A DNA stretch of 64,000 bases from Acidobacteriota bacterium (lineage in GTDB: Bacteria; Acidobacteriota; Terriglobia; Terriglobales; Acidobacteriaceae), in contig JAGWNX010000002.1 of assembly GCA_028872955.1 (NCBI GenBank), positions 1-64,000 on the forward strand. The letters are read 5' to 3'. Position numbers and translations under genes: made by a program. The notes below the pieces were generated by a model. The model worked only from the letters and a program-made list of their open reading frames with translations. It did not search any database and had not been told where the DNA came from. Positions 1 to 64,000 of the stretch are shown here, piece by piece (within the stretch, counting starts at the first letter, position 1; the number at the start of each line of letters is the position of its first letter).

Positions 1-6
1 CTAAGC

Positions 7-414
7 ATGACAACCAACACCGAGTCGAAGAGCCTGGGACAACTGATCAAGAGCTACTTTTTCTGGACCTATGAGCGGGGCAGCCTGCACTACGACGTGA
101 TGGTCACGCTGATTCTGCTCTTCCTTTTTCTTGCGCCGCAGTTGATTGACTTCAAGGACCGTCCGGTGGAGACCGTTGCCCTGCACTCCAGCGAAGTGCT
201 GGTGAAAGAGGCGGGCACCAGCGGCCAGAGCAGCCGCTTCATGTTCCAGATCCGCGAAGATGAGATGAACTCTGCCCATACGGACGCGGAGATTCGCGCC
301 GCGATCTTGCGGGTGGTGGAGCCGATCTCGGGCGAGGTCTCGGTGGAGCGCTATGAGCCGGTGCTGGACGCACAGGGCCATGTCGTCGCCTATGACGCGT
401 GGATCCTGCGCTGA
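7..414 (+). CDS. small conserved membrane-anchored protein of unknown function
   Basis: This 135-residue protein has one clear membrane segment at about residues 31-47 (MVTLILLFLFLAPQ region), a short cytoplasmic N-terminus and a roughly 85-residue soluble C-terminal domain that probably lies outside the membrane. I do not recognise a named family; the one-TM-plus-small-domain layout loosely recalls ExbD/TolR-like anchors, but no family residues support that. A TAA at positions 2-4, just before the ATG, may be the stop of a preceding gene, so the start at 7 is reasonable though upstream sequence is missing. The LolA-like gene follows after about 100 bp on the same strand, so a cell-envelope role is possible by context only. 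Confidence 0.6.
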   Translation: MTTNTESKSLGQLIKSYFFWTYERGSLHYDVMVTLILLFLFLAPQLIDFKDRPVETVALHSSEVLVKEAGTSGQSSRFMFQIREDEMNSAHTDAEIRAAILRVVEPISGEVSVERYEPVLDAQGHVVAYDAWILR

Positions 415-511
415 GCAACGCGGCCAGGCAACGAAACGGTGCCATGAGACAGACAGCGTCCGGCCGCGTCCAACGGCCTGACGACGAGACGAGAGATTGA
501 GGAGCGTACGC

Positions 512-1204
512 GTGCGAATGCAACCAACCTGGTGGAGAACAAGCCTGGCCGGCCTGCTGCTGGCCTTCGGCGCACACAGCATGCAGGCGCAGGACCTGGC
601 ATCGGTCATTCGACAGATGGATGCCTCCAGCAAGACCTTCCACTCCGCGGAGGCCGACTTCAAGTGGGAGTTGTATGAGCGGGTGGTCCGCGAGACCACC
701 ACGCAGAACGGCTCCATCTATTTTGTGAAGCAGGGTGGCAGCACCCAGATGGGCGCGCGCATCCTGCCCCCGAACGCCAAGTTTCTGGAGTACAAGGGCG
801 GTGACTTCCGTATGTTCGACCCCGTCTCAGACCATCTGGTGGAGTTGAAGGCAGGCGACAAGCAGAGCCAGGTGGAGGGCTTCCTGGCGCTCGGCTTCGG
901 CGCCAGCGGCAGCGACCTGCTGAAGAGCTGGAATGTCACGCTGGTCGGCACCGAGACGCTGAACGATGGCGAGCGTCCGGTGGCTACGGTCAAGCTCGAC
1001 CTGGTCTCCAAGGACCCCGCCGTCCGCAACAGCTTCTCGCATATCATCCTGTGGGTCGATCCTGTGCGGGACATCTCGCTCAGGCAGAAGTCCATCACAC
1101 CCTCGGGCGATGAAAAGACCGCCAGCTACACGCACATCCGCATGAATAAGCCGGTCAACACACGTCCGTACGAGATTAAGACGGACAAGAACACCACCCG
1201 CTAG
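512..1204 (+). CDS. LolA-like outer-membrane lipoprotein carrier family protein
   Basis: This is a secreted protein of about 230 residues. A basic N-terminus and hydrophobic stretch end in a likely signal peptidase site after MQAQ. The mature part has the LolA/LppX-type layout: an early 'fhsaeadF' segment, repeated beta strands such as 'GSIYF', and 'FLEYKGGDFRMFDP' followed by a Leu/Ala-rich helix. LolA family members carry lipoproteins across the periplasm; this divergent type in acidobacteria is usually assigned only at family level. The GTG at 512 is preferred because AGGAG at 500-504 sits 7 nt upstream; TTG 497 and ATG 518 are alternatives. It ends convergently with the glycosyltransferase, overlapping it by 4 bp. 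Confidence 0.7.
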   Translation: MRMQPTWWRTSLAGLLLAFGAHSMQAQDLASVIRQMDASSKTFHSAEADFKWELYERVVRETTTQNGSIYFVKQGGSTQMGARILPPNAKFLEYKGGDFRMFDPVSDHLVELKAGDKQSQVEGFLALGFGASGSDLLKSWNVTLVGTETLNDGERPVATVKLDLVSKDPAVRNSFSHIILWVDPVRDISLRQKSITPSGDEKTASYTHIRMNKPVNTRPYEIKTDKNTTR

Positions 1205-2625
1205 GCGGCTGCCACCGCAGGCTGGCGCGGGCGCAGCAGGGCGCTGGCCCACACGACGAGCACAGGAAAGAACTCCAGCGTGTAGCGTGGCTCGGAGTTA
1301 TCCAGCGTCAGCAGCAGCAGGCATCGCAGCACGATGCTGGCCGCCATGGCCAGCGCCAGCGCGCGATGCGAGGCTGGCAACTCGCCCCGGCGCACCAGGC
1401 CAAGCCAGCGGCGCAGGCCCAGCAGACCAGCGGCAACGAACAGCGCATTCAACACGGCGTAGGCGGCGGCAAAGGCCGTCTCGGCATGGCTCTGCGACCA
1501 CTGCCACCACTCCAGCGAGATGGGCAGATTCTCCGTCCGCGGGCGGAAGATCATATTCAGCAGCCGGGCCACGGGCAGCGCCACATAGTAGCGCAGCGGA
1601 TTGGCGCGGATGCGCTCCTCAGCCAGAGCCGCAAAGAGGTGGTCTGCCGCAGGAGAGGCCAGGTTGGTCCGGTTGTACTCTGCAAAGGCCGCGGCCGTGC
1701 GGTCGTACTGGTCCTCGGAGTCGAAGGCGCGGGTGGGCAGGTCGCTCAGCTCGATCCGTGCCCCGTCGTAGTTCCAGTAGATATCTTCCGTGGAGGCGAA
1801 GTCGATGGCCCAGGTGCGGTACCACCGCTGGAAGCCAAACGGGATGAACTCGCCGGGGTCCGTTGCGTAGCGCGGGGCCAGCGGCTGCAGCACGTGGAAG
1901 GTGCGGGCGTTGCGAATCGTCCAGGGCAGCAGCGGCAGCAGCGTGCATAGCGTTGCGACGCACACGGGGGCCAGGCGGCGGAGCAAGGCTTCCCTGCTGC
2001 GCACGCCGGCCCACAGCATGGCAGGCAGTACAGAGGCCGCCAGCAGCACCTGCTCCGGCCGCAGCAGAATGGAGCAGCCCAGCGCCGCAGCCAGTATCCA
2101 TAGCCAGCCTCCGAACGGGCGGTTGGGCTGTGCCTGCCAGCGCTCCAGCGCCATAAACGCCAGTGCGATCATGGCGAGTACAGGAATCTCTGCCAGCGGC
2201 AGCGAGACGTAGTTGGCCGTAAACGGACAGAGCGCCGCCAGCCAGAGCGCGGCCAGACCTGCCCGCCTGCCAAACAGGTTGCTGGCCAGCCAGCCCAGCA
2301 CGCCGCAGGTCACGGTGTCCAGCACCGCCTGCACCAGCATCACCGCGGTGTAGTGCTCGGTTCCGAACAGGCGAAAGCAGAGGACGAGAAACAGCGGATA
2401 GCCGGGGAGTCGAATAAGGGTAGGCACCGGCTGGCCCGCAGGCCCGGTCAGGCCATAGACGCCGTGAGTCATCCAGTTCTTGGCGATGTCGCCGTAGATG
2501 AAGGTATCGCCCGAGATGTTTGCCGTATGCAGCACGAACCACGCGCGCAGCAGCAGCGCGCAGGCCAGGCCACCGGCCAGGCACAGCCAGTGCAGCAGAC
2601 GATAGCCAGTGCGCGACGGGTGCAT
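1201..2625 (-). CDS. ArnT/PMT-like membrane glycosyltransferase (GT39/GT83 type)
   Basis: The 474-residue protein is a polytopic membrane enzyme with around ten hydrophobic segments. It carries the hallmark first periplasmic loop of GT-C enzymes: 'SGDTFIYGDIAKNW' with acidic residues, followed by 'IRLPGYPLFL'. Such enzymes transfer sugars or mannose from polyprenyl-phosphate donors to lipids or proteins on the outer face of the inner membrane. The acceptor cannot be told from sequence. A TATGAT -10-like box lies 8 nt before the ATG and no Shine-Dalgarno is visible, so the transcript may be leaderless. The gene is divergent from the large exopolysaccharide fusion gene and the two may share a 105-bp promoter region. 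Confidence 0.75.
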   Translation of the reverse strand: MHPSRTGYRLLHWLCLAGGLACALLLRAWFVLHTANISGDTFIYGDIAKNWMTHGVYGLTGPAGQPVPTLIRLPGYPLFLVLCFRLFGTEHYTAVMLVQAVLDTVTCGVLGWLASNLFGRRAGLAALWLAALCPFTANYVSLPLAEIPVLAMIALAFMALERWQAQPNRPFGGWLWILAAALGCSILLRPEQVLLAASVLPAMLWAGVRSREALLRRLAPVCVATLCTLLPLLPWTIRNARTFHVLQPLAPRYATDPGEFIPFGFQRWYRTWAIDFASTEDIYWNYDGARIELSDLPTRAFDSEDQYDRTAAAFAEYNRTNLASPAADHLFAALAEERIRANPLRYYVALPVARLLNMIFRPRTENLPISLEWWQWSQSHAETAFAAAYAVLNALFVAAGLLGLRRWLGLVRRGELPASHRALALAMAASIVLRCLLLLTLDNSEPRYTLEFFPVLVVWASALLRPRQPAVAAA

Positions 2626-2730
2626 GTAGAGGCATCATACTGTGCCGCGGGGCTGGCATGGTCGGCTGGCTGCGTTGACGCGGGCCGTGCATCCTCCTTA
2701 AGCTGAAGATGGCCTCGCGGAACCTCCCTC

Positions 2731-5700
2731 ATGGACAAACAAGTCTTCTACGACCCACTACGCAAGCGCTGGAAGCGGCTGCGCCGACTCTTTGACGTGC
2801 TTGCCCTGCTGGGCCTGCTGGTGGGTGGCGGCTTCCTGGTTGGCATGATGCGGATGCGTCCCCTGCCCGACCTGCTGCTGCAGACGCCGAAGCGCAACTA
2901 CCGCGCGCTGGCCAACCCTCCGGTTCCGGAGCTGAAGCAGGGGCAGAAGCTGCGTCGCTCGGTCCACCGCAGGACCGATCAACGCCCCTCCGAGGTTACC
3001 CTGAACCAGGGCGAGGGTCTGCGTGCTGCCTACTATGTGGAGGACGACCCCGCGAGCTACTCCTCGCTGAAGCAGCACATCAAGCAGATTGACCTGCTGT
3101 TTCCCGAGTGGATCCACATCGTCTCTCCAGACGGCAACCTGACCGCCTACACCATCGACAACCGCGCCTACCCAGTGGTGGATCGCAGCGGTGTGCACGG
3201 AGTGGACCGCGAGAACAAGGTGCAGCGCACCATCGCGGACGCGAAGGAAGATACGGAGATCTTTCCGCTGGTCAACAACTACAACCCGGTACGCGGCGTC
3301 TTCCAGCGCGAGATCGGCGACTTTTTGACCAATGCCCAGTCGCGCGCCAACTTTCTGGCGCAGATGGACCAGTTTCTGGCCGCGAACCCGAACTACCATG
3401 GCATCTCGCTGGACTTCGAGGACATTCCAGCCAACGCGCAGCCCGGGTATATGGCACTTATCCGTGCCCTCTACACCGACCTGCACGCAAAGAATCTTCG
3501 CCTCTACGTCAACACGCCCGTTGGCGATGATGACTGGGACCTCAAAGGCATCTCGGAGATATCCGACGGCCTGTTGCTGATGAACTATGACCAGCACCAG
3601 ACCGACAGCGAGCCGGGTCCAATCGCCTCGCAGGACTGGTTTGTCGACAATCTGAAGCAGATTCTGAAGACCGTCCCGAAGGAGAAGCTGATCTGCGCGC
3701 TGGGCAGCTATGGCTACGACTGGACGACGACCCTGCCGGAGCCAACCCGGAAGGGCCACAAGCCTGCCCCGGTCAAGGTGCTGACCTCGCAGAACCTCTC
3801 CACGCAGGATGCCTGGCAGGAGGCGGCCGACTCTGACTCGCAGGTGGAGTTGGACGGCGACAGCATGAATGCGCACTTTGCCTACGACGACGAAGATGCG
3901 CACGTCCGCCACCAGGTATGGTTCCTGGACGCGGTGACCGTTCTGAATCAGATGCGGGCTGCCCGGGCACTGGGTCTGCAGACCTTTGCGCTGTGGCGGC
4001 TGGGCAGCGAAGATGACTCGCTGTGGCGCATCTGGGACTCGCCGCTGAAGGCCGACCCGGTGAAGGATCTGGCCAAGGTTGAGCCGGGCTACGACGTCGA
4101 CACCGAGGGCGAGGGCGACGTACTGCACGTGGCACGCAAGCCACAGGCAGGCCATCGCACGGTCACCATGGACGACGACAAGAACGTCCCGCTCGAGTAC
4201 CGCACGGCGACCGACGAGTCGATGGACTCCTATCCGCTCTCATACACCGTGGAGCAGTACGGCTACCACCCGAAGCAGGTGGCTCTGAGCTTTGACGATG
4301 GCCCGGACCCGGAGTGGACGCCACGCATCCTCGACATTCTGAAGCGATACAACGTACACGGCACCTTCTTCATGATCGGCGAGCAGGCTGAGGCCAACGT
4401 GCGGGTGATGGAGCGGGTCTTCCGCGAAGGCCACGAGATTGGCAACCACACCTTCACGCATCCTGACATCAGCGAGATCTCTACCCGGCAGGCAGACCTG
4501 GAGCTGAACCTGACGGAGCGTCTGTTCGCCTCCAAGCTGGGCGTGCAGCCACTCTACTTCCGGCCGCCTTACTCCATTGATCAGGAGCCGGATACGAATG
4601 ACCAGGCTGCACCGGTGGCCCGCATTCAGGGGCTGGGCTACGTCATCGTCGGCGACAAGATCGACACCAACGACTGGGATGAGCATCCGCGCAAGACACC
4701 GCAGGAGATTACAGACTCGGTCTTCCAGCAGATTGCCGACATGCAGGCTCGGCCGTGGGCACGGGGCTCTATCATTCTGATGCACGACGGTGGCGGCGAC
4801 CGCTCCGCCACCATCAAGGCGCTGCCCGTGCTGATTGAGGCGCTGCGCGCGCACGGCTACGAGATTGTGCCCGTGTCGCAGCTGATGGGCAAGACGCGTG
4901 CCGAGGTCATGCCGCCCTTGACCCCACGCCAACGCTGGCAGGCGCGCGTCGACTCGGTCGCATTCTTCCTCTTCGGCTTCTTCAGCAACTTCGTGGTCAG
5001 CATGTTCTTTGTGGGCGACGTGCTGATGAGCGCGCGTCTCATCATCATCGGCCTGTGTGCCGTCGCAGACCGCTTCCGGCGGCGGCGCTTGCACACACGG
5101 GAGGAGTATGCGCCGCGCGTGGCTGTGCTGATTCCGGCATACAACGAAGAGATGGTCATCGTGCGGACCATCCGCTCTGTGCTGATGTCGAACTACAAGA
5201 ACATCCGCATCATTGTCATCGACGATGGCTCCAAGGACCGCACCAGCGAGATTGCCCGCGAGACCTACGCCAAGGAGATCGCCGAGGGGCGCGTGACCGT
5301 GCTGACCAAGCCGAACGGTGGCAAGGCCGATGCCCTGAACTACGCGCTGGCACAGACCGATGAAGAGGTCTACGTGGGCATCGACGCCGACGGAGTGATT
5401 GCGCACGACGCCATCACCAACCTGGTCTCGCACTTCGCGGACCCGCGCATCGGTGCCGTGGCCGGCAATGCCAAGGTCGGCAACCGCGTCAACCTGTGGA
5501 CCCGCTGGCAGGCGCTCGAGTACATCACCAGCCAGAACTTTGAACGTCGCGCGCTGGACCTGTTCGACGTCGTGATGGTGGTACCGGGTGCCATCGGGGC
5601 CTGGCGCACCTCCGCCGTGAAAGCCGGTGGCGGCTACCACACCAACACCGTCGCTGAGGATGCTGACCTGACCATGAACCTGCTGGAGCAGGGTTACTGG

Positions 5701-6264
5701 GTGATCTACGAGGACCGGGCTTTGGCCTTTACGGAGGCCCCGGTGAACATGGATGGCCTGATGCGGCAGCGCTTCCGCTGGTCGTTCGGCATTCTGCAGG
5801 CGGTCTTCAAGCATCGTGGCGCCATCGCCAAGCGACGGGCCATGGGCCTGTTCGCCCTGCCGAACATCGTGATCTTCCAGATCATTCTGCCGCTGCTCTC
5901 GCCGCTGATTGACCTGATGTTTGTAGCCGGCATCCTGCACTACTTCGTGGACAAGCACTTCCATCCGGAGAGCGCGTCCACGGCGAGCCTCTACAAGCTG
6001 ATCGCCTTCTTCATGGCGTTTCTCATCATCGACTTCGTGGCCTCGGCGCTGGCCTTTGCGCTCGAACGCAAGCATCCGGCCAGCAAGGGCGACGCCTGGC
6101 TGCTCTTCCACATCTGGATCCAGCGCTTCTCGTATCGGCAGGTCTTCTCCGTCGTGCTCTTCAAGACCATGAAGCGAGCCATCGACGGCAAGCCGTTCAA
6201 CTGGGACAAGCTGGACCGCACAGCCAAGATGTCTGCAGAGACGGACAAACTAACCGGCGTTTAG
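2731..6264 (+). CDS. GH18-like / NodB polysaccharide deacetylase / GT2 synthase fusion protein
   Basis: One 1177-residue chain joins three enzyme modules. Residues 17-38 form an N-terminal membrane anchor. Residues about 90-455 resemble a GH18 (chitinase/spore-wall hydrolase) domain, with 'GISLDFEDI' where Glu230 would be the acid. Residues about 510-710 are a NodB deacetylase with 'SFDDGPD' (Asp522/523), 'HEIGNHTFTHP' zinc histidines, 'RPPYS' and 'LMHDGG'. Residues about 790-1030 are a processive GT2 domain with 'PAYNEE', 'DDGSKDRT', 'DADG', 'EDADL' and 'QRFRW', followed by C-terminal membrane helices. By homology it would polymerise an N-acetylglucosamine-type polysaccharide, deacetylate it and possibly cut it. 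The start ATG has only a weak ribosome site. Confidence 0.85.
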   Translation: MDKQVFYDPLRKRWKRLRRLFDVLALLGLLVGGGFLVGMMRMRPLPDLLLQTPKRNYRALANPPVPELKQGQKLRRSVHRRTDQRPSEVTLNQGEGLRAAYYVEDDPASYSSLKQHIKQIDLLFPEWIHIVSPDGNLTAYTIDNRAYPVVDRSGVHGVDRENKVQRTIADAKEDTEIFPLVNNYNPVRGVFQREIGDFLTNAQSRANFLAQMDQFLAANPNYHGISLDFEDIPANAQPGYMALIRALYTDLHAKNLRLYVNTPVGDDDWDLKGISEISDGLLLMNYDQHQTDSEPGPIASQDWFVDNLKQILKTVPKEKLICALGSYGYDWTTTLPEPTRKGHKPAPVKVLTSQNLSTQDAWQEAADSDSQVELDGDSMNAHFAYDDEDAHVRHQVWFLDAVTVLNQMRAARALGLQTFALWRLGSEDDSLWRIWDSPLKADPVKDLAKVEPGYDVDTEGEGDVLHVARKPQAGHRTVTMDDDKNVPLEYRTATDESMDSYPLSYTVEQYGYHPKQVALSFDDGPDPEWTPRILDILKRYNVHGTFFMIGEQAEANVRVMERVFREGHEIGNHTFTHPDISEISTRQADLELNLTERLFASKLGVQPLYFRPPYSIDQEPDTNDQAAPVARIQGLGYVIVGDKIDTNDWDEHPRKTPQEITDSVFQQIADMQARPWARGSIILMHDGGGDRSATIKALPVLIEALRAHGYEIVPVSQLMGKTRAEVMPPLTPRQRWQARVDSVAFFLFGFFSNFVVSMFFVGDVLMSARLIIIGLCAVADRFRRRRLHTREEYAPRVAVLIPAYNEEMVIVRTIRSVLMSNYKNIRIIVIDDGSKDRTSEIARETYAKEIAEGRVTVLTKPNGGKADALNYALAQTDEEVYVGIDADGVIAHDAITNLVSHFADPRIGAVAGNAKVGNRVNLWTRWQALEYITSQNFERRALDLFDVVMVVPGAIGAWRTSAVKAGGGYHTNTVAEDADLTMNLLEQGYWVIYEDRALAFTEAPVNMDGLMRQRFRWSFGILQAVFKHRGAIAKRRAMGLFALPNIVIFQIILPLLSPLIDLMFVAGILHYFVDKHFHPESASTASLYKLIAFFMAFLIIDFVASALAFALERKHPASKGDAWLLFHIWIQRFSYRQVFSVVLFKTMKRAIDGKPFNWDKLDRTAKMSAETDKLTGV

Positions 6265-6278
6265 AGGGCGTAGCCGGG

Positions 6279-6953
6279 TCAGGTTGCGTAGCTAGAGGCG
6301 GCTGCGGACACCACCGTCAGCGGCGTGGTGGCCGCTGCGGGTTCAGTCAAGATGCGGTGGTGGATGGTAAACAGCGCCAACTCCAGACGATCGGAGACGC
6401 CGGTCTTGTCGTAGATGCTGCGCAGATAGTTCTTGACGACCTGCTCTTTGGTGCCCAACTGGGCGGCGATGTCCTTGTTTTTGCAGCCCTGCACAATCAG
6501 ACTGACGATCTGCATCTCGCGGCGGGTCAGGCGCTCGCGAACCCGGGCAGCCACGGAGTCCCGGGCTGGCGCTGCGGCACGGCGCCCACCGTGCGAGACT
6601 CGTTCGCCACGGCCCACGCGGCGGATGGTCTCAGTCAGCTCCTGGCCGGTAATGGCGCGGGCGACCAGTCCATCCAGCAGCCCGCAGGCTTCTTCGGATA
6701 TCTGCTCCCGATTCTCCACCACCAGCACCAGTCGCCCATCCATGGCGCGCACCTGGATGGCCAGCTCCGGCAGCCGGGGATTCAGGCTGGAGGCGACCAC
6801 TACCACCGCACCGCGAACGGCGTCGATGGCTGCGACCAGCCGCGGCAGGTCGTCACACTGCGCCACAATGCGCATGTCGTCCTGTTGCGACAGGACACGC
6901 GCCGCCCCGGCACGAAAGATAGCCTGGTTATCGGCAAGGATGATGTGATTCAT
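6279..6953 (-). CDS. LuxR/NarL-type regulator with degenerate receiver domain
   Basis: The protein has 224 residues: an N-terminal receiver-like domain (about 1-118) and a C-terminal LuxR helix-turn-helix (about 139-195, 'LTRREMQIVSLIVQG' and 'VKNYLRSIYDKTGV'). The receiver begins like a true response regulator ('ILADNQAIFRAG'). However, strand 3 reads 'VVVVASSLNP' at residues 50-59 where the phospho-acceptor Asp should be, and the switch Thr and Lys are also not recognisable. It is therefore probably phosphorylation-independent. AGGAG lies about 10 nt before the ATG. It is divergent from the response regulator-flavoprotein gene across a 237-bp spacer and could regulate it. Confidence 0.8.
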   Translation of the reverse strand: MNHIILADNQAIFRAGAARVLSQQDDMRIVAQCDDLPRLVAAIDAVRGAVVVVASSLNPRLPELAIQVRAMDGRLVLVVENREQISEEACGLLDGLVARAITGQELTETIRRVGRGERVSHGGRRAAAPARDSVAARVRERLTRREMQIVSLIVQGCKNKDIAAQLGTKEQVVKNYLRSIYDKTGVSDRLELALFTIHHRILTEPAAATTPLTVVSAAASSYAT

Positions 6954-7190
6954 CGGTCAAGGTCTCCTGCCATAAGCAAAGTGCGTTTCACAGCACTCAT
7001 CGGCAGTCGCGCAACCAAGCCCGGCAATGTCTGCAAATCGGACACCAGCCCGGGTTAGCGGCCGCTCTCCGCAAGCCTACCCGAAAAGTGGAAGCCATGG
7101 CGGCAAGGTTTTTGCACCGTCCGCGTCAGCACCCGCATCTCACTCGATGGGGCGGTATGGGCGGGTCGCCCGCAGTGTTAGAACATTGCT

Positions 7191-8846
7191 ATGGGAAAGC
7201 CGATACTTCTTGCAATCGACGATGACACCAGTGTCCTGGAGGCGGTGGTTCAAGACCTGCGCCGGCACTACGGCCCCGACTACCGCATTGTGCGCGCCGC
7301 CTCAGGCGCCGCAGCTCTGGACATCTGCCGTCAGCTGAAGGAGCGCAAGGAGACCGTCGCCATGTTCCTGTCGGATCAGCGGATGCCCGGCATGACCGGC
7401 GTGGAGCTGCTGCAGCAGGCGATGCCACTGTTTCCTGAGGCTAAGCGCGTTCTGCTCACCGCCTACGCGGATACTGAGGCGGCCATCCGCGCTATTAACT
7501 CCGCCAAGATTCATTACTACCTCAACAAGCCCTGGGACCCGCCGGAGGAGAAGCTGTATCCGGTGCTGGATGACCTGCTGGAGGCCTGGAAGGCTGGCTA
7601 CAGGCCGCCCTTTGAGGGCATCCGCATTGTTGGCGTGCGCTGGTCGCCACAGGATCACGCGGTGCGAGACTTCCTGGCCCGCAACCGGATTCCCTACCAA
7701 TGGCTCAACCCGGAGTCCAGCTCGGAGGCCGGGCAGCTCCTGCACGAGAAGGGGCTGGATGACACCCGGCTGCCTGTCGTGATCTTTGGCGACGGCACGG
7801 CGCTGGTGCAACCGGAGATCGCAGAGCTGGCGGCAAAGGCCGGACTCCCCACCCAGGCCCAGGAGGCCTACTACGACCTGGTGATCGTGGGTGCCGGGCC
7901 GGCGGGTCTGGCGGCTGGCGTCTATGGCGCCTCCGAGGGGCTCAAGACGCTGATCGTCGAGGGTGCCGCACCGGGCGGACAGGCTGGTTCCAGCTCCAAG
8001 ATTGAGAACTACCTCGGATTTCCTGACGGCCTGAGCGGCGAGGAACTGGCCAAACGGGCCTACCTGCAGGCGACGCGGCTGGGCGCAGAGTTTCTTACGC
8101 AGCACGTCACCGGGGTGACCACAGAGAACCAGTACCACGTGGTGCATATGCGCGATGGCAGCCAGGTGACCTGCCGGGTGTGCCTCATCGCGACCGGCGT
8201 GAGTTACTGCAAGCTCGAGGTAGAAGGGGCAGACCGCCTGGCTGGCGCAGGGGTGTACTATGGCGCGGCGCAGACTGAGGCTCAGGCGTGCCAGAACGAG
8301 ACGGTCTACGTGGTGGGCGGTGCCAACTCCGCCGGGCAGGCTGCCATGCACTTTGCCCGATACGCGCGTGCGGTACACATGCTGGTACGGGCCGGGTCGC
8401 TGGAGCAGAGCATGTCCAAGTACCTGATCGACCAGATCGCGCAGACTCCGAACATCGTTGTCGAGACGGGCACGGAGGTTCGCGCCATGTGCGGCGGCAA
8501 CCGGCTGGAGAGTATCCGGCTCAGCACGCCGCGTGGCGAGGAGACCCGTCCGGCGACCAGCGTGTTTATCTTCATCGGAGCCGCCCCCAAGACCGACTGG
8601 CTGCCGGCGTGCGTTGAGCGCGATGAGCGCGGGTTTGTACTGGCAGGCAGCGAGCTGAAGGCACGCATGAAGGCGCGCTGGCCACTGGAGCGAGAACCCT
8701 TCCTGCTGGAGACCAGCGTGCCTGGCATCTTTGTGGCGGGGGATGTGCGGCATAATTCGGTGAAGCGGTGCGCTTCCGCGGTCGGCGAGGGGTCAATCGC
8801 CATTCAGTTTGTCCACCAGTATCTTGCCAGTATGCGCGTGTCGTGA
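7191..8846 (+). CDS. response regulator fused to thioredoxin-reductase-like flavoprotein
   Basis: The 551-residue chain has three parts. Residues 1-125 are a CheY-like receiver with 'AIDDD' and 'FLSDQRMPGMTG', the Asp being the likely phosphorylation site. Residues about 135-215 look like a thioredoxin/glutaredoxin fold whose active-site loop 'WSPQDH' has no cysteine. Residues about 225-551 are an FAD/NAD(P)H oxidoreductase with 'VIVGAGPAGLAAGVYGA', 'GGQAG', 'VYVVGGANSAGQAA' and 'GIFVAGDV'. Where true thioredoxin reductases have CAxCD, this one has 'VYYGAAQTEAQAC', so no redox dithiol exists. The next gene, a cyclic-nucleotide-domain kinase, starts 8 bp downstream and is the obvious partner. 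A TTAGAA box 7 nt before the ATG suggests a leaderless start. Confidence 0.88.
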   Translation: MGKPILLAIDDDTSVLEAVVQDLRRHYGPDYRIVRAASGAAALDICRQLKERKETVAMFLSDQRMPGMTGVELLQQAMPLFPEAKRVLLTAYADTEAAIRAINSAKIHYYLNKPWDPPEEKLYPVLDDLLEAWKAGYRPPFEGIRIVGVRWSPQDHAVRDFLARNRIPYQWLNPESSSEAGQLLHEKGLDDTRLPVVIFGDGTALVQPEIAELAAKAGLPTQAQEAYYDLVIVGAGPAGLAAGVYGASEGLKTLIVEGAAPGGQAGSSSKIENYLGFPDGLSGEELAKRAYLQATRLGAEFLTQHVTGVTTENQYHVVHMRDGSQVTCRVCLIATGVSYCKLEVEGADRLAGAGVYYGAAQTEAQACQNETVYVVGGANSAGQAAMHFARYARAVHMLVRAGSLEQSMSKYLIDQIAQTPNIVVETGTEVRAMCGGNRLESIRLSTPRGEETRPATSVFIFIGAAPKTDWLPACVERDERGFVLAGSELKARMKARWPLEREPFLLETSVPGIFVAGDVRHNSVKRCASAVGEGSIAIQFVHQYLASMRVS

Positions 8847-8854
8847 AAGAGACC

Positions 8855-10348
8855 ATGAGCCACCAGGAAACATCCACGATGGAGAGCCGGCAACCCGCGA
8901 AGGAGCGCGTGGTGCTGACACCAGAGATGCTGAAGCGGTTGCACGCTGTTGGCACCCTGCGTTCGTTGAATGACCAGCAGATGCAGTGCCTGAGCGAGGC
9001 AGACCACATCTGCATGCCCGCAGACACGCTGTTATGGCAACAGGGCGAGACCTCAGAACACTTCTGGATTCTGCTCGCCGGCGATCTGAAGGTCGTACAG
9101 ACTCGGCCTGACGGCCACGAGACTGTACTGGCCCACGTGCACGCGGGCAGCACCTTTGGCGAGCTGCCTCTACTGGCCAAGATTCCTGCACCCGCGAGCA
9201 TGCGCAGTGTAACGGCCTGCGAGTTGCTCCAACTGAACGAAGACCAGTTCTGGGGCCTGATGACCAGCTGCCCGGAGGTTCGGCGCTCGATCCTGGGCAA
9301 TATGGCCGTACGCCTGCAGCGGATGCAAAGCGTCACCACGCAGCAGGAGAAGATGGCATCGCTGGGCACCCTGGCCGCCGGGCTGATGCACGAGCTGAAC
9401 AATCCCGGCACCGCAGCCAAACGCGCCGCCTCGCAACTGCGCGAGAACCTGCTGCGCATGCACCAGTTGACCGAGCGCTTCACCCGCATGCACCTGACCC
9501 CGGAGCAGAAGCAGTGCATGTTTGACCTGCAGAAGGATGCGTTGCACGTGGACGGCTCGCTGGTGATGAGCTCGCTGGAGCAAAGCGACGCGGAGGAGCG
9601 CCTGGCCGAGTGGATGGAGTCGCAGACCGTGGAGGACGCCTGGCGTCTGGCACCCACGCTGGTCTCCATTGGCATGACGCCGGAGCGGCTGGAGTGCACT
9701 CGCTACCAGTTCCCCGGCGAGATGCTCTCGCTGGCGCTGAACTGGCTGGAGGCGCTGGTCTCCAGCATGCAACTGGTGGGCACCATCGAGGACAGCATCG
9801 GCCGGGTCAGCGACCTGGCTCGCGCAGTCAAGTCGTACGCCTACGAGGGCAAGGGACAACTCCAGACGATTCAGGTGAACGACAGCATCCACGCCACCCT
9901 CGTCATGCTTGCCCACAAGCTGCGGGAGAAGCAGGTGGTGCTGGAGAAGGCGTTCGGGGTTGACCTGCCGCCGCTGCACTCCGCGTGCTCCGGAGCCAAC
10001 CAGATCTGGACCAATCTGCTGGACAATGCGATCGACGCTATTCCAGTCGGCGGCACAATCCAGGTCAAGACGTGGCTGGAGGCCTCGTCTGCAGGTGTGC
10101 CGGAGATCTGCGTTTCGATCGCCGACAACGGCAGCGGCATACCGCTCGAGAATCAGCAGCATATCTTCGACCCCTTCTACACGACCAAGCCGGTCGGCGT
10201 GGGCACAGGTCTGGGGCTGGGCATCGTGCAGCGCATCGTGGAGCAGTTTCAGGGCAGCATTAGCTTTACCTCCAACGACCAGGGCACCGACTTTGTAGTT
10301 CGGCTGCCGGTAGAGACAAGTGAGCCTGGCTGTACGTTGTCCGCGTAG
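8855..10348 (+). CDS. cyclic-nucleotide-binding-domain sensor histidine kinase
   Basis: The 497-residue soluble kinase starts with a cNMP/CRP-like sensory domain (about 35-150; 'DTLLWQQGETSEHFWILLAGDLKV' region and 'AGSTFGELPLLAKIPAPA'). It then has a dimerisation helix with the phospho-acceptor in 'GLMHELNNPG'. The C-terminal HATPase domain carries 'WTNLLDNAIDAI', 'IADNGSGIP' and 'GTGLGLGIV'. No membrane segment is present, so it senses a cytoplasmic signal. ATG 8855 is preferred over the upstream in-frame codon at 8768, which would overlap the previous gene by 79 bp. It almost certainly forms a two-component pair with the receiver-flavoprotein just upstream. Confidence 0.88.
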   Translation: MSHQETSTMESRQPAKERVVLTPEMLKRLHAVGTLRSLNDQQMQCLSEADHICMPADTLLWQQGETSEHFWILLAGDLKVVQTRPDGHETVLAHVHAGSTFGELPLLAKIPAPASMRSVTACELLQLNEDQFWGLMTSCPEVRRSILGNMAVRLQRMQSVTTQQEKMASLGTLAAGLMHELNNPGTAAKRAASQLRENLLRMHQLTERFTRMHLTPEQKQCMFDLQKDALHVDGSLVMSSLEQSDAEERLAEWMESQTVEDAWRLAPTLVSIGMTPERLECTRYQFPGEMLSLALNWLEALVSSMQLVGTIEDSIGRVSDLARAVKSYAYEGKGQLQTIQVNDSIHATLVMLAHKLREKQVVLEKAFGVDLPPLHSACSGANQIWTNLLDNAIDAIPVGGTIQVKTWLEASSAGVPEICVSIADNGSGIPLENQQHIFDPFYTTKPVGVGTGLGLGIVQRIVEQFQGSISFTSNDQGTDFVVRLPVETSEPGCTLSA

Positions 10349-10470
10349 TTCCTTGCTCCCGCCTGGCCGCACCCAACCGCGACGCAGGCCGACGCCGGCA
10401 CACAACCTTTGCCGAAGAATCGCGTTTCTATACACGTCTGGAGCAGGACTGCTCCGGCTGAGGTGACACG

Positions 10471-10800
10471 ATGAAGACACGGCGAACTCTGCTTGCCCTG
10501 GCGCTGGTGCCAGCGCTGGTGCTGATCGGTTGCGAGGAACCCCGCGCCTACGGCCCGCCCCCGCCCCCCGCCTATGCGCCCAACCCGCTGCTGGAGCGCG
10601 CCGAGCACACCGGCTTCCACATGGGCGAGGAGAATGGAGAGCGCGACGCGAACAACGGCTGGGGCTACCATCCGCGAAGAGAGCGCGCGTTTCACGACAC
10701 TCCGGGCTACGATCCGGCGCTTGGCCCGTACGGCCCGTACCGCGACACCTTCCGTAACGCCTACCTGCGCGGGTACGACCATGGCTTCCACCACCCGTAG
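10471..10800 (+). CDS. small proline/tyrosine/glycine-rich lipoprotein
   Basis: This 109-residue protein has a short basic N-terminus, a hydrophobic stretch and a lipobox 'LVLIGC', so it should be lipidated at Cys24 or so and anchored in an outer or inner membrane. The mature part begins with a Pro-rich linker ('YGPPPPPAY') and continues with Gly, Tyr, Arg and His-rich sequence ending in 'GYDHGFHHP'. I recognise no family. 'GAGGTGACACG' precedes the ATG, giving a reasonable GAGGTG ribosome site. It stands alone between the kinase and an IclR regulator on the same strand. Confidence 0.7.
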   Translation: MKTRRTLLALALVPALVLIGCEEPRAYGPPPPPAYAPNPLLERAEHTGFHMGEENGERDANNGWGYHPRRERAFHDTPGYDPALGPYGPYRDTFRNAYLRGYDHGFHHP

Positions 10801-10904
10801 CCGGAATTTTCCGCTGCGCGGCACCAGGCTGACTTTCTGCACGGCAATGCGGGCGTCGCAGCACCAGAGTTTGTTACTGTGAATGAGACCGTTTGTACGC
10901 GACT

Positions 10905-11678
10905 ATGAAACAAACTCCGACGAAGCGCTACTACCCGACCCCAGCCCTGGAAAAGGGCCTGGACATCCTGGAACTCTTCGCCAGCCGCCCCACCGGCATG
11001 ACGGTGAGCGAAGTAGCGCGCGAGCTGAATCGGACGGTCTCCGAGATCTTTCGCATGCTGCTTTGCCTGGAGCAGCGTGGCTACCTGTCGCAGAGCGGCA
11101 GCAAAGATCGCTACTACCTGACACTGCAGCTCTTCCGCATGGCGCAAGAGCATCCACCGACCAAGCGCCTCGTCTCTGCTGCGCTGCCGGTGATGCAGCA
11201 GTTGGCCTATGAACTGCGGCAGTCCTGCCACATGGGCGTCATCGACGGCGGACACGTGGTGGTGCTGGCGCAGGTAGACTCCCCCACCCCCACCGGCTTC
11301 TACGTCAAGATGGGTGCCAAGGTCGACCTGATGTACGCCGCGACAGGCTACGTGATGCTGGCGCACATGGCCGAGGACGCGCGCGAACTGGCCATTGGCG
11401 AGTGGACGCGCGAGACCAAGCGGCGACGCCCGGCCGACCTGGACAGCCATCTGGAGAAGATTCGCAAGCGTGGGTATGAGCAGCGTGCCAGCTATGAGAT
11501 TACCGGCGTGCTGAACGTGAGCTTCCCCATCCTGAACCTGCGTGGCGAGGCGATCGCCGGGCTGACTGTACCCTATGTCAAGCGCCTGCATGAGCCGACT
11601 CCCATGGCACAGGTGATTGAGCGCCTGGAGTGGGCCAGCCGCCAGATCTCCGAGGCCATGGGCGCACACCCGGAGTAA
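10905..11678 (+). CDS. IclR-family transcriptional regulator
   Basis: The 257-residue protein has the IclR layout. An N-terminal winged helix-turn-helix (about 10-70; 'ALEKGLDILELFA', 'MTVSEVARELNRTVSEIFRML') is followed by a C-terminal effector-binding domain ('YVKMGAKVDLMYAATGYVMLAHM', 'YEITGVLNVSFPILN'). IclR proteins usually control carbon or aromatic catabolism by binding a small ligand. ATG 10905 is preferred; TTG 10893 adds four residues. The next same-strand genes are a Cys/His-rich secreted protein and a TonB receptor, which could be targets, but no operator can be assigned. Confidence 0.88.
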   Translation: MKQTPTKRYYPTPALEKGLDILELFASRPTGMTVSEVARELNRTVSEIFRMLLCLEQRGYLSQSGSKDRYYLTLQLFRMAQEHPPTKRLVSAALPVMQQLAYELRQSCHMGVIDGGHVVVLAQVDSPTPTGFYVKMGAKVDLMYAATGYVMLAHMAEDARELAIGEWTRETKRRRPADLDSHLEKIRKRGYEQRASYEITGVLNVSFPILNLRGEAIAGLTVPYVKRLHEPTPMAQVIERLEWASRQISEAMGAHPE

Positions 11679-11762
11679 CGGCGCGGATGTGCGCTGTACG
11701 GCCGCCCTGCTCGATAACCGGCCATTGCAGTCGCGTGGTGCTACACTACGCGCACCATCACC

Positions 11763-12161
11763 ATGCGCCGACTGCTCGCCATTCTGCTGATGCTGCTCTT
11801 CAGCTTCCCGCTGGTGTCGCCGCTGCTTGCGCTGGATGCGCAGCCGGAGGCGAACCTGCCGGCGTGCTGTCGGCGGGGCGGCATACACCACTGCATGGGT
11901 ATGGCGGCAACGGCCAGCGGCGCCATGGTGGATTCGCGCGGCCGGGTCACACAGGTCGGAATCGTTCGCGGTCATTGCCCATTCAACCTGCCCGCATCTG
12001 CCTCGCGCAACATCGAGGGCCGATATCTGCATCAGGCGCTCTCGTACTACGCCGACGTCGTCCACCATCCAGCCGTGCATGCGCAGACCGAGGCCTGGGC
12101 ACGCGTCGCGCTGGAGGGTAGCCGGCATAAGCGCGGCCCTCCTGCCACACCACTCTCCTGA
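11763..12161 (+). CDS. secreted Cys/His-rich protein, possible metal binder
   Basis: The 132-residue protein has a signal peptide (residues 1-24, strongly hydrophobic, ending near LLALDA). A striking cluster 'LPACCRRGGIHHCMGM' follows directly, with another Cys in 'RGHCPF'. Three cysteines, two histidines and methionines within about 15 residues suggest metal, perhaps copper, binding, but that is inference. A TACACT -10-like box lies 15 nt before the ATG and there is no Shine-Dalgarno. The TonB receptor begins 83 bp downstream on the same strand, so the pair may handle one substrate. Confidence 0.65.
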   Translation: MRRLLAILLMLLFSFPLVSPLLALDAQPEANLPACCRRGGIHHCMGMAATASGAMVDSRGRVTQVGIVRGHCPFNLPASASRNIEGRYLHQALSYYADVVHHPAVHAQTEAWARVALEGSRHKRGPPATPLS

Positions 12162-12244
12162 TCCTTCCCTGCACTTCGTACGAACGTCCGGGTAGACGCG
12201 ACTCGCTCCGTCTGGGCCCGGCGGCATACCCACAGGAGGGTGAC

Positions 12245-14551
12245 TTGTCTCTCAAATTCCTGCAGACCTCGCTCCGATCGCTGGCCTTGCTGGTTCCAGT
12301 CGCAACGCTGCTCTTAATCTGCGGCTCACCGGCGCATGCCTCCATCTTTGGCACCGTGCAGGGCATCGTGCATGACACGCAGCACCGCCCCATTGCTGGC
12401 GCAGTCGTGCGCATTCAGGCCGAGCACGAGGATCGCAGCGCGACTGCAACCACAGGGGATGACGGCCACTTCGCCATCGCCTCGCTGCCGCTGGGGGAGT
12501 ATCGCGTGACGGTGAGCAAGGCAGGCTTCGCCGACTCCACGGCCAGCCTGGTGCTCGCGTCAGACACCTCGCCCATACTGCATGTGGAGCTGCAGGTGAG
12601 CGGCGTGACCGAGAGTGTCGATGTGACCACCAACCCTGCCGACGGCACAACCGCAACGCCGGAGGTGCTGGTGAACCGCGCCGTCATTGAATCTACCCCG
12701 GGTGCCGACCGCACCAACAGCCTGGCCATGATCACGGACTTTGTGCCCGGCGCATACATGACGCACGACATGCTGCACGTGCGGGGCGGTCACCAGGTAA
12801 GCTGGCAGATCGATGGTGTCGCGATTCCCAACACCAATATCGGCAGCAACGTCGGCGCGCAGATCGACCCCAAGGACATCGACTATCTAGAGTCGCAGCG
12901 CGGCAGCTACACCGCCGACATTGGCGACCGCACCTTCGGCGTCTTCAACGTGGTGCCGCGCACAGGTTTTGAGCGCAACGGCCGGGCAGAGCTGGTGCTG
13001 AGCGCAGGCAACTTTCTGCAGGCTGGCACGCAGATCAACTACGGCAACCACACGCAGCGGTTTGCCTACTACGCCAGCCTCAACGGCAACCGCAGCGACT
13101 ACGGACTGGCACCGCCGGTTGGCCAGGTACGACACGACATGGCCAGCGGGTATGGCGGCTTTGTCTCGCTTATCCAGAACCAGACGCCCAAGGATCAGCT
13201 GCGGTTTGTCGGCCAGGCGCGTGCAGACTCCTTCCAGATTCCGTACGACCCTGATCCAAACAGCTTTGGCAATCAGCAGTTTGATTCGAGCGGACTACGC
13301 GACCGCCAGCACGAAGCCGACGTGGTCGCTGAGGGCTCGTGGCTGCATACCTTGAGCAGCACCAGCGCCCTGCAACTCTCGCCTGTCTACCACTACAACC
13401 AGGCAGACTATGACAGCAGTCCACTGGATACGCCCGTCGCCACCACCTCGCATCGCACGTCGAGCTACGTGGGCGGACAAGCCAACCTGACGGCTGGGAT
13501 TGCCGGCAACATGCTGGACGCAGGCGCCTATGGGTTTGGCCAGCGCGACAGCTATCTGTTTGGTGCCATCTTCAACGACGGCAGCGGCAACACGAACTTC
13601 ACCGTGCCAGACAGCATCGCCGGCGGAGTCGCTGAGGCGTATCTCTCGGACAACTACAAGCTCAGCAGTTGGCTTACCGTGATTGGGGGCGTGCGCTACA
13701 CGCTGTTTGACGGCTCCATCCGTGAGAGTGAGGTGGACCCGCGAGCCGGCCTGGCGGTGCGTGTGCCGCGACTGCAGTGGGTCTTTCGCGGCTTCTATGG
13801 GCGCTTCTACCAGCCGCCGCCGTTGCTGACGGCCAGCGGCCCGGTGCTGCAGTACGCGCAGGCCAACGATACGGGCTTTGTGCCACTGCACGGCGAGCAC
13901 GATGAAGAGCACCAGTTTGGCCTGCAGATCCCCTTCCGTGGCTGGCTGCTGGACGCGGACACCTTCAGGACGCGCATCCGCAACTTTCTTGACCACTCCA
14001 ACCTTGGCGCATCCAGCATCTACTACCCGGTCACCATCGACGGCGCGCTGGTTCGCGCCTGGGAGCTTACCCTGCGATCGCCGCTGCTGGCCCATGGGCT
14101 GCAGATGCACCTGGCGTACTCCAACCAGATTGCCGAGCAGCGCGGCAACCTGACCGGTGGCCTGATCTGCACGCCGGTAGGCTCGGTGCAGTGTGACGCA
14201 GGGTTCGCCTATCACCCGGTGGACCACGATCAGCGCAACACCCTGAATGTTGGCATGGATACGCGCTTGCCCGAGCGGGTGCAGGTTGGCGTCAACGTCT
14301 ACTACGGCTCCGGCTTCGTCAATGGCAATCCGGACCCCAACACCCCGTATCCCAACGCGTATCTGCCACAGCACACGACCTTTGACGTGACCGTGAGCCG
14401 CAGCTTTGGTCGTCAGCTGCGCCTGGCGGTAACCGCACTGAACGCCGCCAACCGCCGCCTGCTGCTGGACAACAGCCTGACCTTCGGCGGCTTTCACTAC
14501 AACGATCCGCGCCAGCTGTATGCCGAAGTGCGATACCGTTTTGGCCGCTGA
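12245..14551 (+). CDS. TonB-dependent receptor with N-terminal carboxypeptidase-regulatory-like domain
   Basis: The 768-residue outer-membrane protein has a signal peptide. A CarboxypepD_reg-like beta sandwich follows (about 35-120; 'GTVQGIVHDTQHRPIAGAVV'), then a plug domain (about 145-240; 'HVRGGHQVSWQIDGVAIPN') and a 22-strand-type barrel ending in 'VRYRFGR', with the usual terminal aromatic region. Such Oar-like receptors are abundant in acidobacteria and Bacteroidetes, and import bulky ligands with TonB energy. The substrate is unknown. The start is TTG 12245 because a perfect AGGAGG (12234-12239) lies 5 nt upstream. It follows the Cys/His-rich secreted protein. Confidence 0.87.
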   Translation: MSLKFLQTSLRSLALLVPVATLLLICGSPAHASIFGTVQGIVHDTQHRPIAGAVVRIQAEHEDRSATATTGDDGHFAIASLPLGEYRVTVSKAGFADSTASLVLASDTSPILHVELQVSGVTESVDVTTNPADGTTATPEVLVNRAVIESTPGADRTNSLAMITDFVPGAYMTHDMLHVRGGHQVSWQIDGVAIPNTNIGSNVGAQIDPKDIDYLESQRGSYTADIGDRTFGVFNVVPRTGFERNGRAELVLSAGNFLQAGTQINYGNHTQRFAYYASLNGNRSDYGLAPPVGQVRHDMASGYGGFVSLIQNQTPKDQLRFVGQARADSFQIPYDPDPNSFGNQQFDSSGLRDRQHEADVVAEGSWLHTLSSTSALQLSPVYHYNQADYDSSPLDTPVATTSHRTSSYVGGQANLTAGIAGNMLDAGAYGFGQRDSYLFGAIFNDGSGNTNFTVPDSIAGGVAEAYLSDNYKLSSWLTVIGGVRYTLFDGSIRESEVDPRAGLAVRVPRLQWVFRGFYGRFYQPPPLLTASGPVLQYAQANDTGFVPLHGEHDEEHQFGLQIPFRGWLLDADTFRTRIRNFLDHSNLGASSIYYPVTIDGALVRAWELTLRSPLLAHGLQMHLAYSNQIAEQRGNLTGGLICTPVGSVQCDAGFAYHPVDHDQRNTLNVGMDTRLPERVQVGVNVYYGSGFVNGNPDPNTPYPNAYLPQHTTFDVTVSRSFGRQLRLAVTALNAANRRLLLDNSLTFGGFHYNDPRQLYAEVRYRFGR

Positions 14552-14555
14552 GAGG

Positions 14556-14571
14556 TGTGATTGAAATCACA
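14556..14571. promoter_or_regulatory. CRP/FNR-superfamily-type palindromic operator
   Basis: The sequence TGTGATTGAAATCACA is a TGTGA-N6-TCACA palindrome with perfect 5-bp arms, in fact symmetrical over 7 bp on each side. This is the classical CRP half-site arrangement. It lies just after the TonB receptor stop and about 93 bp before the universal stress protein start, a sensible position for an activator site of that gene. Whether a CRP-type protein of this genome binds it is inference. Confidence 0.55.
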
Positions 14572-14663
14572 GCGGGCTATATGCCCCAAGCCGATACTGG
14601 AGTTGTTCCCAAGTAGATAATCGCCCCAGGGAACAGCTCATCGCATCGATTGGGAGGTATGCC

Positions 14664-15578
14664 ATGTGCAGCTTGATGGCAACGACGAAGCAGTCGGGAT
14701 CGCACCTTGAGACCTCGCCCGTGCGGTTCCGCAGAATTCTTGTGGGAGTGGATCTCTCCCCAGCGAGCAAGCTGATCCTTCAGCACGCCATGGCAATTGC
14801 CGACCTGTATGGGGCCGAGGTGAAGGTGGTGAGTGTGCTGGCCCCGCTCATCCCCGGCGATGGCATTGAGCCAGCCAGCCCGATGCAGATCGAAGCAGAG
14901 ATGGATGCCATCCGCGAGCAATTAGAGCGGCTGGCGGAGAGCTGCCGGATCGTCGGTGTCCCGCTCAGCACGGAAGCCACCTATGGCAATGCAGTGGCGC
15001 TGCTTGAAGAGACCGCACTCGCAATTCATGCCGACCTGATCGTGCTGGGCTCGCAGGGCGACTCTGGAATTACCAGGATGGTCCTGGGCTCGACAGCCGA
15101 GGCGATCGCTCGGGTTGCTCCCTGCCCGGTGATGATCGTTGGACCCGCGTGCGAGATGCGTGGCAAGCCATTTGAGTCGATTCTCTACGCGAGCGATCTG
15201 GAGATCGATCAACTGCGGGCAGCACAGTATGCAGCGGCGTTGGCAGAGCGTGTCGACGGCCAGTTGACGTTGCTCTATGTGATCGAAGATCAAGATGAGC
15301 GCACGAGGGAGAGGACCATTCCTGCCGAGGCGCTGGCGCGACTCCAACAGTTACTTCCCCAGGACGCTGCACTCTACTGCAAGCCAGAGTTCCAGACCAG
15401 GTATGGAACTCCGGGCGAGACCGTGCCTGCAGTGGCTGCAGCCATGCACGCCAGCCTGGTGGTACTGGGCAGCAAGCGCAGAGGCTTGCTGGCCAGCCAT
15501 GCACCTTGGACGACGCTGGCTCGCGTGGTGCGCGAAGCCAGGTGCCCTGTGCTCGTCGTCCCCGGACATCTGCGCTGA
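14664..15578 (+). CDS. tandem-domain universal stress protein (UspA family)
   Basis: The 304-residue protein carries two UspA domains. The first (about 22-155) starts 'RRILVGVDLSPASKLILQHA' and ends with the ATP-binding pattern 'GSQGDSGITRMVLGSTAEAI'. The second (about 170-300) starts 'FESILYASDL' and has 'LGSKRRGLLASHAPWTTLARVV', a more degenerate nucleotide loop. Usp proteins help cells survive starvation, hypoxia or other stress. GGGAGGT at 14652-14658 is a good ribosome site. A CRP-type palindrome sits upstream and a hairpin terminator follows. Confidence 0.9.
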   Translation: MCSLMATTKQSGSHLETSPVRFRRILVGVDLSPASKLILQHAMAIADLYGAEVKVVSVLAPLIPGDGIEPASPMQIEAEMDAIREQLERLAESCRIVGVPLSTEATYGNAVALLEETALAIHADLIVLGSQGDSGITRMVLGSTAEAIARVAPCPVMIVGPACEMRGKPFESILYASDLEIDQLRAAQYAAALAERVDGQLTLLYVIEDQDERTRERTIPAEALARLQQLLPQDAALYCKPEFQTRYGTPGETVPAVAAAMHASLVVLGSKRRGLLASHAPWTTLARVVREARCPVLVVPGHLR

Positions 15579-15593
15579 ACCATTCCAGCGTGG

Positions 15594-15633
15594 CGCGCGG
15601 TGTGGCAGTGGTGCCCACGCCGCGCGTTTTTTT
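15594..15633 (+). terminator. intrinsic terminator of the universal stress protein gene
   Basis: CGCGCGG with TGTGG pairs with CCACGCCGCGCG (one G-T pair) across a short loop, followed directly by seven T residues. It lies 15 bp after the usp stop and between convergent genes. Confidence 0.75.
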
Positions 15634-15643
15634 GCTCGGCCCG

Positions 15644-16243
15644 TCAGCCGGCGGATGACGTTGGCACCTGCTGCGCCATGCGCCATTGCTCCACCAGCAT
15701 GCGGCCAGCCAGTGCCAGTTGATTGGCACCGAACAACCCCAGAGTAGTCCCTAGCACCCAGGCCAACTGCGGAAGCGGCAGACCACGTGTCAAAAACAGC
15801 AGCACGCCGGCAAAGGCCGCAATCGCCGACGAGAGGTAGCACCAGACGACGGCGTGGGGCACAAAGTGATGTCTGGCGATACGGAACTCTGCGAACGCGG
15901 CGGCCAGCGACTGCGCAGCGAGCAGCAGCACCAGCCAGGGGAAGGACTCGTGTGCGTGCACCGCGTAGAAGAGCGACGCCCCAAGCACCACACCCAAGGC
16001 ACCCTGTGCGGCCAGCACCGGGGCGGCCAACGTCTGGCCACGCAGCACCAGTCCGGCCAGCAGCACAACCACACTATCCAGGGTGACGTACGCCGCCAGC
16101 GTGAGCGCTGCAACCACCACCGCCAAAGGCAGCAGCAACACCGTCGCGGTGAGCTGCGGCACCAGCACAAGGACCAACGCCGCCGAGAGCGCAAAGAGCC
16201 CGCGCGCGATCGTTGCGATCCAATAGATCGTGGCGTGTTGCAT
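15644..16243 (-). CDS. HdeD/DUF308-like polytopic membrane protein
   Basis: The 199-residue protein is almost entirely hydrophobic, with about six predicted membrane helices in three pairs and short loops, as in HdeD/DUF308 proteins (acid-stress membrane proteins of unclear mechanism). There is no catalytic motif. ATG 16243 is preferred because AGGAG lies 7 nt upstream on the minus strand; a TTG in frame at 16258 overlaps that site. It is convergent with the stress protein gene and divergent from a TetR regulator 180 bp away, which may control it. Confidence 0.6.
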   Translation of the reverse strand: MQHATIYWIATIARGLFALSAALVLVLVPQLTATVLLLPLAVVVAALTLAAYVTLDSVVVLLAGLVLRGQTLAAPVLAAQGALGVVLGASLFYAVHAHESFPWLVLLLAAQSLAAAFAEFRIARHHFVPHAVVWCYLSSAIAAFAGVLLFLTRGLPLPQLAWVLGTTLGLFGANQLALAGRMLVEQWRMAQQVPTSSAG

Positions 16244-16425
16244 GGCGTGGCTCCTCAAGTCCGCAGCCTACGCAGCCGCGCGGGACTTGCGCTGCCATGG
16301 TAGGAGACACCTGCCGGGAATGCAAGGCAGCCAACGGCGCGCCCGCTTGCAGGGCTCAAAGCAGCGTTGCGACCGGGTGCTAGCATGGAATCTCCAAGCT
16401 CAACCCCGGCAAGGAGTAGCGGAAC

Positions 16426-17037
16426 ATGACCGAGAGCCCGAAGCTGCGCAAGCAGATGCTGGTTCGTGACGCCATCTTTCAGAGTGCGATCGAACTGTTC
16501 GCACGCCAGGGCTTTGACCAGACCACGGTGGAAGAGGTAGCCCATGCGGCCGGCGTCTCACGTCGCACCTTTTTCCGGTACTTTACCAGCAAGGACGACC
16601 TGCTCGCGGTGTGCATTGTGCAGTACGGCGAGTCGCTACTGCAGACCATTACGAGTTGCGCGGCGGGGATGGACCCGATGGCCATGGTGCGTGCCACGGT
16701 CATGCAGACGGTGGCGAGCAGCGGCGCCCTCCCTCGCACCCGGCAGATTGTGCAGATTGCCGTGGGCAGCCGCGCGGCCCGACAGGCGTATCAGTCACGC
16801 CTCATCGACGTGGAGGACGCGCTGGCTGCAGCCTATGCGCGCAAGCTGCCTGAGGATACCCCGCCCCAGATGCTGCCACGCATGCTGGCTATGCTGACCC
16901 TGATGGTGATGAATATCGCCATCGGCGCGTGGTACCACGGGGAGTGCGAGGACCTGGACGCGGCTGCGGACGAGGTGCTGCTGCGCCTGCGAACCCTCTT
17001 CGAAGCCATGCAGCAGGCGCCTGCGCCGCGCCGTTAA
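16426..17037 (+). CDS. TetR-family transcriptional regulator
   Basis: The 203-residue protein has the classic TetR helix-turn-helix at about residues 12-58 ('AIFQSAIELFARQGFDQTTV', 'AAGVSRRTFFRYFTSKDDLL'). An all-helical ligand-binding C-terminal domain follows with no family-specific signature. AGGAG lies 10 nt before the ATG. TetR proteins usually repress a neighbouring efflux or membrane gene; the divergent HdeD-like gene is the nearest candidate. Confidence 0.88.
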   Translation: MTESPKLRKQMLVRDAIFQSAIELFARQGFDQTTVEEVAHAAGVSRRTFFRYFTSKDDLLAVCIVQYGESLLQTITSCAAGMDPMAMVRATVMQTVASSGALPRTRQIVQIAVGSRAARQAYQSRLIDVEDALAAAYARKLPEDTPPQMLPRMLAMLTLMVMNIAIGAWYHGECEDLDAAADEVLLRLRTLFEAMQQAPAPRR

Positions 17038-17084
17038 GTCCCATAGTCTCCGGGCATCGCCTGGTAGCGGTGGCAACGCAGCCG

Positions 17085-17486
17085 CTACTTCGTCGGCTCC
17101 GCAGTAAAGTCCCCATCCACGCCGAACGGATCGACCGTGGTGGTTCCGCTCATCTTGCCGGCCGCATCGAGCGTCCCTGTAAAGTGCAGGGTCAACGGCG
17201 TGCCGTTGTAGTCCGTCTGATAGGACCAGCTGACTTTGCTGCCCTCGACCTTTCCAGTCAGCTTGACCGAGCCGGTGTCCGAGGTGCAGATCCCGGTAAG
17301 CACGGCATCCTTCTGGGTCAACGTGCAGGTCTGGTCATTGTCGTTGCCAGCGATGGAAGTGTGCACCATCCACTTGCCCGAGAGGTCATGGGCAGCGGCA
17401 GCAGCAGGGGTGGATGCCGCCGGGGCGGGAGCCTGCGCGACGGCTGCAGGTACAACCAGGAGAAACATCAGAGCCAGTCGGTTCAT
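17085..17486 (-). CDS. secreted small protein of unknown function
   Basis: The 133-residue protein has a signal peptide ending near 'AVAQAPAP', an Ala/Pro-rich linker, then a compact beta-rich domain ('LSGKWMVHTSIAG', 'CTLTQKDAVLTGICTS', 'SWSYQTDYNGTPLTLHFTGTLD'). Two cysteines could form a disulfide. This lipocalin-like or beta-sandwich repeat pattern is common in acidobacterial secreted proteins, but the function is unknown. ATG 17486 is chosen because GGAAAGGAA precedes it on the minus strand; the longer in-frame extension to 17546 lacks a signal peptide at its start. Confidence 0.65.
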   Translation of the reverse strand: MNRLALMFLLVVPAAVAQAPAPAASTPAAAAAHDLSGKWMVHTSIAGNDNDQTCTLTQKDAVLTGICTSDTGSVKLTGKVEGSKVSWSYQTDYNGTPLTLHFTGTLDAAGKMSGTTTVDPFGVDGDFTAEPTK

Positions 17487-17625
17487 CGAGAGTTCCTTTC
17501 CTTGCTCCCTCCGGACGCTGCGGGAGAAGATGGCACTGCGTGCCATTTCCAGAAATATACGTGCCCTTTCACGCCAGCGTCAACAACCAACTGACGCCGC
17601 ATGACTGTGCCCAGTCAAGAGCACT

Positions 17626-18672
17626 CTAGTGGCCGTAGGTGTCTGCGTAGCCTGAGACCTTGCCCCGGAAGAGCCAGTACACGATGCTGAAGTACACGCC
17701 AGCCAGCACAATGCCAAGGCTCCACCACGCCAGGCCAACGCGCAGGGTATGCGGCCCCGCGACAGCCGATGCGAGGGTGATATCGCCCGCGCTGCCCAGC
17801 GTCGAGGGCAGCAGCACAGGGAAGAGCCCTGCTGCGGCACCACAGAGCATCGCAGTCAAAAAGGCGCACGAGCACAGGAACGCCGCCAGCGCGCGGCCGG
17901 CACGAATGAACCGCGGCAGCAGCCCCAGGCTTACCACCACCGCAAGCGGCGCTAGAAACGACGCGGGGTGCGCCGTGTAGTTTTCAAGCGAGTGCGGGCG
18001 CGCCACCACAGTGGCCGGAATGCACACCAGCGCGCCGACTGCGACGGGCACCACCAGCGCCTTGGCCAACTGGTGAGCCCGCAGAAGCAGCGCGCCCTCT
18101 GTCTTGTAGGCCAGGTACAGCGCGCCGTGCATTGCCAGCGCCACCAGGGCCATTACCCCGCCCAGCACGGTGTACCAGTCCAGAATGCCGGGCGACGCGC
18201 CTGTCCTCCAGTTGGTCCACAAGGGCAGAAAGAAGTAGTGATCCGGACCGATCGGTACGCCACGGATGACGTTGGCCAGCGCGGCACCAAAGAAGATTGC
18301 AAGCAGTGTGCTGGCGAGAAAGAAGACGCCGTCCCACAGGCTGCGCCAGAGCGCATCGTGCACATGGCCACGCAGTTCCACGGCGAGCCCGCGCAGAATC
18401 AACAGCCACAGAACAATCATCAACGGCAGATAGAAGCCGCTGAAAGAGGAGGCATACAGCAGAGGAAAGGCGAAGAAGAGCGTGCCTCCGGCGGCCAGCA
18501 GCCACACCTCGTTGCCATCCCACACGGGGCCAATGGATTGCAAAGCGTGGCGTCGCTCCTCCTCCGTGCGAGCGACAAAGGGATAGATAATGCCGACACC
18601 GAGATCAAAGCCATCCAGCACAACGTAGGCGGCCAGCATTCCAGCGACGATCCAGAACCAGAGTATTGCCAC
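17626..18672 (-). CDS. cydB: cytochrome bd ubiquinol oxidase subunit II
   Basis: The 348-residue integral membrane subunit begins with the CydB signature ('WFWIVAGMLAAYVVLDGFDLGVG') and has 'GPVWDGNEVWLLAAGGTLFFAFP'. With CydA it forms the bd-type quinol oxidase, which reduces oxygen to water with high affinity and resists cyanide, sulfide and nitric oxide. The GTG start has AAGGAG 8 nt upstream and lies 18 bp after the cydA stop. No cydX-like small gene is visible after it. Confidence 0.95.
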   Translation of the reverse strand: MAILWFWIVAGMLAAYVVLDGFDLGVGIIYPFVARTEEERRHALQSIGPVWDGNEVWLLAAGGTLFFAFPLLYASSFSGFYLPLMIVLWLLILRGLAVELRGHVHDALWRSLWDGVFFLASTLLAIFFGAALANVIRGVPIGPDHYFFLPLWTNWRTGASPGILDWYTVLGGVMALVALAMHGALYLAYKTEGALLLRAHQLAKALVVPVAVGALVCIPATVVARPHSLENYTAHPASFLAPLAVVVSLGLLPRFIRAGRALAAFLCSCAFLTAMLCGAAAGLFPVLLPSTLGSAGDITLASAVAGPHTLRVGLAWWSLGIVLAGVYFSIVYWLFRGKVSGYADTYGH

Positions 18673-18690
18673 GGCGAAGTCTCCTTGGAG

Positions 18691-20043
18691 TTACGAGGCG
18701 AGGGCGGCAGTCGTGTGTCCCTCGGCAGGGGCCTCGGGGCCGCGCTGGATGGCGGTCCAGACCAGGATGACCCACAGCACGGAGAGCAACGTGTACATGC
18801 CCAGGAAGCCGAGCAGTGTGAACAGGCTGGTTCCTGCACCAATGTGGCGGGAGTATCCCTCCGAGGTGCGCAACAGGCCATACACCAGCCAGGGTTGACG
18901 ACCAATCTCTGCGGTCATCCAGCCTGCGGTATTGGCGATGTAGGGCAAGGGGAAGCTGAGCAGCAGCGGCCACAGGATCCAGCGTGTTCGCTCCAGCGCC
19001 CCCCGCCACAGCAGCACGCCCGCGATCGCCATCAGCAGCGCGAAGTAGGTGCCCAGGCCAGCCATGATGTGGTAGCTGTAGAAGAGCAGCGGCAGCGTGC
19101 TGGGCCACTGGTCTCGCGGAATGGTATCAAGCCCCTGCACCTCGGCCGCCGTCGTGCCATAGATCAGAAAGCTGAGCACTTTGTTGACGGCGAGCGGGTT
19201 GTCGATGCGCTGATTTTCAACGTCCGGCTGCCCCATCAGCACGATGGGTGCGCCCTTCTCGGAGTGAAAGAGCCCTTCCATGCCAGCCACCGCAGCGGGC
19301 TGATGCTTGGCCATGTACTTGCCATGCAGATCGCCCGTAGGAAAGACCTGCAGCGTACAGGAGACAATGCCGGCGATCACGCCCGTGCGCAGAAAGATGC
19401 GGCCATACGGGCCACTGCGCTGCTGCAGCACATACATGGCACCAACGGCAGACATGACAAAGGCCGCCGTCACCACGGCACCACACATGTTGTGCGCGTA
19501 CTGCAGCCAGGCCCAGGGATTCATCATGAGGCCCCAGAAGCTGCTGACCTCATAAGTGCCGTTGGGCAGCAGGCGATACGCGACCGGGTGCTGCATCCAC
19601 GCATCCGTAACGATGATGAAGAAGCCGGAGATCCAGGAGCCGAGAAAGACCAGAAATGCCGACGCCCAATGCGCAAGCGGCGAGAGGCGCTTCTCTCCGA
19701 ACAGGAACAGGCCGAGAAACGCCGACTCCAGGAAGAACGAGAAGACGCCTTCCATGGCCAGCGGTTGACCAATGACGCCACCCGTGCGGCGAGAGAACTC
19801 CGACCAGTTGGTGCCGAACTGGAACTCCATGGGAATGCCAGTGACCACGCCCAGCAGAAAGTTGACCGCAAAGATGCGCGCCCAGAACCTTGCCGCAACG
19901 TTATACCGCTCATCCTGCGTTCGCAGAGCCAACGTCTTCAGCACCACGATCAGCAACGCGAGCCCCATGGTGAGCTGCGGAAACAGATAGTGATAGGTGA
20001 TCGTGAAGGCAAAGTGAATCCGGTGAAGCGTCAGCGCATCCAT
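18691..20043 (-). CDS. cydA: cytochrome bd ubiquinol oxidase subunit I
   Basis: The 450-residue haem-bearing subunit has the N-terminal haem ligand region ('RIHFAFTITYHYLFPQLTMG') and the 'GRQPW' motif ('AEIGRQPWLVYGLLRTSEG'). The quinol-binding Q loop appears short, as in the cyanide-insensitive (CIO) branch. It oxidises quinol on the periplasmic side. GAGAGGGAAG precedes the ATG. The gene starts only 33 bp after the RND permease stop, so it may be cotranscribed with the efflux genes. Confidence 0.95.
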   Translation of the reverse strand: MDALTLHRIHFAFTITYHYLFPQLTMGLALLIVVLKTLALRTQDERYNVAARFWARIFAVNFLLGVVTGIPMEFQFGTNWSEFSRRTGGVIGQPLAMEGVFSFFLESAFLGLFLFGEKRLSPLAHWASAFLVFLGSWISGFFIIVTDAWMQHPVAYRLLPNGTYEVSSFWGLMMNPWAWLQYAHNMCGAVVTAAFVMSAVGAMYVLQQRSGPYGRIFLRTGVIAGIVSCTLQVFPTGDLHGKYMAKHQPAAVAGMEGLFHSEKGAPIVLMGQPDVENQRIDNPLAVNKVLSFLIYGTTAAEVQGLDTIPRDQWPSTLPLLFYSYHIMAGLGTYFALLMAIAGVLLWRGALERTRWILWPLLLSFPLPYIANTAGWMTAEIGRQPWLVYGLLRTSEGYSRHIGAGTSLFTLLGFLGMYTLLSVLWVILVWTAIQRGPEAPAEGHTTAALAS

Positions 20044-20076
20044 GGTGACTTCCCTCTCGCAACCAGCACGGCAACA

Positions 20077-23000
20077 TCAGCCGTGGTTCATTTCCGTGGC
20101 GTCTCCCGCAGCCGGGGCTGCGGCAACCGACGGACCTCTCCAACGGTCTGTATAAAAATACAGCACGGGGATCGCGAGACGCGACAACAGAGTCGAGGCC
20201 ACTTCACCGGCCATGAGCGAGATAGCCAATCCCTGGAAGATTGGATCCGTCAGAATGACGGAAGAACCCAGCACGACGGCACCAGCCGTAAGCAACATGG
20301 GCCGGAACCGCACCGCGCCAGCGTCGATGACGGCATCGCGCAGGCTGAGACCATCACGCCGCCGCACCTCAATGAAGTCCACGAGGATGATGGAGTTGCG
20401 CACGATGATTCCGGCTCCTGCGATGAAGCCGATCATCGAGGTTGCCGTGAAGAAGGCACCCAGCATCGCATGGCCCGGCAGAATACCGACCAGCGTGAGC
20501 GGAATAGGAGCCATGATGACCAGCGGGGTGAGGAACGAGCGGAACCAGCCCACCACCAGGATGTAGATAAGCACCAGCACCACGGCGAAGGCCAGGCCAA
20601 GATCGCGAAAGACCTCGTAGGTGATCTGCCACTCGCCATCCCACTTCAGCGAATAGTGCTGCGTGTCGTCCGGCAGCTGCGTTGAGTACTGGGTAATCGA
20701 AAGCCCATCGGGCGCACTCAGCTTGGCGATCTCTTCCTTCATCTTGAGAATGACGTACACGGGGCTCTCCGCCGCGCCGGAGACGTCGCCAACGACGTAG
20801 ACCACGGGCAGCAGATTCTTATGCTGAATCGGCTGCTCGATGGTGCTTGTGGTCAACGTGCCCAGGCTGCTCAGGCTCACGGGACTCCCATTGGCAGCGA
20901 CCAGTTGCAGATTGCTGATATCGGCGCTGCTCGCGCGCAACGACCGCTCTGCCTGCATGTGGATCGGCACCACCTCACGCGAACGGCTATCGTGCATCAG
21001 GCCGATGTCTGCGCCCTGCACGGCATCGCTCACATTAGCAGCAATCTGTTGCGGGCTCAGGCCAGCCATGGCGGCCCTGGCGGAGTCCACGTGCAGGTCA
21101 TACTGCACCTGCGGAGCAGCGACAAACCAGTCCGTATCCACCACCCCGTCGGTATGTTCGAAGATGCTCTTTACCTGCGCCGCCAACTGCCGCTGCTTCT
21201 GCTCATCCGGGCCATAGATCTCTGCGACCAGCGTCTGCTGCACCGGCGGCCCGGGCGGCACCTCAGCAACCGCAATGCGAGCACCTGCGGCATCGGCAAT
21301 CTGCTTGAGCACTGGCCGCAGGCGCTTGGCGATGTCGTGGCTCTGCGCCTTGCGCTCCTTGCGCGGCTTCAGGTTCACCTGGATGTCCGCCTGGTTTGCC
21401 GCGCCACGCAGATAGTAGTGACGCACCAGTCCGTTGAAGTTGAACGGCGCTGCCGTGCCCGAGTAAATCTGAAAGTCCGTCACATCGGGATCGGCGGCAA
21501 TCTTTTGTCCCATCTGCTGCGCAACTGCCGTAGTCTGCTCCAGAGACGTGCCTTCCGGCATGTTCAGAATCACCTGAAACTCGCTCTTGTTATCAAATGG
21601 CAGCATCTTCACCTTCACTGCCTTCAGCGGCACCAGCGCAACCGCAAGCAGCAGCAGGCCGACGACACCGACCAGAAAGAGCAGTGCATTTCTCTTGTGA
21701 TCCAGCAGGCTGCCCATCAGGTGGCGATACCGCAGGGTCAGCTTGCCCTCAGTCTCCTCGTGGTGCGAGCTTGCCCGCGAGCGCAAAAACTTGAGCGCAG
21801 CCCAGGGCGTTACCGTGAATGCAACCACCAGCGACAGCAGCATTGCCGAAGACGCACCAATCGGGATGGGCCGCATGTACGGCCCCATCAGCCCACGCAC
21901 AAAGGCCATGGGCAGAATAGCCGCGATGACTGCGAAGGTAGCCAGAATCGTCGGATTCCCAACCTCGTCCACCGCGTCGATTGCCACTTCGCGAAAGCTG
22001 CGACCGGCATTGTCGCCCATGCGGAAGTGACGCACGATGTTTTCCACCACAACGATGGCATCGTCTACCAGGATGCCGATCGAAAAGATGAGCGCAAAGA
22101 GCGTGATGCGATTGACCGTGTAGCCGTAGAAATAGAACAGGGCAATGGTGAGCGCCAGCGTCACCGGAATGGCGACGAGCACCACACCGCCCTCGCGCCA
22201 GCCCAACGCCAGTGCGATCAGTAGAGTCACCGAGAGCGTGGCGAGAAACAGGTGCAGCAGCAGCTCATCGGCCTTCTGCTTCGCCGTATCGCCATAGTCC
22301 CGCGTGATGGAGACGTTCAGGTTTGGCGGCAGCAGCGAGCCGCGCAGAGCAGCGATGCGCTGCTTGATGTGGTCAGAGATCGTCGTCGCATTGGTGCCCG
22401 CGCGCTTTGAGATCGCAATCGTGACCGCAGGCAACTCCGCACCCCGGCCCTGAGCGATGCCCTGCCCTGAGAGCACGTAGTTCGTCACGTCGGAGCCACC
22501 ATCCTGCAGACGTGCCACATCGTGCAGATAGACGGGCAGATTGTTGTGAATACCAACAGCGGTATGGGCCAGATCGTCGACCGAGGCGAAGAAGCTGGCC
22601 ACCTGCAGCGTGGCCTCTTGCCCGCCCTGGGCAAACGGCGCGGGTGTCGTCTGGACATTGGCTGCCTGCAGGCGCGACGCGAGCAGCTCCGGTGTCATTC
22701 CGTAGGAGGCAAGCTTTGCTGTGTCCAGCCAAAGGTTGATACGACGCGGCTGTCCACCAATGACCACCGTCTGGGCCACATCGTCGACCCGCTTGATCTG
22801 TTGATCCAGCTCATCGGCGATCTGTCGCAGCTGCACCACGCTGTAGCCGTTACCGGTCAGCGTCAACGTCATCATCGGCACGTCATTGATGGAGCGAACC
22901 TTCAGCAGAGGATGCGACGCGCCCACGGGTAGATCCTGCGTATAGCCCTCAATCTGCTTATAGGTCTGGACGATGGCATCGTCCTCTTTTTCTCCAACAC

Positions 23001-23304
23001 GGAAGCGCAGCGTGACCAGGCTGAGTCCCGGCTGGCTGGTGGAGTACGTGTACTCCACACCACTGTTGTTGCGCAGCGTACGCTCCAGTGGCGTGCTGAT
23101 GCGTTGCTCTACTTCCTTGGCCGAGGCACCAGGCATGGCCGTGAAGAGATCAATCATCGGAACCGTAATCTGCGGCTCCTCCTCGCGGGGAATCTCGGAC
23201 AGGCTGAGACCGCCGATGGCCACTGCAGCCAGAATCAGCAGCAGCGTCAGCTTCGATTCGATGAAGAGCGATGCGATTCGCCCGGCGATGTTTCTCTCTT
23301 TCAT
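20077..23304 (-). CDS. RND efflux transporter permease (AcrB-like)
   Basis: The 1075-residue inner-membrane pump has the RND duplication: an N-terminal helix with 'PREEEPQITVPMIDL', periplasmic pore domains, and membrane bundles with the proton-relay motif 'SIGILVDDAIVVVENIV'. A second half has 'AGAGIIVRNSIILVDFIEV'. Such pumps export hydrophobic compounds by proton antiport through an adaptor and a TolC channel. The ATG overlaps the adaptor stop (ATGA), so the two are translationally coupled. The substrate cannot be told from sequence. Confidence 0.93.
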   Translation of the reverse strand: MKERNIAGRIASLFIESKLTLLLILAAVAIGGLSLSEIPREEEPQITVPMIDLFTAMPGASAKEVEQRISTPLERTLRNNSGVEYTYSTSQPGLSLVTLRFRVGEKEDDAIVQTYKQIEGYTQDLPVGASHPLLKVRSINDVPMMTLTLTGNGYSVVQLRQIADELDQQIKRVDDVAQTVVIGGQPRRINLWLDTAKLASYGMTPELLASRLQAANVQTTPAPFAQGGQEATLQVASFFASVDDLAHTAVGIHNNLPVYLHDVARLQDGGSDVTNYVLSGQGIAQGRGAELPAVTIAISKRAGTNATTISDHIKQRIAALRGSLLPPNLNVSITRDYGDTAKQKADELLLHLFLATLSVTLLIALALGWREGGVVLVAIPVTLALTIALFYFYGYTVNRITLFALIFSIGILVDDAIVVVENIVRHFRMGDNAGRSFREVAIDAVDEVGNPTILATFAVIAAILPMAFVRGLMGPYMRPIPIGASSAMLLSLVVAFTVTPWAALKFLRSRASSHHEETEGKLTLRYRHLMGSLLDHKRNALLFLVGVVGLLLLAVALVPLKAVKVKMLPFDNKSEFQVILNMPEGTSLEQTTAVAQQMGQKIAADPDVTDFQIYSGTAAPFNFNGLVRHYYLRGAANQADIQVNLKPRKERKAQSHDIAKRLRPVLKQIADAAGARIAVAEVPPGPPVQQTLVAEIYGPDEQKQRQLAAQVKSIFEHTDGVVDTDWFVAAPQVQYDLHVDSARAAMAGLSPQQIAANVSDAVQGADIGLMHDSRSREVVPIHMQAERSLRASSADISNLQLVAANGSPVSLSSLGTLTTSTIEQPIQHKNLLPVVYVVGDVSGAAESPVYVILKMKEEIAKLSAPDGLSITQYSTQLPDDTQHYSLKWDGEWQITYEVFRDLGLAFAVVLVLIYILVVGWFRSFLTPLVIMAPIPLTLVGILPGHAMLGAFFTATSMIGFIAGAGIIVRNSIILVDFIEVRRRDGLSLRDAVIDAGAVRFRPMLLTAGAVVLGSSVILTDPIFQGLAISLMAGEVASTLLSRLAIPVLYFYTDRWRGPSVAAAPAAGDATEMNHG

Positions 23305-24401
23305 GGCCGCACCTCAACCTCTCTACCTGCCAGCTCAAGGGATCCCTGGCGCAGCACACGATCTCCCGCATGCAGTCCGCTCAGCACCTCCACCATGCCC
23401 GCCGCGTGACGGCCGAGGGTAACGTAACGCACCCCGGCACGGCCATCGCCGGCGACCAGCAACACAGCGTCCAGCCCACCCTGCTGCACCAGCGCACTCT
23501 CAGGAACCGTGAGTGGCTGTGCAGCGCCCGCAGACGGCAACTGCACCTGGATCACGTCGCCAGTGTGCAAGGCAGGCGAGCTGGCAATCGCCGCCTTCAC
23601 CAGGAAGGCGTGCGCACTCGCATCGCCGGCTGGCGAGAGGGTTGTGACCGCGCCGGTGTACGTGGCCCCGTCCTCGGCCACCATCTTGAGTTTGCTGCCG
23701 GGACGGAGCGTGCTCAGCATGGATGCATTCACCTGGAACTCCACATCCAGTTCGCCCGTCGTCTGCAGATGCAGTAAGGGCGCACCCGGGGCAGCCATCG
23801 CGCCGGGATCCACAAGGCGGCGCGCGACGACACCATCAAACGGAGCCTTCAGAATCGTGTCGTCTGCGTTGGCACGTTGCGCTGCCAGTGCGGACTGTGC
23901 CGCAGTCACCTGTGCCGCAGCGCTCTGCTGCTGCGCCTGGGACGCCTCACTTTGCGAGCGCACCTGGTCCAGCTCATAGGCGGTGACCGAGCGCCGCTCG
24001 CGCAGTTGCTGGTAGCGGGCAAGGTTCTGCGCGGCAAGCTGCGCCTGGGCAGTGGCCGCAGCTCGCTGCTGCTCCGCACTGTGCAGTGCGGCGTCTGCCT
24101 GTTGCACGCCTGCCAGCACCGCAGGAGCATGCAACCGCACCAGCACCTGACCACGACGCACGCGATCGCCCTCATGCACGGTGACCGCATCGACCGGCGC
24201 TACGATCTGAGCGGCGAGATCAGACTCCAGCCTGGGCTTGACCACTCCGCTCACCACAACCACGCCATCCGCGCCAGACGCCGCCACCGTCACAGCTTGC
24301 ACCGGTACGGCCTGCTCCGTCTGCTTGTGCGCCTCGGGCTGATCGCATCCGGTCGCTACACCTGCCAGACACACTGCAAGGACTGTCGTAAGAAACTTCA
24401 T
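23301..24401 (-). CDS. RND efflux periplasmic adaptor (HlyD/MFP family)
   Basis: The 366-residue protein has a lipoprotein-type signal ('VCLAGVATGC') and a split lipoyl/barrel-sandwich domain. Its long alpha-hairpin is rich in Gln and Ala (about 95-175; 'QLAAQNLARYQQL'), and beta-barrel and membrane-proximal domains follow. Adaptors bridge the inner-membrane pump and the outer-membrane channel. Both ends overlap neighbours by 4 bp (ATGA), which shows a tight tolC-adaptor-permease operon. Confidence 0.92.
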   Translation of the reverse strand: MKFLTTVLAVCLAGVATGCDQPEAHKQTEQAVPVQAVTVAASGADGVVVVSGVVKPRLESDLAAQIVAPVDAVTVHEGDRVRRGQVLVRLHAPAVLAGVQQADAALHSAEQQRAAATAQAQLAAQNLARYQQLRERRSVTAYELDQVRSQSEASQAQQQSAAAQVTAAQSALAAQRANADDTILKAPFDGVVARRLVDPGAMAAPGAPLLHLQTTGELDVEFQVNASMLSTLRPGSKLKMVAEDGATYTGAVTTLSPAGDASAHAFLVKAAIASSPALHTGDVIQVQLPSAGAAQPLTVPESALVQQGGLDAVLLVAGDGRAGVRYVTLGRHAAGMVEVLSGLHAGDRVLRQGSLELAGREVEVRP

Positions 24402-25780
24402 GGCTGACCTGCTTTCGCGGTAATAGAGCCTCCGGATGCCAAGGCAAGATCTGCGCTGAGCACGCGGAGTTGGTAGAAGATCTTGACGCGGCTGTACTGC
24501 GCCGCCGTCAGTTCAGACTCTGTGGTTAAGACCTCAGACAACGGCACCAGGCCCGCCGTATACCGATCGCGCGCTGCATCGCGTGCCTGTTGCCCGGTTG
24601 CGATTGCGGTTGCGGCGGTTGCGTATCTGCGCTGCAGGTCTTCACTCTGGCTCTGCAGGCTGGCGATGCTGGAGCGGGCTTCACGCAGCGTCTCCTGCTT
24701 TTGCGCCTCCAGCAAACGGATCTCCGCCGCTGCGGCCTGCTGCTGCGCCCGCCGCGCACCGCCATCAAATACCTGCAGCTCCAGCTTGGCGCCAACCGTC
24801 CAATTCGTGCCGCCGCCACTGGCCAGGTGCGGCGAGTCGGCCTCCACATGGCCATAAGTACTTAGCCTGGGCCAGGCCGTGGCGCGCACGGCAGCCAACT
24901 GTTGCTGCGCAGCTTGCTTGCGCTCAGTCAGCGCCTGAATATCGGAGCGCTGCAGCAGCGCTGGCTGAGGGAGTTCGGGCTGTACGAGCGTCGTGTTCGG
25001 CGCAGCCGCGGTGTCGAGGTCGCTGCGATCCAGGGGACGCTCCTCACTGGCCTCACCCATGGCATCGGCCAGGTCGCGGCGCGCGAGCTTCACCATATCC
25101 TGCGCCGCCTGCAGATCGTCCGCCGCGCTCTGCGCTGCCAGACTGGCACGCGCTCCATCCACATCCAGCGAAAGACCCGCCTTCACGCGGTCCTGAATAT
25201 CCTCGGCCACCTGCTGAGCGCGCTTCTTCGCCGCCTCAGCCACCGCCACCTCATCCTCCGCCAGCAGCACCCGGTAGAACAGCCGCGTGACGGCAGTGGC
25301 AACCTGTTGCCCGGTGAACGTCCCGGCAGACTCGGCCGCGCGCACCGACGTGGTCGCGCTACGAATGCGCTGCCGCGTGGCACCGGCATCGAACAAAGTC
25401 CACGAGGCACCGGCCGAGGCACCGAAGTTGCCGATCGGGTTGGGCTGGTTCAGGCTCGTCAGGGCGAAGTCCGCCGACGTAAAGCGCTGCTGGCGAAGCC
25501 TGGTGCCAAACGCAAAGACCGGATCGTTCGACGCCATGACCTCTTCGGCAGCCACCACACTGGGCAACGCGCCGGAGCGAGCCTGATGCAGCGCGGCCTG
25601 AGCCTGACTGACCTGAGCGGCCGACTGTTCCACCTGCGGATGGTGGCCCAGGCCTGCAGCGATGGCCTGCTGCAGCGTCAGCGATGGTACCGCCTGCCCA
25701 CGACTCCAGGGCGTAAGCAGCAGGCAGACTCCGGCAGCAAGCAGTCGATTCCGGCGGAGCGAGGAAGTTTGCTTCATCAT
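24398..25780 (-). CDS. TolC-family outer-membrane efflux channel
   Basis: The roughly 460-residue protein has a signal peptide ('LLAAGVCLLLTPWSRGQA') and two repeats of the OEP domain, rich in heptad-like Ala/Gln helices ('ALHQARSGALPSVVAAEEV', 'KQETLREARSSIASLQSQ'). It would form the trimeric outer-membrane exit duct for the RND pump downstream. The start at 25780 follows AGGTGAGGG; a second ATG is the next codon. It is the first gene of the minus-strand efflux set and is divergent from a DUF2892 gene. Confidence 0.9.
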   Translation of the reverse strand: MMKQTSSLRRNRLLAAGVCLLLTPWSRGQAVPSLTLQQAIAAGLGHHPQVEQSAAQVSQAQAALHQARSGALPSVVAAEEVMASNDPVFAFGTRLRQQRFTSADFALTSLNQPNPIGNFGASAGASWTLFDAGATRQRIRSATTSVRAAESAGTFTGQQVATAVTRLFYRVLLAEDEVAVAEAAKKRAQQVAEDIQDRVKAGLSLDVDGARASLAAQSAADDLQAAQDMVKLARRDLADAMGEASEERPLDRSDLDTAAAPNTTLVQPELPQPALLQRSDIQALTERKQAAQQQLAAVRATAWPRLSTYGHVEADSPHLASGGGTNWTVGAKLELQVFDGGARRAQQQAAAAEIRLLEAQKQETLREARSSIASLQSQSEDLQRRYATAATAIATGQQARDAARDRYTAGLVPLSEVLTTESELTAAQYSRVKIFYQLRVLSADLALASGGSITAKAGQP

Positions 25781-25808
25781 TGAACCCTCACCTGGACAAT
25801 ATATCACG

Positions 25809-25846
25809 ATGTTGGCATATAATCATACTAGTGTACAAGCCGACAT
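25809..25846. promoter_or_regulatory. AT-rich divergent promoter region with inverted repeat
   Basis: The 115-bp gap between the tolC-type and DUF2892 genes is clearly richer in A and T than its surroundings. ATGTTGGC (25809-25816) and GCCGACAT (25839-25846) form an 8-bp inverted repeat with one mismatch, flanking a plus-strand TATAAT (25818-25823). This would suit a repressor controlling both directions. No regulator gene is adjacent, so the binding protein is unknown. Confidence 0.4.
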
Positions 25847-25895
25847 AATCTTAGCTAAGAAAAGTCTGCTTCTACACCATGAAAGGACGACTCCC

Positions 25896-26108
25896 ATGAC
25901 TGTTGAAAAGGCACTTCGAATTCTCGCCGGGGCGATCACTCTCCTCTCGCTGGCCCTTGCACACTGGCTCTCAGGCTACTGGCTGCTGCTCACGGCGTTT
26001 GTCGGGCTCAATCTTTTGCAGTCCGGCCTGACCAACTGGTGCCCGGCCATGACCATCTTCCGGTGGCTCGGCCTGCCAGACGCTGGCGAGAAGACCTGCT
26101 GCAAATAA
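25896..26108 (+). CDS. DUF2892 (YgaP-like) small membrane protein
   Basis: The 70-residue protein has two membrane helices (about 8-23 and 25-44) followed by 'NWCPAMTIFRWLGLP', the DUF2892 signature also found in the membrane part of the rhodanese YgaP. It ends with an extra Cys pair (CCK). In other bacteria such proteins accompany sulfur or persulfide stress genes; whether that holds here is inference. AAAGGA lies 8 nt before the ATG. It is divergent from the TolC-RND genes and convergent with the metal ATPase. Confidence 0.8.
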   Translation: MTVEKALRILAGAITLLSLALAHWLSGYWLLLTAFVGLNLLQSGLTNWCPAMTIFRWLGLPDAGEKTCCK

Positions 26109-26157
26109 CGAATAGCCTGGATGTAGTGGCACGGTACGGCAACAACGCGACCCACAA

Positions 26158-28047
26158 TCAGTCCACCGGCTGCGGCACACTCGTTGCCGCGGCCGGGCTC
26201 TCAAAGTCACTCAGCGTATTCACGGGCAGGATCATGCGCAGCGAGTTCAGGATTGAAAGCAAGTCGATGACCTCCTGCGCGATCGCCCCCTGCATGGGAC
26301 TAATCAGGCCGAAGGCAGCCGCAGCCATGCCCACCAGGCTCAGCCCCATGCCGCCCACGGCGCTGGCCAGGGCGATCCTTCGCATCCTGTGCCCCAGGTG
26401 AATCAGCTCGTCCACGCTGGATAACGTGGACTGCAGAATCACCGCGCCTGCGGCCTCTGAGGTGATGTCGCTATTGACGCCCAGGGCGATGCCAGCGGTG
26501 GCTGCCATCATTGCGGGGGCGTCGTTGATGCCATCGCCCAGGTACATCGTCCGCTGCTGCTGCGTCTTGTCGCGGACAAACTTCACCTTCTGCTCCGGGC
26601 TCATCCCACCATAGGCCTCAGTGATTCCCATGCCCGCAGCGAACAGGGCCACCTCTGCGGGGCGATCGCCCGAGAGCAGAATGACCTGCTGCATGGCATG
26701 ATTGGTGCCCAGGTGACGAAGCAGAGGCTGACTCTCGCGACGTGGCTCATCGGCAAAGTGAAGCACGGCTGCCAGGGCATCATCGATCAGCAGGACACAC
26801 TCCAGCCCGGGCTCGATCGGGGGCAGCTGCTCCAGCAAGCCGGGTGCCAGCTTGCCCCGCCCCGTTACCATCACGCGATGCCCGTCGATCCTGCCCTGCA
26901 GGCCGGCACCGGGCGACTCCGCCACCTCCACCACCTCGGGTAAGTCAAGTTGCTCGCTGGCCGCTGCGGCAAGTACCGCGCCAGCCAGCGGATGCTTCGA
27001 GTAACGCTCCATGCTGGCAGCAAAGGCCAGCACACGGCTTCGCGAGTGTTCCCCAAACGTCTTGACGTACGTAAGGCTTGGTTTGCCATAGGTCAGTGTG
27101 CCGGTCTTGTCGACGATCAGCACATGACAGGAGTCGAGCTTCTCCAGAATGGAGGGGTCTTTGATAATGATGCCGAGCCGGGCCCCCACCGAGATGGCAC
27201 CGATGATGGCAACCGGAATCGAGATGAGCAGCGGGCACGGTGTGGCAATCACCAGCACGGCCAGGAAGCGCTCCGAGTGACCCGAGAGCAGCCAGCTGGC
27301 AAGCGCCACGGCGACTGCGAGTGGTGTGTAGTACGAGCCTAGCCGGTCGGCCAGCCGCTGCATCTTCGGACGATTCTCCTCCGAGGCGTGCAGTACCTCC
27401 ACAATCTTTGCGTAGCGCGAGTCACTGGCCCGCTGCGTGGCCTGGATGGTGAGTGCCGAGTCCCCGTTGATGGAGCCCGAAAGGACCCTGACGCCGGGGG
27501 CCTTCGCAATCTGGTACGGCTCGCCCGTCAGGTAGGACTCGTCCATCGAGCCCCGTCCGGCAGTCACGATGCCATCGACGGGACACACTTCGTGGGGATA
27601 GACCACCAGCTGATCCCCCACTTCAATCGCATCGATGGCTACGTCGGCATGGTCTGGCAATCGATGCGCAATCTGCGGCATGCGTCTGGCCAGCGCCGTC
27701 AGTACCGCAGAAGCTCTCCGGGTCGCGTAAGACTCCAGGGTCTGCCCGCCGGACAACATGAGCACCACGATGGCCGCGACCCAGTACTGGTGCAGCAGAA
27801 ATGCCGTGCCAATGGAGAGTAAGGCCAATAGATCGACGCTGAAGTTTCCCTGAATGACCTGCAGCGCCAAAGAGACAAGCAGCGGAAGTGTTGCGATGGC
27901 TATCGCCACACCGAGCACGTGATCAACCACAAACTGCGGTTGCTGCAGAAGGCGCGCGGCGAGCCCCGCCACCATGCCGGCTGTAATCACACCCGCCGCA
28001 GCCAGATGCGCTCCAGGAGATTCCAGCCACCGTGTCACGCGCTCCAT
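26158..28047 (-). CDS. P1B-type heavy-metal-translocating ATPase (TPC class)
   Basis: The 629-residue pump has the phosphorylation motif 'DKTGTLTYG' (Asp313), the 'SKHPLAGA' HP motif and the hinge 'GDGINDAPAM'. The transmembrane metal motif is 'ATPCPLL' (Thr-Pro-Cys, Cys271) instead of the CPC of copper or zinc pumps, and there is no N-terminal metal-binding domain. TPC pumps are a less-studied P1B group, in some cases tied to nickel or iron. ATG 28047 is preferred because AAGGAG lies 8 nt upstream; the in-frame extension to 28113 is unlikely. The metal is not decided by sequence. Confidence 0.9.
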   Translation of the reverse strand: MERVTRWLESPGAHLAAAGVITAGMVAGLAARLLQQPQFVVDHVLGVAIAIATLPLLVSLALQVIQGNFSVDLLALLSIGTAFLLHQYWVAAIVVLMLSGGQTLESYATRRASAVLTALARRMPQIAHRLPDHADVAIDAIEVGDQLVVYPHEVCPVDGIVTAGRGSMDESYLTGEPYQIAKAPGVRVLSGSINGDSALTIQATQRASDSRYAKIVEVLHASEENRPKMQRLADRLGSYYTPLAVAVALASWLLSGHSERFLAVLVIATPCPLLISIPVAIIGAISVGARLGIIIKDPSILEKLDSCHVLIVDKTGTLTYGKPSLTYVKTFGEHSRSRVLAFAASMERYSKHPLAGAVLAAAASEQLDLPEVVEVAESPGAGLQGRIDGHRVMVTGRGKLAPGLLEQLPPIEPGLECVLLIDDALAAVLHFADEPRRESQPLLRHLGTNHAMQQVILLSGDRPAEVALFAAGMGITEAYGGMSPEQKVKFVRDKTQQQRTMYLGDGINDAPAMMAATAGIALGVNSDITSEAAGAVILQSTLSSVDELIHLGHRMRRIALASAVGGMGLSLVGMAAAAFGLISPMQGAIAQEVIDLLSILNSLRMILPVNTLSDFESPAAATSVPQPVD

Positions 28048-28235
28048 GGACACCGCTCCTTGTGCCAGACCACCCAGACATCGCGTGAGTGGACTCGACC
28101 TGCGACGAATCATCCTGCAGCCAAGAGTACACGCATCCTACCTTGCGTGCGAGTGGCTCGCCGGCAACCGGGTTCCGGCCGGCATTCGTGGCATGATCGG
28201 CCCACATCCCGCACGGACGCATGCCACACGGCACG

Positions 28236-29144
28236 CTATAACGGAACCGAGACCCCACTCAGCACATCGTCCTCTCGTCGCCGCAGCAGAGTCCGCAGAA
28301 TGGGCGACTGAAAGTGGCGCTTGACGGTGATGGCGTAAAAGTCCTCAAACAGCTGCGGCACGACGCAGTACTCCACCAATGCCCCGCTTTTCAGCTCATC
28401 CTGCACCACGACGGTCGGCACCAGCGCAGTCGCACCCGTGTCGCGCGCCAGCAGACGCAGCATGGCCATGTCATCTACCTCGGCCAGGATGCGGTAGCTA
28501 ACCCGATGTTGCTCACAGAGCTGATCGAAGCCTGCGCGAATCTCACTCTCCATGCTCGGCAGCAGCAACGGATTGCTGCCCAGATCCACAGGGAAGATGA
28601 ATGCCCTGCGGCTGCGACGAGGCTTGCCCACCAGACTGACGGGCTGCCTTGCGATGCGGTGCGACTGCCAGGGGTGGGTAGCGTCCCGATGAACCCGGCG
28701 ATTCGACAAAACAAGGTCGATGCCATGGACACTGAGCCGCGTCAGCAAGTCAGACAACGCACCCGATTGCAACACGATTTCAATGTCGTCCATCTGCAGC
28801 AGGGGACGAACAAAGTTCTCCTGGAAGTTTCGCGAGAGCGTGGCGACCGCGCCGATTCTGACCGTCTGACGCTTCCGGAACTCGCCGCCTTTCATCAGAG
28901 CAGCCAACTCGTTGCCCGCAGCGAAGATGGTCTCGGCATACGTAAGGGCCAGCCGCCCAGCTTCGGTCAGTTGCAGGCTCCTGCCGGTTCGCTCAAAGAG
29001 TGCCTGCCCCAGGTCGTCCTCCAGCGATCGAATCTGTGCGGACAGGGCAGACTGCGAGACATGCAGGTGGGCTGCAGTTCGCGTCAGATTGCCGTCCTTG
29101 GCTACTGCCCAGAAGTAATGCAAATGGTGATAGTTGAGCCGCAT
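28236..29144 (-). CDS. LysR-family regulator (NhaR-like), divergent from dabBA
   Basis: The 302-residue protein has an N-terminal LysR helix-turn-helix ('LNYHHLHYFWAVAKDGNLTRTAAHLHVSQSAL' region) and a C-terminal periplasmic-binding-like effector domain ('VRIGAVATLSRNFQENF'). The opening resembles NhaR. LysR genes are often divergent from, and regulate, the neighbouring operon; dab operons in chemoautotrophs also carry a LysR gene. Here 102 bp separate it from dabB, and an imperfect GAAT-N4-ATTC palindrome lies in the gap at 29196-29207. Confidence 0.88.
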   Translation of the reverse strand: MRLNYHHLHYFWAVAKDGNLTRTAAHLHVSQSALSAQIRSLEDDLGQALFERTGRSLQLTEAGRLALTYAETIFAAGNELAALMKGGEFRKRQTVRIGAVATLSRNFQENFVRPLLQMDDIEIVLQSGALSDLLTRLSVHGIDLVLSNRRVHRDATHPWQSHRIARQPVSLVGKPRRSRRAFIFPVDLGSNPLLLPSMESEIRAGFDQLCEQHRVSYRILAEVDDMAMLRLLARDTGATALVPTVVVQDELKSGALVEYCVVPQLFEDFYAITVKRHFQSPILRTLLRRREDDVLSGVSVPL

Positions 29145-29193
29145 GCCACACCTTCTGTTTTTACGAACGCTTCCATCTTATATATGCATTTTA

Positions 29194-29209
29194 CTGAATA
29201 GACATTCTG
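29194..29209. promoter_or_regulatory. candidate LysR operator between lysR and dabB
   Basis: CTGAATAGACATTCTG contains a GAAT-N4-ATTC inverted repeat, located about 40 bp upstream of dabB and 50 bp upstream of the LysR gene. The site lies in the only AT-rich stretch of the spacer, which is where a LysR protein would bind. The exact T-N11-A consensus is not clear, so this is tentative. Confidence 0.3.
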
Positions 29210-29246
29210 CGTCAAAGTTGAACGTGAGAAAGGATTTGCTCCGCCC

Positions 29247-30902
29247 ATGACTCAGCCGCAGCACCTCTCCCTGGCGCCCAGTGCCGCTGTCCTAGTTACC
29301 GCGCCGCTTCTCTATGCTCTCGGTGGCGTCTTTGGCCAGCTGGCGCGGCTGCATCGGCTCAGCGTAGCACGTGCCTGGACGATCGTCCGCGCGGTCAGCC
29401 TGGCATCAATCCTGCTTGCACTCGCCCTCTGTGCAGATGCCCTCTTCAGCTGGCGCACGCTTCGGGCAGGCGCGCAGGTCAGTACGATCGCGCACCTCGG
29501 CATCGTCACGTTGAGCTTCCGCATGGATCTGCTTACCGTGCTCATGCTCACGCTGGTGACATTCCTAGGCTGGGTCATCACCAACTACTCGCGCTCGTAC
29601 ATGAGTGGCGACCCCGCTGAGCAGCGCTACCTTCCCTACCTGATGGGCACGCTCGCTGCCGTCAGCCTGTTGCTGGTCACCAATAACCTACTGCTCTTTC
29701 TGGCGGCGTGGGTGCTTACCAGTCTCTCGCTTCACGGTCTGCTCACGCTCTATCAGCACCGCCAGGCTGCGCTGATCGCTGCACATAAGAAGTTCCTCGC
29801 CAGCCGCATGGGCGACCTCACCCTGCTCTGCGCGGTTCTGCTGCTAGGCACCGGGGCGCACAGCTTTGAGATGGATAAGATTCTTGAAAACGTGACCAGG
29901 CTTCACCCAGTTCCTACAGCCATGCATCTGGCTGCTGTGCTGCTGGCTATCAGCGCTGCGGTCAAATGTGCTCAGCTCCCGTTGCACGGCTGGCTGATCC
30001 AGGTGATGGAGGCGCCCACGCCGATCTCTGCGCTGTTGCACGCTGGCGTCGTCAACCTCGGCGGCTTCATGCTGATTCGCCTGGCCGGAGTGTTGAACAC
30101 CACACCCGCAGCGCAGACCCTGCTGGTCATCCTTGGCAGCCTCACCGCGACTCTAAGTGCCTTGGTCATGACGACACGGATCAGCATCAAGGTACAGCTT
30201 GCCTGGTCCACCTGTGCGCAGATGGGCTTCATGCTGATGGAGTGCGGTCTTGGGCTGTACCATCTTGCCCTCCTCCACCTGCTGGCCCACTCCCTGTACA
30301 AAGCGCATGCGTTCCTCTCCTCAGGCGGCACGGTTGCCCTGGCGAGACTGAAGCAGATGCAGCCTCCCACACCTGCGACCTCTGCAAGCGCATGGATGGT
30401 CGGCACTCTTCTGGGAGTCTTCGCAGCTCTGTTCGGAGCCTGGCTCTGGCACACGCATCTGCAGTTCGATGCCTCCGCATACACCTGCATCCTGATTGTT
30501 GGGCTCGCGATCGCCGGAGCTCTTGCAAACGCCCTCGCCACCCGCACCCTGGCAGCCACATTGCCGTTAGCGGCAGGTCTGCTTGCCATCAGTGCGCTCT
30601 ACTTTGGGCTGGAGCAGTTCTTTGCCGCTGTGGTTCCGCAGACGGTAACGCAGTCGCAGTGGCATCGCGCTGCGTTCGTTGCCTTCTGCTTCGCACTCCT
30701 CGCCCTCATGCAGGCGCTGGTTCGCATCCATCCGCTGGGTGCAGTCGCCACGGCACTCTACCCGTGGTTCTATGCGGGGCTTTATATGGATGAGCTGTTC
30801 ACCCGCACCACCTTTCGTGTGTGGCCGGCCAGGCCCGCCCGTGACGCGGCACTAAGACGCGATGCCATGCAACCGTACCAGCAGAGAGGAGCTGCACAGT
30901 GA
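29247..30902 (+). CDS. dabB: DabB-like proton-conducting subunit of DAB inorganic-carbon transporter
   Basis: The 551-residue protein has about 13-14 membrane helices and the proton-channel core of the NuoL/MrpA family ('SAAVKCAQLPLHGWLIQVM' with key Lys, 'APTPISALLHAGVVNLGG'). In DAB complexes DabB couples cation flow to DabA-driven conversion of CO2 to bicarbonate in the cytoplasm. The pairing with a DUF2309 protein directly downstream separates it from NADH dehydrogenase or Mrp subunits. GAGAAAGGA precedes the ATG at a long spacing. Its stop overlaps the dabA GTG by 4 bp. Confidence 0.88.
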   Translation: MTQPQHLSLAPSAAVLVTAPLLYALGGVFGQLARLHRLSVARAWTIVRAVSLASILLALALCADALFSWRTLRAGAQVSTIAHLGIVTLSFRMDLLTVLMLTLVTFLGWVITNYSRSYMSGDPAEQRYLPYLMGTLAAVSLLLVTNNLLLFLAAWVLTSLSLHGLLTLYQHRQAALIAAHKKFLASRMGDLTLLCAVLLLGTGAHSFEMDKILENVTRLHPVPTAMHLAAVLLAISAAVKCAQLPLHGWLIQVMEAPTPISALLHAGVVNLGGFMLIRLAGVLNTTPAAQTLLVILGSLTATLSALVMTTRISIKVQLAWSTCAQMGFMLMECGLGLYHLALLHLLAHSLYKAHAFLSSGGTVALARLKQMQPPTPATSASAWMVGTLLGVFAALFGAWLWHTHLQFDASAYTCILIVGLAIAGALANALATRTLAATLPLAAGLLAISALYFGLEQFFAAVVPQTVTQSQWHRAAFVAFCFALLALMQALVRIHPLGAVATALYPWFYAGLYMDELFTRTTFRVWPARPARDAALRRDAMQPYQQRGAAQ

Positions 30903-33478
30903 ATACGCTGGAATGCACCGCAGAGACAACTCTTGAATCCGCCGCCGCTCAGCATGCCATCCAGGTTGCCTGCGCGCGCATTGCACCCACATGGCCGCTT
31001 GACCAGCTGATTGCGGTCAACCCCTACTGGGGCTACATCGGTCAACCGATGGAAGCTTCGGCTCGTCAGATCGAAGGCCTCTCCGGCTCGCGCATGCTGA
31101 TGCCGCGCGCCTTCTATCGTGAGCGGTGGAGAGCCGGGGAGATAGGCGCGCCTGAGCTGCAGCAGGCACTCGAACACTCCGGGCTGCAGCTTTCCATGAC
31201 GCAGTTGCTGGCCGCGATGGACGACGAACCTACGCCCGCAGTGCGCGTGCCACTCGCTACCACCGTCGCGGATGCTCATCGCGACCTGCTGCATGGCATG
31301 TCGAACAGTGACTTTGTTGTGCATAACATTAGCCAGCATTGTGCCTCCTACTTCGACCAGATTCAGTCCTCCTGGGAGACGCAGCACAAGAGCAACCTGT
31401 ACCAGAGCTGGCTGCACCACGCCCGCACCGATCGAAGCCCACGCCTGCTGATGGGCATCTCTGGTGTGCGCCGCAACGTGGCAACGCTCCCTGACCAACC
31501 TCACCAGCTGATCCTTCAGCTGCTGGAGAAGCTGCAGATTCCGAAATCGGAGTGGGACATCTACCTGACCGCTTTGCTGATGAACATCAACGGCTGGGCC
31601 TCATGGTGTGCGCAGCAAAGCTGGCAGGCTCGTCTCAACGGTCAGCAGGACGACCACATGGTGCAGTTGCTGGCGATCCGGCTGGCGTGGGACTCGTTTG
31701 TCCTGGCCGATCTGCCCAGCGAGGTGGCGCAGACAGCATGGCAAGGGGCGTGGCAGCAGTGGCTGGCCAGCAAGCCCACCGCGCAGCACTCGATTACTGT
31801 GGACTGGGTGCTGCAGCAGGCGCTGGAGATGACCTATCAGCATGGACTATGCCGCGCGCTGCAGGGTGCCCTACCCGCCGCGACAACACCCCCGGCACAG
31901 GCTCCGGCCGTGCAGGCGGTCTTCTGCATCGACGTCCGCTCAGAGGTCTACCGTCGTGCGCTGGAGTCCTGCTCGCCCTCAGTCCAGACGCTCGGCTTCG
32001 CAGGCTTCTTCGGGCTTCCCATCCGCTACGCGCCGCTCGGCGCGCATGCAGCTCGGCCGCAGCTTCCGGGTCTGCTGGCACCCCGGCTCAGTGTCTCGGA
32101 CACGACCGGCTCCATGGATCAGGACCTCAGAGTGCAGCGCGCGCGGCAGCGTAGCCTGCGGCTGTCTTCGCTGTGGAAGGAGTTTCGTGCCTCCTCCACC
32201 TCCACGTTCACCTTTGTTGAGTCATGTGGGCTCTTCTACGCGGCACAACTGCTGCAGCAGACCCTGGGCAGGCCGACGAATGCGCACAACGATGAGCACC
32301 CAGCGCTGCGGCCACAACTCACCAGCACATGCAACAGCTCTGACTCCACACAGGACGCGCTGCATGATCTGCTGGCCGGCATCCTGACCAACATGAGCCT
32401 GACCACGGGCTTTGCACGTCTGTTGTTGCTGGTCGGCCATGGCAGTCAGACCGAGAACAATCCGCATGCTGCAGGTCTGGATTGCGGTGCCTGCGGCGGA
32501 CAAACCGGAGAGGTGAACGCGCGTGTGCTGGCAGGCCTGCTCAACCAGAGCACGGTGCGGGTGGCACTCCGCAGCCGCGGCATCGACCTGCCTGACACCA
32601 CCTGCGTTGTGGCCGGGCTGCACAACACCACTACCGACGAGGTCCGGCTGTTTGACACAGAGCTGGTGCCCGCCAGCCACACCGCAGAGCTTGCACAGCT
32701 GCGGCAATGGCTGCAGGATGCCGGTCACACGGCACGGCTGGAACGCGCCGAGGCACTCCGCATCCCGCAGAGCAAGGCCTCAACGCCTGCATCCCTGCTC
32801 CAACAATTCCGCACTCGCAGCCAGGACTGGTCGCAGGTGCGTCCCGAGTGGGGGCTGGCCAACAATGCGGCTTTCCTGATCGCTCCCCGCTCGCGCAGCC
32901 GGAGCAGATCCCTGCAGGGTCGCGTCTTTCTCCACGAGTACCGGTGCGACTTGGACCCCCATGGCACCGTGCTGGAGTCCATCATGACCGCACCCATGCT
33001 TGTCACCAACTGGATCAACATGCAGTACTACGCGTCCACGGTCGACAACCGTCTGTACGGCAGCGGCAACAAGGTGCTCCATAATGTCGTTGGCGGCCGG
33101 ATTGGCGTCTTCGAAGGCAACGGCGGCGATCTGCGCATCGGACTCCCGCTGCAATCCCTGCACGACGGAGCAACACTACGGCACACACCGCTGCGGCTGA
33201 GCGTGCTGATCGAGGCACCGCAGGCCTCCATGGACGCAGTCCTGGGCAAACACGAGGTCGTCCGACACCTGGTCCATCATGGCTGGCTCCATCTCTTCCG
33301 TATCTGCCCGAATACAGGAGCCATCACCCAGCACGTCCGGGGCTCCTGGACCCCGGTCGCAGATGCGACTCTGCCTGCATCGGGCGGTGGCCCGCAGACG
33401 GATGGGCGACCCAAGCCTAAGTTGTTGAAAGGAATGGTGGGCACAGCAGGATTCGAACCTACGACTTCCACCGTGTGA
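30899..33478 (+). CDS. dabA: DabA (DUF2309), carbonic-anhydrase-like subunit of DAB transporter
   Basis: The 859-residue soluble or peripheral subunit has the DabA zinc-site residues: Cys343 and Asp345 in 'VFCIDVRSE', His514 in 'LVGHGSQTENNP' and Cys529 in 'DCGACGGQTGEVNA'. The residues and spacing agree with the catalytic set known for Halothiobacillus DabA (C351, D353, H524, C539). It therefore likely hydrates CO2 in one direction, driven by DabB. The GTG start (AGAGGAG upstream) overlaps dabB. The frame runs into an antisense tRNA-Val gene and stops there, so the last 14 residues (ending 'GFEPTTSTV') are tRNA-derived. Confidence 0.9.
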   Translation: MNTLECTAETTLESAAAQHAIQVACARIAPTWPLDQLIAVNPYWGYIGQPMEASARQIEGLSGSRMLMPRAFYRERWRAGEIGAPELQQALEHSGLQLSMTQLLAAMDDEPTPAVRVPLATTVADAHRDLLHGMSNSDFVVHNISQHCASYFDQIQSSWETQHKSNLYQSWLHHARTDRSPRLLMGISGVRRNVATLPDQPHQLILQLLEKLQIPKSEWDIYLTALLMNINGWASWCAQQSWQARLNGQQDDHMVQLLAIRLAWDSFVLADLPSEVAQTAWQGAWQQWLASKPTAQHSITVDWVLQQALEMTYQHGLCRALQGALPAATTPPAQAPAVQAVFCIDVRSEVYRRALESCSPSVQTLGFAGFFGLPIRYAPLGAHAARPQLPGLLAPRLSVSDTTGSMDQDLRVQRARQRSLRLSSLWKEFRASSTSTFTFVESCGLFYAAQLLQQTLGRPTNAHNDEHPALRPQLTSTCNSSDSTQDALHDLLAGILTNMSLTTGFARLLLLVGHGSQTENNPHAAGLDCGACGGQTGEVNARVLAGLLNQSTVRVALRSRGIDLPDTTCVVAGLHNTTTDEVRLFDTELVPASHTAELAQLRQWLQDAGHTARLERAEALRIPQSKASTPASLLQQFRTRSQDWSQVRPEWGLANNAAFLIAPRSRSRSRSLQGRVFLHEYRCDLDPHGTVLESIMTAPMLVTNWINMQYYASTVDNRLYGSGNKVLHNVVGGRIGVFEGNGGDLRIGLPLQSLHDGATLRHTPLRLSVLIEAPQASMDAVLGKHEVVRHLVHHGWLHLFRICPNTGAITQHVRGSWTPVADATLPASGGGPQTDGRPKPKLLKGMVGTAGFEPTTSTV

Positions 33479-33509
33479 AGGTGGCACTCTACCGCTGAGT
33501 TATGCGCCC
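33435..33509 (-). tRNA. tRNA-Val (anticodon CAC)
   Basis: Read on the minus strand, GGGCGCA pairs with TGTGCCC as the acceptor stem, followed by A and an encoded CCA (33435-33437). The D arm has ACTC/GAGT. The anticodon stem CCACC/GGTGG holds the loop TTCACAC, which gives anticodon CAC. The T arm has GTAGG, TTCGAAT and CCTGC. All four arms fold, giving a 75-nt gene. Its 3' half overlaps the end of dabA on the other strand. Confidence 0.95.
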
Positions 33510-33556
33510 GATTGGGGTGGCGGCTCCAGCCGCAGGTGCGGCGAACCAACCTCTTA

Positions 33557-33585
33557 ACCATACCACTCCCCGGAGTCTATGCCAA
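33557..33585 (-). promoter_or_regulatory. sigma-70-type promoter of tRNA-Val
   Basis: On the minus strand TTGGCA (33580-33585) and TATGGT (33557-33562) are separated by exactly 17 nt. The predicted transcript would start about 40 nt before the mature tRNA 5' end, a normal leader length for processing by RNase P. Confidence 0.6.
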
Positions 33586-33663
33586 CCGCGTGATGTACCG
33601 CGGCAGGTCCCACCCCTGCCTGAGGGCCACGTTCACTACTCCCGAACCACGCTTCCTGGCGCT

Positions 33664-33669
33664 TACAAT
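33664..33669 (+). promoter_or_regulatory. -10 box giving a probable leaderless sigma-factor transcript
   Basis: TACAAT lies exactly 8 nt before the ATG of the ECF sigma gene. No Shine-Dalgarno fits in between, so transcription should begin at or next to the start codon. No convincing -35 is visible. Confidence 0.4.
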
Positions 33670-33677
33670 GCAAAGCA

Positions 33678-34466
33678 ATGCACTCTTCCTCGCCAGTTCC
33701 TCGGCCCGATGGCATGGCTGACGCCAGTGATCTGGCCGCGCTGCAAAAAAATCCCGACGAGTTGGGTGATTCTGCGCAACCTGACGACGAGTGCCGGGTT
33801 ATGGACGGTATGGCTACGCTGGCAGTCAACCCGATGCTGCTCGAAGAGCTGAAGGCGATCGAAGCCCGGCCACCGGCCACGGCGGGCGAAATGGCCCAGA
33901 TGGACGACGCCGCCGTGATGCTGCAGCTGCGCGCCGGCAATATGGCGGCCTTCGATCTGCTGGTACAGAAGTACCGTAAGCCCATGGTTCACTTCATGTT
34001 TCGCATGGTGCACAACCAGGCGGTGGCAGAGGAGCTGGCCCAGGAGGTCTTCCTCCGCGTCTACCGGTCACGCGAGACCTATCGGGCGGAGGCACGCTTC
34101 AGCACCTGGCTCTACAGGATTGCAACCAACCTGGGCGTGAACTACGCCCGCGACCATAAGCAGGAGCGCACCGCCTCCACGGTTTACCTGGATGAGCCCG
34201 ACACGGAAACTGGCACCACGCCAGATGTGGCCGATGGCACCCCGACCGTGGAAGCTCGGATGCTCCGCAACGAGCGACTCAATGCCATCCGTCAGCACGT
34301 GATGGCCTTGCCTGAGCGTCAGCGCATGGCGGTGCTGATGCATAAGTATGAGGAGATGGACTACCGGCAGATTGGCGACGTGCTCAAACTGAGCGAGTCT
34401 GCCACCAAGAGTCTGCTCTTTCGCGCCTATCAGACCCTGCGCGAAAGACTGAAGGAGTTCGTCTAA
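33678..34466 (+). CDS. ECF-type RNA polymerase sigma factor (RpoE-like)
   Basis: The 262-residue protein has an approximately 75-residue acidic N-terminal extension. Sigma region 2 follows ('AFDLLVQKYRKPMVHFMFRM', 'AEELAQEVFLRVYRSRETY', 'FSTWLYRIATNLGVNYAR'), and then region 4 ('LPERQRMAVLMHKYEEMDYRQIGDVL', 'SESATKSLLFRAYQTLRERL'). It would direct polymerase to envelope or stress promoters. A zinc-finger anti-sigma gene lies about 130 bp downstream and likely controls it. ATG 33678 is used; ATG 33714 would remove 12 residues. Confidence 0.92.
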   Translation: MHSSSPVPRPDGMADASDLAALQKNPDELGDSAQPDDECRVMDGMATLAVNPMLLEELKAIEARPPATAGEMAQMDDAAVMLQLRAGNMAAFDLLVQKYRKPMVHFMFRMVHNQAVAEELAQEVFLRVYRSRETYRAEARFSTWLYRIATNLGVNYARDHKQERTASTVYLDEPDTETGTTPDVADGTPTVEARMLRNERLNAIRQHVMALPERQRMAVLMHKYEEMDYRQIGDVLKLSESATKSLLFRAYQTLRERLKEFV

Positions 34467-34593
34467 TGGGTCAGGGGGTTTCATGTACTACCGCCTGCTG
34501 CAGAGGCAACCAACAACCGGCAGCAGGCAGGTTGAGAGAGCCAGACGTGCAACCGGACAAAGACACGTCAGCCGACTCAGGAAAGGTACCGCG

Positions 34594-35112
34594 ATGAACT
34601 GCAAAGCTTGCCACAACTCTCTGCCTGATCTGCTGCTCGACCCGACGAGCACAGCGGCTGCTGCCGCGCGCCAGCACCTGGCAACCTGCGAGCCCTGCAC
34701 ACAGGAGTACGCTGCGCTGCGCTCCACGTTTGATCTGATCGGCGAGTTCGCCGCTCCGGAGCCGTCGGCTTACTTTGACCAGAAGCTTGCGGTGCGCCTG
34801 CGCGAGGAGCAGCAAGCGGCCCCGGCTGGCTGGTTGGAGCGGCTGCGCTCCCGCCTGCTCTTCAACACCGGGCGCCAGTTCCGCCCGGCGCTGGCAGGTG
34901 CCTTTGCCTTCCTGCTGGTGGTGGGTGGCACCACCGCGCTGGACCTGGCTCATATGCCAGCGCATCCTCAGGTTCAGCCATCGGCGGCAGTCAATGATCT
35001 GCAGATTCTCGACAAGAACGACCAGGCGTTGCAGACGATGGACCAGTTGCTGGATGATTCCGGCTCGGATGGCGGTTCCGCTGCCTCTCCGGCTCAGAGT
35101 TCCACCTTGTAG
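34594..35112 (+). CDS. zinc-finger anti-sigma factor
   Basis: The 172-residue protein begins with the zf-HC2 signature: Cys in 'MNCKACHNSLPDLLL' and the H-x3-C-x2-C of 'ARQHLATCEPC'. A single membrane helix follows at about 92-108 ('RPALAGAFAFLLVVGGTTAL'), then a short external tail rich in Ser, Asp and Gln. Such ZAS proteins hold an ECF sigma at the membrane until a signal releases it. Start 34594 is chosen because AGGAAAGG precedes the ATG and the Cys motif starts there; an earlier frame from 34483 lacks family similarity. Confidence 0.85.
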   Translation: MNCKACHNSLPDLLLDPTSTAAAAARQHLATCEPCTQEYAALRSTFDLIGEFAAPEPSAYFDQKLAVRLREEQQAAPAGWLERLRSRLLFNTGRQFRPALAGAFAFLLVVGGTTALDLAHMPAHPQVQPSAAVNDLQILDKNDQALQTMDQLLDDSGSDGGSAASPAQSSTL

Positions 35113-35225
35113 TCTGATGGATGTTGCAGATTTTTATCGTGGTCCGGCCAAGTTTGCGGGTAATCTCTTAAGCAATTGAGGTGTGACCACTCAGCAGGAT
35201 CTTTTCCGTACCTGGCAAGAAGCGT

Positions 35226-35873
35226 ATGACTCGGCGCGTCCCAACTCGTAGCGCATGCCCGGCAGCCATGCTGCTGCTGGCGCTGGTCACGGCGGTTCCG
35301 TCGGCTGTTGCCCAGCCGCGTCTCGTCGGGGCCCGGCCGCCCGAGGCTGCCCGCCCGCAGCCGATGCCGCGCCCTCAGATGCAGCCGCCGCGGGTGGGTC
35401 CGCGCGCCAATCAAGAGCATCTGGCGCAGTGGATGGAGCGGCATCGCGACCTGACCCCGCAGCAGCAGCAACAGCAGTTGCAGCGCGAGCCAGGATTCAG
35501 CGAACTGCCACCTGAGACGCAGCAGCGCATGCTCAACCGGCTCAACCAGCTCAACAACATGCCCGAGGAGCAGCGTCAGCGTCTGCTGGAGCGCAACGAG
35601 GTGATGGAGCGGCTAAGCCCGCAGCAGCGGCAACAGGTGCGTGGAGCCATGGAGAATCTTGGTGCGCTCCCGGTCGAGCGCCGCCGCATGGTTGCGCGCG
35701 CCTTCCGCGACCTGCGCGAGATGCCGCCCGAGCAGCGCGACTCCATCGTCAACTCGGATCGCTTCCGTTCTCAGTTCTCTGATCAGGAACGCGCTACGCT
35801 CTCCAGCCTGTTGGCCGTTGAGCCGTACCTGCCCGTGTCACGCCCGAACGATGGCACCAACGCAGGCAAATAG
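35226..35873 (+). CDS. DUF3106-family secreted protein
   Basis: The 215-residue protein has a signal peptide ending near 'AVAQ', a Pro/Arg-rich linker ('RPQPMPRPQMQPPRVGP') and a Gln/Glu/Arg-rich helical region with repeats such as 'PPETQQRML', 'MPEEQRQRLL', 'SPQQRQQV' and 'MPPEQRDSI'. These repeats are the DUF3106 pattern. Function is unknown. It follows an ECF sigma and anti-sigma pair on the same strand, which recalls other loci where DUF3106 accompanies an ECF regulator, so it may be a target or a sensor. Confidence 0.75.
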   Translation: MTRRVPTRSACPAAMLLLALVTAVPSAVAQPRLVGARPPEAARPQPMPRPQMQPPRVGPRANQEHLAQWMERHRDLTPQQQQQQLQREPGFSELPPETQQRMLNRLNQLNNMPEEQRQRLLERNEVMERLSPQQRQQVRGAMENLGALPVERRRMVARAFRDLREMPPEQRDSIVNSDRFRSQFSDQERATLSSLLAVEPYLPVSRPNDGTNAGK

Positions 35874-36004
35874 CTCCGCAGTCACCCTCCACAGCCGCAC
35901 ACGCTTGCTTGCAGTCGCACGAACGACCGTGTGACTACGGAATGTCTTTTTAAGTCTGTGATGTGGCGAGCGAGCGGCGATGGCACCCTAATCGGCAGCC
36001 GCCC

Positions 36005-36832
36005 CTAGGGCTGAATCACCGTACGCGTCGCCTCGGCGGCCACCTGCGCCTTGTCGACCGGCGCGGTCACCATGCCGCTAGTGTCCTTCATGGCGGCAAT
36101 CGCAGCATCGTAGCGGCCAAACAGCGAGTTGATGCGGATGACCGCCATCTCCTCCAGCATCTTCATGCCGTCCTTCAGGTAGCTCATGCGGCTGCGCTCG
36201 TCGTGGCCCCAGGTTACAGGTACCTCGCGAATGCTGTACTTGAGCTTGCGGGCGATAAAGAGGATCTCCGGGTCGAACCCCCAACGCTCGATGCGCTGCA
36301 GCCGGAAGATGACCTGGGCGGCATCACGCCGAAAGGCTTTGAAGCCGCACTGCGTGTCCTTGAACGGCAGGCCCATCACGGTCCGGGTAATCCAGTTGAA
36401 GCACCGTCCAAAGAACTGCCGGTAGAGCGGCTGCTGAATCGTCTGGCGAGCTCGCTCCAGCCAACGGGAGCCGATCGCCACGTCGGCGCCCTCGCGCAGC
36501 GCCTGCATCAGTCGTTCGGCCTCTTCCATCGGGGCAGAGAGGTCGGCATCGGTAAACATCACCATCTCGCCGGCAGCCTGCAACAGCCCGTTGCGCACGG
36601 AGTAGCCTTTGCCGCGGTTGCCGGGGTTCTGGATCAGGTGCAGACGGGGATGCTGTTGCATCCAACGCTTGATAATGGCCGCCGTGTCGTCTTTGGAGCC
36701 GTCATCGACCACCAGAACCTCTGCGTCCCAGCCCTGAGCCTCAACGCAGGACAGCACTCGCTCCAGCGTCTCCTCAATGCGGGCGCTCTCGTTATACGCG
36801 GGAATTATGATGCTTAGCTGTGGATGCAACAT
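36005..36832 (-). CDS. GT2 glycosyltransferase, dolichyl-phosphate glucosyltransferase-like
   Basis: The 275-residue protein is a GT-A fold enzyme with 'IIIPAYNESARI', 'VDDGSKDDTAAII', the metal motif 'FTDADLSAPM' and the DPG-synthase-type pattern 'KDTQCGFKAFRRDAA'. These enzymes move a sugar from a nucleotide donor to a polyprenyl phosphate, which could feed the ArnT-like enzyme elsewhere. There is no membrane helix except weak hydrophobic patches. It is divergent from sppA across a 195-bp spacer with two inverted repeats. Confidence 0.87.
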   Translation of the reverse strand: MLHPQLSIIIPAYNESARIEETLERVLSCVEAQGWDAEVLVVDDGSKDDTAAIIKRWMQQHPRLHLIQNPGNRGKGYSVRNGLLQAAGEMVMFTDADLSAPMEEAERLMQALREGADVAIGSRWLERARQTIQQPLYRQFFGRCFNWITRTVMGLPFKDTQCGFKAFRRDAAQVIFRLQRIERWGFDPEILFIARKLKYSIREVPVTWGHDERSRMSYLKDGMKMLEEMAVIRINSLFGRYDAAIAAMKDTSGMVTAPVDKAQVAAEATRTVIQP

Positions 36833-36850
36833 CTGCTGCGCCTGTCATTC

Positions 36851-36962
36851 ACCGGAGACTCCGGTCGTGTTTCCAGTATGGGAGACGGCCCAAGGCCTTT
36901 TTCATCATACTGCAACCAACTGACGTTGCCGGAGCCTTAAAGGCCTCAATTCTTTGAGGCCT
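36851..36962. repeat. two short perfect inverted repeats in the GT2/sppA spacer
   Basis: ACCGGA-GAC-TCCGGT (36851-36865) and AGGCCTCA-ATTCTT-TGAGGCCT (36941-36962) are perfect palindromic hairpins in the region between divergent genes. They may be operators or leader structures; neither is followed by a clear T-run, so they are not terminators. Confidence 0.5.
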
Positions 36963-37014
36963 CCTGACCCGTTTTGCTATGCGTCGCCTGCTGATTCCTT
37001 GCCCCCTGCCCTGC

Positions 37015-37020
37015 TACACT
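37015..37020 (+). promoter_or_regulatory. extended -10 box of sppA, probable leaderless start
   Basis: TGCTACACT contains an extended -10 (TGC before TACACT) ending 7 nt before the sppA ATG at 37028. No Shine-Dalgarno is present. Confidence 0.4.
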
Positions 37021-37027
37021 CCTGAGC

Positions 37028-38029
37028 ATGATGGAAGACTTCACGCCGCAGCCAACTCCCCCGCCGCCCGCGCCACCAGTGGCCGCCCATGCCTATGCCG
37101 TACCGTTTGCACCAGTCCCGCAGCGGCGCTCGCCATGGTTCTACCTTGGCATTACGGCAGCATCGCTGGTGGGGCTCACTCTGTTTCTCAGCGGCATCGT
37201 TTGGCTCAGCATGCGAGCTCTCAGCGACAATAGCGAGAGCCACCTCTCCGTCTCGTCCAGCAAGATCGCCGTCATCGATATCGACGGCGTCATTATGGAT
37301 GCGGAGAAGGTCGATACGCAGCTGCGCAAGTTTGGCGACGACTCCTCCGTCAAGGCGATCCTGCTGCACATCAACTCCCCGGGCGGCGGCGCTGCAGCCT
37401 CCCAGGAGATCTACCACGAGGTCCTGCGGGTGCGGACCGAGAAGCACAAGAAGATCGTCGCGTCGGTCGAGTCTGTTGGAGCCTCCGGCGCCTACTACAT
37501 CGCCAGCGCCTGCGACCGCATCTACGCCAACGAAGCCTCAGTGGTCGGCTCCATTGGCGTCATCATGGAGTGGACCAACTACGGCGAGTTACTGCGCTGG
37601 GCCCGGCTCAAGAGCGTCATCATCCACGCCGGAGAGTTGAAGGATGCCGGAGATCCGACCCGGGAGCTGACCCCGCAGGAGGAGGCCTACTTCCAGTCCC
37701 TGGTGGACAACATGTACGGCCAGTTTGTGCATGACGTGGCTGAAGGGCGCCACACCTCTCAGGATAAGATTCGTCCGCTGGCCACCGGCCAGGTATGGAC
37801 CGGACAGCAGGCTCTCGGGCTCGGCCTCATCGACCGCATCGGAGGCTACCGGGTAGCACTGATGGATACGGCTACGGACGTCGGCATCTCCGGGGAACCC
37901 AGCATCGTGCGCCCCTCCAGCCCCAAACGCGGGCTGCTTTCCATCCTGACCAGCGACGGAGAGGATATCTTCCCCAACCCGGCCGATTATCTCAACCACG
38001 CCCCGGGGTTCTACTTTATGTGGAAGTAG
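37028..38029 (+). CDS. sppA: signal peptide peptidase SppA (single-domain, S49 family)
   Basis: The 333-residue protein has a Pro-rich cytoplasmic N-terminus, one membrane helix (about 37-60) and a periplasmic S49 protease domain. The catalytic dyad is Ser153 in 'SVGASGAYYIAS' and Lys205 in 'HAGELKDAGDP'; 'HINSPGGG' is the substrate-binding strand. It would degrade cleaved signal peptides in the membrane. The length fits the short SppA type of Gram-positives and archaea, not the 600-residue E. coli form. The ATG at 37028 is preceded by a -10 box and is likely leaderless. Confidence 0.92.
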   Translation: MMEDFTPQPTPPPPAPPVAAHAYAVPFAPVPQRRSPWFYLGITAASLVGLTLFLSGIVWLSMRALSDNSESHLSVSSSKIAVIDIDGVIMDAEKVDTQLRKFGDDSSVKAILLHINSPGGGAAASQEIYHEVLRVRTEKHKKIVASVESVGASGAYYIASACDRIYANEASVVGSIGVIMEWTNYGELLRWARLKSVIIHAGELKDAGDPTRELTPQEEAYFQSLVDNMYGQFVHDVAEGRHTSQDKIRPLATGQVWTGQQALGLGLIDRIGGYRVALMDTATDVGISGEPSIVRPSSPKRGLLSILTSDGEDIFPNPADYLNHAPGFYFMWK

Positions 38030-38067
38030 CTTGCAGCCGCAAAGCTCTAGACAGACATGAAGTAGCA

Positions 38068-38101
38068 GGGCAGATTCCCGGGAGTAGCCCGGGATCTGCC
38101 C
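38068..38101 (+). terminator. strong hairpin after sppA
   Basis: GGGCAGATTCCCGGG and CCCGGGATCTGCCC form a 14-bp stem with one bulged T and a 5-nt loop. No T-run follows, so termination efficiency is uncertain. It lies 39 bp after the sppA stop. Confidence 0.5.
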
Positions 38102-38263
38102 TCACCTGCGCGGCGCGCATCCTGAGAGGCACGGATTTATTCGGACAAATCGTGTCGCAATTTGAAGCTTTTAGCGATACCATCCGTCATATCTATCAAC
38201 ATCATAAGAGCCAAACTACTCTTAAAGATGCAAGAGTCTCGGCTCTCTGCTTCTGAAAGGACC

Positions 38264-38575
38264 ATGCGCATGACCAAAGCTGATCTTGTCGACAAGGTAA
38301 CTTCGCTGGGAGATCTTACCCGGCGCGATGGAGAGATCATCGTGGACACGCTCTTCGAGTCCGTGATTGGCGCCCTGAAGGCCGGGGACAAGATCGAGAT
38401 CCGCGGCTTCGGTAGCTTCCGCACGCGCCAGCGGAACTCGCGCATCGGCCGCAACCCGAAGACCGGCGAGAAGGTTGAAGTTCCAGCCAAGCGCGTGCCC
38501 TTCTTCAAGCCCTCAAAGGAACTACGCGACTCCGTCAACCCTGACGGCGTGCGTCATGAGGCGATCTCCTCATAG
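38264..38575 (+). CDS. HU/IHF family nucleoid protein
   Basis: The 103-residue protein begins 'MTKADLVDKV' and has the DNA-binding beta-arm signature 'GFGSFRTRQRNSRIGRNPKTGEKVEVP', with the Pro that intercalates DNA. It is an IHF-beta/HU-type dimeric DNA-bending protein. AAAGGA lies close to ATG 38264; ATG 38270 (two codons later) is also possible. Its last 6 bp overlap the convergent YfiH-type gene. The 5' region (38110-38263) is noticeably AT-rich, consistent with a strong promoter. Confidence 0.93.
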   Translation: MRMTKADLVDKVTSLGDLTRRDGEIIVDTLFESVIGALKAGDKIEIRGFGSFRTRQRNSRIGRNPKTGEKVEVPAKRVPFFKPSKELRDSVNPDGVRHEAISS

Positions 38576-39433
38576 ATCTGTGGCTGGCCCGGGTAAGTTC
38601 CTCCGGGCCGCCTTAGCCCTTATTCCCGCTACGTTCATGATTCTGCCCGTCTTACCCCTCTCCATCCGGTGGGAGAAGTAGAGCGGCCATGCATCCGGCT
38701 GCCTCCTGCATCCAGTGCAGTGGCCCAAAACGGTTATTTTGTCGTCCGCAAGGCCAGCCTCCAGCAGCTGACACCGGTTCGCCTCCCATAGGTCCAGGTG
38801 CAACTGCCCCTCGCGTTGTGGAAAGAGTGACGCGCCCTCGGCAAACCGGGCGCAAAACTCCGCACGAACGGAATCGCCAACGGCGTAGCAGCAGGGGCCA
38901 ATGCTGGGGCCAATCGCGGCCAGCATCTGCTCGCGCGCGCCCGCTCCGGCGGCTGCCGCCATCAGCGCCACTCCGCGACCCGCGATACCTGCCACAGTGC
39001 CGCGCCAGCCGGCGTGGAAGACTCCGACCCTGCGGCAGACCGGGTCAACCACGATCACCGGCACGCAATCCGCCGTCTGGATCCCCAGCAGGATGCCGGG
39101 CTGATCCGTAATCAGCCCGTCGGCCTCGACTACAGCTCGACCGTCCGCGGTCTGCAGTCGGCCTTCCAGCACATCCTCAGCCCGGTCCACGGTGTACACA
39201 CCGTCGGCGTGCACCTGCCGCACGGTCACCAGGGCCATGCCCTCGCCACCTGCCGCACGGATCAGTCGCGCACGATTCTCACGCACATGGGCGTCGCCAT
39301 CCTCTGGTGTCCAGCTCAGGTTCAGCTCTCCTGGGCGACCATAGGCCTCCGTCAGCCCTCCGTTGCGGGTGCTGAAGCCGTGACAGAGCCACTCCAACGA
39401 CTGCCACTCCGGCACCTGCGTTACCTCGACCAC
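38570..39433 (-). CDS. YfiH/laccase-domain (PgeF) family protein
   Basis: The 287-residue protein has the DUF152/Cu-oxidase_4 signatures: 'GFSTRNGG', 'VRQVHADGVY', 'QTADCVPVIV', 'VGVFHAGWRGTVAGI' and 'IGPSIGPCCYAVG'. Members act on purine nucleosides or remove misincorporated serine from peptidoglycan; older 'polyphenol oxidase' names are doubtful. The gene sits between an HU gene and a 287-bp spacer that leads to the shikimate fusion gene. Confidence 0.9.
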   Translation of the reverse strand: MVEVTQVPEWQSLEWLCHGFSTRNGGLTEAYGRPGELNLSWTPEDGDAHVRENRARLIRAAGGEGMALVTVRQVHADGVYTVDRAEDVLEGRLQTADGRAVVEADGLITDQPGILLGIQTADCVPVIVVDPVCRRVGVFHAGWRGTVAGIAGRGVALMAAAAGAGAREQMLAAIGPSIGPCCYAVGDSVRAEFCARFAEGASLFPQREGQLHLDLWEANRCQLLEAGLADDKITVLGHCTGCRRQPDAWPLYFSHRMERGKTGRIMNVAGIRAKAARRNLPGPATDL

Positions 39434-39720
39434 GCTTCCTCCCCTGCCTGAGAGACGTGGCTGGCATTCACCTGTCGGATGCCTTGGGACAACACCAGCA
39501 ATACCTCATTCTTTTTTGTCGTATCCACCGTGCCCCTCTGGTATACCTTATCTCTGTTTCCGGTGCGGCTTGCCGGCCGTGTACGGCATCAATTGATAAA
39601 CTCAACGTTTTGCGGTCGTTACCGTCTTACGTTGTAACTGCCTCCGGGATGCGGAATCAGCCCGGTATCCGATAACTACGATCTTGATCGCCTGCCGAGG
39701 GCGCTGCGGAGACCAATAGC
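39434..39720. other. intergenic region between yfiH and aroDE
   Basis: This 287-bp spacer is AT-richer than its neighbours. It holds ATCAATTGAT (about 39588-39597), a perfect 10-bp palindrome, and several T-rich stretches. It should carry divergent promoters; no RNA gene or ORF with family similarity is visible. Confidence 0.3.
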
Positions 39721-41568
39721 GTGCCACCGGCCACAGTCTCAAACTCCATGAACACGAACGCACCTACCGTTATCCCCCAGTTTTTGCGCCCGCGCATCGG
39801 CAAGATCTGCGTTGCCATCATCGGCACCTCGGCCTCCGAGATGCTGGAGAAGGCCAACGCCGTCGTCAAAGAGTTCCCCTTCCTCGAGTTCCGGCTGGAC
39901 TACCTCGAGAAGCCGCTGCTCGCCCTGCCGAAGCTCAAGCAGTTTCTGGCGGAGAACACGGCCGCCACGGCGATCGCCACCTGCCGCCGCACACCCAATG
40001 GAGGCAAGTTCGCTGGCAACGCCGCCGCGCAGGTGGAGGTTTTGACCAAGGCCGCTGCCTCCGGCTTTCAGATCGCCGATCTGGAGATTGAAACGGTCGA
40101 AGAACTGAAGAAGGCGGAGCTGGATAAGTTTCGCAGCACTGGCATCGCGCTCATCGTCAGCTACCATGACTTTCACGCGACGCGGGATCTGGACGCGGTG
40201 TTTGAGCGGATGCGCCCCTTCGCGCCGGACTTCTACAAGATTGTGCCAACCGCACGTCGCCTGGCCGACAACGTGGAGCTGCTGCGCTTTCTGGAGCGCA
40301 AGCAGGAGTACACCAACATCATCGCCATCTGCATGGGTGAAGCGGGCATCATCTCGCGCGTTCTGGCGGTGCGGGCTGGCAGCGCCTTCACCTTTGCCGC
40401 AGCAACACCCGGGGAAGAGACGGGCCCCGGCCAGATTGCCGCGCGCACACTGATGGAGACCTATCGCATTGACCAGGTGGACACCGCAACCAAGGTCTAC
40501 GGCGTTGCGGGCAACCCCATCCGCAGCTCGCTCTCGCCGATCATGCTCAACACGGCCTTCCGCCGTGAGACCGTCAACGCGGTCTACCTGGCACTACAGA
40601 CCAACGAACTGTCTGACCTGCTGGAGCTGGTGCATGCGATTCCCCTGCAGGGCTTGAGCGTGACCATGCCGCTGAAGCAGGAGATTCTGCCCCACCTGGA
40701 GCGCACCGACCCGCTCTCGGCCCGTATTGGCGCATGCAACACCGTGCTGCGACAAGACGGCAAGCTCTACGGCTTCAACACAGACGTCTCCGGCATTTCT
40801 CTGCCGCTGGAGAAGCGGATGAGCCTGCGAGGTGCCCGCGTGCTGGTGCTGGGAGCAGGTGGTGCTGCCCGCGCCGCGGTCTTCGGGCTGGTGGACAAGG
40901 GCGCCGAGGTCTTCCTCCTGAACCGCACGCCCGAGACGGCGCAGAAGCTTGCCAAGCAGGCCGGCGCCAAGGTCATCAAGAAAGAGGCCGTCGCCAAGTC
41001 AACCTTTGATGCCGTGGTCAACGCTACCCCCATCGGAATGGCCGGCAACAAAGCACCGCAGATGCTCGATGCCAAAGACCTGGCGAATGTGAAGCTGGTC
41101 TTTGATCTGGTCTACAACCCCCTGGAGACGCCATTGATCCGCATGGCCCGCCAACTCAATATCCCAATCATCACCGGGGTGGAGATGTTTGTGCAGCAAG
41201 GTGCGCGCCAGTTTGAGATCTTTACCGGCAAGCCGGCACCCGAGGAAGAGATGCTACGCGTCGTCATCCACGCGCTGCGCCAGCAGGCGGAGGCCACAGC
41301 AGAGGCTGCGCCCCGGCCCATGCGCCCGGCTACGCCGAGCAAGGCCACGCCAAGCAAGGCCTCTCCAACCCAGGAGACGCCCGCCGCGGCACCTAAATCC
41401 CCCACCAAGGCCGCTGGGAAAGCACCTGTCAAGGCTGCGACAAAGGTTGTGGCCAAGACACCGGCGAAGGCTGCAGCCAAACCTGCAACCAAATCAGCAG
41501 CTAAACCCGCCGCAAAGACTGTTGCCAAGTCTCCCTCCAAGCCAGCAGCTAAACCGAAGAAGAAGTAG
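39721..41568 (+). CDS. aroDE: bifunctional 3-dehydroquinate dehydratase / shikimate dehydrogenase with histone-like tail
   Basis: The 615-residue chain has a type I dehydroquinase (about 25-250; 'EFRLDYLE', 'VSYHDFHAT', Schiff-base Lys173 in 'DFYKIVPTA'). A shikimate dehydrogenase follows (about 258-520; 'NPIRSSLSPIM', 'MPLKQEILP', 'VLGAGGAARAAVFGL', 'NATPIGM'). It would carry out two consecutive steps to shikimate. The last roughly 92 residues are Lys/Ala/Pro/Thr-rich, ending in ten tetrapeptides that finish in Lys (such as TPAK, AAAK, SAAK, PAAK), like histone H1. GTG 39721 is preferred with GGAGA 8 nt upstream; ATG 39748 is the alternative. Confidence 0.93.
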   Translation: MPPATVSNSMNTNAPTVIPQFLRPRIGKICVAIIGTSASEMLEKANAVVKEFPFLEFRLDYLEKPLLALPKLKQFLAENTAATAIATCRRTPNGGKFAGNAAAQVEVLTKAAASGFQIADLEIETVEELKKAELDKFRSTGIALIVSYHDFHATRDLDAVFERMRPFAPDFYKIVPTARRLADNVELLRFLERKQEYTNIIAICMGEAGIISRVLAVRAGSAFTFAAATPGEETGPGQIAARTLMETYRIDQVDTATKVYGVAGNPIRSSLSPIMLNTAFRRETVNAVYLALQTNELSDLLELVHAIPLQGLSVTMPLKQEILPHLERTDPLSARIGACNTVLRQDGKLYGFNTDVSGISLPLEKRMSLRGARVLVLGAGGAARAAVFGLVDKGAEVFLLNRTPETAQKLAKQAGAKVIKKEAVAKSTFDAVVNATPIGMAGNKAPQMLDAKDLANVKLVFDLVYNPLETPLIRMARQLNIPIITGVEMFVQQGARQFEIFTGKPAPEEEMLRVVIHALRQQAEATAEAAPRPMRPATPSKATPSKASPTQETPAAAPKSPTKAAGKAPVKAATKVVAKTPAKAAAKPATKSAAKPAAKTVAKSPSKPAAKPKKK

Positions 41569-41580
41569 GACAGCACAACG

Positions 41581-41612
41581 CAGAACAGCCCGGCGCGTGC
41601 CGGGCTGTTCTG
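41581..41612. terminator. bidirectional terminator between aroDE and atpC
   Basis: CAGAACAGCCCGGC and its exact complement form a 14-bp perfect stem with a GCGT loop, between two convergent genes. The symmetry suits both strands. There is no T-run, so strength is inferred from the stem alone. Confidence 0.55.
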
Positions 41613-41647
41613 TCATGCGAGTGACTTGATGTTAGGGCTGGTTCCGG

Positions 41648-42076
41648 CTACTTGGACTCTGCCGAGGCGATCTTCTCCGCAGCCTCACGCACCACGGCAT
41701 TGGCCTCGTCGTACCTGGCACCGTCATCGCCAGCCTCTGCCCACAGAGCCTCGCCCTGCTGCAGCTCCTGCCGCGCCTGTGCCACGTCGATCTGCTCCGG
41801 GTGCAGTGCCGTCTCCGCCAGAATGGTCACCCGCTCCGGCAGAACCTCCACAAACCCCCAGGCCACGAAGTAACGCTGCTCCCCCGCGGAGCCGCCGTGC
41901 AGGCGAACCTCGCCTGCGCCAAGCTCGGCCAGCAGCGGTGCCGCGCCGTACAGTGCCTCCAGATAGCCAGAGGTGGAGGGCAGCTCGACCGCTTCCGCCG
42001 TAGCCTCCAGCAACAGCTTGTCTGGCGTCACCAGCCGTACGTTCAACAATCCCGAATCTGTCTGCGATTCAGCCAT
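41648..42076 (-). CDS. atpC: F1Fo ATP synthase epsilon subunit
   Basis: The 142-residue protein has the epsilon N-terminal beta sandwich ('LNVRLVTPDKLLLEATAEAV', 'PSTSGYLEALYGAAPLLAEL') and a C-terminal helix pair with 'ARQELQQGEALWAEA'. It regulates the F1 rotor. ATG 42076 gives the family-typical start; the in-frame ATG 42085 adds three residues. It is the last gene of the atp operon and lies 23 bp after atpD. Confidence 0.92.
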   Translation of the reverse strand: MAESQTDSGLLNVRLVTPDKLLLEATAEAVELPSTSGYLEALYGAAPLLAELGAGEVRLHGGSAGEQRYFVAWGFVEVLPERVTILAETALHPEQIDVAQARQELQQGEALWAEAGDDGARYDEANAVVREAAEKIASAESK

Positions 42077-42099
42077 CCATCCCATCCCTGCTACGGCGC

Positions 42100-43551
<1,452 letters not shown>

Positions 43552-43573
43552 TCACTCCGCTGCTGCCCTTTAC

Positions 43574-44665
<1,092 letters not shown>

Positions 44666-44668
44666 GGT

Positions 44669-46273
<1,605 letters not shown>

Positions 46274-46291
46274 TTACCAGCTGCTGCGGCA

Positions 46292-46831
46292 CTAAGCCGT
46301 CACCAGCTTCTCCTTCAGCTGCGCAAGCTGTGTCCGGATCGAACCGTCATACACCGTTGAGCCGACCCGCACGACCGCACCGCCCAACAGCGACGCATCC
46401 TGCCGATAGGTGGCGCGCACCTGGCCACCGGCCAGCTTCACCACCTGCGCCTCCAGCTCAGCGCGATCCTGCTCTCCCAACTCGTGGGCGGTTACGATCT
46501 CCGCTTCGAAGATGCCGGCGCGCTGATCCGCAACCGTGGCATACTCGTCGACGATCTCGGCAAACTCGTGCAGTCTGCCATGGTCCAGCACGACGGCCAC
46601 AAAGTTACGCACCTGTGAGCCGGCACCGATCCGGCCAGCGATAGCATCCAGAACCTTCAACTTCTGATCATGCGGCACGGCCGGGCTGGCCAGCACCTCG
46701 CGCAGCTCGCGGCTACCCGCAAGGGTCGCAGCAAAGTCATCCAGCTGCTGCTTCACAATCTCTACCTGAAGCCCGGCCGAGGCCGTCACCGTTGCCAGGG
46801 CATTCGCATAGCGAAGAGCGATCACGGACAT
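46292..46831 (-). CDS. atpH: F1Fo ATP synthase delta subunit
   Basis: The 179-residue stator cap subunit has 'ALRYANALATVTASAG' at the N-terminus and 'GGAVVRVGSTVYDGSIRTQL' near the C-terminus, the OSCP/delta signature. Its ATG shares one base with the atpF stop (TAATG), so they are translationally coupled. Confidence 0.94.
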   Translation of the reverse strand: MSVIALRYANALATVTASAGLQVEIVKQQLDDFAATLAGSRELREVLASPAVPHDQKLKVLDAIAGRIGAGSQVRNFVAVVLDHGRLHEFAEIVDEYATVADQRAGIFEAEIVTAHELGEQDRAELEAQVVKLAGGQVRATYRQDASLLGGAVVRVGSTVYDGSIRTQLAQLKEKLVTA

Positions 46832-47559
46832 TAGTTTTGCCCTTCCTTCGAGCCGTCGCCGGCCAGCTTGCGCGCAAAGCCCTGCACCAGCAAGCGGTCG
46901 GTCTCCGCCGTCACCACCAGCTTACGCGCTGCCTGCTCGACAGCGAGCTCTGCAGCATAGCGCTGCAGCTGGCGCTGGGCCTGTGCGGAGGCAGCAGCGA
47001 TCTCCTGCTCCGCAACCTCGAGAATCTTCTTCTGCTCAGCCTCTGCCGACGCCTTGATGCGCAACTCCTCGGCAGCAGCGTCCTTCTCAGCCTGGGCGCG
47101 CATCGCTGCAATCTGCTCATCGAGCTTGGCCAGCCTCGCCTCGACATTACCCAGTCGCGACTTCGCCTCGTCCGTGGCGGCCTTCGCGCTCACCAGGTCC
47201 CGCTGAATCGCCTCGTTGCGGCTGCGGAAGATCTTCGGCAGCGCCTTGATGAGCGCGCCCCCCAGCAGCACAGCGAGAATCGCAAAGTTCACCACCTGGA
47301 ATGCGGTCGCCGCCTGCTCGGAGTTCATCCCCAGCTTGGCACCTAACGCCTTCACTGAGGCCGAGTGCAGATAGGCATCATCCTCGTCCTGCTCCGGCTT
47401 GCTCTCTGCCTTGCCCTCGCCCGCCTTGCCGGTCTCTGCGGCTGTGCTTTTCACAACCGGAGCGGGGCTTGCCACATCCTGCGCGCGCAACGCCGTGGGA
47501 GCCGCCAGGCCAACCAGCAACAGCAGTGGCAACATCGTCCTCATCCAACCCTGCTTCAC
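46831..47559 (-). CDS. atpF: F1Fo ATP synthase subunit b with N-terminal extension
   Basis: The 242-residue protein is longer than the usual 155-165. It starts with a signal-peptide-like stretch ('MLPLLLLVGLAAPTALRAQ'), then a charged Glu/Lys/Ala linker of about 50 residues. After these comes the b-type membrane helix ('FQVVNFAILAVLLGGALIKAL') and a long stator coiled coil. If the leader is cleaved, the N-terminus would be periplasmic, as in normal b. It overlaps the b' gene by 4 bp (ATGA). Confidence 0.9.
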   Translation of the reverse strand: MKQGWMRTMLPLLLLVGLAAPTALRAQDVASPAPVVKSTAAETGKAGEGKAESKPEQDEDDAYLHSASVKALGAKLGMNSEQAATAFQVVNFAILAVLLGGALIKALPKIFRSRNEAIQRDLVSAKAATDEAKSRLGNVEARLAKLDEQIAAMRAQAEKDAAAEELRIKASAEAEQKKILEVAEQEIAAASAQAQRQLQRYAAELAVEQAARKLVVTAETDRLLVQGFARKLAGDGSKEGQN

Positions 47560-48023
47560 TGGGCAGCCTCCGTCACAGTTACGCCGGCGGGCAGAACTGC
47601 CTTCAATACCTGAGCGCTCAACTCTGCGCTCATGCCCTCAATCTGCGCCTTGGCCGCCACAGCGCTCTGCTCAATCTCCTGCTTGGCAGCCTTCACCCGC
47701 TCCTGGGCCACCTGGCGAACCTGCTCGAGCGCTGCGTCGCGCTCGGCGTTCCACAGCTTCAGCTTCTGCTCGCGGGCGTGGAAGATCTCCGCCTTCGCGG
47801 CGCGCAGCCTCTGCTCGTAGGAGGAGGTATCCGCCTCAGCCGCGGCAATCGCCAGCTTCGCCTCTTCCATGGCGCCACTGGTGCGGGCGCGGCGCTCTGC
47901 CAGCACCTTGTCCAGGGGACGGCGCACCAGAAAGCCGTAAGCCATCACCAGCAGAATGAAGAAGATCATCGTCGGCACAGAGCCGAGCACAAGTTCGCCG
48001 AGTTGGTTGAGTATCTGATCCAT
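47556..48023 (-). CDS. atpF': F1Fo ATP synthase subunit b'
   Basis: The 155-residue protein has a single membrane helix ('TMIFFILLVMAYGFLVRRPL') and a long Ala/Glu/Lys coiled coil ('AKLAIAAAEADTSSYEQRL'), as in b/b' stator subunits. Having two different b genes implies a heterodimeric stator as in cyanobacteria and alphaproteobacteria. It is the first gene of the F1/stator operon; genes for a and c are not in the window. Confidence 0.9.
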   Translation of the reverse strand: MDQILNQLGELVLGSVPTMIFFILLVMAYGFLVRRPLDKVLAERRARTSGAMEEAKLAIAAAEADTSSYEQRLRAAKAEIFHAREQKLKLWNAERDAALEQVRQVAQERVKAAKQEIEQSAVAAKAQIEGMSAELSAQVLKAVLPAGVTVTEAAQ

Positions 48024-48142
48024 TGCTCTGATGAGGGTCCGGTCCCTGCTCCGCCCCGAGGATTACCTACGAACTGCCGACCGGTAGAGGAAGGCGGGCA
48101 TGCTTCGGTAGAAGGGTGTGGCAGGTTTTTGCAGTACACCCT

Positions 48143-48172
48143 TTTGTAGCAAAGGGTTCGCAGGGGTGTCAA
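48143..48172 (-). promoter_or_regulatory. sigma-70-type promoter of the atp operon
   Basis: On the minus strand TTGACA (48167-48172) and TACAAA (48143-48148) are separated by 18 nt. They lie about 120 bp before the first atp gene. The remainder of the 334-bp spacer to hflX contains two hairpins (see next entry) and no ORF with support. Confidence 0.6.
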
Positions 48173-48283
48173 ACCGCAATGCACTCATAATCGCCCATCG
48201 TGGGCGTTTATCGCGCAGACCTGTCCCTTCCAGATTTTCGTTGAGCTGACTCCCCCGCGGGTGTAGCCTCTTCCTATCACCTG

Positions 48284-48353
48284 GACCCTGTTCTGGGTCA
48301 CACAGGCCGCGTGGATTGGGACACTACCTCCGCTCCCTTCCAGGCGGCCTGTG
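48284..48353. repeat. hairpin-forming region between hflX and the atp promoter
   Basis: GACCC-tgttct-GGGTC (48284-48299) is a small hairpin. CACAGGCCGC (48301-48310) is the exact complement of GCGGCCTGTG (48344-48353), across 33 nt. On the minus strand this lies just after the hflX stop, so it may be an hflX 3' structure. CGCCCA-tcg-TGGGCG at 48192-48206 is a further small hairpin. Confidence 0.4.
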
Positions 48354-48357
48354 CTGG

Positions 48358-49863
48358 TTAATTCCCCTGCCAGTGAAAGCGGCGATACCGGCCCAGCAGG
48401 CTGGCCGGGCCGCGCACGCGCATCCATACGCGGTTGTCCTGGTAGCGGGTCTCTTCGATGATTGCGCCGGACTCCAGCGCAGCCAGCACCCGGCCTTCGG
48501 TTTGAGGAATGCGAAAGGTCTCGCGAACCAGCGGATCGTCAACCAGTGCGGCGTCGATCGCGGTGAGCAGATGCTGCAGGCCGGTCCGCTGCAGGCCGCT
48601 GACGGCGATGCACCCCGGCGCGCCCATGGGCAGCTCGGCCAGGCCGTCCGGCCCCTGCAGCAGGTCAATCTTGTTCAGCACCTCCAGCACGGGCTTCCCT
48701 GCTACATCCAATTCGCTCAGTACGTGCTCCACCTGCAGCTTCTGCTCCTCTGCCATGGGGCTGGAGGCGTCACGCACGTGCAGCAGCAGCGCCGCCCGCT
48801 CCACCTCTTCCAGCGTTGCGCGAAAGCTGGTGACCAGGCCATGCGGCAGGTTGCGGATGAAGCCGACCGTGTCGGAGAGCAGCACCTTCCGCCGCGACGG
48901 GAGCTGCAGCATCTTCAGCTTCGGGTCGAGCGTGGCAAACATACGCGACGACTCCAGCACGCCTTGCTCGTCGGGTGCTCCCGTGAGGGTGAGCGCGTTG
49001 AACAAGGTGCTCTTACCGGCGTTGGTATAGCCCACCAGTGCTACCACCGGCACGGGCACCGCCTCGCGCCGCTGCCGCTGCTGGCGACGTATGCGGCGCA
49101 CGGACTCGAGTTGTTCCTTCAAGTGGTCGATCCGCTGATTGATCCGGCGGCGGTCGGTCTCGAGTTGCGTCTCGCCCGGGCCACGGGTCCCGATACCGCC
49201 ACCCAACTGGCTCATCGATTTGCCTCGGCCCGCCAGACGGGGCAACTGGTACTCCAGTTGCGCCAGCTCCACCTGCAACTGCCCCTCGCGGGTGCGGGCA
49301 TGGCGGGCGAAGATGTCCAGGATGAGCTGCGTGCGGTCGATCACACGACAAGGTAGCCTCGCCTCAAGATTGCGCAGCTGAGAGGGCGTCAGATCGTGGT
49401 CGAAGAGGACGACCTCGGCACCGGTCGAGGCTACGATGCCCTCGATCTCCTCCAGCTTGCCCTGTCCGACCAGGGTGGCCGCATCCGGCTTAGGACGTCG
49501 CTGCAGCACGGTGGCAGCGATCTCGGCTCCGGCGCTGCGGGCCAGCTCCTCAAACTCCGCAAGCGAGGCGGCAAAGTCGAGATCGTCGACGGGAGTGTCC
49601 CCCTCGGGAGGACTCTCCACCTCAGGCCCGGACGGAGACGCCGGCAGGCCATCGTCGCGATAGACGGTCGCGTTGCGCCGCTGCGCCACTGCCGCCAGAC
49701 GCGCCTGCTGGGCCACGCCGCTGATGCGCTTGCGCCGTGCCGTGAACTCCACCGCCACCAGCACGGCACGCTCTGCGGAGCGGTGCAGCGCAGCACCGGG
49801 TACCGCCTGGCTGGCGGCACCGGCACTGCGCTGCTTTCGCCTTTCGTCGTTCGATGCTGTCAA
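48358..49863 (-). CDS. hflX: GTPase HflX
   Basis: The 501-residue ribosome-associated GTPase has the HflX N-terminal domain ('[14 protein letters not shown]', '[21 protein letters not shown]', '[17 protein letters not shown]') and a Ras-like G domain ('[18 protein letters not shown]', '[12 protein letters not shown]', 'NKID'). It splits stalled ribosomes. An extra roughly 60 N-terminal residues are low in conservation. The TTG start is 3 bp after the hfq stop, so the two form an operon, as in many bacteria. Confidence 0.94.
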
Positions 49864-49866
49864 AGT

Positions 49867-50172
49867 CTACTGACCACTGACGGCAGCGGCTGCAGAAGGG
49901 GCTGCAACGCTGCCCATGCCGCGGCTCTCGGACTTCATCTCTGACCGCAGATCGCCATGCGCTGCGCGGCCGCTGACCACCGTCGAGATGGCGTGCTTGA
50001 AGATGAGCTGCTCCTGGCTGTTGTTCTCCAGCAGCACAGAGTACTTGTCAAACGAGCGAATGCGGCCCGTCAGCTTCACGCCGCTCACCAGATAGATCGT
50101 GATCGGGCTCTTGTCCTTGCGGACGGTGTTGAGAAACGTATCCTGGATGTTCTGTGCCGGCTTGGATTCCAT
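49867..50172 (-). CDS. hfq: RNA chaperone Hfq
   Basis: The 101-residue protein has Sm1 ('[20 protein letters not shown]', '[19 protein letters not shown]') and Sm2 ('[12 protein letters not shown]', the YKHAI variant FKHAI). A flexible Ser/Ala-rich C-terminus follows. It forms a hexamer that pairs small RNAs with mRNAs. AAGGAG lies 9 nt before the ATG. hflX follows directly. Confidence 0.95.
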
Positions 50173-50403
50173 GGTGCCGATCTCCTTCGTCTTTTCGTTG
50201 ATTCAGTCAGAGTGCGTTAAAAAAAGATGCTGCGAGTCGATCCTGCCGCAAGTTACCGGGCGACAGTGTGCGCACCGGCAACCAAACTCTACAAGACCGT
50301 TGATAATTCGGGCAAATCCACCCATCGGCCCACAGCCACAGGCATGCTGCAGCTACGGCTGGGCCACACAACGGCGTGACACCTCCGGGTATACCATACA
50401 GAC

Positions 50404-51597
50404 GTGTCAGCCAGAGTTTCGCAACCCGTCCCGATGCTTGATTTCTCCCGCTCGTACGCCGCTATCCGGCCGCAGGTGCTGGAGGCCATTGCCGCCGTGT
50501 GCGATACGCAGCAGTTCATCCTGGGGCCGGCAGTGCAGGAGTTTGAAGCCGCAGCCGCACGGTCGTGTGCCGCAGCCCACGGCATCGGCTGCGCCAGCGG
50601 GACGGACGCCCTGTGGCTGGCGATGGCGGCAGCGGGCATCGGCGAGGGCCACGCCGTCATCACCACTCCGTTCAGCTTCTTTGCCACGGTCAGCGCGATT
50701 CTGCGTTGTGGAGCTAACCCGATCCTGGCCGATATTGACCCGGTCACCTTCAACTTGAGCCCCCTTGCCGTCGCGCAGGTGTTGGAGGATCCCTCCAGCG
50801 AGTACGTTCGCGCCCTCCTGCCGGTGCACCTGTACGGCCAGTGCGCGGACCTCGACGCCTTCGATGCGATCAAGCAGCAGTACAACCTGATGCTGATCGA
50901 GGACGCGGCCCAGGCCTTCGGGGCACAGTGGAACGGCCGCCCCGCCGGCTCGCTCGGCGAGGCCGCTGCCTTCTCGTTCTATCCCACCAAGAACCTGAGC
51001 GCCTTTGGCGATGCCGGACTGGTCACCACCAGCTCGGCAGCAATCGACGAGCGCGCACGCAGCCTGCGTGCCCACGGCATGCGCCGCCGCTACTACCACG
51101 ACGAGATCGGCTGGAACTCGCGGCTGGACTCCATCCAGGCCGCCGTGCTGCAGGTCAAGCTGCAACATCTGCCGTTGTGGAACGACGAGCGCCGTACGCT
51201 TGCCGCGCGCTACGATGCCCTGTTTCGCGAAGCCGGGCTGGCAGTGCTGGACACCGGTGACAGCGCAGACCCGGCCCCTTTGCAGGGTGTGGTATTGCCC
51301 TACACCGATCCCCGCGCCCGGCACGTCTACCACCAGTACGTGCTGCGTGTGCCACGGCGCGACCAACTGCGGGAGTACCTGTCGGCGCGCCGGATTGGCA
51401 GTGAGATCTACTACCCCCTGCCGCTGCACCTGCAGGCCAGCCTGCGACACCTCGGCTACAAGACTGGAGACTTCCCGCATAGCGAGCGTGCCGCCGCTGA
51501 GGTGCTTGCGCTCCCCATCTTTCCTGGTCTGCGCGAGGACGAGCAGCAAACGGTCGTCGAGGCGATTCGCAGCTTCTATACGCAGCAGCCTGCTTAG
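50404..51597 (+). CDS. DegT/DnrJ/EryC1/StrS-family PLP-dependent sugar aminotransferase
   Basis: The 397-residue protein has the fold-type I aminotransferase pattern: 'GCASGTDALWLAMAA', 'PFSFFATVSAILRCGANP', 'LIEDAAQAFGA' and the Schiff-base Lys196 in 'FYPTKNLSAFGDAG'. These enzymes aminate keto-sugars for surface polysaccharides. TATACC lies 8 nt before the GTG at 50404 and there is no Shine-Dalgarno, so this start may be leaderless; ATG 50434 is the alternative. It ends convergently with the SH3 lipoprotein, overlapping by 4 bp. Confidence 0.9.
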   Translation: MSARVSQPVPMLDFSRSYAAIRPQVLEAIAAVCDTQQFILGPAVQEFEAAAARSCAAAHGIGCASGTDALWLAMAAAGIGEGHAVITTPFSFFATVSAILRCGANPILADIDPVTFNLSPLAVAQVLEDPSSEYVRALLPVHLYGQCADLDAFDAIKQQYNLMLIEDAAQAFGAQWNGRPAGSLGEAAAFSFYPTKNLSAFGDAGLVTTSSAAIDERARSLRAHGMRRRYYHDEIGWNSRLDSIQAAVLQVKLQHLPLWNDERRTLAARYDALFREAGLAVLDTGDSADPAPLQGVVLPYTDPRARHVYHQYVLRVPRRDQLREYLSARRIGSEIYYPLPLHLQASLRHLGYKTGDFPHSERAAAEVLALPIFPGLREDEQQTVVEAIRSFYTQQPA

Positions 51598-52814
51598 CGA
51601 CGCCGCCTGCCGGCTGGCTTCTTCTTCTCGGCCGGGGGCTCTGGGTGAGCCTCAGCCGGAGCAGGTGTTCCGGGCTGCAGCAGGCGACGCGTGACGTTGC
51701 CTTCCAGACGATAGGTCTTCTCCACGGTCCGGGCAGGAATCACCGCACCGGTCACAGGATCCGGCACGGCCGTGGGCGCGTCGGCGGCCAACACGCGGTA
51801 GGTGAAGGTGGGCGCCGGCATTGAGGCCTGTGGTACTTTGGCATACGCATCCCGTGCCTGCTCGATCTTGACCGGCAGAAAGCCCTCGATGTTCTTGTCG
51901 CGGAAGGCAGTCTCGTAGCGGTGCTTCTTGATGTTCCAGGTGAAGACGCGCACCTGGTCAAAGTCATAGGGCAGACCGGCCTTGTACGGCGACAGCACCG
52001 TCAGGTAGATGGGGATGTTCTTATCCGCCTGCTCCGCGTCCGGGTCATACACCGTGGTGAGCACATAGGCGCCGACAAATCGCTGGCCCTCGGCGTAGCG
52101 ACCTACGGCGTCCGGCACATCCACGTCGATCATGCGGCTGTAGATCCAGCCGGTGTCGCCCTTCGCATCACGAACCAGCCACCAGTCCTCCATCACCGGA
52201 GCGGCGGACTGGTCCTCGCCAGCGGCAGCAGGCTTGCCCGCGGCAGCCGGGGTGGCCGGTGCGGGCGGTCGCTGTCCCTTAGGCAGAGCCTTGGGCAAGG
52301 TGGCGCGTGCCAGCAGCTTCAGCTTCTCGTTCTCCTGCAGCAGGAAGAAGCGGTCTGTTTCGCGACCGGGTTTGACGTGCAGGTAGACCTCGTCGCGCAC
52401 CACGGCGGTCGCTACGGTGGAGTCCTTCTGGTGCTGTGCAGCGAGCGCGCGAAAGCCATCGACTATCTCTTGTGTCGCCACGGCCTTCTCGTCGATCCAG
52501 CCGACCTCGCCGTTCGCAGTCTGCACCTTCAGGAAGCGCCGCCCCTTCTCCAGCACCTTGAGTTCCTGCCCATTGGTCACGGTTGCGGTGCGATTCGAGA
52601 CGGCGGCGACGCGGTCGCGCAAGAAGGTCTGCTTGTAGACAACATAGACCGAGGGGTAGACCGGCTTGGGGCGAAATCGCGAACACCCGTTCAGCGCGAG
52701 CAACGTGCACGCTGCCAGCATCAGCAGAAAGCGCACCCCTGCACCCTGTCTGCGCCGCACCGCGCACTGCCTCATCCACTTCATGCCACTGCTGCCTGTC
52801 GCTGCTGCTGCCAT
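51594..52814 (-). CDS. SH3-domain lipoprotein
   Basis: The roughly 406-residue protein has a lipobox ('LLALNGC') after a hydrophobic segment. Two SH3b-like domains follow (about 45-100 'TVTNGQELKVLEKGRRFLKVQT.GEVGWI' region, and about 115-215 with 'GDTGWIYSRMID'), interrupted by a Pro/Ala-rich linker. A longer C-terminal domain ends in a Lys/Arg-rich tail. Such proteins often bind cell-wall glycans or proteins. ATG 52814 is chosen as the last start that leaves a standard signal peptide; the longer frame to 53009 would overlap the next gene. Confidence 0.75.
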   Translation of the reverse strand: MAAAATGSSGMKWMRQCAVRRRQGAGVRFLLMLAACTLLALNGCSRFRPKPVYPSVYVVYKQTFLRDRVAAVSNRTATVTNGQELKVLEKGRRFLKVQTANGEVGWIDEKAVATQEIVDGFRALAAQHQKDSTVATAVVRDEVYLHVKPGRETDRFFLLQENEKLKLLARATLPKALPKGQRPPAPATPAAAGKPAAAGEDQSAAPVMEDWWLVRDAKGDTGWIYSRMIDVDVPDAVGRYAEGQRFVGAYVLTTVYDPDAEQADKNIPIYLTVLSPYKAGLPYDFDQVRVFTWNIKKHRYETAFRDKNIEGFLPVKIEQARDAYAKVPQASMPAPTFTYRVLAADAPTAVPDPVTGAVIPARTVEKTYRLEGNVTRRLLQPGTPAPAEAHPEPPAEKKKPAGRRRR

Positions 52815-52917
52815 GGTCTCTACTTCTCTCAGCCTAGCATCGCCGGGCAGGATGTTTGCCGATGGGGTTCCCGGCGCGACACCCCCGGCGCGTCGGCTGT
52901 CATGGAGCGCACGCCCT

Positions 52918-54033
52918 CTAGTTGCCGCTGACCACGGCGATCGAGCCCGCAGGGTCTGTTCCCGATGCGGCGGTGGCCACCGGGTCCAGCTTGCCGCCAG
53001 AGGTGGCATCGAAGCTGTACAGGGTCAGGTCAGGCGCGCCGCCCTGCGCAACCGCAAGCAGGTACTTCCCGGTCGCATCCAGGGCCAGCGACCGCACTTC
53101 GACTCCGCTGGCGAAGGGAGAGCTGGCCAGCGCCGTCGGCTTGCCACTCGCCAGAGCGTAGCCGGAGATGGTGCCGTCGCTGCCGTTTGCCACGTAGGCA
53201 TAGCTGCCCGTGCTATCCAGCAATACGGCCAGCGGCTGCGTGCCCGCGGCAAAGGGCGACCCCGCAAGGGCGGTGAGCGCGCCGGCGTTGCCAATGCTGT
53301 ACACCGCCAGACCTCCGCTGGTGCCACTGCGCGCCACGTACAGGTGGGTGGAGGTGCTGTCGACGGCCAGCGCATTGTCGCTGGTCTGGGCGTTGGGCGC
53401 AGCCAGCGTTCCACTCAGCACCGTGGCCCCGGTTGCGGTGTTGAAGGTAAAGATCGCGTCTCCGCCCGCGCCCAGCGCGGCAAACACCAGAGCGCCGTTG
53501 GGTGCGAACTTGACCGCTTTCGGCGAGAGCGCTGTGCCAGAGGCTCCATACGCTACCGTGCCCGCCAGCGCCGCGGCACCCGTGGAGGAGTTCAGCGAGA
53601 GGATGTCGACCTGCGTGTTGATGGCATCCAGTGCAGCGATCCAATTGCCGTCTGGCGAGACGTCCATCGCAACGGCGTTCACCAGCACGGCTCCGGCTAC
53701 AGCCGTCAAGGAGCCGTCGGATGCGATGGCATACGGATAGATGGCACCCGGCACCGCAACGTACAGATAGCCGTTGGCCATGGCCAGGGCCTGTGGGGCG
53801 TAGGTCACATCCTGGGGCATGTTGCCGGCGCTGGTAAGCGTGCCCGTACCCACGGCAAAGCCACTCACCGTGCGCGTTGCGGTGTTTGCCACATAGGCCC
53901 AGTTTGCGCTGCTGCTCGTATTGCCGCCGCCGTTTGTGGTGGTGACCGGCACAAAGAAGCCGGTACAGCCACAGAGCGCCAGCAGACCTGCCAGCACCGC
54001 AACGGCTCCACCACGGACCACCGAAACTCTCAT
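52918..54033 (-). CDS. beta-propeller lipoprotein (YVTN/lactonase-7-bladed family)
   Basis: The 371-residue protein has a signal with lipobox ('LLALCGC'). About seven repeats follow, of the type 'YVANTATRTVSGF', 'NGYLYVAVPG', 'HLYVARSGTSGGLAVYSI' and 'YAYVANGSDGTISGY', which is a seven-bladed beta-propeller like 6-phosphogluconolactonase relatives. Acidobacteria carry many such secreted propellers with no proven activity. GGAG lies 6 nt before ATG 54033; TTG 54039 is in frame. It is divergent from a peptidase gene. Confidence 0.82.
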   Translation of the reverse strand: MRVSVVRGGAVAVLAGLLALCGCTGFFVPVTTTNGGGNTSSSANWAYVANTATRTVSGFAVGTGTLTSAGNMPQDVTYAPQALAMANGYLYVAVPGAIYPYAIASDGSLTAVAGAVLVNAVAMDVSPDGNWIAALDAINTQVDILSLNSSTGAAALAGTVAYGASGTALSPKAVKFAPNGALVFAALGAGGDAIFTFNTATGATVLSGTLAAPNAQTSDNALAVDSTSTHLYVARSGTSGGLAVYSIGNAGALTALAGSPFAAGTQPLAVLLDSTGSYAYVANGSDGTISGYALASGKPTALASSPFASGVEVRSLALDATGKYLLAVAQGGAPDLTLYSFDATSGGKLDPVATAASGTDPAGSIAVVSGN

Positions 54034-54124
54034 GCGCAACTCCAGCTCCTGCGTCTCATCATCGCAAATCTTCCGGACTGCGTGGTTAGACGCACGCCGC
54101 GGCCTTCCTGCTGGCTGGCCTCGT

Positions 54125-54130
54125 TATAAT
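54125..54130 (+). promoter_or_regulatory. consensus -10 box of M28 peptidase gene, probable leaderless start
   Basis: A perfect TATAAT ends 7 nt before the ATG at 54138, leaving no room for a Shine-Dalgarno site. Transcription would be expected to start on the ATG. Confidence 0.45.
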
Positions 54131-54137
54131 CCGGAAT

Positions 54138-55148
54138 ATGTCTCGTAACCGCTGGTGGCTCCAGCGTGGCGCGCTGTTGCTGTTCGCAGTGGTCAGCGGC
54201 CTGCAGGCTCAAGCCCCGGCTGGCAGTCTGGTCACCGCTATCCGTTCTGACATGGAGCATCTGGCCGGCAGCGAACTGCGCGGACGCGGCTCCGCGACCC
54301 ACGACGAGTACCTTGCCGCCAGCTATGTCGCCGCACAGTTGCACGCCATCGGGCTGCGCCCCGGCGCCCCGGACGGCACCTACCTGCAGCAGGTCGCGCT
54401 CCCAGATCCCCTGCCCGCGGCTATTCAGCAGAGGCTTGCCGCGTTCGAGGCGGTGCCGCGCACAGTGACGTGGAACGCCATCGGCATCCTGCCCGGTGCA
54501 GACCCCGAACTGGCCCATCAGGTAGTGCTGCTGACCGCGCACCTTGACCACCTAGGTGTGTCGCGCGCAACGGTCACGCAACCTTCTCATGTCTACTACG
54601 GAGCCGACGATGACGCCTCGGGCGTTACGGCCGTGCTGGCGCTGGCGCGGAACCTGGCCAGCGGCCAGCGACCGGCGCGAACCGTGGTGGTTGCCTGCTT
54701 CGGCTCCGAGGAGTTGGGCAGCTACGGCGCGCGCGGCTTTCTGCGCCAGCCTCCCGTGCCCTTGCAGTCGATTGTGGCCAACCTGGAGTTTGAGATGCTC
54801 GGTCGGCCGGACCCCGCACTTGCCCCGGGCATGCTGTGGCTCACCGGATTTGAGCGCACCAACCTGGGAGCGACCCTGGCTGCACACGGAGCCCCACTGG
54901 TCGCCGATCCGCATCCGCAGCAGGGCTTCTTCCAGCGATCCGACAACCTGACCCTGGCGCGCGACGGCATCGTGGCTCAGACCATCTCGTCGTTCGGCCT
55001 GCACACGGACTACCACCAGCCGACCGACACCGTGGCTAGGATTGATATGAATCACCTGATCCAGGCAATTACGGCCCTGGCACCACCCATTCGCTGGCTG
55101 GCCAACACCAGCTGGCGGCCGCAGTGGAACCCCAACGGCAAACCCTAG
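54138..55148 (+). CDS. M28-family zinc metallopeptidase, secreted
   Basis: The 336-residue protein has a signal peptide ('LLLFAVVSGLQAQA'). Its M28 domain has the zinc and catalytic residues in order: His in 'LTAHLDHLG', Asp in 'YYGADDDASG', Glu pair in 'FGSEELGSYGA', Glu in 'NLEFEMLG' and His in 'HTDYHQPTDT'. It should be a periplasmic aminopeptidase-type enzyme with two zinc ions. All ligands are present. A consensus -10 box just before the ATG suggests a leaderless mRNA. Confidence 0.9.
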   Translation: MSRNRWWLQRGALLLFAVVSGLQAQAPAGSLVTAIRSDMEHLAGSELRGRGSATHDEYLAASYVAAQLHAIGLRPGAPDGTYLQQVALPDPLPAAIQQRLAAFEAVPRTVTWNAIGILPGADPELAHQVVLLTAHLDHLGVSRATVTQPSHVYYGADDDASGVTAVLALARNLASGQRPARTVVVACFGSEELGSYGARGFLRQPPVPLQSIVANLEFEMLGRPDPALAPGMLWLTGFERTNLGATLAAHGAPLVADPHPQQGFFQRSDNLTLARDGIVAQTISSFGLHTDYHQPTDTVARIDMNHLIQAITALAPPIRWLANTSWRPQWNPNGKP

Positions 55149-55181
55149 CCGCGCCCCCAGGCTCCGGGCAGACGTGTCGCG

Positions 55182-55619
55182 TCAGTTCAGGCGCTCGCGC
55201 TCACCGCGATGGAACCGGCCATCCAGCGGGCGGCGCTCGCCCACCGCATCGTCGGCCTCGCGCCAGTGCTCAATGGCCGGCTGTCCTATCGTCCAGCACA
55301 ACAGAATCGTGCGCCCCTCAAGCAGGCTGGGGAACTCGAGATGACCGGCCTGTAGATCCTGCACCATCACGCCGATGGACTCGATCTCGGCCAGGGTGTC
55401 CTTAGCCTCCTGGGCCAGCTTCTCCCGCTCGGCACGACGGTGGGCCGCAGCGGTGACATCGACACGGGTTCCGCCGGCCAGAAAGATGCGCTGCGTCAGC
55501 TCGCGCATCGCCAGCTCCAGCTCTGCGCCACGCAGTGCGGCCGCACGGGCTTTGCTCAGCAGAGCCTCCAGCACCGGCAGCAAGGTCTGTGCCTCGTGCA
55601 GCGTGAACGTTTTGCTCAT
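55182..55619 (-). CDS. DUF2203-family protein
   Basis: The 145-residue protein starts 'KTFTLHEAQTLLPVLEALL', continues with charged helices, and has the DUF2203 end 'GRTILLCWTIGQPAIEHWREAD'. Function is unknown; the family is small and cytoplasmic. ATG 55619 lies 2 nt after the nadA stop, so it is cotranscribed with and possibly coupled to nadA. The longer in-frame extension to 55775 is within nadA and unlikely. Confidence 0.8.
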   Translation of the reverse strand: MSKTFTLHEAQTLLPVLEALLSKARAAALRGAELELAMRELTQRIFLAGGTRVDVTAAAHRRAEREKLAQEAKDTLAEIESIGVMVQDLQAGHLEFPSLLEGRTILLCWTIGQPAIEHWREADDAVGERRPLDGRFHRGERERLN

Positions 55620-55621
55620 GC

Positions 55622-56788
55622 TTAGCCCTTGACCTCCAGCATGCGATCCAGCGCGACACGCGCCCAGTGCTTCACCTCGTCGTTGACCTGGATGCGGTTC
55701 ACCACGCGACCCTCGACAAGGTTCTCCAGCGCCCAGGCCAGGTGCTGCGGCGAGATGCGGTACATCGTCGTGCACAGGCAGCCTGATTCGTCCAGGGTGC
55801 GCACCTGCTTGCCCAGCGGCGCATAGCGTTGCGCCAGTCGATTCACCAGATGAATCTCGGTCCCCACGGCGAAGCTGGTGCCAGCCGGCGCCTGGTCAAT
55901 GTACTGACTAATGCGCTCGGTGGAGCCGGTGGCGTCGGCCTTCTGGCAGACCTCCCAGCGGCACTCCGGATGCACAATCACTTTGGTCTCCGGAGAGCTG
56001 GCACGGATGTTGTCCACGTGCTCTGGCAGAAAGCGCTGATGCACGCTGCAGTGCCCCTTCCACAGAATCACCTTCGCCGCGCGCAGCCGTTCGGGCGACA
56101 GGCCGCCGTTCAGCTGCCAGGGGTCCCACACCACCATCTGTTCGCGCGGAATACCCAGCTCATATGCGGTGTTGCGGCCCAGGTGCTGGTCCGGCAGGAA
56201 CAGAATCTTCTCCGCACGCGCAAACGCCCACTGGAAGGCAGCCGGAGCGTTGGACGACGTGCAGACCAGGCCGCCACGCTCGCCGCAGAAGGCTTTGATC
56301 GCCGCGGTCGAGTTCATGTAGGTCATCGGTACCAGGCCGCTACCCTGGGTAAGCCCGGTGCGCTCCAGCACGTCCCAGCAATCCTCAACCTGTCCAATTT
56401 CGGCCATGTCGGCCATGGAGCACCCGGCGTTCAAGTCTGGCAGAATCACCTGCTGCCAGTCGCGGCCCAGCACATCGGCAGTCTCTGCCATAAAGTGCAC
56501 GCCGCAGAACACCATGTACTTGGCGCTGGACTCGGCTGCCGCCTTGCTGAGCTTGTAGCTGTCGCCGGTGAAGTCCGCAAAGCGGATGACCTCATCCCGC
56601 TGATAGTGGTGGCCCAGCAGCACCACATCGGTGCCCAGCCGGGCGCGTGCCGCTGCAATGCGGGCGTCCATCGTGTGATCCGGTTGCACCAGGTAGTTGT
56701 CGAGCGAGCAGGTGTCTGCAACCGCTGCTGCCGAGGCGGACTCCGCCGCCGGGGTCTCCGTCGCATCCAATAAGCCGTTCAAAGTCAT
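55622..56788 (-). CDS. nadA: quinolinate synthase NadA
   Basis: The 388-residue enzyme condenses iminoaspartate with dihydroxyacetone phosphate to quinolinate, the first pyridine in NAD synthesis. Its 4Fe-4S ligands are recognisable as Cys in 'YMVFCGVHFMAE', 'GGLVCTSSNAP' and 'ESGCLCTTMYRI'; 'LLGHHYQRDEV' and 'GDSYKLSKAA' are substrate motifs. Upstream stop codons fix the ATG. A structured leader matching the NAD+-I riboswitch precedes it. nadB, which supplies iminoaspartate, lies 5 kb away on the same strand. Confidence 0.96.
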   Translation of the reverse strand: MTLNGLLDATETPAAESASAAAVADTCSLDNYLVQPDHTMDARIAAARARLGTDVVLLGHHYQRDEVIRFADFTGDSYKLSKAAAESSAKYMVFCGVHFMAETADVLGRDWQQVILPDLNAGCSMADMAEIGQVEDCWDVLERTGLTQGSGLVPMTYMNSTAAIKAFCGERGGLVCTSSNAPAAFQWAFARAEKILFLPDQHLGRNTAYELGIPREQMVVWDPWQLNGGLSPERLRAAKVILWKGHCSVHQRFLPEHVDNIRASSPETKVIVHPECRWEVCQKADATGSTERISQYIDQAPAGTSFAVGTEIHLVNRLAQRYAPLGKQVRTLDESGCLCTTMYRISPQHLAWALENLVEGRVVNRIQVNDEVKHWARVALDRMLEVKG

Positions 56789-56820
56789 CCGCCTTCAGTC
56801 TCGCCAGGTCGTTGTCGCGA

Positions 56821-56953
56821 GCCTCCTAAGAGGAGGACCCGGCGATCTTCGCCTGCGAAACGGGGTTGTTGAAAGCATCTACTGCACTGGCTGCAGCGGA
56901 CTCGCCGTACCGATCCTCAGGATCGTTACCCCGTCCGCGGGGCTGTTGCAACC
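56821..56953 (-). promoter_or_regulatory. NAD+-I (nadA-motif) riboswitch, tandem domains
   Basis: The minus-strand leader of nadA holds two similar units. Unit 1 (56889-56953) has a GGTTGCA/TGCAGCC closing stem, the conserved CAACAGCCCCG loop, a CGGAC/GTCCG stem and GGCGAGTC. Unit 2 (56821-56876) has TTTCAACAACCCCG, the same motif, and ends in a stem with CCTCCT-CTT-AGGAGG. These match the nadA RNA motif known in acidobacteria, which senses NAD+ through its adenosine part. Ligand binding would be expected to lower nadA expression. Unit 2 pairing is less certain than unit 1. Confidence 0.8.
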
Positions 56954-57144
56954 ATGGTTCCTGCACTGCATTGCCGACGCGATCCGCCGGCCTAAGCATT
57001 GGACGCTGCATCCACGTTGCGCGATGCATGGCGACCAGGTTGGCACCCGGAGCCGGGTTGCCTGCCACACTCAGTTTACAACAGCATAAAGAAATCCCAT
57101 CCATTTGTCCCGCTTCAACGTAAGCCTTATCATGGACTTTACGT
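56954..57144. other. rest of the nadA/tatB divergent spacer
   Basis: The 190 bp between the riboswitch and tatB hold a strong hairpin (GGCACCCGG..CCGGGTTGCC, 57042-57063) and an AT-rich stretch (57070-57110), likely containing the nadA promoter. A TATCAT box (57128-57133) lies 11 nt before tatB. No ORF here has support. Confidence 0.35.
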
Positions 57145-57678
57145 ATGCCGAGCTTCGGCGATAGCGCCTTTATCTTCATCCTTGCCCTGCTGCTCTTCGG
57201 TCCGAAGAAGCTGCCCGAGCTCGCCCGCCAGTTGGGCAAGCTGATGGCGGAGTTTCGCCGCGCCTCACCCGAGTTCCGCGTGCAGATGGAAGAGGAGTTG
57301 CGCCTGGCCGATCAGGCTGAGCAGCAGAAGAAGCTGGCTGCGCTGCAGGCTGCGGCCCCCCAGTCCCCGGCACTGGAGACGCCCGCAGCACCAGCCGAGG
57401 CCGCTGAGTCATCCTCTCCGCTGGCGCCTGCAGAGGAGATTGCCCTGCCTGCCGCCGAGGTCGCCGAAACCTACCCCGACCCACGCGCCAGCAACCCGCC
57501 GGCAGCCGCGCCCATCGCGATCGCGACCGAGGGCGAGTTGAGCATACTGCCGCCCGCCACCGGACTGCCCACCGCGCGTGGCAGCGCGCCTACCGATGAG
57601 ATTGCGCTGGCACAGCGGCCGGAGCGCCATACGCAAGACCCCGAATCCCCCGTTGAGGCCCCGAAGCAGCATGCCTGA
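57145..57678 (+). CDS. tatB: TatA/TatB-family translocase subunit
   Basis: The 177-residue protein starts with the Tat hydrophobic helix and hinge ('FIFILALLLFGPKKLPELAR'), then an amphipathic helix ('LGKLMAEFRRASPEF') and a long Ala/Pro/Glu-rich tail with no clear fold. The early Phe-Gly-Pro and Lys-Lys fit TatA/E/B. Its length and tail favour TatB. It overlaps tatC by 8 bp, so the pair are coexpressed. Confidence 0.85.
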   Translation: MPSFGDSAFIFILALLLFGPKKLPELARQLGKLMAEFRRASPEFRVQMEEELRLADQAEQQKKLAALQAAAPQSPALETPAAPAEAAESSSPLAPAEEIALPAAEVAETYPDPRASNPPAAAPIAIATEGELSILPPATGLPTARGSAPTDEIALAQRPERHTQDPESPVEAPKQHA

Positions 57679-58462
57679 TCTTGACCCTATCGAACGCGCA
57701 CGCGCCGCCATCAGCGACCGCGCCGAGCTGCCTGGCATGAGCCTGATGGAGCACCTGGAGGAGCTGCGCAAGCGTCTGCTGCACTCCATCTACTACCTCA
57801 TCGCCGGGTTCTTTGTGGCGTACGGCTTCCATGAGCGTCTGTACGGCATCATTCAGAAGCCGCTCGATGACCTGCACATCCCGCTCAACTTCACGCATCC
57901 GACGGATGGCCTGAACCTGTATCTGAAGACCGCCCTGCTTGGCGGTGCCATCATCGCCGCGCCGTTCATTCTGTACCAGGTCTGGCTGTTCATCTCGCCG
58001 GGCATGTACCAGCATGAGAAGCGCTTCGTCATCCCCTTCATGACCGCAACGGTTGGCCTGTTTCTGTGCGGGGCATGGTTTGGATACCACTGGGTGCTGC
58101 CCGGCGCCATCAAGGTGCTGGTGCTGGACTTCGGCAAGCGCTTCCACCCCATCCTGACGATTGAGGACTACACGCAGTTCTTCCTCGCCGTCATCCTGGG
58201 CCTCGGCATATGTTTTGAGCTGCCGATCCTCATCTTTTTTCTGGCGCTGTTCGGCATTGTGGACGCCAAGTTTCTGCTGCGTCACATTCGCTACGCCATT
58301 CTGATTATCTTCCTCGTCGCGGCGATCATTTGCCCGCTGCCAGACCCCTTCAGCATGTGCCTGTTCGCCAGCCCGATGCTGGTGCTCTACATCATCGGCG
58401 TACTGGTTGCGTACTGGGTGCACCCTAGCCGCCGCAAAGCGAAGGAGGCTAATGCCGCATGA
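57671..58462 (+). CDS. tatC: twin-arginine translocase subunit TatC
   Basis: The 263-residue membrane protein has six helices and the TatC signatures 'SLMEHLEELRKRLLHSI' and 'LKTALLGGAIIAAPFILYQVW'. TatC recognises twin-arginine signal peptides and exports folded proteins. ATG 57671 is chosen because family sequence begins there; the in-frame upstream stretch is within tatB. It overlaps the next gene by 4 bp (ATGA). Confidence 0.95.
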   Translation: MPDLDPIERARAAISDRAELPGMSLMEHLEELRKRLLHSIYYLIAGFFVAYGFHERLYGIIQKPLDDLHIPLNFTHPTDGLNLYLKTALLGGAIIAAPFILYQVWLFISPGMYQHEKRFVIPFMTATVGLFLCGAWFGYHWVLPGAIKVLVLDFGKRFHPILTIEDYTQFFLAVILGLGICFELPILIFFLALFGIVDAKFLLRHIRYAILIIFLVAAIICPLPDPFSMCLFASPMLVLYIIGVLVAYWVHPSRRKAKEANAA

Positions 58463-59412
58463 TCGCCCTTAGCGTGAGTCTTCGCACCCGCCTGATGCCG
58501 CTGCTTACTCTGTTGCTGTGCAGTGTCGTGCCGGCCACGGCGCAAAAATCGGCACCCGCCCGCTACAACGGCCAGGCCGCGTTTGCCTTGACCCAGCAGT
58601 TTCTGGCGGCCGCGCCCAAGCGCTGGATCGGCTCGCCGGGGCATGCGAAGGCCGAGGACTTCATCAAGGCACACTTTGCGCCGGAGATTGCGCACGGCAA
58701 CTTTGAGACCGACAGCTTCACCGCCAGCACCCCGGCCGGCATGATGCCGATGCGCAACTTCATCGTGCGCTACCCGGGCAAGAAGAGTGGCGTCATTGTG
58801 CTGGCCTCGCACTACGAGACCAACTACCCGCTGCGCGACATCAACTTCGTCGGAGCCAATGACGGAGCCTGCACCTCAGCCTTTCTGATGGAGCTGGGCA
58901 ACTACCTGCGCACCCATCCGCCGCAGGGCGCGTCCATCTGGCTGGTCTTCGACGACGGCGAAGAGGCCATCAACGAGTGGAGTGAGCGCGACTCGCTGTA
59001 CGGCACGCGCCATCTGGCTGCCAAATGGTCGCAGGATGGAACCATCACCCGCATCAAGGCGTTCCTGGTGCTGGACATGATCGGCTACAAGAATCTGAAC
59101 ATCGATCGCGACCAGAACTCCACACCGTGGTTGCAGGACCTGCTGGTGACGGCGGCGCGCAACACCGGCCACTCCGGCTCCATCTTCAAGCAGACCCAGT
59201 ACGTTGAAGACGACCATGTGCCGTTCAAACAACGTGGGGTGCCGGTGCTGGACATTATCGACCTGGACTACGGCCCACCCTCGATGCAGCACCCTGAGGG
59301 AAGCTACCACCACACCGAGCAGGATACGATCGACAAGCTGAGCCCGCATGCGCTGCAGATAACCGGGGATCTGGTGCTGGAGCTGATCCGGCTGATCGAC
59401 CTGCGCGGCTGA
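58459..59412 (+). CDS. M28-type glutaminyl-cyclase-like zinc enzyme, secreted
   Basis: The 317-residue protein has a signal peptide ('LTLLLCSVVPATAQ'). Its metal site has 'ASHYETNYP', 'GANDGACTSAF', 'VFDDGEEAINEW' and the late 'HHTEQDTIDKL'. The 'ERDSLYGTRHLA' and 'DLDYGPPS' segments resemble animal and bacterial glutaminyl-peptide cyclotransferases within the M28 family, which form N-terminal pyroglutamate. It overlaps tatC by ATGA and so is part of the tat operon. Confidence 0.82.
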   Translation: MIALSVSLRTRLMPLLTLLLCSVVPATAQKSAPARYNGQAAFALTQQFLAAAPKRWIGSPGHAKAEDFIKAHFAPEIAHGNFETDSFTASTPAGMMPMRNFIVRYPGKKSGVIVLASHYETNYPLRDINFVGANDGACTSAFLMELGNYLRTHPPQGASIWLVFDDGEEAINEWSERDSLYGTRHLAAKWSQDGTITRIKAFLVLDMIGYKNLNIDRDQNSTPWLQDLLVTAARNTGHSGSIFKQTQYVEDDHVPFKQRGVPVLDIIDLDYGPPSMQHPEGSYHHTEQDTIDKLSPHALQITGDLVLELIRLIDLRG

Positions 59413-59531
59413 ACCCAGGCGAGCGACCGCAGCAGCCCGGCGCTGACCTCAAGCCTTCCGCCTGCGATGCATGCCAAAGCCGCCAAGCGCATGCCGTCTG
59501 CGCCTCGAAACCGCGATAGCATCTAAAGTGC

Positions 59532-60464
59532 ATGCCCGGCGCTACTCCTCTTCGATATTGGATCGGCTTTCACCTGCTGGTACTGCTGCTGCTGGCCGTC
59601 GAGCACATCCGGGCACGGCGAAGCGCGCATCGCAAGGCGGAGAGCCTGCTGCGCTCCGCCTTGCAGGCGACGATGCTTTGGGTCGCCGCAGCCGTGGCCG
59701 TTGGCGCACTGGTGCTGCACGTTGCAGGCATCTCGGCAGCCACCCAGTACTTCGCCGGATATGCCCTTGAGCAGTCGCTCTCCATCGACAACCTCTTTGT
59801 CTTCCTGCTGCTGTTTCAGCACTTTCGCATCGCGCCATCGCATCAGCCGCGCATTCTGTACTGGGGCGTTGTCGGGGCCATCGTGCTGCGCGGACTCTTC
59901 ATCGGGCTTGGTCTGGCCCTGCTGGAGCGGTTCCACTGGGTGGAATATCTCTTTGCTGTGGTCCTGCTGGTGGCCGCCGTGCGGTTGCTGCGGTCTCAGC
60001 AACACGAAGCCGACGACGCAAGCCCGGTGTGGATACGCGCGCTGGAGCGGCTGCGGCCGATCAGCCTGCGGCAGGATCGTTTTCTCGTGCGTGAGAACGG
60101 ACGCACCATGGCCACCGTGCTGCTGCTGGCGCTGCTGGCCATCGAGCTGACGGATGTCATCTTCGCGCTGGACTCCATCCCGGCCGTGCTCGCCATAACG
60201 CGGCACCCTTTCGTGGCCTACGCCTCCAACATCATGGCGGTGATGGCTCTGCGCTCTCTGTACTTTCTGCTGGCCCACCTGCTCACCCGGCTGCGCTTTC
60301 TGCACTACGGGCTGGCGGCGGTGCTTGGCTTTGCTGCGTTCAAGGTGCTGACGGCCTCGTGGCTCGCCATCGGACCGCTGCTTTCGCTGGGCATCATTCT
60401 GCTGCTGGTGGGCACAACGGTCGTCACCTCGCTGGCCGTACCCGTCCGGCGAGATCCGGCTTAG
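59532..60464 (+). CDS. TerC/Alx-family membrane protein
   Basis: The 310-residue protein has about eight membrane helices and the TerC signatures 'EQSLSIDNLFVFLLLFQHF' and 'LLALLAIELTDVIFALDSIPAVL', each with acidic residues in the membrane. TerC/Alx proteins move metal ions such as Mn2+ or help metalate exported enzymes. A TAGCAT box lies 9 nt before the ATG. No yybP-ykoY riboswitch could be recognised in the 119-bp upstream gap. Confidence 0.9.
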   Translation: MPGATPLRYWIGFHLLVLLLLAVEHIRARRSAHRKAESLLRSALQATMLWVAAAVAVGALVLHVAGISAATQYFAGYALEQSLSIDNLFVFLLLFQHFRIAPSHQPRILYWGVVGAIVLRGLFIGLGLALLERFHWVEYLFAVVLLVAAVRLLRSQQHEADDASPVWIRALERLRPISLRQDRFLVRENGRTMATVLLLALLAIELTDVIFALDSIPAVLAITRHPFVAYASNIMAVMALRSLYFLLAHLLTRLRFLHYGLAAVLGFAAFKVLTASWLAIGPLLSLGIILLLVGTTVVTSLAVPVRRDPA

Positions 60465-60510
60465 CCGCGATTTGCACAGCGTTCTACACACTCGGGTAAA
60501 ATTCTCGACC

Positions 60511-61044
60511 ATGTCCACTTCGCCTGCTTTTTTGAAAGCTGTTCGCCTGACGCATCTTTACCTGGGTGTGTTCCTCGCCCCATCCATCCTCTTCTTCGCC
60601 TTTACCGGCGCACTGCAGACCGCTGGACTGCATGAGAGCATCCGCGGCACCAACTACAAGCCAGCTGCCTGGATTGTGACCCTCGCCCAGTTGCACAAGA
60701 AGCAGACCACCGAGGTGCCCACCCACAAGTTCGGCCCTGGTGGCCCACCAGCCCCACAGCCTGCAACCGCCAAGGCAGAGCCAGCGCCCGCAGCCGGAAC
60801 ACCTGCCGCCTTGCCCGCGGCACCGGCCGGCGAAGCCCGCGAGAGCCATGGCCACGATGGCCCCTCCGGACCGAAGCACAGCACTGTGCCCATGAAGGCC
60901 TTCTTCCTGCTGGTCAGCCTGGGCCTGGCACTCTCCACAGTGCTGGGTGTGTATATGTCGTACAAGTTCAACCGCAACAAGACTCTGGTTACCTGGCTGC
61001 TGATCGCGGGCGTCGTGGTGCCGTTGCTGTTGCTGCTGGTCTAG
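60511..61044 (+). CDS. PepSY-associated membrane protein
   Basis: The 177-residue protein has a membrane helix near the N-terminus ('RLTHLYLGVFLAPSILFFAFTGALQT'), typical of PepSY_TM proteins. A Pro/Ala-rich His-containing linker follows, then two further helices ('FFLLVSLGLALSTVLGVYMSY', 'WLLIAGVVVPLLLLLV'). It is much shorter than full PepSY proteins. TAAAAT (60497-60502) ends 8 nt before ATG 60511, with TTGCAC as a possible -35 at a 19-nt spacer, so the start is probably leaderless. Confidence 0.7.
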   Translation: MSTSPAFLKAVRLTHLYLGVFLAPSILFFAFTGALQTAGLHESIRGTNYKPAAWIVTLAQLHKKQTTEVPTHKFGPGGPPAPQPATAKAEPAPAAGTPAALPAAPAGEARESHGHDGPSGPKHSTVPMKAFFLLVSLGLALSTVLGVYMSYKFNRNKTLVTWLLIAGVVVPLLLLLV

Positions 61045-61053
61045 CGGAGCTTG

Positions 61054-61830
61054 ATGTCTGCACTCACCCGTACGGTCCGCAAGCTGCGCTGGTCGCTCAT
61101 CCATCGCGGCACCCGCCAGACGCTGCAGCTGCCCCTGCAGCGTCTGCGCGAGAGCCCTGGGCCACGCATCGCCCAGCTGCGGCACCCGTTTGATGATCGC
61201 TATGGCACGGAGACCAGCGGCGTCATCGGCGGCGTCACACTGGCCTCTGCGCACCCCAACAGCCTGCATGCCACGGCGTACCACGGAGTTCCGCCCTCGC
61301 GATTGCACGTCATTCTGGAGAGCTGGCGCGCCACGCCACCGGCGCTGCCGCTTACGCAGTACACGTTCCTGGATCTGGGCTGCGGCAAAGGGCGCGCCAT
61401 CATGCTGGCCTCGCAGCTCCCGTTTCGCGAGTGCATTGGCGTAGAGCTGAACGCCGATCTGGCTGCCGTGGCCGCCGCAAACCTCAAGACGTTTCAGCGC
61501 ACCGGAGCGCCGCTCTCCCCATCGAGAATCGTTCACGGGGACGCGGCGACCTTTGCACTGCCCATGGGCCCCTGCCTCCTCTTCCTCTACAATCCGTTCT
61601 CCACACGGGTGGCCGCACAGCTGCTGGGGCACCTGCAGCGCTCGCTGGCCGCCGCACCGCGTCCGCTGGACGTGCTGTACTTCACGCCGCACGCGCATGC
61701 GCTGTTTTGCTCGCATCCGCAGGTCGAGCTCCTGTGGCAGCGGCCTGTGGCCATCTCGCCGGAGGAAGCCGCCGCCGAGCCCGTGCGCGACGTGGAAGAC
61801 CTGTGCGCGGCGTACCGCTTCCGCAGCTAG
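61054..61830 (+). CDS. class I SAM-dependent methyltransferase
   Basis: The 258-residue protein has the SAM-binding motif 'FLDLGCGKGRAIMLAS', followed by 'CIGVELNADLAAVAAANL' and the post-motif 'HGDAATFALP'. The substrate is unknown. GGAG lies just before the ATG; TTG 61051 is in frame but adds only one residue. It starts 9 bp after the PepSY-type gene and ends convergently on nadB with a 4-bp overlap. Confidence 0.82.
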   Translation: MSALTRTVRKLRWSLIHRGTRQTLQLPLQRLRESPGPRIAQLRHPFDDRYGTETSGVIGGVTLASAHPNSLHATAYHGVPPSRLHVILESWRATPPALPLTQYTFLDLGCGKGRAIMLASQLPFRECIGVELNADLAAVAAANLKTFQRTGAPLSPSRIVHGDAATFALPMGPCLLFLYNPFSTRVAAQLLGHLQRSLAAAPRPLDVLYFTPHAHALFCSHPQVELLWQRPVAISPEEAAAEPVRDVEDLCAAYRFRS

Positions 61831-63410
61831 TCGCTGCTCTCCGCCTCAAACCACAGTCTGCCGCGCTGTTGTACGGAGTGACGCGCCACGGCGTTGCGAT
61901 CAGGAAAGTCCATGCGCGCGTGCGCGCCCCGGCTCTCCTCGCGCGCCAACGCGGCGGCCACCATCAGCCTGGCAATCTCCAGCAGGTTGCGCGCCTCAAT
62001 GGCGCCACGCGACAGGCCACTGGGCTGGGCCTGCTCCAGCGCCTGCAGTCCGCGTTGCGCACGCTCCAGACCCGCGCGATCGCGCAGGAGTCCGGCATCG
62101 CGCCACATCAACTGGCGCAGCTCTGCCACCCAGCGGCCGGTGTGCTCTTCGCGTGTCATCACACCGTGCTGAGCGGCGGTGCGCTGCAGCGCATCAGCAG
62201 CCAGGTGCCAGCCCGGACACTCCGGCTCTGCCACCATCGCCTCAGCCGCCAGGGCACCAAAGACCAGCCCCTCCAGCAGCGAGTTGCTGGCCAGCCGATT
62301 CGCACCGTGTACCCCGGTGCAGGCCACCTCGCCTGCGGCATACAGCCCGGCCACCGAGGTGCGGCCATGCACATCGGTCTGCACTCCGCCCATCAGGTAG
62401 TGCGCCGCGGGACGCACGGGAATCAGATCGCGCTGCAGCGAGAGGCTGTAGCGCTCCAGAAAGGCCGAGATGCCCGGAAAGCGCGCCGCTAGATCATGCC
62501 TGGCATGGCGCATGTCCAGATAGACCGGCCCATCCATGCCCTCCATCGTGATGGCGCGCGCAACCACGTCGCGCGGGGCCAGCTCCAGTTGCGGATGGTA
62601 GCGCTGCATGAAGCGCTCTCCGCGCGCGTTGATCAGCCAGGCCCCTTCGCCGCGCAGTGCCTCACTCAGCAGAAAGCGCGGTGCGCCGGGCAGTGCAAAG
62701 GCCGTCGGGTGGAACTGGTAGAACTCCATGTCACTGACGGCTGCGCCTGCGCGATAGGCCATGGCGATGCCGTCGCCGGTGGCGACCTCCGGGTTGGTGG
62801 TCTCGGCATACACCTGCCCCGCTCCGCCGCTGGCCAGCAGCACCGCGCGAGCAGCCACCGTGCGCAGCCCGCCCTCTCCATCCACCAGCAGCGCGCCTGC
62901 CACGCGATCACCTTCCAGCAGCAGCTCCGCCGTCACAGCCCACTCCATGAGCCTGACCTGCTCCAGGCTGCGTACCCGCTCCACCAGCGAGCGCGCGATC
63001 TCGCGGCCGGTGGCGTCGCCGTTGGCGTGCAGAATTCGCGAGCGGCTGTGCGCGGCCTCGCGCGTCCACATCAGCTCACCGGCCTTGTAGCCCTGCCCCT
63101 GCGGATAGCGATCGAAGCCTGTGCCCCAGGCCAGCAGCTCCTCCACACGTTGCGGTCCCTGCTGCACCAGCACCCGTGCAGCAGCGCGATTCACCAGGCC
63201 ATCGCCCGCCTGCAGGGTATCCTCCAGGTGCAGCGCAACGTCTTCGTCTCCGCCCATGGCCACGGCAATGCCGCCCTGCGCGTACGCTGTGTTGGACTCC
63301 GCCAGCGCCTCCTTGGTGACCACCAGCACGGTTCCCCTGGCGGCCAGTCGAACCGCCGCGCTAAGGCCCGCGACACCGCCACCAATCACCAGATAGTCCA
63401 CATCAACCAT
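61827..63410 (-). CDS. nadB: L-aspartate oxidase NadB
   Basis: The 527-residue flavoenzyme has the FAD motif 'YLVIGGGVAGLSAAVRLA', 'SNTAYAQGGIAVAM' and 'GVHGANRLASNSLLEGLVFG'. It oxidises L-aspartate to iminoaspartate for NadA. TAGCAT ends 6 nt before the ATG, and no Shine-Dalgarno is present, so the start may be leaderless. Unlike nadA, no riboswitch-like structure precedes it. Confidence 0.95.
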   Translation of the reverse strand: MVDVDYLVIGGGVAGLSAAVRLAARGTVLVVTKEALAESNTAYAQGGIAVAMGGDEDVALHLEDTLQAGDGLVNRAAARVLVQQGPQRVEELLAWGTGFDRYPQGQGYKAGELMWTREAAHSRSRILHANGDATGREIARSLVERVRSLEQVRLMEWAVTAELLLEGDRVAGALLVDGEGGLRTVAARAVLLASGGAGQVYAETTNPEVATGDGIAMAYRAGAAVSDMEFYQFHPTAFALPGAPRFLLSEALRGEGAWLINARGERFMQRYHPQLELAPRDVVARAITMEGMDGPVYLDMRHARHDLAARFPGISAFLERYSLSLQRDLIPVRPAAHYLMGGVQTDVHGRTSVAGLYAAGEVACTGVHGANRLASNSLLEGLVFGALAAEAMVAEPECPGWHLAADALQRTAAQHGVMTREEHTGRWVAELRQLMWRDAGLLRDRAGLERAQRGLQALEQAQPSGLSRGAIEARNLLEIARLMVAAALAREESRGAHARMDFPDRNAVARHSVQQRGRLWFEAESSD

Positions 63411-63431
63411 CTCTTCATGCTACTCGTTTGA

Positions 63432-64000
<569 letters not shown>

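Follow-up and report, generated by a model that had tools for sequence, protein, structure and literature searches.

NAD+-I riboswitches (the nadA motif, Rfam family RF03013) are built from tandem domains, of which domain 1 binds ADP and also NAD+, the latter via its ADP moiety, with published affinities of about 0.1 mM. Repression (gene-off) needs both domains, and the ribosome-binding site (RBS) lies in P1', the closing helix of domain 2 (PMC7297122, PMC7708056, PMC10702441). The true ligand specificity is disputed, as comparable binding of ATP has been reported (PMC10702441), and the route of the signal from domain 1 to P1' is debated, the proposals being that the domains dock or that domain 2 itself binds weakly. 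The ubiB variant of the motif, as summarized in one account (PMC7297122, citing Malkowski et al. 2019), has a similar 5' domain and an RBS in the second stem, but its domain 2 is presented there as an uninterrupted stem-loop. The NAD+-II riboswitch (pnuC motif) shares the recognition of NAD+-related ligands but has an unrelated fold and gene context. The tandem glycine riboswitch, in which the second of two homologous domains closes the expression platform, offers an analogy only, since its fold and ligand differ from those of NAD+-I.

The RNA described here was found in a window of 64,000 nucleotides of DNA from a soil acidobacterium, the whole stretch that was analyzed. It shares with NAD+-I the tandem bulged stem-loops, the ACANCCCC bulge in each domain, an RBS in the 3' strand of domain 2 P1', the position in a nadA leader and the occurrence in Acidobacteriaceae. 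It differs in a rare G at the N position of the domain 1 J1 bulge, in an AUG two codons before a conserved UUG, and in an 86-nt domain 2 that has a long P1b', as is usual in the Edaphobacter/Granulicella group. Domain 2 is bulged and the gene is nadA, in contrast to the ubiB variant, and no Rfam match to NAD+-II was detected in the window.

Tandem RF03013 matches and their gene context

RF03013 was matched twice in tandem by Rfam cmscan directly upstream of nadA, on the minus strand, as are all features of the leader and of nadA given below. Domain 1 (unit 1, 56953-56889) scored 51.5 bits (E = 3.9e-9), and domain 2 (unit 2, 56876-56791), which holds the expression platform, scored 45.4 bits (E = 2.4e-7), against a gathering score of 37.5 bits. 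These E-values were reckoned over all 4227 Rfam families and the whole 64-kb window, where the sole other gathering-level RNA match is a tRNA. The downstream gene (55622-56788) was assigned as nadA, encoding quinolinate synthase, by TIGR00550 (305.9 bits versus a cut-off of 262.9). The identity with the nadA motif proposed in the initial annotation therefore passed the covariance-model check twice, in the class-defining tandem layout and gene context. The CAACANCCCCG core said to be shared by two repeats is indeed present in both, at 56948 and 56871 on the minus strand; a third copy in the window is solitary, at 31884 on the plus strand, and there are no others. The end of the element had been set at 56821, whereas unit 2 really ends at 56791, and the last 30 nt, comprising the closing strand and the RBS, had been omitted.

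No third RF03013 match is present in the 3.48-Mb genome (207 contigs), in which candidates at E-values up to 10 reach at most 14.8 bits, revealing no second riboswitch copy above chance. nadB lies at 63410-61827 on the minus strand and, as had been noted earlier, lacks such a leader, with no Rfam match at the gene in the cmscan of the window. A divergent frame on the plus strand (63441-63998), which looks like aroB (3-dehydroquinate synthase) as judged from its sequence, opens approximately 30 bp upstream of nadB and thus leaves little room for an element of approximately 160 nt. nadC is located on another contig, without an RF03013 match. Since neither the surroundings of nadB nor the rest of the genome holds another copy, control by the leader RNA would act on nadA alone, which fits the earlier proposal. 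Divergent from nadA, at 57145-58462 on the plus strand, a TatA/B-like gene whose C-terminal tail is long precedes tatC (PF00902).

Domain 1 and its predicted fold

For comparison, 96 distinct tandem leaders were assembled from phylum genomes and from loci found by a NadA protein search, each required to contain ACANCCCC twice and a closing CUGAA. The NadA search yielded 80 named loci, mostly from Granulicella, Edaphobacter, Acidobacterium, Terriglobus and other Acidobacteriaceae. In covariance-model alignment and constrained folding, the P1 5' strand of domain 1, GGUUGCA (56953-56947), forms seven standard pairs with UGCAGCC (56895-56889). The 7-bp closing stem annotated for unit 1 is thereby retained, while the inner stem, annotated as 5 bp, comprises 6 bp in the constrained fold (GCGGAC/GUCCGC). 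Covariance-model alignment and leader comparison place the J1 bulge ACAGCCCC, which carries the ACANCCCC motif, at 56946-56939; the G at its N position is the sole case among the 96 leaders. The G residues of J2, which bear on the J1-J2 tertiary C:G contacts, are retained in the alignment (CGGCG versus CAGuG).

In the predicted ligand-free fold of the full leader, the CCCC of J1 is paired with a GGGG, and the probability of domain 1 P1 is 0.02, compared with a median of 0.96 across the 96 leaders. Together with the singular G in J1 and a unit 1 score (51.5 bits) below those of most first units of the genus, this would suit a degenerate riboswitch of NAD+-I descent, in which domain 1 folds or binds poorly with its J1 cytosines trapped by the GGGG, and P1' is constitutively closed or just a weak RBS. 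We regard such decay as distinctly unlikely. The folding model includes neither tertiary contacts nor Mg2+, so the low P1 probability is weak evidence against function. Folded in isolation, domain 1 favors the CCCC/GGGG hairpin, which replaces the canonical P1a, over the canonical fold by only 0.9 kcal/mol, a difference of less than 1 kcal/mol that provides no strong argument against function. Moreover, every ACA and CCCC residue is intact, as is the closing stem of domain 1, and the unit 1 score is well above the gathering cut-off.

Domain 2, the probable ribosome-binding site and the likely nadA start

The J1 motif ACANCCCC is kept in both domains of the 96 leaders, for which it was a selection criterion; in domain 2, the corresponding J1' bulge, ACAACCCC, was located at 56869-56862 by covariance-model alignment and leader comparison. 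Conservation extends beyond the selection criteria. The P1' 5' strand GCUUUCA (56876-56870) is invariant (96 of 96), and the 3' strand UGAAGGC (56797-56791) occurs in 87 leaders and as UGAAAGC in 8, which together account for 95 of the 96. RNAalifold on 33 domain-2 sequences of the clade recovered P1' and P1a with little two-sided covariation, because P1' is almost invariant.

The probable Shine-Dalgarno (SD) sequence is AAGGCGG (56795-56789), which we take to be complementary to the 3' end of 16S rRNA and which has a fixed spacing to a conserved start codon. Its 5' portion falls within the 3' strand of P1', and the segment UGAAGGCGG, with the RBS within the P1' 3' strand, lies directly upstream of the nadA start, supporting that AAGGCGG is masked by the closing stem of unit 2. 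According to fold energies, P1' is worth approximately 5 kcal/mol and covers the SD sequence. Its predicted pair probability without ligand is approximately 0.93, that is, mostly closed, which we count against the proposed switching.

In the 96 leaders, the commonest open-frame start candidate is a UUG or GUG located 15 nt past the initial base of UGAAGGC, a position occupied here by a UUG (56782-56780). An alternative in-frame AUG (56788-56786) precedes it by two codons; an open-frame AUG at its position is found in 1 of 96 leaders, the present one, and most close relatives have AGU there. As the AUG abuts the SD sequence, the UUG is favored, and nadA probably starts at 56782 rather than at 56788.

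The initial annotation had attributed the masking of ribosome access to a CCTCCT-AGGAGG hairpin overlapping the closing stem of unit 2. This hairpin, CCUCCU-CUU-AGGAGG (56836-56822), is the tip of P1b' in domain 2, away from the closing stem at 56876-56870/56797-56791. Its 6 bp are perfect and no other such match occurs in the window, points in favor of its being the true regulatory element, with AGGAGG as the ribosome site and CCUCCU as the anti-SD sequence. Such a role is very unlikely: the end of AGGAGG is 33 nt upstream of the AUG at 56788 and 39 nt upstream of the UUG at 56782, no ATG, GTG or TTG lies at SD distance from it, and the other leaders lack the hairpin and have different domain 2 tips. 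AGGAGG was consequently rejected as an SD sequence by distance and non-conservation, and the hairpin is best described as a variable loop tip. The closing helix P1' is retained as the masking element.

Two further features of the leader are shared with part of its relatives. The 12-nt linker AGUGCAGUAGAU (56888-56877) between the units contains GCAGU, which could form approximately 6 bp with the 3' side of domain 1 (p = 0.06 at this locus, suggestive only). GCAGU(G) is complementary to this side in most leaders of Edaphobacter/Granulicella and in some of Terriglobus, whereas short-linker genera mostly lack this feature. As a general switch, this pairing was rejected: 20 of 95 loci reached p < 0.05, nearly all of them long-linker relatives, the supporting changes are mostly one-sided and the sequences are related, and it is kept as an idea. 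In addition, the Edaphobacter/Granulicella-type domain 2 (upper part 56861-56798; leaders L003-L067) is elongated, and its internal loop, which is asymmetric, rich in purines and conserved, reads AGGCGAA...AACGACCU or GGCAA...GACGCUU. Domain 2 has been described without such a loop (PMC7297122, PMC7708056, PMC10702441), and a kink-turn, compared by eye, was rejected as not fitting it. In Edaphobacter/Granulicella, the linker GCAGUG, by pairing with domain 1 on its 3' side in a competing ligand-free hairpin, and the elongated domain 2 loop (AGGCGAA...AACGACCU) might form a lineage-specific relay of the NAD+ signal to P1', an idea that we consider rather doubtful.

Distribution among relatives and proposed control of nadA

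RF03013 exceeded the cut-off in 36 of the 396 phylum genomes surveyed, all belonging to the window's own family, Acidobacteriaceae, and each with exactly two matches, while none of 14 control genomes had a match. Eight family genomes are without a match; in six of them the nadA present differs at its N-terminus and the surrounding stretch lacks ACANCCCC, and no nadA match was found in the other two. Given these six riboswitch-less genomes (L117-L122), regulated and unregulated nadA may represent distinct lineages. Lone weak matches outside the family, in genomes G276 and G116 (27.7 bits), were taken as chance; by eye, the former is antisense within a frame of M16-peptidase-like sequence, and the latter appears antisense to a MerR-like coding region. 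For the leader itself, a chance repeat without function has a negligible probability, as no point in its support was found and two independent matches (E = 3.9e-9 and 2.4e-7), the canonical gene and order, and conservation across the family all oppose it.

The sequence, structure-model match, position, conservation, masking geometry and gene were established in this analysis, and the anatomy of the leader agrees with every sequence-level part of the published mechanism. The nadA leader RNA is almost certainly an NAD+-I (nadA) riboswitch, in which NAD+ binding would hide the RBS and turn off NadA translation. What the ligand is, that the RNA represses and that both domains are required we take from published work on relatives, from which we infer the same mode of action for this copy. 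Domain 1 would bind the ADP part of NAD+, and binding would favor the tandem in its folded state, with the domain 2 closing helix P1' (GCUUUCA/UGAAGGC) formed. The formed helix would hide AAGGCGG and switch NadA translation off when NAD+ is plentiful. At low NAD+, P1' would open and ribosomes would start, most likely at the UUG at 56782 rather than at the AUG at 56788.

In summary, the leader is a fresh instance of a described riboswitch class with its usual gene and family, a good but ordinary one. The comparison of 96 leaders puts the probable nadA start at a non-AUG codon, with start codons at a nearly fixed distance past the masking helix P1' across the leaders. Constructs for testing the nadA riboswitch should begin from the UUG codon and keep the linker and the long domain 2. 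By analogy with its relatives, this leader would extend NAD+ feedback on nadA to one more acidobacterial genome.
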